From Acidobacteriota bacterium (GTDB lineage: Bacteria > Acidobacteriota > UBA6911 > RPQK01 > JAJDTT01), in assembly GCA_022827025.1 (NCBI GenBank), contig JAJDTT010000068.1, positions 1 to 51,273 of the forward strand: a stretch of DNA of 51,273 nt, given 5' to 3'. Shown piece after piece: positions 1-51,273 of this stretch (the stretch's first letter is position 1; each line of letters begins with the position of its first letter). The position numbers and the translations under genes are program-made. A model generated the notes under the pieces. It was not told the DNA's origin. It ran no database searches and saw only the letters and a program-made list of their open reading frames with translations.

Positions 1-217
1 AGAATCGAGGCCGGATTTTCACGATTTTGAGGTGCATAGTTGTTCTATTCGCCGAGAAATCGCACGAATATGGACCGATTCTACGCTTTCGCAGTAGATT
101 GATTTCTGCCGCGCAGGCTCCCGGGCCCGACACGTTTCCATTATAGGGGAATGCCCCGGGTCTGAACACGCCTGCCGATTCTTCCAACATGGTGCGCACC
201 ATTCCTGCGGCGCTCCT

Positions 218-1645
218 CTATACACGATGCCGACTCATGCCGGGTTCCCTCGACCCGGCATGAGAAACGTCAAGTATGTCGATCAGGACCGCCTCCCTTT
301 CACCCGGACAGGCTCGGACTCGGGGGTCAGCGGGAAGACCCTCCACCCAGAGCAAGCGTCCTTCGTCCTCCACCACCACCAGGGTATCGCGGGCGCTCCT
401 GGGGATGCGGTGCTGCAGGAAGAGCCGCTTGAGTTTCTTCCCGCCCCGACCCGGATACCGGTCTCCCGCCAGGCGGTTCCGCACCGTCAGGCTGGACCCT
501 GGAAAACGAAGCAGAACTTGACCCGTATCTCCGGCGGGCGCCGTCATGCGGCGGCAGACCACGTGCCGGCCCGTCTCCGGAATGATCACCTCCCCCGGAA
601 CCGGAAGCCGGTGGCGGAACCGGACCGGCGGAACCCTCCTTGCCAGTCTCAGGTGGTCGAATTCGAGGCTGGCCTCAATTTCTCCCGGCAGGTGAATCCG
701 CCTTCCGCTTCGTCCGGAGACCAGGCCCAGAACCCGGTCGACGTGCTCCAGGCCCAAATCCCGCGTGTCCCCCTTGCAGACTCTCACCGCGTGCCGGACC
801 ACCTCTTTTCTGAGGGCCGGCGCCAGGTCGAAAAGCGCCGCGACCCTCAGCCGGACCTCGCCGGAGCGGACCGATTGCGTCTCCCGGCACGACTGAAGGG
901 CCTTTCGCCCCTCGGCTTCCAGGAACTCCGCCACCTCCCGGAAGAGGCGGGCGGTCCGTCCCAGGGTCGGAACCAGGGCCGGGTTCAGGCGGTTGCGCAA
1001 GTCGGGAATCAGGTGGTGGCGGACCCAGTTGCGATCGTAGCGGAGATTCCGGTTGCTGGAATCGTCCCGGTAGGGCTGTCCCCGGCGTTCGAGAAATCCC
1101 AGGATTTCTTCCCGGTCCCTCTCCAGCAACGGGCGGACCATGCGGACCGGGCCCTCCTCCGGTCCGTGAGGAAGAATCTCCCGCGCCGGAAAGATCCCCG
1201 ACAACCCCGTGGGACCGGCGCCGCGCGCCAGCTTCAACAGAAAGGTCTCGGCCTGATCCTGCAGGTTGTGTCCGGTGGCCACCACGGACCCGGCGGCAGA
1301 CGCGATCTCGGAGAGGAACCGGTAGCGGACCCTTCGGGCCAGCTCCTGAAGATTCTTTCCCGGCTCCGCCTTCAATGGACGCGACCGGACGTGGAGCGGG
1401 ACCTCCAACTGCCGGCAGAGCGTTCCGACGAAGCTTGCGTCCGCATCGGACTCGGCGCCTCGAAGGCCGTGATTCACGTGGAGGGCCGACAGCGGCAGCG
1501 GCCACTCGCGGCTCAGTTCCTTGAGAACCCGGAGCAGCGCCACCGAGTCGGGCCCGCCCGAAACCGCGCACAGCACCGAGTCACCCGGCTTCAGCAGGGA
1601 AAACCGTTTGACCGTGTCCCTGACTGCCGATACGAAAAGGTCCAT
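218..1645 (-). CDS. tilS: tRNA(Ile)-lysidine synthetase TilS
   Basis: A cytoplasmic ATP-dependent enzyme that converts C34 of tRNA-Ile(CAU) to lysidine, so that the tRNA reads AUA and is charged with isoleucine. The 475-residue product has the N-terminal PP-loop ATPase signature SGGPDS at residues 29-34, followed by the family's LHVNHGLRG and ATGHNLQDQAET segments. A C-terminal substrate-binding region follows (GDRYPGRGGKKLKRLFLQ near residue 395). Length is normal for the long TilS form. The ATG at 1645 lies just before the PP-loop domain. It is transcribed divergently from the riboswitch-controlled threonine-synthase gene. A tRNA with anticodon CAT, the enzyme's potential substrate, lies 1.7 kb away. 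A perfect 12-bp inverted repeat overlaps its last codons. The 217 bases left of the gene hold no gene I can support. Confidence 0.95.
   Translation of the reverse strand: MDLFVSAVRDTVKRFSLLKPGDSVLCAVSGGPDSVALLRVLKELSREWPLPLSALHVNHGLRGAESDADASFVGTLCRQLEVPLHVRSRPLKAEPGKNLQELARRVRYRFLSEIASAAGSVVATGHNLQDQAETFLLKLARGAGPTGLSGIFPAREILPHGPEEGPVRMVRPLLERDREEILGFLERRGQPYRDDSSNRNLRYDRNWVRHHLIPDLRNRLNPALVPTLGRTARLFREVAEFLEAEGRKALQSCRETQSVRSGEVRLRVAALFDLAPALRKEVVRHAVRVCKGDTRDLGLEHVDRVLGLVSGRSGRRIHLPGEIEASLEFDHLRLARRVPPVRFRHRLPVPGEVIIPETGRHVVCRRMTAPAGDTGQVLLRFPGSSLTVRNRLAGDRYPGRGGKKLKRLFLQHRIPRSARDTLVVVEDEGRLLWVEGLPADPRVRACPGEREAVLIDILDVSHAGSREPGMSRHRV
234..264. repeat. 12-bp inverted repeat over the tilS 3' end
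   Basis: CTCATGCCGGGT and its exact complement are separated by 7 bases, inside the last codons of tilS. It could act as a transcription-end or mRNA-stabilising hairpin, but no U-tract follows on the minus strand, so an intrinsic terminator is not clearly shown. Confidence 0.4.
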
Positions 1646-1727
1646 CGCGCTGCTCGAAGACGGCTGCCGCCGGAATCAAGAGGAGCCGGCAGAGGAGGGT
1701 TCCTCCTATCCAATAAGAACGACGCTC

Positions 1728-1757
1728 TTGACAAAATCATGAACGCCAACCTATTAT
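1728..1757 (+). promoter_or_regulatory. sigma70-type promoter for the riboswitch-thrC transcript
   Basis: A perfect -35 box TTGACA (1728-1733) and a near-consensus -10 box TATTAT (1752-1757) are separated by 18 bases. The predicted transcription start, about 1764, lies just before the SAM-I aptamer, which is where such a promoter should be. Confidence 0.8.
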
Positions 1758-1770
1758 TCCATTTCTTGTC

Positions 1771-1881
1771 CTTATCGAGAGTGACGGAGGGATCGGGCCC
1801 TAGGATGTCACGGCAACCGGCCCTTGAATGGTACGGTGCCAATTCCCGCAGACGGGTTCGCCCGCTTGTCTGAAAGATAAG
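1771..1881 (+). promoter_or_regulatory. SAM-I (S-box) riboswitch aptamer
   Basis: Recognised by the conserved S-box blocks in order. These are CTTATC-GAGAG at the 5' side of P1 (1771), GGAGGGAT then CGGCAACC (1811-1818), GGTGCCAATTCC-GCAG, and TGAAAGATAAG closing P1 (1876-1881 pairs exactly with 1771-1776). The aptamer binds S-adenosylmethionine. In this class SAM binding normally stabilises P1 and allows the downstream terminator to form, giving an OFF switch. It follows a strong promoter and precedes a terminator hairpin and the threonine-synthase-family gene. The switch direction is inferred from the class and from the pairing options described for the terminator. Confidence 0.93.
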
Positions 1882-1895
1882 CCCGGTTGCGTGGG

Positions 1896-1926
1896 AGCCC
1901 TTTCTCAGCGGGAAAGGGCTTTTTTG
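1896..1926 (+). terminator. riboswitch expression-platform terminator
   Basis: A 9-bp stem AGCCCTTTC (1896-1904) / GAAAGGGCT (1912-1920) is followed by an uninterrupted T run and TTGTT, a classical intrinsic terminator. AAGCCC at 1879-1884 overlaps the 3' strand of P1 and can instead pair with GGGCTT at 1916-1921. That gives a plausible antiterminator when P1 is open, i.e. at low SAM. Confidence 0.85.
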
Positions 1927-1971
1927 TTGTTTGGCCCTCCGTCCTGCCGGGACAAGGGAAAGGGAAGCAGG

Positions 1972-3231
1972 ATGAGTTTCTTGACGGGTCTGGGCTGCAA
2001 GGAGTGCGACCAACGCTACCCCGCGGACCGGAGCTTCATCTGTCTCGAGTGCTTCGGCCCGCTGGAGGTCCGGTACGACTACGAGAAGATCGGGGCCCGT
2101 CTGAACCCCGCCAAGATCGCCAGGCGGGCCCCGAACCTATGGCGCTACCGGGAGCTGCTGCCCTTGGATGGAGAGCCGGTGACCGGGTTCCACTCCGGCT
2201 TCACTCCCCTGATCCGGGCGGACCGGCTGGCTCGCCGGCTGGGCCTGAAGGAACTCTATCTCAAGGACGATTCGGTCAATCATCCCAGCTTCTCCTACAA
2301 GGACCGGGTCGTCTCCGTCGCCCTGAGCCGGGGGAGGGAGTTGGGGTACGAGGTCTTCTCCTGTGCGTCCACCGGCAATCTCGGCAACTCGGTGGCGGCC
2401 CACTGTGCCCGGACCGGTCTTCCCTGCCTCATCTTCATTCCCGAGACGACGGAACCCAGCAAGATCCTCGGCTCCCTCATCCATGGGCCCGAACTCGTGG
2501 GCCTGAAGGGCAACTACGACGACGTGAACCGGCTCTGCGCCGAAATCGGCGACCACTACGGATGGGGCTTCGTCAACGTGAACCTGAGGCCCTACTACAC
2601 CGAAGGGGCCAAGACCCTGGGCTACGAGATCGTGGAACAGTTGGGCTGGCGCCTCCCCGACCACCTGGTCCTTCCCACGGCCGGAGGGACGCTCCTTCCC
2701 CGGGTCGTCAAGGCGCTCGACGAGGTGGTGCAACTGGGTTGGGCCGACGGGCACACCAAGATTCACTGCGCCCAGGCGGCCGGCTGCGCTCCCGTGATCC
2801 GGTCCCTCCATCAGGGACTCGACTACATCAATCCCGAGAAACCGAACACGGTGGCCAAAGCCATCGCCATCGGCGACCCGGCCGACGGCCCGTACGTGCT
2901 GCAGGACGTTCGCCAATCGGGCGGATGGGGCGAGATGGCCGAAGATGAGGAGATCCTGGACGCCATCCGGCTCCTGGCCGAAACCGAGGGCATCTTCACC
3001 GAGCCGGCCGGCGGGACCACCCTGGCCGTCACCATCAAGCTGCTCCACCAGAACCGGATCCGGCCCGACGAATCGGTGGTGGTGGGGATCACCGGCAACG
3101 GGTACAAGAGCCAGGATGTCTTCATGGGAAGCGCCCGGATCTCGAACGTGATGCGCCCGAACCTCATGGTCTTCCGGGAGTGGTACGAATCCCGGGAAGA
3201 AGCCCTGGCCGGGGCCTCGGCCGCCGTCTGA
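1972..3231 (+). CDS. thrC: threonine synthase family PLP enzyme under SAM riboswitch control
   Basis: A fold-type II PLP enzyme of the threonine synthase family, which converts O-phospho-L-homoserine to threonine and phosphate in the cytoplasm. The start is ATG 1972 behind a GGGAAGCAGG ribosome site; reading upstream would run through the riboswitch terminator. The 419-residue product opens with a zinc-ribbon-like set of four cysteines (C9, C12, C24, C27), as in the archaeal/Thermus-type enzymes. The PLP lysine is K110 in SFSYKDR, followed by STGNLGNSVAA and the glycine-rich VLPTAGGTLLPR. A SAM-I riboswitch with its own promoter controls it. This is unusual for a threonine gene, so the in vivo reaction could be a homoserine-phosphate branch feeding methionine rather than plain threonine supply. 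Family assignment is strong; the exact product is an inference. Confidence 0.88.
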   Translation: MSFLTGLGCKECDQRYPADRSFICLECFGPLEVRYDYEKIGARLNPAKIARRAPNLWRYRELLPLDGEPVTGFHSGFTPLIRADRLARRLGLKELYLKDDSVNHPSFSYKDRVVSVALSRGRELGYEVFSCASTGNLGNSVAAHCARTGLPCLIFIPETTEPSKILGSLIHGPELVGLKGNYDDVNRLCAEIGDHYGWGFVNVNLRPYYTEGAKTLGYEIVEQLGWRLPDHLVLPTAGGTLLPRVVKALDEVVQLGWADGHTKIHCAQAAGCAPVIRSLHQGLDYINPEKPNTVAKAIAIGDPADGPYVLQDVRQSGGWGEMAEDEEILDAIRLLAETEGIFTEPAGGTTLAVTIKLLHQNRIRPDESVVVGITGNGYKSQDVFMGSARISNVMRPNLMVFREWYESREEALAGASAAV

Positions 3232-3347
3232 GCCCAGCAAGAGTCCACGTCGCACCGAGACCCCGTCCACACCTGCTGGAGTGCCGGACCGGCGGCGGCC
3301 GCCGCGTTGATGTAGCGCCTTCCGTTCGGTTATATTCGATCGCCGTT

Positions 3348-3420
3348 GGCGGTGTAGCTCAGTGGTCAGAGCAGGCGGCTCATATCCGCCGAGTCGGGGG
3401 TTCGAGTCCCTCCACCGCCA
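3348..3420 (+). tRNA. tRNA with CAT anticodon (tRNA-Met or lysidine-modified tRNA-Ile2)
   Basis: A full cloverleaf: acceptor GGCGGTG/CACCGCC, D arm GCTC..GAGC, anticodon stem GGCGG/CCGCC with loop CTCATAT (anticodon CAT at 3381-3383), T arm GGGGG-TTCGAGT-CCCTC and discriminator A73. The 3' CCA is not encoded. The G1-C72 pair rules out a typical initiator. The D and anticodon arms resemble bacterial tRNA-Ile2(CAU), the TilS substrate, but elongator tRNA-Met shares most of these features, so sequence alone does not decide. Confidence 0.93.
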
Positions 3421-3439
3421 TGCCAAATAACCGACCGGA

Positions 3440-3569
3440 CCCGCATTTCTCACCAGGTCGCTATGCGTATGGTGAAAAATAATCTGGTTTTGAGCATTCG
3501 CGCGGATCTAGCCACAGTTTCTCCGGGACAGACTGCGCTGGGCGCTCGCTCGCTGGTGAGAAATGCGGG
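3440..3569. mobile_element. 130-bp MITE-like element with 17-bp terminal inverted repeats
   Basis: CCCGCATTTCTCACCAG (3440-3456) recurs as its perfect reverse complement at 3553-3569, enclosing 96 bases with no coding capacity. It begins 20 bases after the CAT tRNA and ends 28 bases before hemB. Long perfect terminal repeats on a short non-coding core are what a non-autonomous transposable element looks like. No clear target-site duplication is visible, and no matching transposase is in the window. Confidence 0.6.
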
Positions 3570-3597
3570 CTAGGTTGGATTGAGGCCGGATCTCCCC

Positions 3598-4596
3598 ATG
3601 ACACTTACCATCCGTCCCCGCCGTCTGCGAACCAGTCCCCGATTGCGCCGCATGGTCCGGGAGACCCGCCTCGAGCCGGGACAGTTGATCTATCCCATGT
3701 TCGTTCGCGAGGGACGGGGAATCCGGGAGGAGATCCCGTCCATGCCGGGCCAGTTCCGGTACTCGGTGGACCTTCTGGGTCAGGAGCTGGAACGGGTCGA
3801 GGAACTGGAGATCGCCGGGGTGATGCTCTTCGGAATCCCGGACCCGTCGGAGAAGGACGCACTGGGAACCCCGGGCTACCTGGAGGACGGGCTCATCTGC
3901 CGCGCGCTGCGGGAAGCCAGGGCGAGAGTGGAGGACCTGCTGCTGATCGCGGACGTCTGCCTCTGCGAGTACACCGACCACGGACACTGCGGCCGCCTGC
4001 TGGAGGACCCTCCCCGCGTCGACAACGACGGGACGCTCGAACTGCTCTCCAAGGAGGCCCTGGCCTATGCCCGGGCGGGCGCCCACGTGGTGGCCCCGTC
4101 GGACATGATGGACGGAAGAGTGGGGGCCATCCGCAAGTCTCTCGACTCGGCAGGTTTCCAGGAGACGGCGATCCTCTCGTACGCGGCCAAGTACGCCTCC
4201 GCCTACTACGGGCCTTTTCGGGAAGCGGCCGAGTCGGCCCCCAGTTTCGGCGACCGGAAGAGCTACCAGATGGATCCGGCCAACGCCCGCGAGGCCGTCC
4301 GGGAGGTCCGCCTGGATCTGGAGGAAGGGGCCGACATGGTCATGGTGAAACCGGCGCTGCCCTACCTGGACATCATCCACCGGGTCCGCCGGATGTCCGA
4401 AGTTCCGGTGGCCGCCTACCAGGTGAGCGGTGAATTCAGCGCCCTCTGCGCCGCCTTCGCCCAGGGTTGGCTGAATCGGGACCAGACCGTGAGGGAGACA
4501 TTGCTTTCGATCCGCCGGGCGGGCGCCGATATCCTGCTGACTTATTTCGCCTGCGAGGTGGCCGATCGGATCCGGCGCGGCGATTGGAACGAGTAG
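3598..4596 (+). CDS. hemB: porphobilinogen synthase (delta-aminolevulinate dehydratase) HemB
   Basis: Condenses two 5-aminolevulinate molecules to porphobilinogen in the cytoplasm, the first common step of haem and other tetrapyrrole synthesis. The 332-residue product has the cysteine-rich zinc site VCLCEYTDHGHCG near residue 120, so it is the Zn-dependent type. Both Schiff-base lysines are present: K198 in SYAAKYASAYYGPF and K251 in MVMVKPALPY. Length is normal. I chose ATG 3598; a TTG at 3580 in the same frame would add six residues. It sits 20 bases upstream of hemL, so the two tetrapyrrole genes are probably co-transcribed. The promoter region is occupied by the 130-bp inverted-repeat element. 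Confidence 0.95.
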   Translation: MTLTIRPRRLRTSPRLRRMVRETRLEPGQLIYPMFVREGRGIREEIPSMPGQFRYSVDLLGQELERVEELEIAGVMLFGIPDPSEKDALGTPGYLEDGLICRALREARARVEDLLLIADVCLCEYTDHGHCGRLLEDPPRVDNDGTLELLSKEALAYARAGAHVVAPSDMMDGRVGAIRKSLDSAGFQETAILSYAAKYASAYYGPFREAAESAPSFGDRKSYQMDPANAREAVREVRLDLEEGADMVMVKPALPYLDIIHRVRRMSEVPVAAYQVSGEFSALCAAFAQGWLNRDQTVRETLLSIRRAGADILLTYFACEVADRIRRGDWNE

Positions 4597-4616
4597 GAAC
4601 AACCAGGGGGAGATCC

Positions 4617-5951
4617 TTGAATTACCGGAACGACTCGTCGGAAGCGGGCAGGCTCCAGGCCAACGCCGAAAGCACTGCCTTGATGGATCGGGCCCGGCAG
4701 GTCATGCCGGGCGGCGTCAACAGTCCGGTGCGGGCCTTCAAGGCGGTGGGGGGCAGTCCTCCCTTCCTGCGGTCGGGACACGGATCGCAGGTGGTGGACA
4801 TGGACGGCAACCGCTACGTGGACTACCTGGGCTCCTGGGGTCCCCTGATCCTGGGACATGCCCGGCCCGAAGTCGTTCAGGCGGTGACCGAAGCGGCTCA
4901 AAGGGGAACCAGCTACGGAGCACCCACCGAGGGAGAGGTGCTCCTGGCAGAGAAGATCTGCGACCTGTTTCCCTCCATCGAGAAGGTGAGGCTGGTCAAC
5001 TCGGGCACCGAGGCCACCATGACCGCGTTGCGGCTGGCCCGCGCCTATACCGGCCGCTCCCTGGTGGTGAAATTCGACGGCTGCTACCACGGACACTCCG
5101 ACGGCCTGCTGGTCCAGGCGGGATCGGGAGTCCTGACCCTGGGATTGGCGGACAGTCCCGGCGTCCCCGAAGGCTTCGCCCGGGAGACGCTGACCCTTCC
5201 CTTCAACGATCTCGACCGGTTGGAAGACGCATTCGGCGCCTATCCCGGTCAGATCGCGGCCGTCATCCTGGAACCGGTGCCCGCCAACATGGGGGTGCTG
5301 CTCCCCCACGAGGGGTTTCTGCAGGGCGTGCTGGAGCTGGGCGAGGCCCACGGCGCCGTCGTCATCTTCGACGAAGTGATCACCGGATTCCGGCTGGCGC
5401 CGGGAGGGGCTCAGGAACGATTCTCGGTGGCGGCTCCCCTGACCTGCCTGGGCAAGGTGGTGGGCGGCGGACTGCCGATCGGCGCGTACGGAGGGCGGAA
5501 GGAGATCATGGAACTGATGGCTCCCCAGGGGTCCGTTTACCAGGCGGGGACTCTGTCCGGGAACCCCATTGCCGTGGCCGCCGGCCTGAAGACGCTGGAG
5601 ATCCTGGAACGGGACCGTCCCTATGGCGCCATGGAAGAGAGGGCTTCCGAACTCTGCCGGGGATTGACGGAAGCGGCCGCCCGCCATTCGATTCCGCTTC
5701 AGGTTCAGCGTTGCGGCTCCATGTTCACGCCGTTTCACCGGGAGGGTCCGGTCACCGGATTCGCCGGGGCCAAGGCCTGCGACCTGGAGCGTTTCGCCGC
5801 CTTTTTCCGCGGGATGCTGGACCGGGGGATCTACACGGCGCCTTCCCAGTTCGAGGCCAACTTCGTCTCGGCCGCTCACTCCGATGCGGATGTCCGGAAG
5901 ACGCTGCAGGCCGCCGATGAGACGCTGGACTCCCTTGCGCCGGTTCCTTGA
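4617..5951 (+). CDS. hemL: glutamate-1-semialdehyde 2,1-aminomutase HemL
   Basis: A PLP enzyme that rearranges glutamate-1-semialdehyde to 5-aminolevulinate, the substrate of the HemB encoded just upstream. It implies the C5 (glutamyl-tRNA) route to haem. The 444-residue product has the class-III aminotransferase layout: MPGGVNSPVRAF near the N terminus, NSGTEATMTALRLAR for cofactor binding, VIFDEVITGFR, and the PLP lysine K280 in GKVVGGGLPIGAYGG. The start is TTG 4617, chosen because AGGGGGAG lies 4 bases upstream and the protein then begins at the usual family position. Longer upstream reading would overlap hemB. No hemA is in the window. Confidence 0.95.
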   Translation: MNYRNDSSEAGRLQANAESTALMDRARQVMPGGVNSPVRAFKAVGGSPPFLRSGHGSQVVDMDGNRYVDYLGSWGPLILGHARPEVVQAVTEAAQRGTSYGAPTEGEVLLAEKICDLFPSIEKVRLVNSGTEATMTALRLARAYTGRSLVVKFDGCYHGHSDGLLVQAGSGVLTLGLADSPGVPEGFARETLTLPFNDLDRLEDAFGAYPGQIAAVILEPVPANMGVLLPHEGFLQGVLELGEAHGAVVIFDEVITGFRLAPGGAQERFSVAAPLTCLGKVVGGGLPIGAYGGRKEIMELMAPQGSVYQAGTLSGNPIAVAAGLKTLEILERDRPYGAMEERASELCRGLTEAAARHSIPLQVQRCGSMFTPFHREGPVTGFAGAKACDLERFAAFFRGMLDRGIYTAPSQFEANFVSAAHSDADVRKTLQAADETLDSLAPVP

Positions 5952-6013
5952 TCCCTGCCCGGAGGCACGAGACGGAGCCATTGATTCGAAGGGGCAGGGG
6001 CTCGCCAAATCGC

Positions 6014-8629
6014 CTATTTGCGACGCGTCCAGGTTTCGAAGTTCCAGAGCTCCGAATCCCAGGCGTTGATCCGGACACCCTCGATCCGGTTGGAGTGGGC
6101 CGAAACGAATCCGCGGTGAATCAGGGGGATGATCGAGTAGCTCCGGACCAGCAGGTCGTTGAGCTGAACCGTGAGCTCGTCACGCCGTTGCGCATTGATC
6201 GTACTCCGGAGTTCGGCGTGGATCCGGTCATATTCGTCCGATTGGAAGCGCTGAATGTTCGAGCCATGGAACGAGTTGGACGCTCCGGAGATCTGGGACG
6301 TGAGCCACGAACCCAGATAGCCCTCCGGGTCCGGGGCGGTCGGCCCGTTGGCATACATCTGGACATCGGCATAGAACCGGCCCAGGGCATCTTCCGACTG
6401 TCCGCCGAAGAACACCGACGAGACGATGTCCTTGAGTTCGGCCTCGACGCCGATTTCCGACCACCAGCCCTTGATGTGCTCCTGGGTCGTCTGGCGCACC
6501 GAGTTCGTCGAGGTCTGGTACAGGATCTTCAGCGGGACCCCTTCCCGTTCCCGCACTCCGTCGCCGTCCGAGTCCACGATCCCCGCATCGTCGAGAATCC
6601 GGTTCGCGAGATCGATGTTCTGGACCAGGCATTCATCGTTGCCGGTCGAGGTCTGGGCGGGTGAGCCGAGCCAGAGATTGCACGTCGTCCGGCCGGCCTC
6701 GCCGTAACCGACCCGGACCAGGGTGTCTCGGTCGATGGCCAGGGAGAGAGCCCGGCCCACGACCGGATCGGTCAGGAAGGGGTGCGGGTTCATACCGTCC
6801 GCGAACTCCGAGCGAAGCTCTCCCAGACCGGGGTCCGGGTTCGTCTGGTTGAGCATGAGGCGCTCGACCGTCGAGGAGAAGGCGGAGACGACGGTTCCGC
6901 TCCCGGTCTCGGCCAAGGCCGCGAGGACGTCGGGTTCGACCTGGAGATTCCATGCATAGTCGGCTTCGTTGAGCTCCAGAACGGACCTCGCCGCCGCGAC
7001 TGCGCTGCCGCCCCCCTGCAGCATCACCTCGCCGAAATACGGGACACCGTAGTCGACGCCGCGGTAGAGCGGATTGAAGCCATAGCGGACGGAGCCGCCG
7101 GCGCCGAAATCGGCCACGGCGTACGGGCCGGTGCCGATGGGCCGCTCGTTCGCATCCGTACAGCCGATCGCCGCAGTGCCCAGGCAGTCCGCGAACTGCG
7201 AGGCCTGGAGGATGGGACTGAAGTAAGACACGAACGGGGAATACGGGAACGACGTCGGTCCGTCGAAGGTGATGGTGACGGTCCGGTCGTCGACGGCATC
7301 CACGGAGGACACGTTCGCAAAGGCCCTCGTCCGGACGCAGCCGGAGTTCGGCGCGGTGCAGTATTGCCAGGTGAACACCACGTCGGCGGCGGTGAGGGGC
7401 GTGCCGTCGGACCAGACCACGCCCTCCCGGATGGTCCACGTGATCCGGGTCCGGTCGGCGGAGACGCCTCCGTTCGCAAGAGTCGGGACCCGGGTCGCAA
7501 GAACCGGAACCAATTCACCGTCGGGGTCGTATTCGGCAAGCGGCTCGATGACCAGGGATGCCGCCTCGGCATCCTTGTTGCCCGGCGAAAGATACGGGTT
7601 GAGTATGATCGGCGCCTGCCAGTAGCGGAGCGTCGCAGTCCCGCCCTGGCCCGCGGGATCCAGGAAATAACCGGCGCCGACGAGGATCGGCAACCCAAAG
7701 GACACGACCCTCTTGACGAAGACCACCTTCCGCCGCTTCGTTTGAGTGGCGGGATTGAGGGATTCGTAATAGAGGAAGGTCTCGCCGAAAGCCTGCGCCA
7801 CACTCAGATCGTCCCGGTCGCTGAGCGAGGTCAACTCGGAATCGGCCGCGCCCACCTCCTCGCGGGAAGGATCGCCGCTGAACAGCGTGTTGCCGTGCCG
7901 GTCCAGACCGAAGACGTAGATCGACTTGTGGGTCCATCGTGGGTCGGAGGAGAGGGAAACGGCGGCGAAGAACCCGTTCGCTTCCACCTCCAGCGCGGCG
8001 CAACGGACGAATTCCTGCAGCTTGTCGGTGGAAGGGCCGGCGGCCAGCCCCATGGCGTTGACGTCTTCCGGCGTGCAACTGCCGGGAAGATCGGAGCGGT
8101 GGATTCCGGCAATGATGGCGGCCGGAGTCCCGTCCCAGTCGATGTTCTTGAAGTAGGACATCTTCGGCTCATCACTGCCCGTCGCCGGGTTCCTGGTGGA
8201 GTAGTATTGCCAACCCGCATCGAAGCCTTCGTTCACGATGCGATGCAGGTCCACAGCGCGGTCGTTCCCGAAAATGTCCACAAGTGGTCCCCACTCCGAC
8301 CCTTCCCTCGCCGGGTCGGGAGGGAAGACCAACGCTCGAGCCGTTCCGGGTGTCGGCGCTATTTCGGTGACGACGACGTAGACTGCGCCGCTTCTCCAAC
8401 GGCTTTCTTCATGGAAAGCCCGCCGGGCCTCCTCGACGCCCACTTCCTGGACGAACTCGTAGGCGCATTGGACGAAGGCCTGAACGTCCTCCCTGGTGCG
8501 GACGGCGGCGGCCACCACGGACTTGTCCGAACAAGGAGGCGGCTCAGCCGCGATTGGAAGCATCGAGGCAGGCAACAGAACAAGAGGAATCAAGAAGCGC
8601 GATAAATGGGAGACGGCAAGTTTCATCAT
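6014..8629 (-). CDS. exported Cache-Cache-solute-binding-protein fusion (SBP family 5)
   Basis: 871 residues with an N-terminal signal peptide (hydrophobic residues about 10-28, likely cleavage near PIAA-E). Residues about 35-320 hold two related segments, each with a helix like VQAFVQCAYEFV or LQEFVRCAALEV, then YVVVTE / YVFGLDRHG and a YY(S/E)xxNPAT motif. That pattern fits extracellular single-Cache ligand-sensing domains. From about residue 330 to the end it is an oligopeptide/dipeptide-type periplasmic binding protein (LVIEPLAEYDPDGELVPVLA, ITWTIREGVVWSDGTPLTAADV). No ABC permease or ATPase gene is next to it, and no histidine-kinase or chemotaxis domain is fused. It could be a sensor or an orphan binding protein. 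The strand is opposite to hemL. Start ATG 8629 (or 8626) has no obvious ribosome site. Confidence 0.85.
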   Translation of the reverse strand: MMKLAVSHLSRFLIPLVLLPASMLPIAAEPPPCSDKSVVAAAVRTREDVQAFVQCAYEFVQEVGVEEARRAFHEESRWRSGAVYVVVTEIAPTPGTARALVFPPDPAREGSEWGPLVDIFGNDRAVDLHRIVNEGFDAGWQYYSTRNPATGSDEPKMSYFKNIDWDGTPAAIIAGIHRSDLPGSCTPEDVNAMGLAAGPSTDKLQEFVRCAALEVEANGFFAAVSLSSDPRWTHKSIYVFGLDRHGNTLFSGDPSREEVGAADSELTSLSDRDDLSVAQAFGETFLYYESLNPATQTKRRKVVFVKRVVSFGLPILVGAGYFLDPAGQGGTATLRYWQAPIILNPYLSPGNKDAEAASLVIEPLAEYDPDGELVPVLATRVPTLANGGVSADRTRITWTIREGVVWSDGTPLTAADVVFTWQYCTAPNSGCVRTRAFANVSSVDAVDDRTVTITFDGPTSFPYSPFVSYFSPILQASQFADCLGTAAIGCTDANERPIGTGPYAVADFGAGGSVRYGFNPLYRGVDYGVPYFGEVMLQGGGSAVAAARSVLELNEADYAWNLQVEPDVLAALAETGSGTVVSAFSSTVERLMLNQTNPDPGLGELRSEFADGMNPHPFLTDPVVGRALSLAIDRDTLVRVGYGEAGRTTCNLWLGSPAQTSTGNDECLVQNIDLANRILDDAGIVDSDGDGVREREGVPLKILYQTSTNSVRQTTQEHIKGWWSEIGVEAELKDIVSSVFFGGQSEDALGRFYADVQMYANGPTAPDPEGYLGSWLTSQISGASNSFHGSNIQRFQSDEYDRIHAELRSTINAQRRDELTVQLNDLLVRSYSIIPLIHRGFVSAHSNRIEGVRINAWDSELWNFETWTRRK

Positions 8630-8631
8630 GT

Positions 8632-8657
8632 GAACATCACGTTATCATGCGATGTTC
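8632..8657. promoter_or_regulatory. candidate operator: inverted repeat upstream of the Cache-SBP gene
   Basis: GAACATC (8632-8638) and GATGTTC (8651-8657) form a 7-bp inverted repeat with a 12-base spacer, immediately upstream of the gene's ATG on the minus strand. Placement suits a repressor site. No cognate regulator is identifiable. Confidence 0.3.
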
Positions 8658-8768
8658 GAACACGACACGTCGAGCTTCGCGGGACCGGTGCGCCGCACGG
8701 CGTCGGGAATTGCGCAGAAATGGCCCTGCCAGGCTGACGGACGGCGAAATGCCCCGGCCGGGACGGTT

Positions 8769-9284
8769 TCAGGAGGGGAGGCTGGGATTGGCGCCTTCGC
8801 AAGCCGAGGAGAGCATCTTCTCCACGTGCTTCGAGATCTCCTCGTCGGGTTCTTCCTGCACCGTGGCAATCTCCGAGACCACGAGTTGGCGGGCCCGATC
8901 GAACATCTTCTTCTCGCGGAACGAGAGGGTCTTCTGCAGGTTGAGGCAGTAGAGATTCTTGAGCACCTCGGCCACCTGGAAAATGGAACCCGACTTCATC
9001 TTGTTGACGTTTTCCTTGTAGCGGCTCTTCCAATCGGACTCCGGCTTGCCGATCTCGTTTCTCAGAATCTGGAACAGCTCGTCCAACTGCTCCACCGTGC
9101 AGAGCTTTCGCAGCCCGACGTGGAGAGCGTTGGCGGTGGGGACCATTACCGTGGAATTGTTGGAGGTGAGCTTCAGCATGTAGAACTCTGCCTCTTGCCC
9201 GGCGATCCGAGTCTCCATCACCTTCTGGATCACTCCGACTCCCTGATTCGGATAGACAACCTTCTCTCCAACCTTGAATTCCAT
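8769..9284 (-). CDS. carD: CarD family transcriptional regulator
   Basis: A DNA- and RNA-polymerase-binding factor that stabilises open promoter complexes. The 171-residue product starts at ATG 9284, preceded by a strong GGAGGAG ribosome site. The N-terminal RNAP-interaction (Tudor-like) part reads FKVGEKVVYPNQGVGVIQKV, typical of CarD/CdnL. The helical C-terminal DNA-binding part includes DWKSRYKENVNKM and LSFREKKMFDRARQLVVSEIA, the family's conserved helix pair. Length is normal (about 160). Its own sigma70-like promoter lies at 9415-9444. It is divergent from the MoxR/VWA operon and upstream of the Cache-SBP gene on the same strand. Confidence 0.93.
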   Translation of the reverse strand: MEFKVGEKVVYPNQGVGVIQKVMETRIAGQEAEFYMLKLTSNNSTVMVPTANALHVGLRKLCTVEQLDELFQILRNEIGKPESDWKSRYKENVNKMKSGSIFQVAEVLKNLYCLNLQKTLSFREKKMFDRARQLVVSEIATVQEEPDEEISKHVEKMLSSACEGANPSLPS

Positions 9285-9414
9285 TTGCTCCTCCGAAACT
9301 GCGGCGTGGGAACCGCAACAGCCCAAGCTGCCCACAGAACGAAACGCCCAAGACTGAAGCCGGAAAAGCCGAACGAAAGACCTGCCGATATCGTCCCTAT
9401 GGATTGGCCATCTC

Positions 9415-9444
9415 ATTTTAGGTTAGCGTCTTGCCAAAAGTCAA
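9415..9444 (-). promoter_or_regulatory. sigma70-type promoter for carD
   Basis: On the minus strand a -35 TTGACT (9439-9444) is followed after 18 bases by a -10 TAAAAT (9415-9420). The predicted start near 9408 leaves about 120 bases of leader before carD. Confidence 0.6.
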
Positions 9445-9540
9445 AATGTGTTGGGCGGTGAGTCCGGCGTAGTAGACTGGGCAAGAGCAGTCGGATTCCG
9501 ACCACGATTGCATCCGCGGGAGGAGGCGGGCCTCGGCCCC

Positions 9541-11832
9541 ATGGAGCAGATTTTCAGCTTCCTTTTCAAATACCGGCCCTTCCACTTCAGGGAGGGAGAG
9601 TTCCTCTTTCAGTGGCGGCTGGAGGCGTGGATGTTGGCGATTCTGGTCTGCGCTATTCTCCTCGCCGCTTGGCTGCCGTACCGGGGTTGGCTGGGCCGGA
9701 CCGCTTCTCGAGCGTGGATCCTGCCGGCCGCCAGAGCGGCGTTTCTACTGGGAATCATGGCGTTGCTGATGCGGCCCAGCCTGGTCCTCTCCACCCTGGC
9801 GCCGCGGGAAAACGTGTTGGCTCTGCTGGTGGACAACTCCTTGAGCATGGGCATTTCCGACGGAGAAACGGCCCGGGGCGAGCCGGTTCGGGCGTTGCTG
9901 GAGGCCGGAAGCCCGTGGCGCCAAGGCCTGGAGGATCGATTTCGGCTGCTCCGCATGGGGTTCGACGCCGAATCCCGCCTGCTGAGGGAGGACGCCGGAC
10001 CGGACTGGCGCGGAAGCCGTACCGATATCGCGGGCGCCCTCCGGGACGTTCTGACCCGCAACCGGCACGAGGCCCTGGGTGGAATCGTCCTCTTCAGCGA
10101 CGGTGCGGACAACGGCATCGGCGGCTTCAAGGAGATCCTGGCCGATCTTCAGGCGCGGAGGATTCCGGTGCATACCGTGGGCGTGGGGCCCCGGGTGCTG
10201 GAGCCCGACCTGGAGCTGACCCAGGTGAGCCTGCCGCGGATCCTGGTTCCCGAGACCCGGACCATCGCCCGGGTCACGCTCAGGGTCAACGGCTACCAGG
10301 GACGTGAGAGCCGGCTTGAGGTCTGGGAGGGAAACTCGCTGATTCAGGACCAGGAAGTGAAGCTGCCGTTCTCCCAAACGGCCCTGGTGGAAGTCCCCCT
10401 GACCCCTCGAAGCCGAGGCATTCGGATCTACCGCTTTCGGATCCGGCCGCTCGACGATGAGGCCCTTCAGGAGAACAACGAACGGTCGGCGGTGCTTCAC
10501 GTCCGGGATCTGGAGAACCGCATCCTGTACGTGGAGGGACGCCCCCGCTGGGAATACAAGTTCATTCGGAGCGCGGTTTCGGGCGACCGGCACCTCCGGC
10601 TGGAGAGCCTGTTGCGAACCGCCATCAACAAGTACTACCGGCAGGGCATCGAGGAGGAGAGCACTCTGGCGGCCGGCTTTCCTTCGACCCGGGAGGAGCT
10701 GTTCTCGTACCGGGCCCTGGTGGTGGGAAGCGTGGAATCCTCCTTCTTCACGTATCCTCAAATGGAGATGCTCCGGGATTTTGTGGACAAGAGGGGCGGC
10801 GGGTTCCTCATGTTGGGGGGCAGTTCCTCTTTTTCCGCCGGCGAATATCAGAACACGCCGGTGGAGGAGCTGCTTCCGGTCTGGATGACGCCCGACGAAG
10901 ACATGGCGCCGTCCGACACCCTATACCGGCGGGGGTCGGCCCGGGTCGAGCTGACTCCTCAGGGGCTCCGGCACCCCGCCTTGCAACTGGGCGCGGGCGA
11001 AGCGGTCAACCGGCGGCAGTGGGAAGAGATGCCCGACCTCAAGGACTGGAATCGGGTCGGGGCCCTCAAGCCGGGCGCCACGGTCCTGGCCCGCCTCCAG
11101 GATGCCCAGGACGGGACGGACGTTCCCTTGATGGTCTTTCAGCGCTATGGGCGGGGTCTGGCCATGGCCTTCCTCACCGGCAGCAGTTGGCGCTGGCAGA
11201 TGCTCCGGGAGCATGAGGACCGGTCGCACCAGAACTTTTGGCAACAGGTCCTGCGCTGGCTCGTGAACGCCGCCAAGGACCCCGTGGAAGTGGAGACGGA
11301 ACGGGAAATCTATTCCCAGGGCGAGGAGGTCAAGGTCCAGGCTCAGGTTTACGACCCCTCCTTCAACCCGGTCCAATCAGCCCGTCTGGCGGCGACCCTG
11401 GTCTCTCCATCGGGCAACGAAACCGGGATCGAGTTGGACTGGAGCCCCCGGGACGGCGGCATCTATGAAGGGGTGACCCGTCCCCGGGAAGAGGGGCTCC
11501 ACCAGGTCCGGCTGGAGGCGGAGGGGGTCCGCGGCGCGAACCCGGTCTCCTATGGCGCCGGCGACGCCTGGTTCCTGGCGGAATCCGGCCTCAGGGAGTT
11601 TCACGACGCCAACCGCAAGGTCGAGTTTCTGAACTGGCTGGCCCGGGAGACGGGAGGCCACTACTACAGTCTGGATGACGTCGGGAATCTCCCGGAGGAG
11701 GTCTCCTACGTCGAATCCCACGCCTCCATTCCCCAGACCCTGGAATTGTGGGACATGCCCGCGAACTTCATCCTACTGGCAGCTCTGCTGATGACCGAAT
11801 GGGTGATGTGGCGGCGTCTGGGAGGGATATAG
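9541..11832 (+). CDS. membrane VWA protein with glutamine-amidotransferase-like domain
   Basis: 763 residues from ATG 9541, behind a GGGAGGAGG ribosome site. Two N-terminal membrane spans (about residues 25-45 and 55-75) precede a von Willebrand A domain with a MIDAS motif, DNSLS, plus TDIAGAL and LFSDGADN. The middle is a class-I glutamine-amidotransferase-like fold (DFVDKRGGGFLMLGGSSSF) without an evident catalytic Cys. A last membrane span sits at the C terminus (FILLAALLMTEWVMW). Proteins of this layout accompany MoxR ATPases in Bacteroidota, Planctomycetota and Acidobacteriota. It is the first gene of a nine-gene operon, and only 6 bases separate it from the next. VWA-metal binding and partner binding are family knowledge; the envelope-assembly role is inferred. 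Confidence 0.85.
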   Translation: MEQIFSFLFKYRPFHFREGEFLFQWRLEAWMLAILVCAILLAAWLPYRGWLGRTASRAWILPAARAAFLLGIMALLMRPSLVLSTLAPRENVLALLVDNSLSMGISDGETARGEPVRALLEAGSPWRQGLEDRFRLLRMGFDAESRLLREDAGPDWRGSRTDIAGALRDVLTRNRHEALGGIVLFSDGADNGIGGFKEILADLQARRIPVHTVGVGPRVLEPDLELTQVSLPRILVPETRTIARVTLRVNGYQGRESRLEVWEGNSLIQDQEVKLPFSQTALVEVPLTPRSRGIRIYRFRIRPLDDEALQENNERSAVLHVRDLENRILYVEGRPRWEYKFIRSAVSGDRHLRLESLLRTAINKYYRQGIEEESTLAAGFPSTREELFSYRALVVGSVESSFFTYPQMEMLRDFVDKRGGGFLMLGGSSSFSAGEYQNTPVEELLPVWMTPDEDMAPSDTLYRRGSARVELTPQGLRHPALQLGAGEAVNRRQWEEMPDLKDWNRVGALKPGATVLARLQDAQDGTDVPLMVFQRYGRGLAMAFLTGSSWRWQMLREHEDRSHQNFWQQVLRWLVNAAKDPVEVETEREIYSQGEEVKVQAQVYDPSFNPVQSARLAATLVSPSGNETGIELDWSPRDGGIYEGVTRPREEGLHQVRLEAEGVRGANPVSYGAGDAWFLAESGLREFHDANRKVEFLNWLARETGGHYYSLDDVGNLPEEVSYVESHASIPQTLELWDMPANFILLAALLMTEWVMWRRLGGI

Positions 11833-11838
11833 GCCGCC

Positions 11839-12936
11839 GTGACCAGATCGACGGAACGGAAGGTCTCACACCGGATGGGAGTGGGGGTTTTCCTACCCCC
11901 ACTCCTTTCGGGGACGGGGGGACAGAAATGCCCCCACTCCTTTCGGAAACGGCGCTGTCCGCGACACCCTTTCTCCTCCGGACCCGCGGTGCTTCTAGGA
12001 GTGATATTGCTCTGCGTCTCCCTCACCCGGGGAGAGAGTCTCGATCGCGTCAGCCTCATCGTCACGGGACTCGCCGGAATGCCGGAATACGGGGCCAATT
12101 TCGCCGCTTGGGCGACCCTCATGGAAGAGGCGTTTCGAGGCGACCGGTCCCGGGTGCTGCGAATCGACGGGAGCGTCCGGACCCGGGAGGAGATCCTCCG
12201 AGCCGCCCGGGAGGCGGCGGAAAAGCTCTCTCCCGACGGCGAGTGGTGGCTGATCCTGGTCGGACACGGCAACTACGACGGGCGGCGGTACAAGTTCAAC
12301 ATCAAGGGCCCCGACCTCACGGACCAGGACCTGGAGCGGCTCCTGGAGGGCCTGGACGGCCCCAGAGCCGTGGTCGTTGCCGGGACCAGCTCTGCCGGCG
12401 CCCTGGTCCCGGCTCTGAGAGGCGTCAATCGAGTGGTCGTGGCCGCGACCCGGGAGCGCGAGCGGCAACCTCCCCTGTTTCCCCGTTTCTTCGCCGAAGC
12501 TCCGGCATCGCCGGACGCGGACCGGGACAAGAACAATCGCGTGTCGCTGCTGGAAGCCTTTCTGTACAGCCGGCGAAAGGTGAGCGCCTGGTTCGAGGAG
12601 GCGGGCCGCATCCAGACCGAGCACGCCATCCTGGACGACTCCGCCCGGGTTCGGTTGGCCAAGGAGGACGGCGATTCCCAGGCGGAGGTCCGGCAGGGCA
12701 CCGGATTGCTGGCGGCCGTCTGTTACCTGGACCCGGCGAGTGCGCCGACCTCGCTCCCGGAGGAACGGAGCCGAGCCGAGACCCGGTCCCGGATCCAGCG
12801 GCAGATCGACGATCTCAAGCTGCGCAAGGGAGAGTTCACGGAGGAGGAGTACTTCCGCAGGCTGGAAGCGTTGATGGTGGAGCTGGCCGCCAACGAGGAG
12901 GAGGAAGGCGCTGCGGAAGAGGAGGGTCAGCCGTGA
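11839..12936 (+). CDS. C13-peptidase-like (caspase-fold) exported protein lacking catalytic Cys
   Basis: 365 residues from GTG 11839, with a single membrane or signal segment near residues 50-65. The core follows the C13/caspase-like pattern: an alternating strand-helix start (VSLIVTGLAGMPEYG), a His-Gly motif at H143 (ILVGHGNYDG), then a strand ending in VVVAGTSSAG. There the family's catalytic Cys would be expected, but Thr183/Ser are found. DADRDKNNRVSLLEAF matches the post-catalytic segment in such proteins. The C terminus is an acidic coiled coil. It was therefore probably a peptidase fold that is now non-catalytic or uses Ser/Thr. A GC-rich palindrome is read in frame near the N terminus (codons from 11878), so the true start may be downstream, e.g. 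GTG 11989. It overlaps the next gene by 4 bases. Confidence 0.65.
   Translation: MTRSTERKVSHRMGVGVFLPPLLSGTGGQKCPHSFRKRRCPRHPFSSGPAVLLGVILLCVSLTRGESLDRVSLIVTGLAGMPEYGANFAAWATLMEEAFRGDRSRVLRIDGSVRTREEILRAAREAAEKLSPDGEWWLILVGHGNYDGRRYKFNIKGPDLTDQDLERLLEGLDGPRAVVVAGTSSAGALVPALRGVNRVVVAATRERERQPPLFPRFFAEAPASPDADRDKNNRVSLLEAFLYSRRKVSAWFEEAGRIQTEHAILDDSARVRLAKEDGDSQAEVRQGTGLLAAVCYLDPASAPTSLPEERSRAETRSRIQRQIDDLKLRKGEFTEEEYFRRLEALMVELAANEEEEGAAEEEGQP
11878..11949. repeat. REP-like palindrome, two hairpin modules, inside a 5' coding end
   Basis: A 10-bp stem (11878-11887 with 11896-11905, arm GGAGTGGGGG, loop TTTTCCTA) is followed by a second, imperfect GGGGGACAGAAATGCCCCC module. The first 28 bases are identical to 50745-50772, nearly 39 kb away. 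Confidence 0.85.
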
Positions 12937-15401
12937 GTGGACGGTGGGCACCCACAAGGGGCACCCTTTCATTATTCCCTCGAGGCCTTCTTCTGACGGT
13001 GCTGCTGACCGCGGCCGGTTTCCGGCAGGAGTCCCCCGCCCCGCTGAACGAGATTCTGGAGCTGATGGCGGCGGGATCGTACCCGGCCGCGCGGGAGCGG
13101 CTCTCCACCGCCGGAGACCGGAACCCCCATGTCCTGCGCCTCAGGCTGGAGCTGGCGGCGCGCGGCGGAGACGAAGCGGGCATGCGGCGCCTCGCCGGAC
13201 GCCTGCTCGGCCTCTACCAATCGGGCGCTCTTCAATCCTCCGCGGAAATCGCGGAGGCCGCCTACGCGGCCCGCCAGATGGAGCAGTGGAAGCGGGCGAA
13301 CCAGCTCTACCTGGAGGCGGCCCGGGGTTCCGGGGCGCCTCTCTGGGTGTACGTCGACTGGGGCAACCTGTATCTGGAGAAGCACAACGGAGCCGAGGCC
13401 GAGTCCATTTTCCGGGATGCTCTCAAGGCTCCTCAGCCGGAGGGGTGGTCCCGCTGGGAAACGGACGACGCCCGGCTTGGTGTGGCCCGCTCCCTGAGGG
13501 CCCAACAGATGGCCGGCGTGGACGCGGCGTTGGAACACGTCCTCAAGGAGAACCCGGGGAACCTGGACGCGCACGTCCTCAAGGGGCTGCTGGCCATGGA
13601 GGCCGGCAACTGGAAGGAAGCCGAAGACTGGGTTGAACGGGGACTGGACGGGAACCCCAACTACGTCCCCCTGCTGGAGCTCGAGTGCGTCCAGCTTCAT
13701 TTCCGGGAGCAAAACGAGCGCTACGAGAAACGCTTGCAAAACCTCCTGGAGATCAACCCCCGCAACGGGAACGTGTACCGGATCATGGGCGATTTCACCG
13801 CCCTCCGGCGCCGCATGGACGACGCCATCGGCTACTACCGGGAGGCGGTGCGCAAGAATCCCCGGGAATGGCCGGCCCTCGCCTCCCTGGGAGTCAATCT
13901 GTTGCGCATGGCCCGGGAGGAGGAGGGCAAGAAGGTCCTGGAGCGGGCCTACGAGAACGACCCCTACAACGTCTCCACCGTCAACACGCTGCGCCTGGTG
14001 GACAGCTTCGACCGGTTCGTCCGCAAGGAGACGCCCCGGTACTGGCTCCGGCTGCACCGGAAGGAGGCCGGGGCCCTGGAGCCCTACGTGCGGAGGCTTC
14101 TGGACCGGAGCATTTCCTTCCTGGAGGAAAAGTACCGGCATCGGGTCGGCTACAAGTTCCTGGTCGAATTCTATCCGGACCATGAGGACTTCGCCGTGCG
14201 CGCCCTGGGCCTTCCGGGACTGGGCGCTTTCGGCGCCACCTTCGGCCGCATCCTGGCCATGGACTCCCCCTCGGCGCGTCCCAAGGGAAGCTATCACTGG
14301 GGATCGACGCTGTGGCACGAGATGGCCCACGTGGTCATCCTCTCGCTGAGCCGGGACCGGGTGCCCCGCTGGCTCACCGAAGGGATCTCCATGATGGAGG
14401 AGCGCCATGCGGGACCCGGATGGGGGGATGGATTGAGCCCTTCCCTGTTGAGGGCCTACGAACGGGGGGAGATCGCCCCCGTGAAGGACCTGAACAAGGG
14501 ATTCGAGAGTCCCCGGACTCGCGAGCACCTCCAGATCAGCTATCTTCAGGCCGGATTGGTGGCGCGGTACCTGGAGGACCGCTACGGGACCGAAAAGGTG
14601 CGGGCGCTGGTGGAGAGCTTTGCGCGGGAGCTCGACCTGGAGGAGTCCTTCCAGGAAGCGCTGGGGATCACCCCGGCCGACTTCGACCGGGAGTTTCTGC
14701 AAGAGTTGGACCGGACCCTGAAACCGCTGGTCGAACGCATGCAGCCCCCGGCGGCCCTGAGGGGCCGGGCCAAGAGCCAGTCCCGGGACGAATATCTGAA
14801 GTCCCTGCTGGAGGCGGCAAGCGAGGACGAGGAGAATTACTTTCTGAACCTGGCCCTGGGCGAGACTCTCGACGAGGCCGGACGGAGCGACGAGGCCGTG
14901 CCCTACCTGGAACGGGCGATTCGAACCTTTCCCGAATTCGCCACTCCGGAGAGCCCCTACGCGGTCCTGACCCGGATTCACCGGAGGAGCGGCGACACCT
15001 CCAAGCTGATCCGGATCCTGGAGCAGTGGTACGGGGCGGCTCCGCAACTCGCGGAGAACGGCCTTGAGCTGGCCCGCCTGTTGGCCGGCGCGGACGAGGA
15101 CGAACGGGCGGCCGGCGTGTTGGAACAGGTTCTGTTTGCCGATACTCTGAATCCGGAGGTTCACCGCTTGCTGGGCAGTCTCTATCTGGATCTGGGACGG
15201 GGACCGGAAGCGGCGGCGGAGTACCGCGTCCTCTTGGAGTTGTCGCCGCTGGATACGGCGGACGTCCACTACCAGTTGGCCCGCGCCCTGGAGCTGTCGG
15301 GCGACACCGCCCAGGCCCGCCGCCAGGTGCTGCTGGCCCTGGAGATCGCGCCCGGCTACCGGGACGCCCAGAGGTTCCTGCTGGAGTTGGTGCGAAGATG
15401 A
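12933..15401 (+). CDS. TPR-repeat protein with HExxH (gluzincin-like) metallopeptidase domain
   Basis: 822 residues. The start is GTG 12933, whose GTGA overlaps the previous stop and which has GAGGAGGG 6 bases upstream. After a short hydrophobic signal (LLLTVLLTAAGF) come tetratricopeptide-type helices to about residue 360. A zinc-peptidase core follows: H462-E463-M-A-H466, with a third ligand candidate E483 in WLTEGISMMEE, the Peptidase-MA pattern. A second TPR block fills residues about 620-815. It is probably a periplasmic or membrane-attached protease with protein-interaction repeats. It sits in the MoxR/VWA operon between the C13-like protein and DUF4159, with 4-base overlaps on both sides, so translation is coupled. 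Codons about 5-12 lie in a copy of the GGGCACCC repeat. Confidence 0.85.
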   Translation: MSGRWAPTRGTLSLFPRGLLLTVLLTAAGFRQESPAPLNEILELMAAGSYPAARERLSTAGDRNPHVLRLRLELAARGGDEAGMRRLAGRLLGLYQSGALQSSAEIAEAAYAARQMEQWKRANQLYLEAARGSGAPLWVYVDWGNLYLEKHNGAEAESIFRDALKAPQPEGWSRWETDDARLGVARSLRAQQMAGVDAALEHVLKENPGNLDAHVLKGLLAMEAGNWKEAEDWVERGLDGNPNYVPLLELECVQLHFREQNERYEKRLQNLLEINPRNGNVYRIMGDFTALRRRMDDAIGYYREAVRKNPREWPALASLGVNLLRMAREEEGKKVLERAYENDPYNVSTVNTLRLVDSFDRFVRKETPRYWLRLHRKEAGALEPYVRRLLDRSISFLEEKYRHRVGYKFLVEFYPDHEDFAVRALGLPGLGAFGATFGRILAMDSPSARPKGSYHWGSTLWHEMAHVVILSLSRDRVPRWLTEGISMMEERHAGPGWGDGLSPSLLRAYERGEIAPVKDLNKGFESPRTREHLQISYLQAGLVARYLEDRYGTEKVRALVESFARELDLEESFQEALGITPADFDREFLQELDRTLKPLVERMQPPAALRGRAKSQSRDEYLKSLLEAASEDEENYFLNLALGETLDEAGRSDEAVPYLERAIRTFPEFATPESPYAVLTRIHRRSGDTSKLIRILEQWYGAAPQLAENGLELARLLAGADEDERAAGVLEQVLFADTLNPEVHRLLGSLYLDLGRGPEAAAEYRVLLELSPLDTADVHYQLARALELSGDTAQARRQVLLALEIAPGYRDAQRFLLELVRR
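12946..12968. repeat. degenerate GGGCACCC palindrome read in frame
   Basis: GGGCACCC-ACAA-GGGGCACCC is a mutated copy of the palindrome seen intact at 40345-40365 and 51019-51039. It codes for residues of the TPR/metallopeptidase leader. Confidence 0.6.
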
Positions 15402-16138
15402 AGCGACACCTTCCCTGGGCTCTGCTGCTGGCCGCGCCCCTGCTCCTGAGCACCGGTCCGGAGGTCTCCGCGGACCCGGAGCCCAACGACTCCTCACTGT
15501 TTCAGTTCGTGCGGATCCGCTACAACGGTTTCGTGTCGAGTTGGGGCGGAGGCCGGGGACGCTGGGTTCCCCCCTGGATGCACGACTACCCTCGCGCCGA
15601 GCAGAACTTCCTGAAGATCTTCATGGAGCTGACGGGAATCGAGACCACGCCCGAATCCTACCTGGTGCTGGACCTGAACGACCCGCGCATCATGAACTAC
15701 CCGGCCCTGTACGTGAGCGAGCCGGGCTACTGGAACATCACCGCCGAGGAGACGGCCAATCTCCGCGAATACCTGCTGCGTGGAGGCTTCGTCATCTTCG
15801 ACGACTTTCGCGGCGCCGGGGAATGGCGCAACTTCACCACCTGCATGCAGCAGGTCTATCCGGAGCGCGGCTTCGAGGAGCTGACCACGGATCATCCGGT
15901 GTTTCACTGTTTCTACGACATCGACAGCCTGGACATGGTGCCGCCCTACAGGGTCCCGGGGAAGCCCCGCTTCTACGGCCTGTCGAACGAGGACGGGCGG
16001 CTCCTGGCCGTGGCCAATTTCAACAACGACATCGGAGACTACTGGGAGTGGTCCGACGAGTCGCTGGTCCCCATCAGCGCTTCGAACGAGGCCTACAGAT
16101 TCGGAATCAACTATTTCGTATACGCCCTCACGCACTGA
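15398..16138 (+). CDS. DUF4159 domain protein, exported
   Basis: 246 residues starting at ATG 15398, which overlaps the previous stop as ATGA. An N-terminal signal peptide (LPWALLLAAPLLLS, cleavage near residue 25) precedes a DUF4159 domain. That domain is recognised by FQFVRIRYNG, DYPRAEQNFLKIFMELTGIE, YPALYVSEPGYWNITAEE, LREYLLRGGFVIFDDF and the closing RFGINYFVYALTH. DUF4159 proteins resemble a class-I amidotransferase-like flavodoxin fold and are regularly encoded beside MoxR and VWA proteins. The biochemical role is unknown. It lies between the metallopeptidase and moxR, and is probably periplasmic. Confidence 0.9.
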   Translation: MKRHLPWALLLAAPLLLSTGPEVSADPEPNDSSLFQFVRIRYNGFVSSWGGGRGRWVPPWMHDYPRAEQNFLKIFMELTGIETTPESYLVLDLNDPRIMNYPALYVSEPGYWNITAEETANLREYLLRGGFVIFDDFRGAGEWRNFTTCMQQVYPERGFEELTTDHPVFHCFYDIDSLDMVPPYRVPGKPRFYGLSNEDGRLLAVANFNNDIGDYWEWSDESLVPISASNEAYRFGINYFVYALTH

Positions 16139-16162
16139 GTGCGGGACGGCAGAGGACCGAAC

Positions 16163-17188
16163 ATGCAAGAACAGGACCGCCCATCGGAGGTTTCGACCGC
16201 CGAGATCATCGATTCCATGCGCGATTCGCAGGCCCGTATCCTGACGGAACTGCGCAAGGCCATCGTGGGACAGGACAAGGTGATCGAAGAGGTGCTCATC
16301 TCCCTCTACGTGGGAGGGCACTCCCTCATCACCGGCCTGCCCGGCCTGGCCAAGACCCTGCTGGTGCGGAGCATCGCCAAGACCCTGGGCCTCTCCTTCA
16401 GCCGCATCCAGTTCACCCCCGATCTCATGCCGTCGGACATCACCGGAACCGAGATCATCGAGGAGGACCGGGCCACCGGAAAGCGGGTGCTGGAGTTCGT
16501 GCCGGGACCGGTCTTCACCAACATCCTGCTGGCCGACGAGATCAACCGGACGCCCCCCAAGACCCAGGCGGCCCTGTTGGAAGCCATGCAGGAACGGAGG
16601 GTCACGATCCGGGGCATCACCCACGAGCTCGACCTGCCCTTCTTCGTGCTGGCCACCCAGAACCCCATCGAGCTGGAGGGGACGTATCCCCTTCCCGAGG
16701 CCCAGTTGGACCGCTTCATGTTCAACATCCACATCGGCTACCTGAACGAGGAAGAGGAGATCCAGGTGGTCCTCCAGACCACCGGGGAGGGAGAGGAAGA
16801 GGTCCGGCAGGCGGTCACCGGGGAAGAAATCCTTCGCTTCCAGCAGCTGGTGCGCAAGGTGCCGGCCTCGGAGTCGGTCAGCCGCTACGCGGTCCAGCTG
16901 GTCCGCAGCACCCGTCCCGGGGACGAACTGGCCCCCGGCTTCGTGCGGGACTGGGTCAGCTACGGCGCCAGCCTCAGGGCCTCCCAGTACCTGATCCTTG
17001 GGGGGAGGGCGCGAGCCCTGATGAAGGGCCGCTACCACGTCTCCTACGAGGATGTCCGGGAGCTGGCCCTCTCGGTCTTCCGCCACCGGATCCTGATCAA
17101 CTTCCATGCCGAGTCGGAGAACGTGACTCCCGACCAGATCGTCGAGCGCCTTCTGGAAGCGGTTCCTCCTCCCGCCTCGGGGCTGTGA
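16163..17188 (+). CDS. MoxR family AAA+ ATPase
   Basis: 341 residues from ATG 16163, with AGAGGA about 7 bases upstream; a GTG at 16139 in frame is less likely. Walker A is GLPGLAKT, Walker B is ILLADEINR, and sensor 1 is FFVLATQNP followed by the MoxR hallmark PLPEAQLDRFMFNIHIGYL. The C-terminal lid domain contains VSYGASLRASQYLILGGRARAL. MoxR ATPases are cytoplasmic chaperone-like motors that act with VWA proteins to mature or insert metal cofactors and to handle envelope stress. The DUF58 gene follows after 27 bases, the standard MoxR partner order. Confidence 0.95.
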   Translation: MQEQDRPSEVSTAEIIDSMRDSQARILTELRKAIVGQDKVIEEVLISLYVGGHSLITGLPGLAKTLLVRSIAKTLGLSFSRIQFTPDLMPSDITGTEIIEEDRATGKRVLEFVPGPVFTNILLADEINRTPPKTQAALLEAMQERRVTIRGITHELDLPFFVLATQNPIELEGTYPLPEAQLDRFMFNIHIGYLNEEEEIQVVLQTTGEGEEEVRQAVTGEEILRFQQLVRKVPASESVSRYAVQLVRSTRPGDELAPGFVRDWVSYGASLRASQYLILGGRARALMKGRYHVSYEDVRELALSVFRHRILINFHAESENVTPDQIVERLLEAVPPPASGL

Positions 17189-17215
17189 CCCGCTGAGAAA
17201 TTCAACCCGGAAACG

Positions 17216-18103
17216 ATGCAAACGAGATTCATCGACCCGGCCCTGTTGGCCAAACTCGGCAACCTGCAGTTGGTGGCCAAGACCGTGGTGGAAGGGTTCA
17301 TTCTGGGGATGCACCGTTCTCCCTACCACGGGTTCAGCCTCGATTTCGCCGAGTACCGGCAGTATGCGCCGGGAGACGACATCCGGACCGTGGACTGGAA
17401 GGTCTACGGGAGGACCGACCGCTTCTACGTCAAGAAGTACGAAGGCGACACCAACACCCAGCTGCACATCGTCCTGGACGGCAGCCGCAGCATGTCATTC
17501 GCCGGAGACGGCCTGTCCAAGCTGGACTACGGACGTTTCCTGGCGGCTTCCCTGGCCTACCTCGCCGTCCGCCAGAACGACGCCACCGGATTGGCCGTCT
17601 TCGATTCGGACGTCCTGGAGGCGGTGCCGCCCCGCGCCCAATACCGGCACTTCCTGTCCATTCTCCACCTCCTGGAGCGACTCCAGCCGGGCGGACGAAG
17701 CCGGATCACCGAGTCGCTGGGCCAGGTCTCCCGCTTCATCCGCAAGCGGAGCATGGTGGTGCTCATCAGCGACTTCTACCAGGACGCCGCCTCCCTATCC
17801 CGGGCGCTCCACTACCTGCACCACCGGGGCAACGACGTGGTCCTGTTCCACGTTCTGGATCCGGTGGAGCTGGAACTTCCCCTGGAGGCCGTGAGAACCC
17901 TGGAAGACCTGGAAACGGGCGAGCACCTCCCCTATGTTCCCGGCGACTCCCGGCAGGCCTATCTGGACCTGCTGCAGAAACACATCCGGGAGCTTCGGCG
18001 CGAGTGCCGGGACATCTTCATCGACTACCAGTTGCTGAACACCAGCGAGCCGCTGGATCGAGCGCTCCGCTCCTATCTGGTGGCCCGGCGGAGGAAATAC
18101 TGA
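17216..18103 (+). CDS. DUF58 domain protein (MoxR partner, VWA-like)
   Basis: 295 residues from ATG 17216. DUF58 is recognised by SPYHGFSLDFAEYRQY, PGDDIRTVDWKVYGRTDRFYVKKYE and the degenerate VWA MIDAS LDGSRSMSFAG. The C terminus carries RDIFIDYQLLNTSEPLDRAL. No signal or membrane segment is seen, so it is likely a cytosolic adaptor between MoxR and the membrane VWA proteins. It is downstream of moxR by 27 bases. The 107-base gap to the next gene contains a REP-like palindrome. Confidence 0.93.
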   Translation: MQTRFIDPALLAKLGNLQLVAKTVVEGFILGMHRSPYHGFSLDFAEYRQYAPGDDIRTVDWKVYGRTDRFYVKKYEGDTNTQLHIVLDGSRSMSFAGDGLSKLDYGRFLAASLAYLAVRQNDATGLAVFDSDVLEAVPPRAQYRHFLSILHLLERLQPGGRSRITESLGQVSRFIRKRSMVVLISDFYQDAASLSRALHYLHHRGNDVVLFHVLDPVELELPLEAVRTLEDLETGEHLPYVPGDSRQAYLDLLQKHIRELRRECRDIFIDYQLLNTSEPLDRALRSYLVARRRKY

Positions 18104-18127
18104 TGGGGTCATCGGAGGGGGGACTAG

Positions 18128-18153
18128 GAGGGGGGACTTTCCTGTCCCCCCTC
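18128..18153. repeat. REP-like palindrome (GAGGGGGGAC / GTCCCCCCTC)
   Basis: A 10-bp perfect stem with loop TTTCCT, preceded at 18114 by a partial copy of one arm. It lies between the DUF58 and BatA-type genes of the MoxR operon and could modulate read-through or mRNA stability. Confidence 0.8.
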
Positions 18154-18210
18154 TTCATCTCTTCATCTTCGACCCGCGACCGGCTTGAAAGCTTCTGACC
18201 GCGGAGAACC

Positions 18211-20238
18211 ATGCAGTTCCTGACCCCCCTCTTCTTCCTCGGAGCCCTGGCCGTGGCCGGGCCCATCCTGCTTCACCTGGTTCGCCGCGACCAGAGAAAC
18301 CGCATGCTCTTCCCCTCCCTCATGTTCCTGCGCCGGGTTCCCATCCAGGAATACCGGCGCCGCAAGCTGCGCTACCTCCTGCTCCTCTTTCTGCGCTGCC
18401 TCGGCCTGCTCCTGCTGGTGGCGGCTTTCGCCTCTCCCGTGACCCATCTGGCGTGGTTCGGGGCCGTCAGCGGGCAGGTCTCGCGGTCGCTGGTGGTGCT
18501 GCTGGACAACTCCATGAGCATGGCGCGGCCCGGGGTGTGGGAGCGGGCCCTGGAGAAGGCCCGCGCCAAGATCGGGTCGATGCAGGGAACCGACCAGGCC
18601 TGCCTGATCCTGTTCGCGGCCCAACCGGCCGTCCTCTCGGCATGGGAATCCCGCTCAGCAAGGCTGCTCCAGATCCTGGAGGACCGGGCGGAGCCCTCTT
18701 TCGAGAGCACCTCGTACCTGGAGGGACTGCGGGCCGCGGCCCAACAGTTCGACCAGGAGGTGCCGGGACGCCGGGAGATCTACCTGATCACCGATCTTCA
18801 GCGGACGGCCATGCCCCGGGACGTGGAGTGGTCGCTGGACGGCGCCCTGCACCTGGAGGTGGAGGACGTGGGGGAGCCGTCGACCAACGTCTTCATCCAG
18901 GAAGCGGACCTGCAGCGGCTCGTCTACTCCGAGGAGTATCCGCAGCCGGTCCGGGTCCAGCTTCGCTCGGCGCCTCCCGGGCCCGCCCGCGGCGAGCTTC
19001 AACTCTTCGTCGAAGGCCGGATGCTGGACCGCCAGTCCTTCGAGATGGACCAGGAGGGGTCGGCGCCGGTCACTCTCCGCCCCTTCGAGCTCAAGGAGGG
19101 CATCTTCCGGGGACGGCTGGTGCTGGCCGTCGAGGACGCCATGGAAGCGGACAACATCTTCCATTTCGTGGTGGAGAGGACCTCCCCCGGACGAATCCGG
19201 GTCCTTTCGGACCAGGGGACCGGCTCCGTCTATCTGAGGAACGCCCTGGGAGCGGGCCGCAACCTGCCCTTCGTGACCGAGTTCCCGGACCCGCGCGACA
19301 CGGGGGAACTGGACCCGGCAATGGTTCCCCTGGTCATTCTGGACGACCTGAGGACGCCACCCCCCTCCGGCCGGCTGAGCCGCTACCTGGAGGCGGGGGG
19401 AGGCCTCATCGTGGCTCCGGGCAGGCGGGTCGACGGCCGGGCGTACAATCGCTCGGCATACTTGCCGGCCCGGTTGGCCGAGCCCCGGTTCGTCCGGGGC
19501 CGCGGCCGGTCCTTCACCTCCATCACCCAGGTGGACTGGAGCCACCCCGCCTTCGCCATCTTCCAGGACCTCCAGCGGACGGCCCTGGCGTCGGTTCGTT
19601 TCTATGGACACTGGAGACTCGAACCGAGGGAGGATTCCCGGGTGCTCGGGCGTTTCGACGAGGGCGATCCGGCGCTGGTGGAGGGACAGGCCGGCGGCGG
19701 AAGGGTCCTGGTCCTGGCCTGGCCCCTGGACCGGGTCTGGTCCGATTTTCCGTTGCGTCCGGCGTTCCTGCCCTTCTGGCAGAGCCTCGCGCATCACATG
19801 GGCGGGGTCCGGCCTCAGGAAGCGGCCCTGCGAGTCGACCAGTCGCTAGCCTTCCGTGAGGATCCGGCGGAGGCCGAAGCCGAGAGCGGCGCACGGTGGA
19901 ACGTGCTGGATCCCCGGGGCCGGAGAGTGGTGGATCTGGACCAGCCGGCGCCCGCCGCCATAGATTTGCAGTTGCCGGGCCACTATGAAATAAGAAAGGA
20001 CAAGAAGACGGACTGGGTGGCGGTCAACCCCGATCCGAGCGAGTCCGATATCCAGCCTCTTCCCGTGGCCATGCTGCTGGACCGGTTCCAGGCGGCAACC
20101 CCGGCCGCCGGTGAAGGCGTCTCCGGGAACGTCGCCGAAGCAGACGCGAGGGAGCCCCTCTGGTGGCTGTTCCTGCTGGCCGCCGTCGTGGTTCTGGCGG
20201 CCGAGTCGGTGGTCGCCGGCCGCACCCGGCTGCGGTGA
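18211..20238 (+). CDS. BatA-type membrane VWA protein
   Basis: 675 residues from ATG 18211. The N terminus is the BatA membrane domain (FLTPLFFLGALAVAGPILLHL, then LRYLLLLFLRCLGLLLLVAAF). A VWA domain follows with MIDAS DNSMSMARP and IYLITDLQRTAM. The middle resembles the amidotransferase-like region of the operon's first gene (LSRYLEAGGGLIVAPG). A C-terminal membrane span (LWWLFLLAAVVVLAAESV) closes it. It is the second VWA membrane protein in the operon, so the two may form a complex handled by MoxR/DUF58. The gap to the DUF4175 gene is 20 bases. Confidence 0.9.
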   Translation: MQFLTPLFFLGALAVAGPILLHLVRRDQRNRMLFPSLMFLRRVPIQEYRRRKLRYLLLLFLRCLGLLLLVAAFASPVTHLAWFGAVSGQVSRSLVVLLDNSMSMARPGVWERALEKARAKIGSMQGTDQACLILFAAQPAVLSAWESRSARLLQILEDRAEPSFESTSYLEGLRAAAQQFDQEVPGRREIYLITDLQRTAMPRDVEWSLDGALHLEVEDVGEPSTNVFIQEADLQRLVYSEEYPQPVRVQLRSAPPGPARGELQLFVEGRMLDRQSFEMDQEGSAPVTLRPFELKEGIFRGRLVLAVEDAMEADNIFHFVVERTSPGRIRVLSDQGTGSVYLRNALGAGRNLPFVTEFPDPRDTGELDPAMVPLVILDDLRTPPPSGRLSRYLEAGGGLIVAPGRRVDGRAYNRSAYLPARLAEPRFVRGRGRSFTSITQVDWSHPAFAIFQDLQRTALASVRFYGHWRLEPREDSRVLGRFDEGDPALVEGQAGGGRVLVLAWPLDRVWSDFPLRPAFLPFWQSLAHHMGGVRPQEAALRVDQSLAFREDPAEAEAESGARWNVLDPRGRRVVDLDQPAPAAIDLQLPGHYEIRKDKKTDWVAVNPDPSESDIQPLPVAMLLDRFQAATPAAGEGVSGNVAEADAREPLWWLFLLAAVVVLAAESVVAGRTRLR

Positions 20239-20258
20239 AAGCGGACCAGAGTCCAATC

Positions 20259-23200
20259 ATGCTGGAAATCATCGCAACGGTGAGGCGGAAGCTCCTGGGG
20301 GAGCGGCTGCTCAGAGGCCTCGCCGTCGTGCTCCTGGCCACCATCCTGGCTTCCATCCTCTTCAGTTACGTCCTGGCCCAGCACAACTTCTCCGAACCGG
20401 CCCTTTTCTGGACCCGGTTGCTGGGTGGATCGCTGCTGGTCCTCCTGCTGGCGGGCGGCCTCCTGGTCCCGTTTCTGCGCCGCCGCTATTCTCCGGGACG
20501 CCTGGCCCGTTTCCTGGAGGAGCGAAATCCCCAACTGGAACAGGGCCTCTCCACCGTCGTGGAGATCCGGGAGGGGCAGGCGCCGGCCGATCCCGAGTTG
20601 CGGCGCCTGTTGGAGCGGGACGTGCGGCGGAAGCTGTTCCGGGTCTCGCAGCCCCGCTTCTACGATCCCCGGGGCAGCCTCCTCTCCCTGCTGACGGGGG
20701 CGGTCTCGGTGCTCCTCTTCGCCTACCTCTTCTTCGGGGGTCCCGAAGCTTACCGCTACAGCCTGGACCGCCTCTTCTTGGGCTGGGCCACCGACGGCAC
20801 GCTCCCTCTCTACTCGATTCAGGTCACACCCGGCAGCACCACCGTCGCCAAGCACGCGGACGTTCAGATCCAGGCGGTGCTGGCGGGCTTCGAGAGCCAG
20901 AGGGTGAGCCTTCTCGTCCGGTACGGAGAGGATCCCTCCTGGGAGGAGGTCCGGATGCGGCCCGACCCGGAGTCGGGAGGGTTCGTCTTCCTCTTCTTCG
21001 ACGTCCGCGATCCCATGAACTACTACGTGGAAGCGGACGGGATCCGGTCCGAAACCTACTCGCTCGAGGTCTCCGAGATTCCCCGGGTCAGTTCCCTCCA
21101 GGTCCGCCTGGTCTATCCGAAGTACACGCATCTTGAACCGGCCGTGCAGAAGGACGACGGAGACATCGAGGCTCTGGTGGGGACCACCGCCCATTTTCGC
21201 ATCGAGAGCGACCAGCCCATCCGGGAAGCGCTCCTGAAGCTGGAAGAGGGGGGCTCCGTCGGGCTTGAAGCGGACGGCTCCGGCGGATACCGGGGTTCCT
21301 TCAAGATCGAACGCAGCGACTACTACCGCATCCACCTCCAGAACCAGGAAGGGGTCTGGAACCCCGGGACCAACGAGTACGTGATCCTGGCGGTGGAGGA
21401 CCAGCCCCCCCGGATCGTCTTCAAGCAACCCGGGCGGGACCGGCGGGTGAGCAACATCGAAGAGGTCTTCATGGAGCTCCAGGCCGGCGACGACCATGGA
21501 ATCCGGAACCTGGCGCTCCGCTACTCGGTCAACGGCGACGCGGAGCAGGCCATCGAGCTGACGCCGGTGGCCGGCGCCGGTTCGTTTACGGTCGGCCACA
21601 CCTTCTTCATGGAGGAGCACGACCTGGTGCCGGGGGACTTCGTCTCCTATCATGCCCGCGCCTCGGACGCCGTCTCCCATTCGGATACGGACATCTTCTT
21701 CCTGGAGGTCCAGCCATACGACCGGGAGTACTACCAGTCCCAGACCGGCGGCATCGGCCTCCCCGGAGGCGGCTCCCAGGAACTGGATCTGTCCAAGCGC
21801 CAGAAACAGATCATCATCGCCACCTTCAAGCTGCAGAAGGACCGGTCGTCGACACCGGAGGAAGAGTTCAAGGAACAGAGCCAGACGGCGGCCCTGGTGC
21901 AGCAGCGCCTCCAGGAGGAGGTCCAGGTGATCGCCGAGCGGCTTGAGCGCCGCCAGTCGGCCGCGTCCGACGAGCGCTTCCACAAGATGAGGGAACGGCT
22001 GAACGAGGCCATGACCCACATGGAGCCGGCCCACGAGCGGCTCAACAAGCTGGAGCCGGAGCAGGCTCTGCCCCACGAGCAGAAGGCGTTCCGCCAGTTG
22101 CTCAGCGCCGAGTCCCTGTTCAAGGAGATCCAGGTCTCCTTCGGCGAGTCCCAGGGAACCGGCGGCGCCACTTCGGAAGAACTGGCTGACCTGGTGGACC
22201 TGGAATTGGACCGGACCAAGAACCAGTACGAAACCATTCGCCAGAACCAGCAGTTCCGCCAGGAACAGCAGTTGGACGAGGCCCTGGAGAAGCTGAAGGA
22301 ACTGGCGCGCCGCCAGGAACAGGCGGTGGAGCGGTCGCGGCGCATGGCGGGCCGCGGGTCCGGGGCCGACCGGCTCACCGCCCAGCAGCTTCGGGAGGAG
22401 ATCGAGCGATTGACCCGCCAACTGGAACGGCTCTCCCGGCAGGAGGAACAGAGAGAGCTGTCCCGGGTCAGCAACCGGCTCCGGGAGGCGGCTCGCGACC
22501 TGGGGCAGGGCGGAAGCGGCCAGACCGGGGAACGGCAGCGGATGCTCGCCGAGCGCGCCCTCGAGCGAATGAAAGAAGCCCAGGAGGCGCTGGAGAAGGC
22601 CCAGCAGGAGCAGATCTCGGAACAAATCCGGCAGTTGTCCCAGGACTCCCGCCGCATGCTGCACCAGCAGGAAGGGACGCTCGAGGGGATGGACGGAGTT
22701 GAGCAACGGCTGAATCAGGGAAAGGTGGACCGGGAAACCATCAACCAGATCCGGAGCCTGCTCCGCGAGAAGGGTGAGCTCCAACAGGAACTTTCCCGCG
22801 TGGAAGGGGAGCTGCACCAGACCGCCAAGCGGACCGCGTCGCGAGAACCTCAGGCATCGCGCCAATTGAAGAAGGCCGGAAACAAGGTCCGGGACGACAG
22901 GATTTCCGAGAAGATGCAGGAGGGCTCCGAGTTGCTGTCCCGGGGCTGGGTCGACCTGGCCCGGGACCGTGAGGAAGGGGTGACCAAGGGGCTGCAGGAG
23001 CTGGTGGAGAACATCGACGAGGCGGCAAAGGCCCTGGGCCAGAAGGGGCCGCCCGGCACCGAGGAGAGTCTGAAGCGGGCCGGGGAGGAGATCGCCGAAC
23101 TGGTGGAAGGTCTTGAGTCGCTACGCCGCCGTCTTTCCCAGGCCGGGGCGGACGGGAAGGAGGGTTCCGAGGGACAGGAGGGTTCCGGGGAAGGTTCCGG

Positions 23201-23660
23201 CGAACTGGCCGGCCAGGAGGGATCCCAGGGTGAAGGAGATTCAGGCACCCGGTCCCAGGGCAAGCCGGGCGACTCGCGACAGGCCGGAAGCCGCGCCAAC
23301 CTCTCCGGCATCGACCCGCGCCAACTGAGACGGGAGTGGCAAGAGCGCCTCCAGGAAGCCGAATCCATATCCCGCCTGCTCCGGGAGGAGCACTCCCTGG
23401 GGAGGGACGCGGCGGCCCTGTCCCGGGAAATGCGCGAACTGGCGTTGGAGCGGATCTTTTCCGACCCGGAGGAGATCGCGCGGCTCAAGTCCAAGATCGT
23501 CCACGGCTTCCAGCAACTGGAACTGGAGATCAACCGGGCCCTGGACCGGGAAGGGGAAAACCTCGTCTGGCTGTTCCAGGAAGAGGAGGTTCCACCGGTG
23601 TTCCGCGAGCGCGTCGAGGAATACTACCGGACCCTCTCCAACGAACGAGAGTCTCGCTGA
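20259..23660 (+). CDS. DUF4175-type membrane protein with long coiled coil
   Basis: 1133 residues from ATG 20259; a GTG at 20235, overlapping the preceding stop as GTGA, would add 8. Two N-terminal membrane spans and a third near residues 145-165 (LLTGAVSVLLFAYLFFGG) precede extracytoplasmic beta-rich domains with repeated pressure-domain-like strands (YSIQVTPGSTTVAKHADVQI, VSSLQVRLVYPKYTHLEP). From about residue 510 to 950 the protein is very rich in Gln, Glu and Arg (QQLREEIERLTRQLERLSR), a long coiled coil. A Gly/Ser/Glu low-complexity stretch and a conserved C-terminal helix pair follow. The family is regularly found with MoxR/VWA genes; its function is unknown. It overlaps the next gene by one base. 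Confidence 0.85.
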   Translation: MLEIIATVRRKLLGERLLRGLAVVLLATILASILFSYVLAQHNFSEPALFWTRLLGGSLLVLLLAGGLLVPFLRRRYSPGRLARFLEERNPQLEQGLSTVVEIREGQAPADPELRRLLERDVRRKLFRVSQPRFYDPRGSLLSLLTGAVSVLLFAYLFFGGPEAYRYSLDRLFLGWATDGTLPLYSIQVTPGSTTVAKHADVQIQAVLAGFESQRVSLLVRYGEDPSWEEVRMRPDPESGGFVFLFFDVRDPMNYYVEADGIRSETYSLEVSEIPRVSSLQVRLVYPKYTHLEPAVQKDDGDIEALVGTTAHFRIESDQPIREALLKLEEGGSVGLEADGSGGYRGSFKIERSDYYRIHLQNQEGVWNPGTNEYVILAVEDQPPRIVFKQPGRDRRVSNIEEVFMELQAGDDHGIRNLALRYSVNGDAEQAIELTPVAGAGSFTVGHTFFMEEHDLVPGDFVSYHARASDAVSHSDTDIFFLEVQPYDREYYQSQTGGIGLPGGGSQELDLSKRQKQIIIATFKLQKDRSSTPEEEFKEQSQTAALVQQRLQEEVQVIAERLERRQSAASDERFHKMRERLNEAMTHMEPAHERLNKLEPEQALPHEQKAFRQLLSAESLFKEIQVSFGESQGTGGATSEELADLVDLELDRTKNQYETIRQNQQFRQEQQLDEALEKLKELARRQEQAVERSRRMAGRGSGADRLTAQQLREEIERLTRQLERLSRQEEQRELSRVSNRLREAARDLGQGGSGQTGERQRMLAERALERMKEAQEALEKAQQEQISEQIRQLSQDSRRMLHQQEGTLEGMDGVEQRLNQGKVDRETINQIRSLLREKGELQQELSRVEGELHQTAKRTASREPQASRQLKKAGNKVRDDRISEKMQEGSELLSRGWVDLARDREEGVTKGLQELVENIDEAAKALGQKGPPGTEESLKRAGEEIAELVEGLESLRRRLSQAGADGKEGSEGQEGSGEGSGELAGQEGSQGEGDSGTRSQGKPGDSRQAGSRANLSGIDPRQLRREWQERLQEAESISRLLREEHSLGRDAAALSREMRELALERIFSDPEEIARLKSKIVHGFQQLELEINRALDREGENLVWLFQEEEVPPVFRERVEEYYRTLSNERESR

Positions 23661-24949
23661 TGCGCCCGGCGGCTCCTGCGGCCTCTTCTTCGTCCCCGCT
23701 GAGACTCTCCCGCCGCCGGGCTCTGGCCAACCTGGGAGGAGGAGCCGCTCTCGCCGCGCTCTCGCCGCTGCTTTCGTGCACCCGGGGCGGAGGGTCTCGG
23801 GAATCCGGTTCCCAACAAATCCGGGTGCGGGAACGGGAGTCGGGCGCCCCCGGTCTGGAACTCATTCTGGGCCGGTCCAACGAGATCTTCCCGCGTCACT
23901 CGGAAGGGGACCTGGTTCAACTCGCCGACGGACGCCTGCTGGCCGTCTGGTCCCGATTCGCGGGGGCCAGCGACCATGCCCGATCCCAGATCGTGGGCCG
24001 CTACTCGGAGGATATGGGCCATACCTGGGGACCGGTTCATCCGGTGGCCTCCCTGTCCGAGCCGGAGCACGCCTCCAACTCGAACCTCATGAGCGCCAGC
24101 CTCCTGCGCCTCTCCGGCTCCGGAGAGATCCGACTGTTCTACATGGGCAAGGAGGAGACCGAGCCGGAGAACAAGGCCTTCCACCGGAAGATCAGAAGCA
24201 GCATCCACACCCGGGTCTCACCGGACGGCATCAACTTCTCGAAGCCCGTTCGGCTCTCGGACCGGGACCACTACTACGTGACCAACAACGCCCGCGTCCT
24301 GCAGCTCTCCAGCGGCCGCATCCTGGTCCCGTCGGCCGTCGCCCTGGACCCGGGGAAGGAACTGGGCTGGGAGAAGCAGTCGGCCCTGGCGCACTACTCG
24401 GACGACGGCGGGAAGACCTGGACCCGCGGAGAGTCCTGCACGCTGCGGCGCGAGGACTATCCCGGCCACGAGTACTGGCAGATCACCTTGCAGGAACCGG
24501 GACTGGTGGAGCTGACGGACGGACGGATCCTGATGGTGAACCGGACCAAGCTCAACCACCCCTACAAGTGTTTCTCGATCGACTCGGGAGTGACCTGGAG
24601 CGATCCGGAGCCGATTCGAGAGATCGTCGCGCCGACCTCGCCCCAGACCTTCCTGCGCCTGCCCTCAGGGCGCCTGGCGATGATCTACAACAACAATCCC
24701 AAGGGAGCCGAAGCGAAATGGACCGAACGCCGGCCCCTGGCCTTCGCCGTCAGCGAAGACGAGGGAACCAGCTTCCAGTACGCAAAGACCATCGAGGAAG
24801 TGGAGGGACGCTGCTGGGCCTACCACGCGGCGCGGATCTTCGGTGAGAACGTCTACCTCTTCTACTACGAGTGGTACCAGGGGCACCCCACCTTTTTCTT
24901 CTGTGACGTCAAGCTCTCCATCATTCCCGTGGACTGGTTCGAGAGCTGA
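23660..24949 (+). CDS. sialidase-like (Asp-box beta-propeller) Tat-exported protein
   Basis: 429 residues from ATG 23660, which overlaps the previous stop as TGATG. The N terminus holds a twin-arginine signal (SRRRALANLGGGAAL) and a possible lipobox, LLSC near residue 35. The body is a six-bladed sialidase/BNR propeller with Asp-box motifs such as YSEDMGHTW, YSDDGGKTW and a looser DSGVTWSD, plus VQLADGRLLAVWSRF. Proteins of this group in Planctomycetota and Acidobacteriota are annotated exo-alpha-sialidase, but many are non-sialic-acid glycan-binding or hydrolytic. It is the last gene of the MoxR operon. The substrate cannot be told from sequence. Confidence 0.85.
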   Translation: MRPAAPAASSSSPLRLSRRRALANLGGGAALAALSPLLSCTRGGGSRESGSQQIRVRERESGAPGLELILGRSNEIFPRHSEGDLVQLADGRLLAVWSRFAGASDHARSQIVGRYSEDMGHTWGPVHPVASLSEPEHASNSNLMSASLLRLSGSGEIRLFYMGKEETEPENKAFHRKIRSSIHTRVSPDGINFSKPVRLSDRDHYYVTNNARVLQLSSGRILVPSAVALDPGKELGWEKQSALAHYSDDGGKTWTRGESCTLRREDYPGHEYWQITLQEPGLVELTDGRILMVNRTKLNHPYKCFSIDSGVTWSDPEPIREIVAPTSPQTFLRLPSGRLAMIYNNNPKGAEAKWTERRPLAFAVSEDEGTSFQYAKTIEEVEGRCWAYHAARIFGENVYLFYYEWYQGHPTFFFCDVKLSIIPVDWFES

Positions 24950-24967
24950 TCACCCGTGGCGCGAAAG

Positions 24968-25113
24968 AGGGCACCCACGAGGTGTCCAATAGGAGTGGGG
25001 ACTTTCCTGTCCCCACTCGTTCGTTCCCGCCGTGAACACCGGCCAGGCGTTGCGGGCCGCGGAAGCGGGGGTAGGAAAACCCCCGCTCCGGCGGGGGGAC
25101 ATTCCTGTCCCTC
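24968..25113. repeat. cluster of REP-like palindromes between convergent genes
   Basis: The cluster holds a GGGCACCC-like half site (about 24969), a 10-bp palindrome GAGTGGGGAC/GTCCCCACTC (24993-25018, loop TTTCCT), an 8-bp AGCGGGGG/CCCCCGCT palindrome (25064-25087) and a GGGGAC-ATTCCT-GTCCC module (about 25095-25111). It fills the gap between the convergent sialidase-like and cinA genes and may act as a bidirectional terminator. Confidence 0.8.
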
Positions 25114-25125
25114 ATTCATGGTCCG

Positions 25126-26373
25126 CTACGCATCTCGCGCCGTGCCGCCCAGCAGGAACGTCCGCACCAGGTCCAAGGCGTAAAGGCTCGTGCGGGTCCG
25201 GTCCGGCCGGCCACGGCCGGCCATGCCGAAACGGCGAGCCTCCGTTCGCCGCCCGTCGGTCACACAGAAGAACGATTTGCCCTTTGCCAAATTCCGGCTT
25301 CGATCCTCCGGGTCCGGAATTCCGTGCACGGCCAATCCCAAGTCAGTGTGGCAGACCGTCCGGAGGGCCCGCGCCAGTTCCCGGGTCCGGAGTTTCGGTT
25401 CCGACACCGACGCGTCGGCTCCCGCCGCCTCCAGGACCCGCCGGGCGGAATCGGAATCGCCGGCGATGATCCCTTCGCCGAACCGGTCCGGATCGGCCAT
25501 TTGCAACCTCTCCGCCACCATCCCGCCGGTGATGTCCTCGTAGACGGCGATCCTCAGATCGGCCCGCCGCAACAGATCCCCCACCGAGTCCTCCATGGAT
25601 TCCTCGTCGGCGCCGAACACATGGTGTCCCAACAGGCCGCGGACCTCCTCCTCCACCGGGGCGATGAGTCGCGCGGCTGCCTCCCGATCGCGGGCTTTGG
25701 CGGCGATTCTCACATCGACCTGGCCGGGATGGGCCAGGACTCCCACGGTGGGATTGGTGGATTCTGTGATCAGATCACCAATCAGGTGATCCACGTGGCT
25801 CTCCCCCATGGCGGAGACCTTGAGGATGCGATAGACGATGATGTGGTCCAGGCGAAAGCGCCTCCTGAGACGGGGAATCACCTCATGGTCGAAGAGCCAC
25901 TTGAGCTCGTGGGGCACTCCCGGGAGGGCAATGACGACGCCGCGCGGGTCCTCCACCAGAAAGGCGGGAGCGGTGCCGTTGGGGTTGCGGATCGGCGTGG
26001 CCCCCCGCGGGATGTCGGCCTGACGCTCGTTGTTGGCCGTCAGGACAAAACCCCGGTTGCGGAACCGGGTGTAGATCTCCTGCAGCAGATCGGGGTCCCG
26101 GACCAGCGTCCGTCCCGTCACCCGGGCGATGACTTCCCGCGTCAAATCGTCCCGCGTGGGCCCCAGACCGCCTCCGGTGATCACAATGTCGGACCGGTCC
26201 AGGGCCCGGCCGATCACCTCTTCCATCCGGCCCGGGTTGTCCCCCACCACGGTCTTGTAGAAGAGATCGACTCCCAGTCCGGTCAGACGATCGGCCATCC
26301 AGGCCGAGTTGGTATCGACGATCTGCCCCAGGAGCAGCTCAGAACCGATGGCGACGATCTCCGCGTTGGGCAT
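25126..26373 (-). CDS. cinA: CinA family protein with degenerate C-terminal amidase site
   Basis: 415 residues from ATG 26373, preceded by AAGGAGATC. The N-terminal MoCF-like (COG1058) domain is intact: EIVAIGSELLLGQIVDTNS, TGGGLGPTRDDLTRE and ALPGVPHELKWLF. In characterised CinA this domain hydrolyses ADP-ribose. The C-terminal PncC-like domain, which deamidates NMN in the pyridine-nucleotide salvage cycle, normally carries AESCTGG. Here the aligned segment is YEDITGG (residues 278-284), so the catalytic Ser is Asp280 and the Cys is Ile. It probably has pyrophosphatase activity only. It faces the sialidase-like gene across a palindrome cluster. Confidence 0.93.
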   Translation of the reverse strand: MPNAEIVAIGSELLLGQIVDTNSAWMADRLTGLGVDLFYKTVVGDNPGRMEEVIGRALDRSDIVITGGGLGPTRDDLTREVIARVTGRTLVRDPDLLQEIYTRFRNRGFVLTANNERQADIPRGATPIRNPNGTAPAFLVEDPRGVVIALPGVPHELKWLFDHEVIPRLRRRFRLDHIIVYRILKVSAMGESHVDHLIGDLITESTNPTVGVLAHPGQVDVRIAAKARDREAAARLIAPVEEEVRGLLGHHVFGADEESMEDSVGDLLRRADLRIAVYEDITGGMVAERLQMADPDRFGEGIIAGDSDSARRVLEAAGADASVSEPKLRTRELARALRTVCHTDLGLAVHGIPDPEDRSRNLAKGKSFFCVTDGRRTEARRFGMAGRGRPDRTRTSLYALDLVRTFLLGGTARDA

Positions 26374-26600
26374 GGGATCTCCTTCGGCGGCATCTTCCGG
26401 TATCCGATGCCCACTGTCCAGGATCGAAGCCGGAGTCTGACGAGGCAAGGCTTCCTGATCGCGAGAGCAATGCTGGCGGCGACAGCGGCACAGTGCGCGG
26501 CCCGGCATTGGATTGCTGCCCGGCCAAACGTATTGCGGCCTTGGCTCGACAGCAATGGATAGATCCCATACGGTACGCAATATTGAACGCGACGAACGGC

Positions 26601-26813
26601 ATGAAACCGGCGCATCCGGGCGAGATCTTGCGCTATGGACTCGACGAATTCGATCTGCCGGCTAATGCGCTGTCGAAAGAACTCAATGTACCGGTGCGTC
26701 GCAACTGTGGCTGAATCTGCGAAAAACCTGGAAACTCCGCCAAGCGGAAATCGCGGCGGGCCGCGAAATCACCGAATGCGTGACGCTTCGGCATCTTCGG
26801 CGTAGGGGAGCTA
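26601..26813 (+). pseudogene. decayed HigA-type antitoxin (HTH addiction-module) gene
   Basis: The start MKPAHPGEILRYGLDEFDLP, then ANALSKELNVP, is the conserved N terminus of HigA/VapI antitoxins, but the frame stops at 26714. In the next frame the C-terminal family motif SQLWLNLRKTWKLRQAEIA follows directly. About 30 residues covering the second half of the helix-turn-helix are missing, and the two parts are out of frame. No higB toxin is recognisable in the 227 bases between cinA and this remnant, where I see no other gene. Confidence 0.75.
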
Positions 26814-26819
26814 TCAGCA

Positions 26820-27941
26820 ATGCCGAACCTGTTCGACTATGCAACGAAGGAACTATCTCAGGACGCAGTCATTTGCTGGCTCATCGCATGGTCCCAGACC
26901 AATACGGACGACAAACACAACCGGATGCTTCGCAAACTTGGGACTACTTTCGTCGATAAGCTACTCGCCAAACACGTCAAGACTCTGTCGTGGAAAGACG
27001 TCCAGCGCCTTGAGTGCTCGGAGAAAGCAGAGATCTATCAGCAGGAAACTGTGGTGATTGACCGGAAACGCCACTCGATGGATGTTCTCGCATGCATCAG
27101 CGACAAGGACGCACGGCATGTTCTCCTGATCGAAGACAAAATTGACGGGGACGGAGACGTCGATCAGCTTAACCGCTACTACGAAATCCTGACGACGGGA
27201 CGCAAAACCAAGTCCGGCCAGACGAAGACAACACAGCTCGGACTGGTACCCAAAGACCAGGTTCAAGCGATCTACCTCGATACCGGCAATCATTCTTCCG
27301 CCAACACCCAACGGATCGAACAATGCACTGAGTTCAAAGTGTTCAGCCGCAACGATTTCCTGGAAGTCCTGGAGACGTATCAGGGTGACCACCCAGTAGT
27401 GAAAGACTTCCAGTCGCGGCTACAACGATGGGAGCACGAGACGACCAGCTTCCCTAAATGGACACGTGACGAGGATCGGAAGTACTGGCCGTGGAGCGCG
27501 TGGCAAGGGCTGTACCTGCATCTCGAGCGCAAAATCGATGTAGTCGGTTGGGGCTACATCCCACGCGGCGACTTTCTCGGTTTGTGGTGGCACTATGTGA
27601 ACTTTGCGTCCCCGAAAGCGAAACATCTCTACCTGCAACTTGAAGTGAAGCCCAGGAACCCGTCCTATCAGAAGCTCTGCTTCAAAATTGAAGCGGGGAA
27701 AAACACCGACAATGACCAGAAGCGGAAGATTCGTGACGAGTGCCTCGAGGCGGTTCTCGAAATCGGAGAACCCCGGGTCGCGAGACCACGCCACTTGGGA
27801 ATGGGCAAGACCATGACCGTTGCGGTATGGGCAGGCGACTGGCTCGAGTTCAGCGACGAAGGTTCGCTCGACATTGAGGGCACGGTCGCGAATCTGAACC
27901 AGGCCCAAGAGATTGTCGACGTCGCGTCCCTCCGTCTGTGA
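26820..27941 (+). CDS. PD-(D/E)XK nuclease superfamily protein
   Basis: 373 residues from ATG 26820. The N terminus NLFDYATKELSQDAVICWLIAW is typical of the PD-(D/E)XK family found in standalone nuclease and defence-linked proteins. The catalytic set is visible: D88 (SMDVLACI), then E105-D-K107 (LLIEDKI), the D...ExK arrangement. The rest lacks a recognised domain but contains aromatic-rich strands (WSAWQGLYLHLE, GLWWHYVNFAS). Base composition is lower in GC and codon use plainer than in neighbouring genes, suggesting recent transfer. It is flanked by two broken toxin-antitoxin loci, so this patch has taken insertions and deletions. No methyltransferase, helicase or other defence partner is adjacent. 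Function is likely DNA cleavage; the biological role is open. Confidence 0.8.
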   Translation: MPNLFDYATKELSQDAVICWLIAWSQTNTDDKHNRMLRKLGTTFVDKLLAKHVKTLSWKDVQRLECSEKAEIYQQETVVIDRKRHSMDVLACISDKDARHVLLIEDKIDGDGDVDQLNRYYEILTTGRKTKSGQTKTTQLGLVPKDQVQAIYLDTGNHSSANTQRIEQCTEFKVFSRNDFLEVLETYQGDHPVVKDFQSRLQRWEHETTSFPKWTRDEDRKYWPWSAWQGLYLHLERKIDVVGWGYIPRGDFLGLWWHYVNFASPKAKHLYLQLEVKPRNPSYQKLCFKIEAGKNTDNDQKRKIRDECLEAVLEIGEPRVARPRHLGMGKTMTVAVWAGDWLEFSDEGSLDIEGTVANLNQAQEIVDVASLRL

Positions 27942-28054
27942 GGAACAAACTTGCTGGAACCCGCCCCGTTGGTGCGCGCGGTCCCGACCCGCATCGCCTC
28001 GCTGAACAGGATGCCCGTCAGAACCTGCCGGTGGCGGATGGGGGGGCTGTCAAC

Positions 28055-28234
28055 TCATGCATGGCTCCGCGGATGGACAACGCCAATATCGACGTTCTCG
28101 AACCCCCGAACGTTGCGTATCGCCAGCGTCAGTTGGCAGGACAACGCAGTCGCCGCGACCCGGCAACTGGATTGCGAGATCGTTCGTTCCGAGTTGTGGC
28201 ACTCGACTGCAATTGCTTCAGAGACGCGGGCCGT
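28055..28234 (-). pseudogene. remnant of a VapC-type PIN-domain toxin
   Basis: A minus-strand reading frame ends with CRVAATALSCQLTLAIRNVR, then GFENVDIGVVHP. This matches the C-terminal PIN-domain block of VapC toxins (AATAL-x-L-T-L-x-TRN-x-x-F). The N-terminal half, with its first acidic residues, is missing. It lies directly downstream of the Phd/VapB-type antitoxin, the expected toxin position. Between it and the nuclease (27942-28054) I see nothing. Confidence 0.6.
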
Positions 28235-28235
28235 G

Positions 28236-28970
<735 letters not shown>

Positions 28971-29055
28971 TCAGGGCTCGAGGTGAACGCCGAATTCCGG
29001 GCAACCCCAGCGGACGAAGAGACTTCGGTTCCGCAATTCTTTAATGGGAGGGTTC

Positions 29056-32000
29056 ATGAGACCGAAAATCCACCTGTTTTCCTGCTTTCTCCTAGTACTG
29101 ATCCTCGGCTTCCACCTCGGTGGACCGGTTCAGGCTCAGCGCGCCCAGCAGGGCGCCGGGAACATCCAGGGGACCGTCACCGACGAAACCGGCGGCGTGA
29201 TCCCGGGCGCGGATGTGACCGCACGAAACGTTGCCACAGGCATCGAAAGAACTTCGGTGAGCAACGACAGTGGCTACTACCTGATCCAGGCCCTCGGGAT
29301 CGGCGAATATGAGGTTTCGGGCGCCCTGACCGGATTCAAGACCAAGGTCGTGACCGGACAGCGCGTCACCTCGGACACGACCCGGACGATCGACATCGTG
29401 CTCGAGGTCGGCGACGTGACGGAAACGGTCACCGTCGCGGGGACGGCAACCCTGGTCAAGATGACCGACACCACCGTGGCCCACGCCCAGGACTCGGAAG
29501 TGCTCGAAGTCCTTCCGGTCCACATGAGCTTCTTCGTCCGGCAGTCCATGGTGCTGATCAACACCCTGCCCGGCGTGATCTTCAAGCCCACCTGGGACGG
29601 GAACAAGGGGACCATCCACGGTGTGGGCGACAACGGGCCTCACCGAAACCCCCTCGGGTACAACACCGACGGCCATCAGAGCAGCATCAACTGGCATCAG
29701 GGGCTGCGCGACGAAACGGGACCGGCGCCCGAGTTGATCGAAGAGTTTCGCATCGAGACCAATCAGGACGCCGAGAAGGGTTTCAACTCCGGGGTGTCCG
29801 TCGAAATGATCACCAAGTCGGGAACCAACGAATTCCACGGGAGTGGTTTCTTGTTTCACCGCAACGACATCCTGGACGCGCGCCGGTGGACCGCCTCAGG
29901 AAAGGGCGAACAGATCCAGAACGAATGGGGCTTCATTCTGGGAGGCCCCATCGTGAAGGACAAGGCCTTCTTCATGATGAACTACACCGGTTATGAGTGG
30001 TCCACGCAGCCGAGCGGACGGATCGGCACCGTCCAGACGGATCTCATGCGTCAAGGAAACTTCAACGAGATCCTCGGCGCGTCCCTCGGGACCGATACCA
30101 TGGGCCGGGATGTCCGGGCCGGCATGATCTACGATCCCCTCACCACCCGCCCGGACGGGCAGGGCGGCTTCCTGCGGGATCCCTTTCCCAACAACACGAT
30201 TCCCGACAGCCGCATCGGCGGCGTCGCCAAGCACCTCATGACGGCGTATCCGGCACCGAACAGAGGCGGACTGACCAACAACTATGAGGGCGAGGGTTCC
30301 GACATCTTCGACATCGACAAGGTCTATCTCAAGACCGACATCGAGCATGAAGACCACAAGGTCACCATCGGGTGGGAAGACACGCCCAATATGAAACTGA
30401 GCTTCCTGTCGCCGGCCAACCGGCTGAACAGCGTCGCGGTCGAAAGCCGCGGCGTCCGGGTTCGCCTCAATCACCTCTGGACGGTGAACCCGTCTCTCCT
30501 CTTCAGCACCCGGCTCGGGATCAACCGGATCACGTACGGTGAAGGCAAACTGCCGCCCGCCTCGGACCATTGTCCGGGCGGTTGCGTCCAAGGCGCGTTG
30601 ACGACCGCGATTCCCAGATTGAGGATCCAGAGCGCGGTCGGTGGCGGCTTCGGTGACAACACCGACACGGCCCAACACTTCCAGTCGACGGTTCCCGTCT
30701 TCATGGACCTGTCCTGGACCAGTGGGAACCACAACGTGAAGGTCGGCGCCCAGCTCAGCATCTGGGCCGGGAAATTCCTCGTGGAAAACCACACGGCGGG
30801 CACTTATACCTTCCGCAACCGCACCAGCGGCCTGCCCGGTTTTCCGGAGACGGGTGACGGGTTCGCCTCCTTCCTCATGGGCGACGTGGACGAAGTCCTC
30901 CAGCAGACTGCCAGCGCCAGGAAGGTCACCAGCTACAGTTGGGCCTTCTACGCCCAGGATTCGTGGCGGGCGACTCCGCGGCTGACGGTCAACTACGGCC
31001 TCCGGTGGGAGATCCCCATACCTTTCCACGAAACCTACCGGCGTTGGGGCCTCATGGACATCCACACTCCCAATCCGGCGGCGGGCGGCCTCCCGGGCGG
31101 CCTCACCTTCTACGGAGAGGGAGAGGGACGCAACGGCCGGGTTCGGGCGTTCAACGTCGGCTTCAGGAGCTTCGGGCCGCGCCTGGGTTTTGCCTATCAA
31201 TTGAACGAGAAGACCGTGGCGCGGGCCTATTACGGGCTCATGTACTTCCCCCTGAACGGGGAAATGGCCAACGGCGCCAGCATGCCCAACCAGGGTTTCG
31301 GCGCCTCGGTGACCGCAAATACCCCGGACTTCGGCCTGACGCCGGCCCTCAATTGGGATCAGGGAATCGACATTCTTCCCAAGAACCTTCCGTTCCTGGA
31401 CCCGTCCCTGATCAACGGCTCCTCGGTCGGTTTCGTGGACGTCAACGAGACCCAGCAGGGGACCGCCCAGAGGTTGGGTCTCGCCATCGAGCGGGAGCTC
31501 CCCTGGGATATGGTGTTCACTGCCGAATACATCGGTCTCTTGGGCCACGGTGTCATCGGGACCCAGATCGCCCGTTACAACCAACTGCCCCTGAGCTATC
31601 TCGCTCTCGGAAACCTCCTGCTGCAGGATATCGATTCCCAGGCCGCCAGAGACGCCGGCTACACCCGGCCCTATCCGGGATTCACCGGAACCGTGGGGCA
31701 GTCCCAGCGGCGCTTCCCTCAGTACAACTGGGTGGCCCAGTTGAACTCCCACTCGGGGTACAACCTCTACCACTCGGGCATCTTTATTTTGCAGAAGCGG
31801 TTCTCCAGCGGGTTGAACTTCATGCTGTCGCACACCATTGCCAAATCGCTGACCTCGGGGGACGTCCGGGAGAGGGGCAGCTTCGCGCCCCGCGCCGGAT
31901 CCTCTTTGCAGCATTGGGATACCTGGAGTTCCTCCAAGACGCTGGTGCCCTTCAACCGCTCCTGGGCGACCAAGGCGAGCTTTTCGTGGGAACTTCCCTT

Positions 32001-32523
32001 CGGAAGAGGCAAAGCCATCGGCGGCGGTGTCGGCCGATTGGCAAACCTCCTGGTCGGCGGTTGGAGAGTCGCCGGTCACATCGTCTACCACGCCGGCAAT
32101 CCCCTGACCGTCGGCACGGGACAGTTCCTGCCCTACATGGGTCCCGCGTGGGCGATCTGGAATCACGGCGTCGGGGTCACGACCGGCGTCAGTTGCGGCG
32201 ACTTCGATCCCAACCAAACGGGACGGGACCGTATCTTCAATCCCGCGGCATTCAGCACGGCGCCCAATTTCACGTTGGGGAACTTCCGCGTCCATCCCAG
32301 TGCGCAAAACTGCGGATTCATGCAGGAAGACATTTCCATCATGAAGGATTTCCAGATCACCGAAGGCGTGAGTTTCCGCTTCGCGGCGGAGATGTTCAAC
32401 GCCTTCAACCGGGTCAACTGGCGCGAGGCGGGCAACAGCGTGGACAGTCCACAGGGTTTCGGAAAAATCGGCAACACCTTGGATCCCCGGATCATCCAAC
32501 TCTACTGGAAGATCAACTTCTGA
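29056..32523 (+). CDS. Oar-type TonB-dependent receptor with carboxypeptidase-regulatory-like domain
   Basis: 1155 residues from ATG 29056, behind GGGAGGG; an ATG at 29044 precedes the ribosome site and is unlikely. A signal peptide to about residue 31 (LFSCFLLVLILGFHLGGPVQA) is followed by a CarboxypepD_reg-like beta-sandwich (IQGTVTDETGGVIPGADVTA) to about residue 110. Next come a plug domain (VHMSFFVRQSMVLINTLPGV, IEEFRIETN) and an outer-membrane barrel ending in an aromatic terminus (QLYWKINF). This architecture is strongly expanded in Acidobacteriota. The ligand is unknown; a polymer or peptide substrate is typical. The small membrane protein gene 80 bases downstream is probably in the same transcription unit. 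Confidence 0.92.
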   Translation: MRPKIHLFSCFLLVLILGFHLGGPVQAQRAQQGAGNIQGTVTDETGGVIPGADVTARNVATGIERTSVSNDSGYYLIQALGIGEYEVSGALTGFKTKVVTGQRVTSDTTRTIDIVLEVGDVTETVTVAGTATLVKMTDTTVAHAQDSEVLEVLPVHMSFFVRQSMVLINTLPGVIFKPTWDGNKGTIHGVGDNGPHRNPLGYNTDGHQSSINWHQGLRDETGPAPELIEEFRIETNQDAEKGFNSGVSVEMITKSGTNEFHGSGFLFHRNDILDARRWTASGKGEQIQNEWGFILGGPIVKDKAFFMMNYTGYEWSTQPSGRIGTVQTDLMRQGNFNEILGASLGTDTMGRDVRAGMIYDPLTTRPDGQGGFLRDPFPNNTIPDSRIGGVAKHLMTAYPAPNRGGLTNNYEGEGSDIFDIDKVYLKTDIEHEDHKVTIGWEDTPNMKLSFLSPANRLNSVAVESRGVRVRLNHLWTVNPSLLFSTRLGINRITYGEGKLPPASDHCPGGCVQGALTTAIPRLRIQSAVGGGFGDNTDTAQHFQSTVPVFMDLSWTSGNHNVKVGAQLSIWAGKFLVENHTAGTYTFRNRTSGLPGFPETGDGFASFLMGDVDEVLQQTASARKVTSYSWAFYAQDSWRATPRLTVNYGLRWEIPIPFHETYRRWGLMDIHTPNPAAGGLPGGLTFYGEGEGRNGRVRAFNVGFRSFGPRLGFAYQLNEKTVARAYYGLMYFPLNGEMANGASMPNQGFGASVTANTPDFGLTPALNWDQGIDILPKNLPFLDPSLINGSSVGFVDVNETQQGTAQRLGLAIERELPWDMVFTAEYIGLLGHGVIGTQIARYNQLPLSYLALGNLLLQDIDSQAARDAGYTRPYPGFTGTVGQSQRRFPQYNWVAQLNSHSGYNLYHSGIFILQKRFSSGLNFMLSHTIAKSLTSGDVRERGSFAPRAGSSLQHWDTWSSSKTLVPFNRSWATKASFSWELPFGRGKAIGGGVGRLANLLVGGWRVAGHIVYHAGNPLTVGTGQFLPYMGPAWAIWNHGVGVTTGVSCGDFDPNQTGRDRIFNPAAFSTAPNFTLGNFRVHPSAQNCGFMQEDISIMKDFQITEGVSFRFAAEMFNAFNRVNWREAGNSVDSPQGFGKIGNTLDPRIIQLYWKINF

Positions 32524-32603
32524 GGATCGCCGAAGGCGGGCTGCGCCGTGGACGGTTCCACGAAAACAGGGTTGTCACCATTCAGATGCAAAGGTCATAA
32601 ACA

Positions 32604-33020
32604 ATGAAAGCCACCTCTTTGTTCCTTACGGTTCTCCTGGTCTTCTCGACGAGCCTGCAGGCCGGTCCCATTCCGGCCCAGAAGGCGATTCACTCGATAT
32701 CGATCGAGGAGCTGAAGGGGCAGATCTCGGGACGGACGGCCGAACGCGCCGCCAATATTCGCGAAGTTCAGACCCTGCTCCGCCACCAGGCCGTGCAGGA
32801 TCGTCTGGGACACCTTTACGACCTGGAGCGGATCGCGGTCGCGGTACCCACGCTGGACGACGAGACGCTGGCCCGGCTGGCCCGGGAAAGCGAGCAGATG
32901 AACGAGCAGTTCCAGGCCGGCCTGCTCGGTCTCTCCTTCATGAGCTGGGTGGTCATCACCGGCCTCATCGTCTTCATCGTGCTCGTCCTGGTTCACACAT
33001 ACGACCGGGGAGAGCCCTGA
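32604..33020 (+). CDS. small exported protein, PA2779-like, C-terminal membrane anchor
   Basis: 138 residues from ATG 32604. An N-terminal signal peptide (LFLTVLLVFSTSLQAG) precedes a helical region with RAANIREVQTLLRHQAVQDR and TLDDETLARLARESEQ, and a C-terminal membrane span (MSWVVITGLIVFIVLVLVH) ends the protein. The helix-then-hydrophobic-tail layout and the leucine pattern resemble the PA2779 family, whose function is unknown. It sits between the TonB-dependent receptor and a strong hairpin, so it is likely the last gene of that unit. Confidence 0.7.
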   Translation: MKATSLFLTVLLVFSTSLQAGPIPAQKAIHSISIEELKGQISGRTAERAANIREVQTLLRHQAVQDRLGHLYDLERIAVAVPTLDDETLARLARESEQMNEQFQAGLLGLSFMSWVVITGLIVFIVLVLVHTYDRGEP

Positions 33021-33071
33021 CGCTTCTCCGCAGAGGCCTACACGCCCTTTGCTTTCCGCTCGGAAGTCTCA

Positions 33072-33110
33072 ACATCGGGCTGGCCGCGCATGCCGCGGCC
33101 AGCCCGATGT
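33072..33110 (+). terminator. 17-bp perfect-stem hairpin (putative terminator)
   Basis: ACATCGGGCTGGCCGCG pairs perfectly with 33094-33110 around a 5-base loop. It lies 51 bases after the small membrane protein gene and before the first GWxTD gene. There is no long T-run, so termination is inferred from stem strength and position. A TATAGT -10-like box for the next gene follows at about 33114. Confidence 0.6.
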
Positions 33111-33204
33111 CTGTTATAGTCGTGTGAAACGGTGTTCGTCCCGATAGGCGCTCCCTTCGGATCTCGAACCCGGTCAGGCTCTTGAACCCGTCGCGACTAC
33201 GAAG

Positions 33205-34839
33205 ATGCGGCAACACCCTCCATCGCTGTCTCTCCTCCTCCTGATCATCGCGTCACTCTACTTTCCCGGCCAGGCGCTGGCCAAAGAGAAAAAGGACGAT
33301 CGGGACACCTCCGCCGTTCGACAGGAGGAAACGGAAGATTACTACGACCGCTGGCTGAACCAGGACGTCACCTACATCATCAGCGACGAGGAGGAATCCG
33401 TTTTCAACAACCTCACCAGCCCCGAGGAAAAGGAGTTGTTCATCGAACAGTTCTGGCGCCGGCGGGACCCGGACCTGAGGACGGCCATCAACGAATTCAA
33501 GGAAGAGCACTATCGGCGCATCGCCTACGTCAACGAGCGGTTCTACGCCGGCGTGCCGGGCTGGAAGACGGATCGGGGGATGATCTACATCCTCCATGGA
33601 CCGCCTCATGAAATTGAGAGCTATGTGACCGGGGGCACTTACCATCGCTCCTTTAGCGAGGGCGGCGGCAGTACGGTGGTCCACCCCTTGGAGGTGTGGC
33701 GCTACCGGCACATCGAGGGTGTCGGGGACGACATCATTCTGGAATTCGTGGACCGCACCTACACGGGGACGTACAAGCTGGCCCTGTTCCCCGACGAGAA
33801 GGACGCTCTGCTCCATTTCGATGGATATGGCCTGACCCTGTCGGAGCAGTGGGGCATCAGCGACAAACAGCATCGTCCTTCCCTGATCGGCGGCAGGAGC
33901 ACCGCCTACGAAACCCGGCTGCACAACAACAACCCCTTCCAGCGGTACGAGATCTTCTCCCGGGTCATGGTCCCCAAGAAGATCAAGTACAAGGACCTGA
34001 AGGAGTTGGTCAAGGTGGAGATCGGTTTTTCCAACCTCCCCTTCCGGGTTCGCAGCGACTACTTCAAGCTCAACGACGGGCAGGTCCTGGTTCCCGTCAC
34101 CGTCGAGATCCGAAACAAGTTCCTGTCGTTCGAGCCCGACGGCGACGTGCACTCGGCCCGGGTCGGCCTCTACGGCGTCGTCACCAGCCTCACCAACAAG
34201 TTCATCGAGGAGTTCGACCAGGACCTGGTGATTTCGTTCGGTCCCGAACGGCTGATGAGGGGTCTGGAGGGGCGCGCCACCTACCAGAAGGTCCTGCTGC
34301 TGGACAGCGGGACCCGCTACAAGCTCGACCTGATCATGAAGGACCTCTCCAGCAACAACATCGGCGCCGTCAAGCACGGCATAATTCCACCGGCCAGCAT
34401 GCGGCAAAGGGAGAAGTTGAGCAGCAGCTCGATGCTGCTTTCCAACCACATGCAGGAGCTTCCCGAGGCGCCCGCCCAAGACCAGATGTTCGTCCTGGGA
34501 GACGTCAAGATCCGGCCCAGCCTCGACAAGAGCTTTTCCAAAGGGCTCCCGCTGGGTGTCTACCTGCACCTTTACAACTTCGGCATGGACCAGGCTTCCA
34601 ATACGCCCCAGGTACAAGTGGCGTACCGGATTTCGCGCGACGACGAAGTCATCGGCGAAGCGACGGACAGCCGCGGAGAATCGATCCAATTCTTCTCCGA
34701 CCGGAGAATGGTCCTGCTCAAGAGGTTGAGCCTGCGCACTCTGGAACCCGGGAAATACCGGCTCGAAGTCGAAGCCTGGGACCAGATCAAAGACGTCAGA
34801 ACCCGCGTCCAGGACAACTTCCAAGTGCAAGGCAGCTAG
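33205..34839 (+). CDS. GWxTD domain protein (paralogue 1)
   Basis: 544 residues from ATG 33205. A signal peptide (LSLLLLIIASLYFPGQALA) precedes a conserved N-terminal region with YYDRWLNQDVTYIISDEE, FIEQFWRRRDPD and EFKEEHYRRIAYVNERF. The domain-naming motif GWKTDRG is at residues 119-125, followed by YILHGPP. The C-terminal half is beta-rich, ending LEPGKYRLEVEAWDQI. GWxTD proteins are exported, of unknown function, and largely restricted to Acidobacteriota and related phyla. A paralogue with the same layout lies 1 kb downstream (35803-37404). Confidence 0.9.
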   Translation: MRQHPPSLSLLLLIIASLYFPGQALAKEKKDDRDTSAVRQEETEDYYDRWLNQDVTYIISDEEESVFNNLTSPEEKELFIEQFWRRRDPDLRTAINEFKEEHYRRIAYVNERFYAGVPGWKTDRGMIYILHGPPHEIESYVTGGTYHRSFSEGGGSTVVHPLEVWRYRHIEGVGDDIILEFVDRTYTGTYKLALFPDEKDALLHFDGYGLTLSEQWGISDKQHRPSLIGGRSTAYETRLHNNNPFQRYEIFSRVMVPKKIKYKDLKELVKVEIGFSNLPFRVRSDYFKLNDGQVLVPVTVEIRNKFLSFEPDGDVHSARVGLYGVVTSLTNKFIEEFDQDLVISFGPERLMRGLEGRATYQKVLLLDSGTRYKLDLIMKDLSSNNIGAVKHGIIPPASMRQREKLSSSSMLLSNHMQELPEAPAQDQMFVLGDVKIRPSLDKSFSKGLPLGVYLHLYNFGMDQASNTPQVQVAYRISRDDEVIGEATDSRGESIQFFSDRRMVLLKRLSLRTLEPGKYRLEVEAWDQIKDVRTRVQDNFQVQGS

Positions 34840-34843
34840 GAGC

Positions 34844-34912
34844 GGGGACTTTCCTGTCCCCCCGTATTTCTTTCCGCAACATGAATGGGAATCCGGCGGT
34901 TAGAAACCCGCC
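34844..34912. repeat. two REP-like palindromes after the first GWxTD gene
   Basis: GGGGAC-TTTCCT-GTCCCC (34844-34861) begins right after the stop codon, and GGCGG-TTAGAAAC-CCGCC (34895-34912) follows. They belong to two subtypes of the window's palindrome family. Confidence 0.75.
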
Positions 34913-35036
34913 GCTCCAATGCTTCGCGCTGTCACACGAGAAAGCGACTGTCCCCTTCTGACCGGAATCTGAGAGTTGTGCGCCTGATATAGTCGGAATC
35001 TCAAGGCGATTCCGAGAATGCAGCCAGGAGCTTCCC

Positions 35037-35753
35037 GTGAGCGTTGTTGTAATCATCTCAGCCAACATCGAATGGAAAGCCGTCAGGAGAATATTGCCTG
35101 AGGCTGCCCCCGAGACGTCTCCTTTTGGAGAATGGTTTGAGACGGAACTTGACACTCAGAACGACCTCCAGTCCGTCATTTTCTTACACGGCGGATGGGG
35201 CAAAATTTCGGCGGCGGCATCCGCGCAATACGTGATCGATCGATGGTCTCCGGATCTCGTCGTGAATCTGGGCACCTGTGGCGGATTTGAGGGAGCGGTT
35301 GAAAAGGACACCGTCGTGCTGGTTGAACGGACGGTCGTCTACGACATCATCGAGCAGATGGTGGATGCCGAGGAGGCCATCCGGGATTATTCGACGGAGA
35401 TCGATCTTTCGTGGTTGAGCGAGCCATATCCCCATCCTGTGCTGAGAACCGTCCTCGTATCGGCAGACCGCGACCTTGTTCCGGAAGAAATCCCAGACTT
35501 GAAGTCCAAATACGGCGCAGTGGCAGGAGATTGGGAATCGGGCGCAATCGCCTGGGTGGCCAACCGAAACCAGGTCCCATGTCTCATCTTGCGCGGGGTT
35601 ACGGATCTGGTGGGTGATGGAGGCGGCGAAGCCTATGCGGGCAAGGTGCAGATCTACGTGGAGAATACGGCGCGGGTCATGAACACTCTGATTCAGCAGC
35701 TTTCCCGGTGGATCGGAGTGGACCGCCAAAGTCCGGACCGGCGCAGGAGGTGA
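35037..35753 (+). CDS. MTA/SAH nucleosidase-like (phosphorylase superfamily) protein
   Basis: 238 residues from GTG 35037, with AGGAG about 6 bases upstream. The fold is the nucleoside phosphorylase superfamily: VVIISANIEWKAV, VVNLGTCGGFEGAVEKD, DWESGAIAWVA and LILRGVTDLV. Residues aligning with the MTA/SAH nucleosidase catalytic set are kept: E12, E167 (usual context ME-S/A) and D190 (usual SD, here TD). It probably cleaves methylthioadenosine, S-adenosylhomocysteine or a related nucleoside in the cytoplasm, recycling SAM by-products. The WES variant of the purine-site motif leaves the exact substrate open. No signal peptide is seen, unlike the two GWxTD proteins on either side. Confidence 0.75.
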   Translation: MSVVVIISANIEWKAVRRILPEAAPETSPFGEWFETELDTQNDLQSVIFLHGGWGKISAAASAQYVIDRWSPDLVVNLGTCGGFEGAVEKDTVVLVERTVVYDIIEQMVDAEEAIRDYSTEIDLSWLSEPYPHPVLRTVLVSADRDLVPEEIPDLKSKYGAVAGDWESGAIAWVANRNQVPCLILRGVTDLVGDGGGEAYAGKVQIYVENTARVMNTLIQQLSRWIGVDRQSPDRRRR

Positions 35754-35802
35754 CTCGGCGACAGACCTCCGAGTCCGGTTGGGGTAGAATAGAGGCAACA
35801 AG

Positions 35803-37404
35803 ATGAATCCGGTGAACCCAGCAAGGTGCTTCCTGGCCTTCACGCTGTCGTGCTTGGTTTTCCTGCCCAACGCAGCGGCCCAATCAAAAGAGGAGAAGAT
35901 CGATCCCTTTGAAAAGTGGTTGAAGGAGGACGTCCTCTACATCATCGCGGACGAGGAGAAGAGCACGTTCCAGAACCTGACCACTGCCGTCGAGAAGGAA
36001 AACTTCATCGAACAATTCTGGCGGCGGAGGGATACGGACCGCTCCACGAGGGAGAACGAGTTCAAGGAAGAGCACTACCGGCGCATCGCGTTTGCCAACG
36101 ACCATTTCCACTATGCCGGCGTCTCCGGATGGAGAACGGACCGCGGCCGCATCTACATCATTTTCGGAGAGCCCCAGAGCCGCGAGCGGTATACGTCGGG
36201 CGCCATGTATTTCCGGCCCTTGTCCGAGGGCGGCGGGAGGACTCGAACCTTTCCCTACGAGAGGTGGCACTACAACCACCTGCCGGGAATCGGCCAGGGA
36301 GTCGATCTGGAGTTCGTGGACCGGTCCCAGACCGGCGACTTCAAGCTGGCCCTGCGTCCCGAGGAAAAGGACGCCCTGATGAATGTGCCGGCGGGTGGGT
36401 GGACGTTCTACGAGATGATCGGTGCGGAAACCCGGCCCGGGCGGTTCATCGCCAGGGATCTGATGCGGACTTCGGGGTTCGAGGGGGAGGGGCACCACCG
36501 CACGTCATCGAATCCCTTCCTGATGCTGGAAACCTATTTCCAGGCCCAGCGGCCTCCCGAGATCCAGTTCGAGGATCTCCGGGCCGCAGTGATGACCCGG
36601 ATCACCTACGACGAACTCGCCCTGCAGGTGATCGATTCCTACCAGGTGCTGAACCCGAAGACCTTCCTGGTGCCCATCACCGTCGTCGTTCCGGGCTCGC
36701 AGTTGACCTACGAGGACCTGGCTGACGGCACGCGCCGCGCCACGGTCGAGCTGTACGGATCCATCACCGCGCTGGGTGGGCGGGTGGTCCATGAGTTCGA
36801 GGAGTCGATCTACCGGGATCTTCGCAGCGAACGGGAACGCGTTGCCCGTGACGTCTATTTTCAGAAGAAGCTCCCCCTTTCTCCCGGGCTCTACAAGCTC
36901 AACGTCATTGTCCGCGATCAACAGAGCGGCCGCATGGGAGCGATCCAGCGCCGGCTGGGCCTTCCCATGAAGGTTCCCAGTGACCTGAATCTCTCCTCGG
37001 TGACCTTGGCCGACTACATCGTCCCGGCGCAGGGGGAAACGGTCACCGCCCCCTTCGTCACGCCGCTGGGCTGGAAGGTCTACCCTTCGATGGACGGGGA
37101 GTTTCAGCCTGAGGATCCGTTGGGGACCTATTTCGAGATCTACGGTTACGCCATCGACGGCGCCAGCCAGGCTCCCGATCTGGGCATCCATGCCCGGATC
37201 TGGGATCGGAAAGGAAAGCCGATTCTGAACTCTCCCGGGCAGAATCAGATCGTTCCCTACACCGACCGCGTCCTGGTCGCTCAGGTATTCGACCTCAAGT
37301 CGCTGCAACCCGGGGACTACCGGTTGGAGATCAAGGTCGAGGACCGGATCGGCGGAGCGGACGTGGCCGGAGAAGCCCTCTTCCAGGTCAAGGAGCCAGA
37401 GTAG
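35803..37404 (+). CDS. GWxTD domain protein (paralogue 2)
   Basis: 533 residues from ATG 35803. A signal peptide (LAFTLSCLVFLPNAAA) precedes LYIIADEEKSTFQNLT, FIEQFWRRRDTD and EFKEEHYRRIAFANDHF. GWRTDRG is at residues 109-115, followed by YIIFGEP. The C-terminal beta-rich half ends LQPGDYRLEIKVEDRI. It is closely parallel to the protein at 33205-34839, so the two arose by duplication with the nucleosidase-like gene now between them. A TAGAAT -10-like box lies just upstream. Confidence 0.9.
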   Translation: MNPVNPARCFLAFTLSCLVFLPNAAAQSKEEKIDPFEKWLKEDVLYIIADEEKSTFQNLTTAVEKENFIEQFWRRRDTDRSTRENEFKEEHYRRIAFANDHFHYAGVSGWRTDRGRIYIIFGEPQSRERYTSGAMYFRPLSEGGGRTRTFPYERWHYNHLPGIGQGVDLEFVDRSQTGDFKLALRPEEKDALMNVPAGGWTFYEMIGAETRPGRFIARDLMRTSGFEGEGHHRTSSNPFLMLETYFQAQRPPEIQFEDLRAAVMTRITYDELALQVIDSYQVLNPKTFLVPITVVVPGSQLTYEDLADGTRRATVELYGSITALGGRVVHEFEESIYRDLRSERERVARDVYFQKKLPLSPGLYKLNVIVRDQQSGRMGAIQRRLGLPMKVPSDLNLSSVTLADYIVPAQGETVTAPFVTPLGWKVYPSMDGEFQPEDPLGTYFEIYGYAIDGASQAPDLGIHARIWDRKGKPILNSPGQNQIVPYTDRVLVAQVFDLKSLQPGDYRLEIKVEDRIGGADVAGEALFQVKEPE

Positions 37405-37453
37405 AGATCAATTCACTCAGAATCCCCGTGGCCGACCGTTCAGGGCACCGGCA

Positions 37454-37762
37454 TCAATCCATATGGAAGACCTCTTCCCAGGGCTCTGACTGCTGGGCTT
37501 GGATGCCGCCATCGAAATAGTCCGCCATGTACGCGTTCCAGCGTTTGACGACGTCTTTATCCGATAGCTCCCTTACGGTTGCCGCGTAATCCTCGGTTTC
37601 GAGGTAAATGATCACAGCGTTTCCTCGGACGAAACAACTGTGATTCCTGACTCCCGCTCGGGTTCCCGCCTCGATCAACTCAGGCCAGACGCGCTGATGG
37701 GCCTCCTTGTAGCCCTCGACCATGTCCGGCTTCAATCTCATAACGTAGGCGATACGTTCCAT
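37454..37762 (-). CDS. rhaM: L-rhamnose mutarotase RhaM
   Basis: 102 residues from ATG 37762. It interconverts the alpha and beta anomers of L-rhamnose (or a related 6-deoxy sugar) in the cytoplasm. The sequence runs RIAYVMRLKPDMVEGYKEAH with Y18 and H22 where the E. coli enzyme has its active-site pair. NHSCFVRGNAVIIYLETED and KRWNAYMADYFD follow, and the C terminus is EEVFHMD. Length matches the family. No other rhamnose gene is nearby. Two direct CTGGTTCAC repeats lie upstream. It faces away from the ceramidase-like gene. Confidence 0.93.
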   Translation of the reverse strand: MERIAYVMRLKPDMVEGYKEAHQRVWPELIEAGTRAGVRNHSCFVRGNAVIIYLETEDYAATVRELSDKDVVKRWNAYMADYFDGGIQAQQSEPWEEVFHMD

Positions 37763-37773
37763 CGTTCCTTGTC

Positions 37774-37808
37774 CTGGTTCACATTTTTCGCCCGGTTGTC
37801 TGGTTCAC
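37774..37808. promoter_or_regulatory. direct repeat upstream of rhaM (candidate operator)
   Basis: CTGGTTCAC at 37774-37782 recurs at 37800-37808, a 26-base period, in the divergent region before rhaM and the ceramidase-like gene. A regulator dimer site is possible, but nothing else supports it. Confidence 0.2.
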
Positions 37809-37946
37809 GGTGGTATTGATCTTATCTTCAATCACTCCCCGAAAATACCGGGAGGCGACTGAAGACAGGATCGATTTCGTCATATACTTGGCAATCCGGC
37901 GAGCCGGTTCGCCCCTCATCTCAAGGTCCGAAGGGAGATTCAAATC

Positions 37947-39386
37947 ATGTCGTCAACCCTCTACGCAGGCGTTGCCCGCCGCGTGATCAACCCAAAGATC
38001 GGCACGGCCATGGGAGGCCTGAGGCTGTTCTCGAGTCCCATCCAGGCCATCGAGAGCGACTTGACGGCAACCGTTCTGGTGCTGTCGAACGAGACCACCA
38101 AAGTGGCCGTCGCCGCCCTCGATCTCGCCGTATTCTCCCCGGCCGAGGGACTCGCCATGCGCGAGAACATGGGAAACGCCATCGGCGTCCCCGCCACCAA
38201 CGTCATGCTGAACCTGAGCCACAACCACAGCTCACCCTGCCTGCCCAATTGGGTTCCCGACACCGAAGAACAGACCCGCCTCAAGACCCGTTACCGGGAC
38301 AACCTGAACGACTGGCTCGTCGAGGCGGTTCAAGAAGCCGATTCCCGTCTCCAACCGGCGCGCATCGGCGCCGGCTGGGGGGAGAGCGACATCGGCATCT
38401 ACCGGCGTGAGACCGGACCCGACGGCCGGGATGTCCTGGGAGAAGTTCCGGATCATCCCATCGATCCGGCCGTGGGCGTGGTCCGGGTCGACGACCTGGA
38501 CGGCAACCCCATCGCAGTCCTGTTCAGCTACGGCTGCCACCCGGTCACCGTGGGACCCCGTTCCATGGTGGCCTCGGCCGATTTTCCCGGTCCGGCGCGC
38601 GACGTGCTCGAGAAATGCCTGGGCGGGACGGCGATCTTCCTTCAGGCGTGCGGCGGCAACATCAATCCCCGCCCCGGCATCGGCTACGAGGTGGATTGCC
38701 GGGACGTGAAGGGGAGAATCGGGATGGAGCTGGGAAGCGAAGCGTTGCGGGTCGCCGCCGGGGTCCGCACCCACCTGGAGCCTGGAGATCGGATCCCGCT
38801 CGGAAACATCCCCAACATCCTGTTCCGGCCCTGGCGGAATGTGCAAGGGGACACTTGCACCTACCTGGGAGCCGTTGAAGAGACCATCGGGCTTGAGTTC
38901 GGGAACCTCCCTTCCCGCGAGGAGGCTCGGCGCATTCGCGACCAGTGGAGCGCCGAGCTGGAGCGGCGAAAAACCGGCAATGCCCGGCAGTGGGAGATAC
39001 GCGTCGCCGCCCGGTTTGCCGAGTGGTCCGAAAATCTGCTGGCAGCCGCCGAAGCAGACCATCCGACGCTGGATCTGGAAGCGCAGGCCATCCGGGTCAA
39101 CGACATCGTGCTGTTGGGCATGAACATGGAGATCTTCTTCGAGACCGGACTGGCCATCAAGGCGCGGTCTCCGCTGAGGCACACTCTCCCGTTGGGGTAC
39201 ACGAACAGCTCCATCAGCTACCTGCCCCGCGAAGTGGACTATCCCGAGGGGGGGTGGAAATTGGGCGAGATCTACCACGTGCCGGACCTGCTCTTCCAAT
39301 CCTATGGCGTCCCGGTCGCACCGCGGCCAGATGCCGAGGAGATCGCCGTCGATCGAGTGTCGGCGCTGATTCGAAAGCTGGCGTAG
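37947..39386 (+). CDS. neutral ceramidase-like hydrolase (N-terminal domain family)
   Basis: 479 residues from ATG 37947. Motifs of the neutral/alkaline ceramidase N-terminal domain are present: YAGVARRVINPKIGTAM, MLNLSHNHSSP (H92, H94), FSYGCHPVTVG (H198) and LQACGGNINPRPG, which together give the zinc-binding core. No signal peptide is seen, unlike secreted ceramidases, and the C-terminal Ig-like domain of that family is absent. Many such bacterial proteins are of unknown substrate and lie in sugar or lipid gene sets. Here the neighbours are rhaM and an SDR, converging 5 bases downstream. Confidence 0.8.
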   Translation: MSSTLYAGVARRVINPKIGTAMGGLRLFSSPIQAIESDLTATVLVLSNETTKVAVAALDLAVFSPAEGLAMRENMGNAIGVPATNVMLNLSHNHSSPCLPNWVPDTEEQTRLKTRYRDNLNDWLVEAVQEADSRLQPARIGAGWGESDIGIYRRETGPDGRDVLGEVPDHPIDPAVGVVRVDDLDGNPIAVLFSYGCHPVTVGPRSMVASADFPGPARDVLEKCLGGTAIFLQACGGNINPRPGIGYEVDCRDVKGRIGMELGSEALRVAAGVRTHLEPGDRIPLGNIPNILFRPWRNVQGDTCTYLGAVEETIGLEFGNLPSREEARRIRDQWSAELERRKTGNARQWEIRVAARFAEWSENLLAAAEADHPTLDLEAQAIRVNDIVLLGMNMEIFFETGLAIKARSPLRHTLPLGYTNSSISYLPREVDYPEGGWKLGEIYHVPDLLFQSYGVPVAPRPDAEEIAVDRVSALIRKLA

Positions 39387-39391
39387 GCGCC

Positions 39392-40219
39392 CTATCCGGA
39401 AGAACTCAGGTAGTCCATCCGTCCCCCGTCGACGGTCAGAATCTGCCCGGTGACGAAGCGGGCTTCGGAGGAGGCCAGGTAGGCTACGGCGGCGGCGATG
39501 TCGCCGGGTTCACCGACCCGTCCCAGCACGCTGCGTCCGGCGAACTCTTCAATGACCCGCTCCAATTCGTCGGGCGGGGTTAGCTGCACGACGAGGTCGG
39601 TTCGGACCAGGCCGGGGGCCACGGAATTGACATTGATGTTGTCCGGGCCCAGTTCCAGCGCGAAGCGTTTGGTCAGGTTCATGACGGCCGCCTTGGTCGC
39701 GCTGTAGAAGGTCCTCAGCGGGGAGATGTTGCCATAGCCGGCAATGGACGAGATGTTGACGATGGAGCCGGAACGCCGTTCCCGCATCTGCGGCAGGACC
39801 GCCCGCGTGCAGTTGATGATGCCCCGGACGTTGACCCCCCACATGGCTTCCAGGTCCCGGTCCAGGTCCTCATCGGAGCCGTATGAGGTCAGGTCACTGT
39901 CGAGCACGATGGCCGCGTTGTTGACCAGGACGTCGATGCGGGAAAACCTCTCCAGGATCCGGTCGACCATGGCTTGGACGGCGGAACGATCAGCGACGTC
40001 CGCCTGCACCGCCTCGGCCTCCGTTCCCAGCCGGTTCACGTGCTCGACGGTCTCGGCGGCGGCCGATTCATTGCTCACGAAGTTGATCCCGACCCGGGCC
40101 CCTTCCTGAGCCAGGCGCAGCGACACGGCCCGGCCGATCCCTCGCGACCCCCCGGTCACGAGAGCCACTTTCCCCTGAAATCTCCGGCCGGGATCGCCAC
40201 TTTCCGTCCGATTCGTCAT
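39392..40219 (-). CDS. SDR family NAD(P)-dependent oxidoreductase (FabG-like)
   Basis: 275 residues from ATG 40219. Classical short-chain dehydrogenase motifs are present: TGGSRGIG (residues 22-29) for NAD(P), LVNNAA, catalytic S158, Y172 and K176 (FYSATKAA), and PGLVRTDL. The C terminus has TGQILTVDGG. It resembles 3-oxoacyl-ACP reductase or sugar dehydrogenases; the substrate is not determinable. It is convergent with the ceramidase-like gene. Confidence 0.92.
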   Translation of the reverse strand: MTNRTESGDPGRRFQGKVALVTGGSRGIGRAVSLRLAQEGARVGINFVSNESAAAETVEHVNRLGTEAEAVQADVADRSAVQAMVDRILERFSRIDVLVNNAAIVLDSDLTSYGSDEDLDRDLEAMWGVNVRGIINCTRAVLPQMRERRSGSIVNISSIAGYGNISPLRTFYSATKAAVMNLTKRFALELGPDNINVNSVAPGLVRTDLVVQLTPPDELERVIEEFAGRSVLGRVGEPGDIAAAVAYLASSEARFVTGQILTVDGGRMDYLSSSG

Positions 40220-40288
40220 GAGGTCCTCTCGCGGGTAGCCTATCAGTCCCGCTTGGCGCCATCAAAATCAGGTTAAATCTCCGCCGCA

Positions 40289-40371
40289 GGGGCGACCCGT
40301 GTGTGTGGTCGCCCTTCCCGGGCCGACCAGTAACGTGCGACAGCGGGCACCCGCAAGGGGTGCCCCTACGG
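40289..40371. repeat. two palindromes (GGGCGACC and GGGCACCC types)
   Basis: GGGCGACC/GGTCGCCC (40290-40314) and GGGCACCC-GCAAG-GGGTGCCC (40345-40365) lie between the SDR and PPC genes. The second type recurs at 51019-51039 and the first at 51174-51194. Confidence 0.8.
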
Positions 40372-40571
40372 CGTGATCCTCGTTCAAACTCGCTTCCCCT
40401 GTTCTCCCGAACCCCCAGAAAAATGGGGAAGATCCTGATTGAGAGCATATTTCGCCGCGATGGTCTAAAATGATCCGCGTCCGATTCGCTCTCCGCCCCG
40501 GAGAGAGCGGCTACTTTCCAACGCCGGCGATCCGGATCGCGGGGAGTCTCAAGTTCAAGGGAGACAGTCCT

Positions 40572-42887
40572 TTGTCCTCTGTCAGGCATCGACTCGCAGT
40601 TTCGACTTTCCTGGCCGTACTCCTCATTGGAAACGGCTACGGCAATGACAAGGGCGTTCGCCTTCCCCACCTGGAAGCCATGCGTCCCATCGGCGGGCAA
40701 GCTGGCGCCCAAGTCGAGGTCGTACTTCTGGGCGACATGCTCTCCAACGCCGAATCGGTCGAGTTCGATTGCGACGACCTCGATTTCACCTTGACCAATG
40801 CAACGGCGGAACGAATCGAGGGGACGATCCGAATCTCGAAGCATGCCCCGCTGGGACAGCACATCTTGAGGGCCAGGACCAAGGACGGCTACACCACCGC
40901 CCTCTGGTTCACGGTGGGGCAATTCGAACCGGTTCCTGAACAGGAGCCCAACGAGACCCTCGCCGGCGCTCAGGCCATCTCTCCACCCTGTGAGATCTAC
41001 GGGACCATGGAGAAGAAGGAACGCGATTTCTATTCTCTCAAGGCGAAGAAGGGGGACCGTTGGATCTTCGAAGTTCGGAGCATCCAGTACGGATCCATGT
41101 TCGAAAGCTATCTCAATCTCCGAGACGAAACCGGGAGAGAGCTGGTCTTCAACGACGATCGCGCCGATTTCGATGTGAACTCGCTGATCGATCACACTTT
41201 CGAGAAAGATGGCACCTATTTCATCGAGGTCGATTCTTTCCGGGGCGTTCGGGGGTGGGGCTTCACCAAGAACAACGGATACGTCCTGCGTGTCTCCCGG
41301 CTCCCCCTGATCGACCACGTCTCGCCTCTGGGAGGCCGCGCGGGCAGCCGGGTCACCGTCCGGTTTTCGGGTCAGGGCTTGCAGCAGGTGGAACAGGTCT
41401 ACTTGTCACCCACGCGCCGGGGGGAGCATGTCACCTTGACGATTCCCTGGACCATGGACGTCCGATTCGCCGACGATTATTCCACCGCGTCGGCCATCCC
41501 CAGGGTGGAGGGGACGATCCTGCGTCGAGCGTCCGAAGCCGTGGAAGCCGAATTCCATCTTCCGGAGGAACCCCTGGGCATCTGGTCCCTCTTTGTGGAG
41601 GACGAGAGCGGAATCGCGGATCCCAAATATTTCGAGATCACTCAGTCAGAAGAGGTCGCAGAGACCGAGTCCAATGACCGGCACGATGAACCGCAGGAAT
41701 TGCCTTTTTCGGCCGGCAAGAACCTGGTGGTCAACGGCAGGCTTGAGCGGCGCGAGGTTACGGAACTGAGTCAGGACAAGGATTTCTATGCCCTCGACGC
41801 CAAGAAGGGCGCTCCCCTGCGGATTCACACCAACGCCTACCAGCTTCTGTCGCCGAGTATCGACACCGTCGTCAGTCTGTTCGATATGGACGGAAAACTG
41901 TTGGCCGAGAGTGATGATCTGACGCACGGCCGCGGGTTCTACACGGGGAGTGTCGACAGCAACCTGTATTACATCCCCGAGCGGGATGAGAGGGTTGTCA
42001 TCTCCGTATCGGACCGGGTCGGCCGAGGCGGTCCCGGGTATGACTACTGTCTCCATGTGAAGTCGGAGGAGCCGGGGTTTCTCCTCATCGTCTCTCCGCA
42101 GTTCGGGCTGCAATCGATCTCCCTGTCCAACTTCACCGTGGAGCAGGGGGGAGAGAGCAACATGGTGGTGGGCATGATCCGGATGCCCCCCAAGATTCAT
42201 TCCGACGATCCTATTCCCGCCGCCCTGGCCCCGCCTCCCGGGGCCGCGATGGAAGGGGAGGTTCGGGTCTGGGTCGAGGGGCTTCCGCCGGGGGTGACCG
42301 CCGAGGAGCATCGGTTTCGCGCCGATGAGGTCGTCGAGCCGGGGGGGGATGGAGCCACCTTCATGGTGCCGGAACGGCTGCTCACGATTCGCGCCGGTGA
42401 CGCGGTGACGCCTGGAACTTACCCTTTTCGTGTGTTGGGCGAAGTCGTTGGAAATGAAGGGATCACCGCAGTCGGCAGAGCCATGGATTCCATGGGCGGA
42501 ATCACCGAGCTGTATAATTTTCCGTGCCGGCCCGCCGCCGAAACGGCACTTACCGTCATCGAGCCGGGTGCGGTGACCGTTGAACTGGATGCGAAAGGAG
42601 ACAAAGTCGTGGTGATGCAGGGAGAGACCTCCCTGGTCGGGATCAAGAACCGAATCTCCCTGGCGCCGGATTTGAAACCGAGCGTCTGGCTGACGAATGC
42701 CCCTGAAGGTGTTTCGGCGCATCTGGAATCGGACCCGGAAGGGAACCTGCTCGTGGGCTTCCGGGCGGCCGAGGAGACGGGGATCGAGTCCGCCGAGAAT
42801 GTCTACGTTGAGTTCGACGTCGGCAGGCGAGTCGTCTCGAGCCACCGCTTTACCGTCCAGGTCGTTGCGAGGGAGCATATGCCGTGA
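40572..42887 (+). CDS. PPC-domain exported protein
   Basis: 771 residues from TTG 40572, chosen because AAGGGAGA lies about 6 bases upstream and a signal peptide (LAVSTFLAVLLIGNGYG) follows. An ATG at 40470 in frame precedes it but overlaps a TAAAAT promoter-like box. Two bacterial pre-peptidase C-terminal (PPC) domains are seen, each opening with an acidic Pro/Glu-Asn motif (EQEPNETLAGAQAI near residue 122, ETESNDRHDEPQELPF near 365) and containing FYSLKAKKGDRWIFEV or FYALDAKKGAPLRIH. Beta-rich IPT-like segments lie between them. It is the first of a set with DUF1549/DUF1553 and DUF1501 genes, an arrangement common in Planctomycetota. Confidence 0.85.
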   Translation: MSSVRHRLAVSTFLAVLLIGNGYGNDKGVRLPHLEAMRPIGGQAGAQVEVVLLGDMLSNAESVEFDCDDLDFTLTNATAERIEGTIRISKHAPLGQHILRARTKDGYTTALWFTVGQFEPVPEQEPNETLAGAQAISPPCEIYGTMEKKERDFYSLKAKKGDRWIFEVRSIQYGSMFESYLNLRDETGRELVFNDDRADFDVNSLIDHTFEKDGTYFIEVDSFRGVRGWGFTKNNGYVLRVSRLPLIDHVSPLGGRAGSRVTVRFSGQGLQQVEQVYLSPTRRGEHVTLTIPWTMDVRFADDYSTASAIPRVEGTILRRASEAVEAEFHLPEEPLGIWSLFVEDESGIADPKYFEITQSEEVAETESNDRHDEPQELPFSAGKNLVVNGRLERREVTELSQDKDFYALDAKKGAPLRIHTNAYQLLSPSIDTVVSLFDMDGKLLAESDDLTHGRGFYTGSVDSNLYYIPERDERVVISVSDRVGRGGPGYDYCLHVKSEEPGFLLIVSPQFGLQSISLSNFTVEQGGESNMVVGMIRMPPKIHSDDPIPAALAPPPGAAMEGEVRVWVEGLPPGVTAEEHRFRADEVVEPGGDGATFMVPERLLTIRAGDAVTPGTYPFRVLGEVVGNEGITAVGRAMDSMGGITELYNFPCRPAAETALTVIEPGAVTVELDAKGDKVVVMQGETSLVGIKNRISLAPDLKPSVWLTNAPEGVSAHLESDPEGNLLVGFRAAEETGIESAENVYVEFDVGRRVVSSHRFTVQVVAREHMP

Positions 42888-45595
42888 TCCTCACACGCCG
42901 AAACGCGCAGGCTCCCAGGAGGGGGGACATTCCTGTCCCCCTCTTGATCGCCGACCCGGAATCAGGGGTTGCACATCCCCGCTCCCACGCGGGCCCACGG
43001 CCGGCGGCGGGACCTCTCCGAAACCTGGCAATCGTGGTGCCGATCCTGTTTCTGTTCTGGCTGAACTGTCTTCCGGGTCAAGCGCTGGCTTTGTCGAGCG
43101 CAGCGGCGGAGGCTCCGAGTGAGACGGCGAAGCAGATTGCCGAAACCACGGACGTTTCACAAGGTGCGTCCCCTCCGGACACCAGTGCGCCAGCCGGCGC
43201 GACAGCCGATTTGAAGCGAATCGTCCTGGAGCCGACGGACCTGGTTCTGTCTCATCCCGGCGCGACCCAACGATTGGTCGTCACGGGCTACTACGCCGAC
43301 GGGACGGCCCACGACGTGAGCCTCCTTTGCCGCTACGTCTCCTCCGCTCCTCAGATCGTATCGATCAGTTCCGATGGCGTCGTTCGGGCTCTGGCGCCGG
43401 GTCGCGCTGACGTCGAGGCGCAACTGGGGGAGGCTCGATCAAGCCTTCAAGCTCGGGTCTCCGATCAGGCCGCGGAGGTGAGCATCAACTTCAGTCAGGA
43501 CCTCCTGTCCATTTTTACGCAAAGGTCCTGCAACACTCCCACCTGCCACGGCGCAATCACCGGACAGGCCGGCTTCAAGCTCTCGCTGTTCGGTTACGAT
43601 CCACACGCCGATTACCGGATGATCGTCGAGGCGGACGAAGGGCGCAGGGTCGATCTGGAACAGCCGGAGAAGAGCCTGCTTCTGATGAAGCCCACATTCA
43701 GCGTACCCCACGGAGGCGGCAAACGGCTGACTCCGGACTCGGCCGAATACGGAACCATCGCCGGTTGGTTGAAGCAGGGAGCCCGTTACAACTCGGAAGG
43801 ACCTCGGGTGACCGACATCGCCATTTATCCCCGGGAACGGATACTCCTCGGTTTGGGGACCACGCAGCGCTGGGTGGTCTTGGGGACCTTGTCCGACGGA
43901 ACCACTCGGGACATGACCGGGGAAGTCAAGTATCAGGTGGGAAACGACAGCATCCTCCAAGTGGCGCCGGAGGGTGAGTCGAAGGCGGTCGGGCGCGGCC
44001 AGACTCATGTGATGGTCAGGGCCATGGGCCGGGTCGCGGTTGCCCGGGCCGGCGTCGTGGATGAGCCTCCGATGGCCGACTATCCTCCCCTGTCGACTCA
44101 CAACTTCGTCGATGAGGCCATGATCCGGCAGTGGAAAGAGCTGAATCTCGTCCCATCGGAGATCTGCAGCGACGAGGAGTTTCTGAGACGGGTCTATATG
44201 GATGTGATCGGGTTGCTGCCGACGGTCGAGGAGAGTGAGCGCTTCCTGGCGGATACACGGACTGACAAGAGGGCGGCCCTGATCGACGAACTGTTGGAGC
44301 GGGACGAGTACGCCATCTACTGGACGACCAAGCTCGGAGACAGTTTCCGCGTCCACCAGACAAACATTCCCAGTCGCGCGCAGGGCCTGCTCAAGAGATT
44401 CATCCGGACCTTTCTCAGGGAAGACCGCCCCTACGATGAGTTCGTCCAAGAGATACTGACCAGCACCGGAGACCAGGCCAGGAATCCTGCGGCCATGTTC
44501 TGGGCCCCCATGTCCAATACGGTTCTGGACGTCACCAATGTCAATCAGGTGACGACCACGGTCAGCCGCCTCTTCCTGGGGATCCGGATGGAGTGCGTGG
44601 AATGCCACAACCATCCACTGGAGAATCTGACCCAGGACGACTTCTTCGACTTGAGTGCGTTTTTCGGACAGTTGCGTCAGAAACGGGGATACGAGACCTA
44701 CCGCCGAGTCTGGTGGCTGGACCCGAAGTCCCATTTTGTGCACCCGCGGACCAAGAAGCCGGTGCGGCCCAGAGTTCCTTTCGACCCGGATTTTCCGGTG
44801 AGGGCCAGCGGGGACTACCGTAAGGACCTGGCGGCGTGGATCACCTCACCCGAGAATCCCAATTTCGCCCGGTCCATCGTCAACCGTATCTGGAGGGAGT
44901 ATTTCAACCTGGGAATCGTGGAGCCCTACGACGATTTCCGAACCACCAACCCTCCCTCCAACGAGGCTCTGCTGGACGGATTGGCCCGGCATCTGATCGA
45001 CAACGGCTTTCGTTTGAAGGCGGTGCACCGGGCGATCCTCAACTCCGCGACCTACCAGCGGACCTCCTCCCCAAACCCCCAAAACAAGCTGGATGACCCT
45101 CGCTTGTTCACCCGCTACAACATTCGCATTCTTCCCGCCGAGGCCATGCTCGACGCATTGTCGCAGGTCACCGGAGTCGAGCACTCCTTCCAGGTCAGTC
45201 CCCAGGGGACCCGGGCCCAGGAGGTCATCTACCCCGACTACGCGGGTTATTTCCTGAGCATTTTCGGTTACCCGGAACGCTTGAGCCTGGAGGAGCGGCC
45301 CAAGGAACCCACGCTGAGTCAGGCCCTCCACATGAGGTTCGGCGACACGGTCATGGACAAGGTCCAATCGGATGAGAATGTGGTGGCCAAGTTGCTGGAC
45401 TCCGGCAAGTCGGATCGCGAGATCTACGATCACATCTTCATGAGCGCCTACAGCCGCCAGGCGACGGATCGCGAGTGGAACCTCGCCTCCAACTACGTCG
45501 CCAGCATGGGTTCTCAGGGCGTGGAGCGGAAGCAGATTCTTGATGACCTTCTTTGGACCGTGATAAACTCACAAGAATTCCTGGTCAATCATTAG
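42884..45595 (+). CDS. DUF1549/DUF1553 protein with Ig-like domain and haem-c motifs
   Basis: 903 residues from GTG 42884, overlapping the preceding stop as GTGA. Residues about 10-20 are encoded by a REP-like palindrome. The hydrophobic leader is at 48-70 (LAIVVPILFLFWL), so a later start such as GTG 43034 is possible. A BIG2-type Ig-like domain (residues about 110-190) precedes a planctomycete-type cytochrome segment with C216-x4-C221-H222 (CNTPTCHG). DUF1549 follows (DEEFLRRVYMDVIGLLPTV) with a second haem-c-like C571-V-E-C574-H575, then DUF1553 (FARSIVNRIWREYFNLGIVE, HRAILNSATYQR). It is exported and likely redox-active; the family's function is unknown. Confidence 0.88.
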   Translation: MILTRRNAQAPRRGDIPVPLLIADPESGVAHPRSHAGPRPAAGPLRNLAIVVPILFLFWLNCLPGQALALSSAAAEAPSETAKQIAETTDVSQGASPPDTSAPAGATADLKRIVLEPTDLVLSHPGATQRLVVTGYYADGTAHDVSLLCRYVSSAPQIVSISSDGVVRALAPGRADVEAQLGEARSSLQARVSDQAAEVSINFSQDLLSIFTQRSCNTPTCHGAITGQAGFKLSLFGYDPHADYRMIVEADEGRRVDLEQPEKSLLLMKPTFSVPHGGGKRLTPDSAEYGTIAGWLKQGARYNSEGPRVTDIAIYPRERILLGLGTTQRWVVLGTLSDGTTRDMTGEVKYQVGNDSILQVAPEGESKAVGRGQTHVMVRAMGRVAVARAGVVDEPPMADYPPLSTHNFVDEAMIRQWKELNLVPSEICSDEEFLRRVYMDVIGLLPTVEESERFLADTRTDKRAALIDELLERDEYAIYWTTKLGDSFRVHQTNIPSRAQGLLKRFIRTFLREDRPYDEFVQEILTSTGDQARNPAAMFWAPMSNTVLDVTNVNQVTTTVSRLFLGIRMECVECHNHPLENLTQDDFFDLSAFFGQLRQKRGYETYRRVWWLDPKSHFVHPRTKKPVRPRVPFDPDFPVRASGDYRKDLAAWITSPENPNFARSIVNRIWREYFNLGIVEPYDDFRTTNPPSNEALLDGLARHLIDNGFRLKAVHRAILNSATYQRTSSPNPQNKLDDPRLFTRYNIRILPAEAMLDALSQVTGVEHSFQVSPQGTRAQEVIYPDYAGYFLSIFGYPERLSLEERPKEPTLSQALHMRFGDTVMDKVQSDENVVAKLLDSGKSDREIYDHIFMSAYSRQATDREWNLASNYVASMGSQGVERKQILDDLLWTVINSQEFLVNH
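42919..42943. repeat. REP-like palindrome inside the DUF1549 gene's 5' end
   Basis: A GGGGGAC-type arm, loop ATTCCT and arm GTCCCCCTC, read in frame as codons before the hydrophobic leader. Confidence 0.8.
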
Positions 45596-45609
45596 GGGTT
45601 CAGCGCGCC

Positions 45610-46899
45610 ATGAGAATCTATCCGGCAGAGTTTTCCTTTTGCCCGTCGCGCCGGGACTTCATTCGCATCGGCATGGCGAGTCTGGGAGGCGTGAGTCTCG
45701 CCAGCCTGCTGCGCCAGCAGAGCGCATTGGGATCGAAGAAGCGGGATCTCAACTGCATCGTGCTGTTCCAGGCGGGCGGCAACAGTCAGGTCGACACGTG
45801 GGATCCCAAGCCGGACGCCGAGGCGGAGATTCGAGGTCCCTTCAAGGCGATTCCGACTGTGATCCCGGGGATCCAATTCACCGAGTTGTTGCCCGAGTCG
45901 GCGAAGCGGCTCCACAAGTATGCGGTCATCCGGTCCATGTACTCGGACGATGCGGTCCACGAGAGCGCCCAGCAATACGTGATCAGCGGCACCAAGCGCA
46001 GGAATGACCTGGTTCATCCCTCTCTCGGTTCGGTCCTGGCTCATGAGTGGGGCTCCTCGGCAGGCCTGCCACCCTATGTCGCCATTCCCAAGAACAGCCG
46101 TTCCGGTGGAGCCGGATTTCTGGGCTCGGTCTACGATCCCTTCCAATCCGGAGATCCCAACCAGAAGGACTACTCAGTCAAGGATCTGACTCTGCCGCTG
46201 GGAATGAAGCTGGACCAGGCGCGGGCCCGATCGGAGTTGCTGAACGCCCTGGACAGCCGTTTCCGCAAGGTGGAGAGTTCCGGTCTGCTGGACCGGATGG
46301 ATCAGTTCTCGCAGAAAGCCCACGATCTGGTGAGTTCGCCCGCCGCCAAGAGGGCTTTCAACATCTCCGAGGAGAGCGAGAAACTGAGGGATGCGTACGG
46401 GCATACCACGGTGGGACAGGGAGCGCTGTTGGCTCGCCGGCTGATCGAGTCGGGCGTTCGCGTGGCGACGGTCTTTCAGGGCGGCTACGACACCCACTTC
46501 AACAACCAACCCGGGATGGAGAAGGTCAACATCCCGTTCGACCAGGCCTTCGGCGCGCTACTGGACGATCTTGAGAATCGCGGCCTGTTGGAGACGACCC
46601 TGGTCCTGGTCCTTTCCGAGTTCGGACGGACGCCCCGCATCAACAACCAGGCAGGGCGGGATCATTGGCCGCGATCGTTTTCCGTGGCTCTGGCTGGAGC
46701 CGGAGTCAGCGGAGGATTGGTCGTGGGCAGCACCACGCCGACCGGTTCCGACCCCCACGACCGGCCGGTCTCGGTGGAAGATCTGGCGGTGACGGTCTAC
46801 CGCATCCTGGGAATCGACCCGGAAGGGGAGTTCCACGCCGGCGGGCGTCCCGTCAAGATCGCCACAAACGGCAACTTCGTCCACGAGTTGTTCTCGTAG
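45610..46899 (+). CDS. DUF1501 domain protein, Tat-exported
   Basis: 429 residues from ATG 45610. The twin-arginine signal SRRDFIRIGMASLGG is near residue 14. DUF1501, a sulfatase/alkaline-phosphatase-like fold, is recognised by NCIVLFQAGGNSQVDTWDPK, LLPESAKRLHKYAVIRSM, FQGGYDTHFNN and LVLVLSEFGRTPRIN. It is the regular partner of DUF1549/DUF1553 proteins and follows that gene by 14 bases. Export in folded form suggests a bound cofactor or metal. The substrate is unknown. Confidence 0.92.
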   Translation: MRIYPAEFSFCPSRRDFIRIGMASLGGVSLASLLRQQSALGSKKRDLNCIVLFQAGGNSQVDTWDPKPDAEAEIRGPFKAIPTVIPGIQFTELLPESAKRLHKYAVIRSMYSDDAVHESAQQYVISGTKRRNDLVHPSLGSVLAHEWGSSAGLPPYVAIPKNSRSGGAGFLGSVYDPFQSGDPNQKDYSVKDLTLPLGMKLDQARARSELLNALDSRFRKVESSGLLDRMDQFSQKAHDLVSSPAAKRAFNISEESEKLRDAYGHTTVGQGALLARRLIESGVRVATVFQGGYDTHFNNQPGMEKVNIPFDQAFGALLDDLENRGLLETTLVLVLSEFGRTPRINNQAGRDHWPRSFSVALAGAGVSGGLVVGSTTPTGSDPHDRPVSVEDLAVTVYRILGIDPEGEFHAGGRPVKIATNGNFVHELFS

Positions 46900-46965
46900 G
46901 AGGGGGGACATTCTTGTCCCTTCTTCATTGACGGGAGAGGGGACATTCTTGTCCCCTTCTTCATT
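46900..46965. repeat. tandem REP-like palindromes after the DUF1501 gene
   Basis: Two consecutive near-identical units (46905-46920 and 46939-46956) share loop ATTCTT, each followed by TTCTTCATT. This is a direct duplication of one palindrome with its flank, and it separates the DUF1501 gene from the CRTAC1 pair. Confidence 0.85.
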
Positions 46966-47077
46966 AACGACCCGGAACCTCCGGCTGGAAAATCTACGCT
47001 CCCAAGTTCCCATTTTTTGCCGCGATTGCGCTGGCCCGCGCCCGATGCGAGGCTTCTTTCGTTCAATTCGGTTCGCG

Positions 47078-48964
47078 ATGAGGAGGCGACTCCTCCCAAT
47101 CGCCCTGCTCTTGCTGAGTCCCGCCGGGATGGTCCTCGCCCAGGATGAGAGCGCCGTGGCCGCCGGCGCACCCCGGGCTCCCGTGCGGGACGAAATGATG
47201 CGTCCCATCACGGCGGGCGGTTTCGTCGACGGAGCGCCCGTGGTCTTCTCCGACGTCACCGCGCGGAGCGGTCTGGGTGGCTTTCAACACAGCGCCGGAT
47301 CGAAGGTGAAACGTTTCCTGATGGAGGTCCCGTCCGGGGGCGTGGCTCTCTTCGACTACGACCGGGACGGCTGGGTGGACATCTACCTGGTCAACGGTTC
47401 CAGCTTCGAGGCAATCCGAGGCCAGCAGGACCATCCGAAGGCGGCCCTCTATCGCAACAATGGCGACGGCACCTTCACCGACACCACGGCGGAGGCGGGG
47501 GTCGCTAACGAGGGATGGGGTTTCGGCGCTGCCGTCGGGGACTATGACAACGATGGCTGGCCCGATCTGCACGTTGCCAACTTCGGCAAGGATCGGCTCT
47601 ATCGCAACAACGGCGATGGGAGCTTCAGCGACGTCACGGACCGGGCCGGGGTCTCGGTGCCGGGATGGTCGACGGCGGCCTCCTTCGGAGATTACGATCG
47701 CGACGGGGACTTGGACCTGTTCGTCTGTGGGTACCTGGAATTCCCGCCCTGCCCCGAATCGACTCCGAACCCACCGGAGGAATGCCTGCGGGACCGGCGA
47801 AACGACATGAAGGTCGATCCCGCCATCCGGCTCTCCGAGGAGGCATTGGCGCGGTCCTTTGCCATGATTCCCAAGCACGCCTGCAGCTTCCGCGGCAAAC
47901 GGGTCCTGTGCGGCCCCCTGGGCCTGATCGGGATCCGCGACTTTTTCTTTCGCAACAACAGCGACGGCACCTTCACCGAGGTCGCGGTCGAAGCCGGCGT
48001 CGACGACCCGAATCGTTACTACGGTTTTGCCAGCACCTTCGTAGACGTGGACGGAGACCGTTGGGTGGACCTGGTGGTGGCCAACGACTCCAAGCCCAAC
48101 TACCTCTACCGGAACCGGGGAGACGGGACCTTCGAGGACATGAGCTATCCGTCCGGTTTCGCCTTCAACCAGTATGCGAAAGCCCAGGCCGGAATGGGTC
48201 TGGCGGTGGGCGACTACGACAACGATGGCCAAATCGACTTCTACGTGACCAATTTCTCCGACGATCACAACACCCTGTACAAGAACGAGGGGGACAATTT
48301 TTTCCTGGACGTGACCTTTCAGGTGGGCCTGGGAGAAGCCACCTTTCCCTTCCTGGGGTGGGGAACCGGTTTTTTGGACTTTGACAACGACGGGTGGAAG
48401 GACCTGTTCGTGGCCAACGGACACATCTATGCCGCCGTGGATTCCTACGATTGGGGGACCACCTACTCACAGCGGCCGCAACTTTTCCGAAACCTGGGCG
48501 GAGAACGCTTCGAAGTGGTTCCGCCCGCAACGGGGAGCGGGCTGGCCGTCGTCGTCTCCGCACGGGGAGCCGCCTTCGGCGACCTGGACAACGACGGTCG
48601 CGTCGACGTGGTTCTCAACTGCGCCGACGGCCCGCCGGTGGTCCTGAAGAACGAGGCCTCGACGCCGGAGCATCATTGGTTGTCCCTGCGGCTGGTCGGC
48701 GGGGAGAAGAGTCCCCGCGACGCCATCGGCGCCACCGTCTTCGTGACCGCCGGCGGCCGGCGGCAACGCGGAGACGTCATCAGCGGAGCCAGCTATTCCT
48801 CCCACTCCGACTTCCGGCTGCACTTCGGCCTCGGTCGAGCCGAGAAAGTTGAGACGGTGGAAATCCTCTGGCCCAGTGGCCAGCGCCAGACCTTATCGGA
48901 TTTGTCCGTGGACCGGATACTCACCATTCGAGAGGGGCAGGAAACAGCCGGTCCGGGGAGTTGA
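47078..48964 (+). CDS. CRTAC1 family protein (FG-GAP repeats, ASPIC/UnbV domain), copy A
   Basis: 628 residues from ATG 47078, chosen because it gives a clean signal peptide ([20 protein letters not shown]); an ATG at 47045 is an alternative. The body is a beta-propeller of FG-GAP/VCBS repeats with calcium-loop patterns such as [30 protein letters not shown] and [15 protein letters not shown]. The C-terminal ASPIC/UnbV domain is [20 protein letters not shown] with [11 protein letters not shown]. These secreted calcium-binding propellers are common in Acidobacteriota and Planctomycetota. A paralogue follows after 23 bases. Confidence 0.92.
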
Positions 48965-48987
48965 TTTCGTTTCCCTGGAGAGGGCAT

Positions 48988-50700
48988 GTGATCCAGAAGT
49001 GGGTCAAAGTGAAGGTGGCCGTAGGAGTGGCCCGAGCTCTCAGGTGCGGATACCGGTTGAGGTCGGTTGCCTCCACGCTGCTGTGGTTCGCTCCGGTCGC
49101 TGTCGCAGCGGAAGTACCGGCCAGTCCCGGGATCGTCTTCGAGGAAGTCCCAGCTCAGGCCAGCGGCATCCGTTGGGTTCATGAGAACGCCATGTCGCCC
49201 CAGCGGCACCTGCCCGAGACGGTGGGGCCCGGCTGCGCCTTCTTCGACTACAACAACGACGGATGGATGGATCTGTATCTGGTCAACAGCGGAGTCTCCG
49301 ACTTCTATGCTCCCGCCGTGCCGCTCCGGAACGCCCTGTACCGTAATGAGAAGGATGGGCGTTTCACCGACGTCACCGAAGGGGCGGGAGTGGCCGGAGG
49401 CAGGTTCGGCATGGGCATCGCGGTTGCCGACTTCGACGGCGACGGCTGGCAAGACCTCTACGTCACCAACTACGGACCCAATTTCCTCTATAGGAATAAC
49501 GGCGACGGAAGCTTCACCGACGTGGCCCAGGAGGCGGGCGTCCTGGCTCCCGGCTGGTCCACCAGCGGGGTCTGGTTCGACTACGATGGCAACGGAAGGC
49601 TGGACCTGTTCGTCTGCAGCTTCGTCCGTTACGAAAAATCCCTCAGCCGGCTCTGCTACGATCACCTGCGAAAGCGGACCTACTACTGCCTGCCGACCGT
49701 GTTCGATCCCAGCTTCAGTCATCTCTTTCGCAACGACGGCAACGGCCGATTCACCGATGTCGGCCGCGAATCGGGGATCGCCGGGCATCCGGGCAAGGCG
49801 TTCGGAGTCGTGGCCACCGACGTCAACAACGACGGACACCTGGATCTGTTCGTCGCCAACGACACGGTGGCCGACTTCCTCTTCGTGAATCAGGGAGATG
49901 GGACCTTCCGGGAGATGGGCCTCTGGGCGGGAGTCGCGTATGACGACGGCGGCAAGGCGCGCTCCGGGATGGGCGTCGACGCCACCGACTACGACGGCGA
50001 CGGCCGGCAGGACCTCTTCGTCTCCAACATCGACCACGAGGTGTTCAGCCTGTACCGGAACCAGGGAGATCTGACCTTCACCGACGAGGCGGCCGAGGTG
50101 GGGAAACTGACCTGGCTGCTGAGCGGTTGGGGATTGCGCTTTTTCGACGCGGACAACGACGGCGACGATGACCTGTTCCTGGCCAACGGCCACCCGGACG
50201 ACATGCTGGAGAAATTCCGGCCGGGGCTGGCATACCGGGAACCCCTGCTCTACTTCGAAAACGTGCGCGGTCAATACCGCGACCGCAGCCGCCAATCGGG
50301 CGCGGTCTTCTCTCGTGCTTTCTCCGCCCGGGGACTGGCCACCGGGGACCTGGACAACGACGGCGATCTGGACCTGCTCATCACCGACAACGGAGGACCG
50401 CCGCTGCTTCTCCTGAACCGGGGAGGCAACCGCAATCGTTGGATCGGTCTCGATCTCGTACCTCGACGAGGCCACACCGCCGTCGGCGCCGTCATTACCT
50501 GGTCGGCGGGAGGCGTCAAGCGCAGACGCCTGAAGCGGGCGGGAGGCAGCTATCTCTCCTCCAGCGACCCCCGGGAGATTCTGGGTCTGGGCGCAGCCGA
50601 CTCACTCGACTGGGTCGAAATCCAGTGGCCCAGCGGCACCAAGACGAGGCTGACGGACCTCCAGCCGAACCAATACCACAAGGTCACCGAGTCACCCTAG
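48988..50700 (+). CDS. CRTAC1 family protein (FG-GAP repeats, ASPIC/UnbV domain), copy B
   Basis: 570 residues from GTG 48988, preceded by GGAGAGGG; a TTG at 48961 overlapping the previous stop is possible. The signal segment [19 protein letters not shown] precedes FG-GAP propeller repeats ([45 protein letters not shown]). An ASPIC/UnbV C terminus follows ([31 protein letters not shown]). It is a diverged tandem duplicate of copy A, probably co-transcribed with it. Confidence 0.9.
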
Positions 50701-51273
50701 GAGCTCCCCCACCGGCCCCGGTCCGGCGAAATCCTGCGAGAAAAGGAGTGGGGGTTTTCCTACCCCCACTCCCACGGGGGGACTGGAAAGTCCCCCTCCG
50801 AGGGTGCCCCATGTTTTTCTCAGAAGTCCCCCACCGGCCGGCCTCCGGCATGATCCCGCGAGAAACCGGGCGGGTGGAGCGGCGACTTTCTAGTCGCCGA
50901 CGGGGACCGGCGTCCGGAGCGGCGTGTTTCACGCGCCGGCTGGGACCGGCGTCCTTCCGGGCGCCGGGAATGGCGACGTGGAGCGGCGACACAGCCGGGG
51001 GAACGATGCGACCCCGCAGGGCACCCACAAGGGGTGCCCCTACGGTCATCGGGGATCGGAAGTTTCAAAGAAGTCCCCCACCGCCGGGCCTCTGGCATGT
51101 TCCCGCGAGAAACTGGGCGGGCATTGTCCATCAGACAGCGCCCACCGCGTTACCGCTGTCGAACGATTCGTAGGGGCGACCCTTGTGGTCGCCCTCCCCC
51201 GAACGGCGCCACCGTCCGCCGACCATTGCCTGGGCACTACCGGACCGGGGGGGCGGAGCGGCGACTTTCTAGT
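50701..51273. repeat. repeat-dense gene-free end of the window
   Basis: No credible gene lies in these 573 bases. They contain the 10-bp-stem palindrome at 50745-50772 (identical to 11878-11905) and GGGGGAC-TGGAAA-GTCCCC just after it. GGCGAC-TTTCTA-GTCGCC (50881-50898) begins again at 51260, cut by the window edge. A GGCGTG/CGCGCC relative lies near 50921, the GGGCACCC palindrome at 51019-51039, and GGGCGACC/GGTCGCCC at 51174-51194. A longer direct repeat starting near 50704, 50826 and 51073 shares CCCCCACCG, then a GGC-rich stretch, then CGCGAGAAA or GCGAGAAA. Confidence 0.8.

Follow-up and report, generated by a model that had tools for sequence, protein, structure and literature searches.

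We propose that the unit at 1728-3231 of the window (the whole 51,273-nucleotide stretch of Acidobacteriota DNA analyzed here) is a metM gene under SAM-I control, the product of which is very probably, on comparative evidence, an O-phosphohomoserine-dependent homocysteine synthase. The SAM-I and metM arrangement is known from Streptomyces and is here extended to other phyla; the local peculiarity of the window's genus is a sulfur carrier that is unlinked to metM and probably shared. In the pathway that we envisage, scarcity of SAM would let the leader fold as an antiterminator, so that metM is transcribed; with SAM bound to the aptamer, the terminator at 1893-1923 would form and transcription would stop. 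MetM, a PLP enzyme descended from threonine synthase, would take O-phosphohomoserine, eliminate the phosphate and add sulfur from a thiocarboxylated carrier at the gamma carbon, yielding homocysteine that a methyltransferase would convert to methionine.

The SAM-I leader and its gene

The unit comprises the following features, all on the forward strand.

1728-1757, +: sigma-70-type promoter, TTGACA-18-TATTAT, 11/12 consensus positions, conserved in genomes G001-G003
1769-1883, +: SAM-I (S-box) riboswitch aptamer, RF00162, 79.6 bits by covariance model
1789-1906, +: predicted antiterminator, from the minimum-energy fold of 1765-1908 (prediction only)
1893-1923, +: intrinsic terminator stem-loop, fold energy -21.2 kcal/mol, z -3.6, with a T-run to 1926
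1972-3231, +: metM-like gene, 419 aa, N-terminal zinc ribbon and PLP-dependent threonine-synthase fold (PALP, E 3.4e-68)

The aptamer matches RF00162 over the full length of the model (positions 1-108), well above the gathering score of 44.4 (E 3.3e-17; 95.7 bits with a purpose-built model of our own), and is the only such match in the 5.3-Mb genome. The sequence-only reading had claimed a SAM-I riboswitch here, with promoter, aptamer, antiterminator option, terminator and gene in one stretch; the covariance search bears out the riboswitch, and all of the parts were found, the antiterminator as an in silico structure. Promoter-like sites numbered two against a shuffle mean of 0.2, and the single terminator-like site is not above its shuffle mean of 1.2.

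The expression platform between aptamer and gene consists of the terminator and, by fold prediction, the antiterminator. When the transcript ends at 1908 the 3' arm of the terminator is still unmade, and conserved parts of the aptamer base-pair with 1892-1906 in the minimum-energy fold: GGGA (1789-1792) with 1903-1906, GGGC (1795-1798) with 1897-1900, and CCUA (1799-1802) with 1892-1895. Because this fold ties 1789-1802 to the 5' arm of the terminator, an antiterminator exclusive of both the aptamer (at P3) and the terminator (at that arm) is available in silico. A first candidate, 1843-1849 with 1891-1897, reaches no further than the terminator's weak base, and the stronger pairing was preferred to it. 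From promoter to start codon the leader is nearly identical across four congeneric genomes, the window's included, and all four keep the complete promoter-aptamer-terminator-gene unit. A 467-aa reading frame from 1828 reflects a mechanical choice of the first ATG, which is located inside the aptamer, and we place the gene at 1972-3231.

We note two further observations on this region and on its riboswitch class. A tRNA-Met gene (anticodon CAT; Met or Ile2) lies at 3347-3421 of the window, between metM and hemB, and the same tRNA adjoins hemB in the congeners and in the f5 family. Elsewhere, two RF00162 matches above threshold, in genomes G028 (C692; L088:2299-2401) and G010 (C60; L089:3276-3380), have altered cores, which read GGTGCCAAAGCC / GGTGCCACAGCC, then GACGATGCGG / GAACGATGCGG. 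Both precede AAA-ATPase-like genes, with an integrase some kb away in one case, and they may represent a variant SAM-I class that has a different role.

Neighborhoods of metM relatives and the sulfur carrier

Gene neighborhoods were compared at 81 named loci (80 relatives and the actinomycete Nonomuraea). SAM-I precedes metM at 28 of them, its end lying 44-1235 bases from the metM match, and a chance association is ruled out because every one of the 28 SAM-I matches is upstream and on the coding strand. Among 40 genomes, 12 of the 13 that carry metM have SAM-I upstream of it. A sulfur carrier gene stands directly downstream of metM at 59 of the 81 loci; this adjacency is absent at 22, some of which are cut by contig ends. 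The order in Nonomuraea is SAM-I, metM, carrier, cold-shock gene and groEL, which we take to be that of the Streptomyces metM locus as well. In the acidobacterium G028 the carrier gene also follows metM directly, while operons of Binatota/'Deltaproteobacteria' run SAM-I, MoeB-type E1 adenylyltransferase, metM, carrier and a cysM-like gene, several of them with a small NIL-domain-like protein (assigned by eye). At two acidobacterial loci hom stands between SAM-I and metM; the related f5 family has lysC after metM and no metO adjoining it; and the order in G023 (L081:885-5765) is hom-thrC-thrB-metM-lysC, with no riboswitch detected there. Altogether the SAM-I/MetM pairing was seen in Acidobacteriota, Binatota/'Deltaproteobacteria', Planctomycetota, Omnitrophota and an actinomycete other than Streptomyces.

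Two loci are unusual in their composition. On a Candidatus Binatia contig (L124:5024-6601), metM and the sulfur carrier are apparently fused in one 526-aa frame, and the G016 bin holds two SAM-I-metM-lysC copies (C398/L073 and C337/L074), 73-74% identical to the window protein, through either duplication or a mixed bin.

In the window's genus metM has no metO as a neighbor, and the MetO-like carrier detected in the genome is part of a larger protein. Four ThiS-family matches were examined (C64, C134, C195 and C227). Three were rejected as MetO, C64 being a ThiS-ThiG fusion (thiamine), C134 lying within a MoaD/MoaE-type operon and C195 adjoining CoxL-type oxidoreductase genes; C227 alone closely resembles MetO/CysO, and no further MetO-like carrier came up in the genome at E<=1e-6. 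Residues 1-91 of this 475-aa protein form a MetO/CysO-like carrier with GG at its end, and MoeB and rhodanese domains come after them; the operon of this protein also encodes an Rrf2-type regulator, CysM and a JAMM protease. In Mycobacterium tuberculosis, cysteine is synthesized through CysO-CysM-Mec. The C227 operon resembles that system in bringing together carrier, E1-type adenylyltransferase, JAMM protease and CysM, and differs from it in that the carrier is fused to MoeB-rhodanese and is proposed to serve MetM too.

We infer that the N-terminal domain of the C227 fusion is probably the sulfur donor for MetM; being encoded with CysM and the JAMM protease and likely feeding MetM, this single carrier may supply cysteine and methionine synthesis alike. 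In the congener G001 no carrier was found. A wider picture, in which a single fusion-borne carrier in these Acidobacteriota, perhaps trimmed by the JAMM protease, feeds both CysM and SAM-regulated MetM, and in which phosphohomoserine is the sole methionine entry in a wide range of uncultured phyla, is put forward tentatively, as possible and somewhat short of probable. We would also consider a sub-variant that overlaps our explanation, in which MetM uses free sulfide and not a thiocarboxylated carrier. That neither the window's genus nor the f5 family has metO adjoining metM speaks for it, yet we think it unlikely, given that the genome retains the carrier-E1-rhodanese fusion with its JAMM protease and CysM, and that most relatives keep the carrier adjacent.

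Distinguishing MetM from threonine synthase

Reportedly, MetM is homologous to threonine synthase and converts phosphohomoserine to homocysteine with a thiocarboxylated carrier, MetO (Hasebe et al. 2024, AEM 90:e01247-24). PMC12172450 confirms the MetM enzyme and cyanobacterial homologues, and places a SAM riboswitch upstream of metM in Streptomyces albulus. The unit described here shares with MetM/MetO of S. albulus a threonine-synthase homologue, a SAM riboswitch upstream of it and an associated sulfur carrier family, and the Nonomuraea locus has the same layout and falls in the same clade as the window protein. It differs in that the window's genus has no metO by metM, the carrier probably being the MoeB-rhodanese-fused one on another contig.

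In a 120-row tree, the product of a quick search and with some long branches, the window protein falls in a 95-row clade (SH-aLRT 100) that includes the Nonomuraea homologue (L178; 46.9% identical), which stood in for S. albulus MetM. The PDB threonine synthases all fall outside this clade, as do the genome's other threonine-synthase-like paralogues. Fold, PLP lysine and presumed substrate, phosphohomoserine, are those of canonical ThrC (PDB 1uim, 2zsj, 6cgq, 2d1f, 1e5x). The clade differs, however, throughout its members from the solved bacterial enzymes: KDRGM is replaced by KDRVV, STGNT by STGNL, S-V-N-P-x-R by N-[LI]-R-x-[YF]-Y (in short, N-x-R-x-x-Y) and SW by DG. Some of the replaced residues are presumably binders of the substrate phosphate. 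The window protein thus neither has the residues typical of ThrC at the aligned columns nor groups with the solved enzymes, and shares its clade with an actinomycete homologue linked to SAM-I and metO. Judged by clade and residues, the gene is of the MetM family and not an ordinary threonine synthase, and for that reason it most likely makes homocysteine from phosphohomoserine.

Several points count against the MetM reading, among them the score on the thrC model, the lack of an adjacent metO in the genus, and the threonine activity of a Microcystis relative. The window protein scores 249 bits on NCBIfam thrC (TIGR00260), above the cut-off of 167, and this model cannot separate ThrC from MetM because the Nonomuraea metM homologue passes it too, at 270 bits. 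The Microcystis homologue, 51.6% identical to S. albulus MetM, is reported to make threonine in vitro and to fall short of full MetM function in the cell (PMC12172450), and members of the clade may therefore differ in function. In addition, genome G007 (91% complete; metM-like gene C204/L079) shows no threonine-synthase match besides this gene at E<=1e-20, and no PF01053 or PF02574 match; either that genome is incomplete or its enzyme is bifunctional, and some members of the clade may do both reactions. The Microcystis data and G007 together favor an enzyme that would be a homocysteine synthase with bound carrier (or sulfide) and a threonine synthase with water. For the unit in the window we regard this as distinctly unlikely, since a dedicated ThrC is present in its genome and in the congeners, and SAM is the sole control.

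The same in vitro activity (PMC12172450), the TIGR00260 score and the G007 gene set might alternatively indicate a second ordinary threonine synthase, with SAM control tuning the flow of phosphohomoserine to threonine. That is very improbable: a separate canonical ThrC (L004, at C225), scoring well above the thrC cut-off, groups with the solved threonine synthases; residues conserved in those enzymes are replaced across the window protein's clade; most relatives are flanked by sulfur carrier and E1 genes; and more threonine synthesis at low SAM would worsen the methionine supply. The genome encodes two threonine-synthase-like proteins besides these, L003 and L005, the former a PRK08197-family paralogue. 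The genome's PRK08197-family 'threonine synthase' paralogue at C209 (L096:5598-6800), at 632 bits well above cut-off, has no SAM-I, and its homologues are common in relatives.

Entry into methionine synthesis

Our statements of gene absence rest on family searches, and in the window's own genome (G000, 98.8% complete) these gave no match to MetX, MetA or HcyBio, leaving the host apparently without the usual homoserine-acylation route; candidate homocysteine methyltransferases are encoded. Across 40 relatives, metM and homoserine acyltransferases seldom occur together: an acyltransferase is found in 1 of the 13 metM genomes versus 21 of the 27 that lack metM (Fisher p 3.5e-5, in a test that takes no account of shared ancestry, with MetX counted at E<=1e-20 and genomes of varying completeness). 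Five relatives without metM have SAM-I in front of metX, of a PF01053 gene or of a hom...PF01053 operon. Lying before metM in some genomes and before metX/PF01053 genes in others, SAM-I therefore marks the homocysteine-forming step in this phylum, whichever enzyme performs it. The aptamer class and the transcription-attenuation layout are those of SAM-I at metX/metY/metB-type genes, as used by the metM-less relatives; here, in contrast, the controlled enzyme descends from threonine synthase.

Plant cystathionine gamma-synthase uses phosphohomoserine, and the one PF01053 enzyme of the genome (C195) might do the same to make homocysteine, the metM-like gene serving otherwise; this is hardly credible, as the C195 enzyme best resembles methionine gamma-lyase/CGL models, below their cut-offs, no SAM-I precedes its gene, and the metM carriers G007, G015 and G016 (two of the three less than 90% complete) have no PF01053 match at E<=1e-20.

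The lack of MetX, MetA and HcyBio matches and the near-exclusion with acyltransferases therefore strongly support the phosphohomoserine-to-homocysteine branch that the sequence-only reading had offered as one alternative, as do clade, residue replacements, neighboring carrier genes and the published MetM; the activity is predicted, and the branch is a known one, not new. The surprise which that reading implied in SAM-I standing before such a gene is lessened, metM under a SAM riboswitch having been reported already from S. albulus; a literature search, with most subscription papers outside its reach, found no earlier report of SAM-I on threonine synthase outside Streptomyces. The other alternative, that SAM tunes the threonine/methionine split of phosphohomoserine, would result from this, given that a further thrC, the canonical one (L004/L095), is encoded elsewhere in the genome, but it is not necessarily the main role.

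The pairing of SAM-I with MetM reaches well beyond Streptomyces, and it could explain methionine synthesis in genomes that apparently lack the first dedicated step. Many genes annotated as 'threonine synthase' are probably homocysteine synthases; a preceding SAM-I, a carrier gene that follows and the motif replacements described above identify them. If the shared-carrier reading is true, cysteine and methionine synthesis would be coupled in these bacteria via one small protein.
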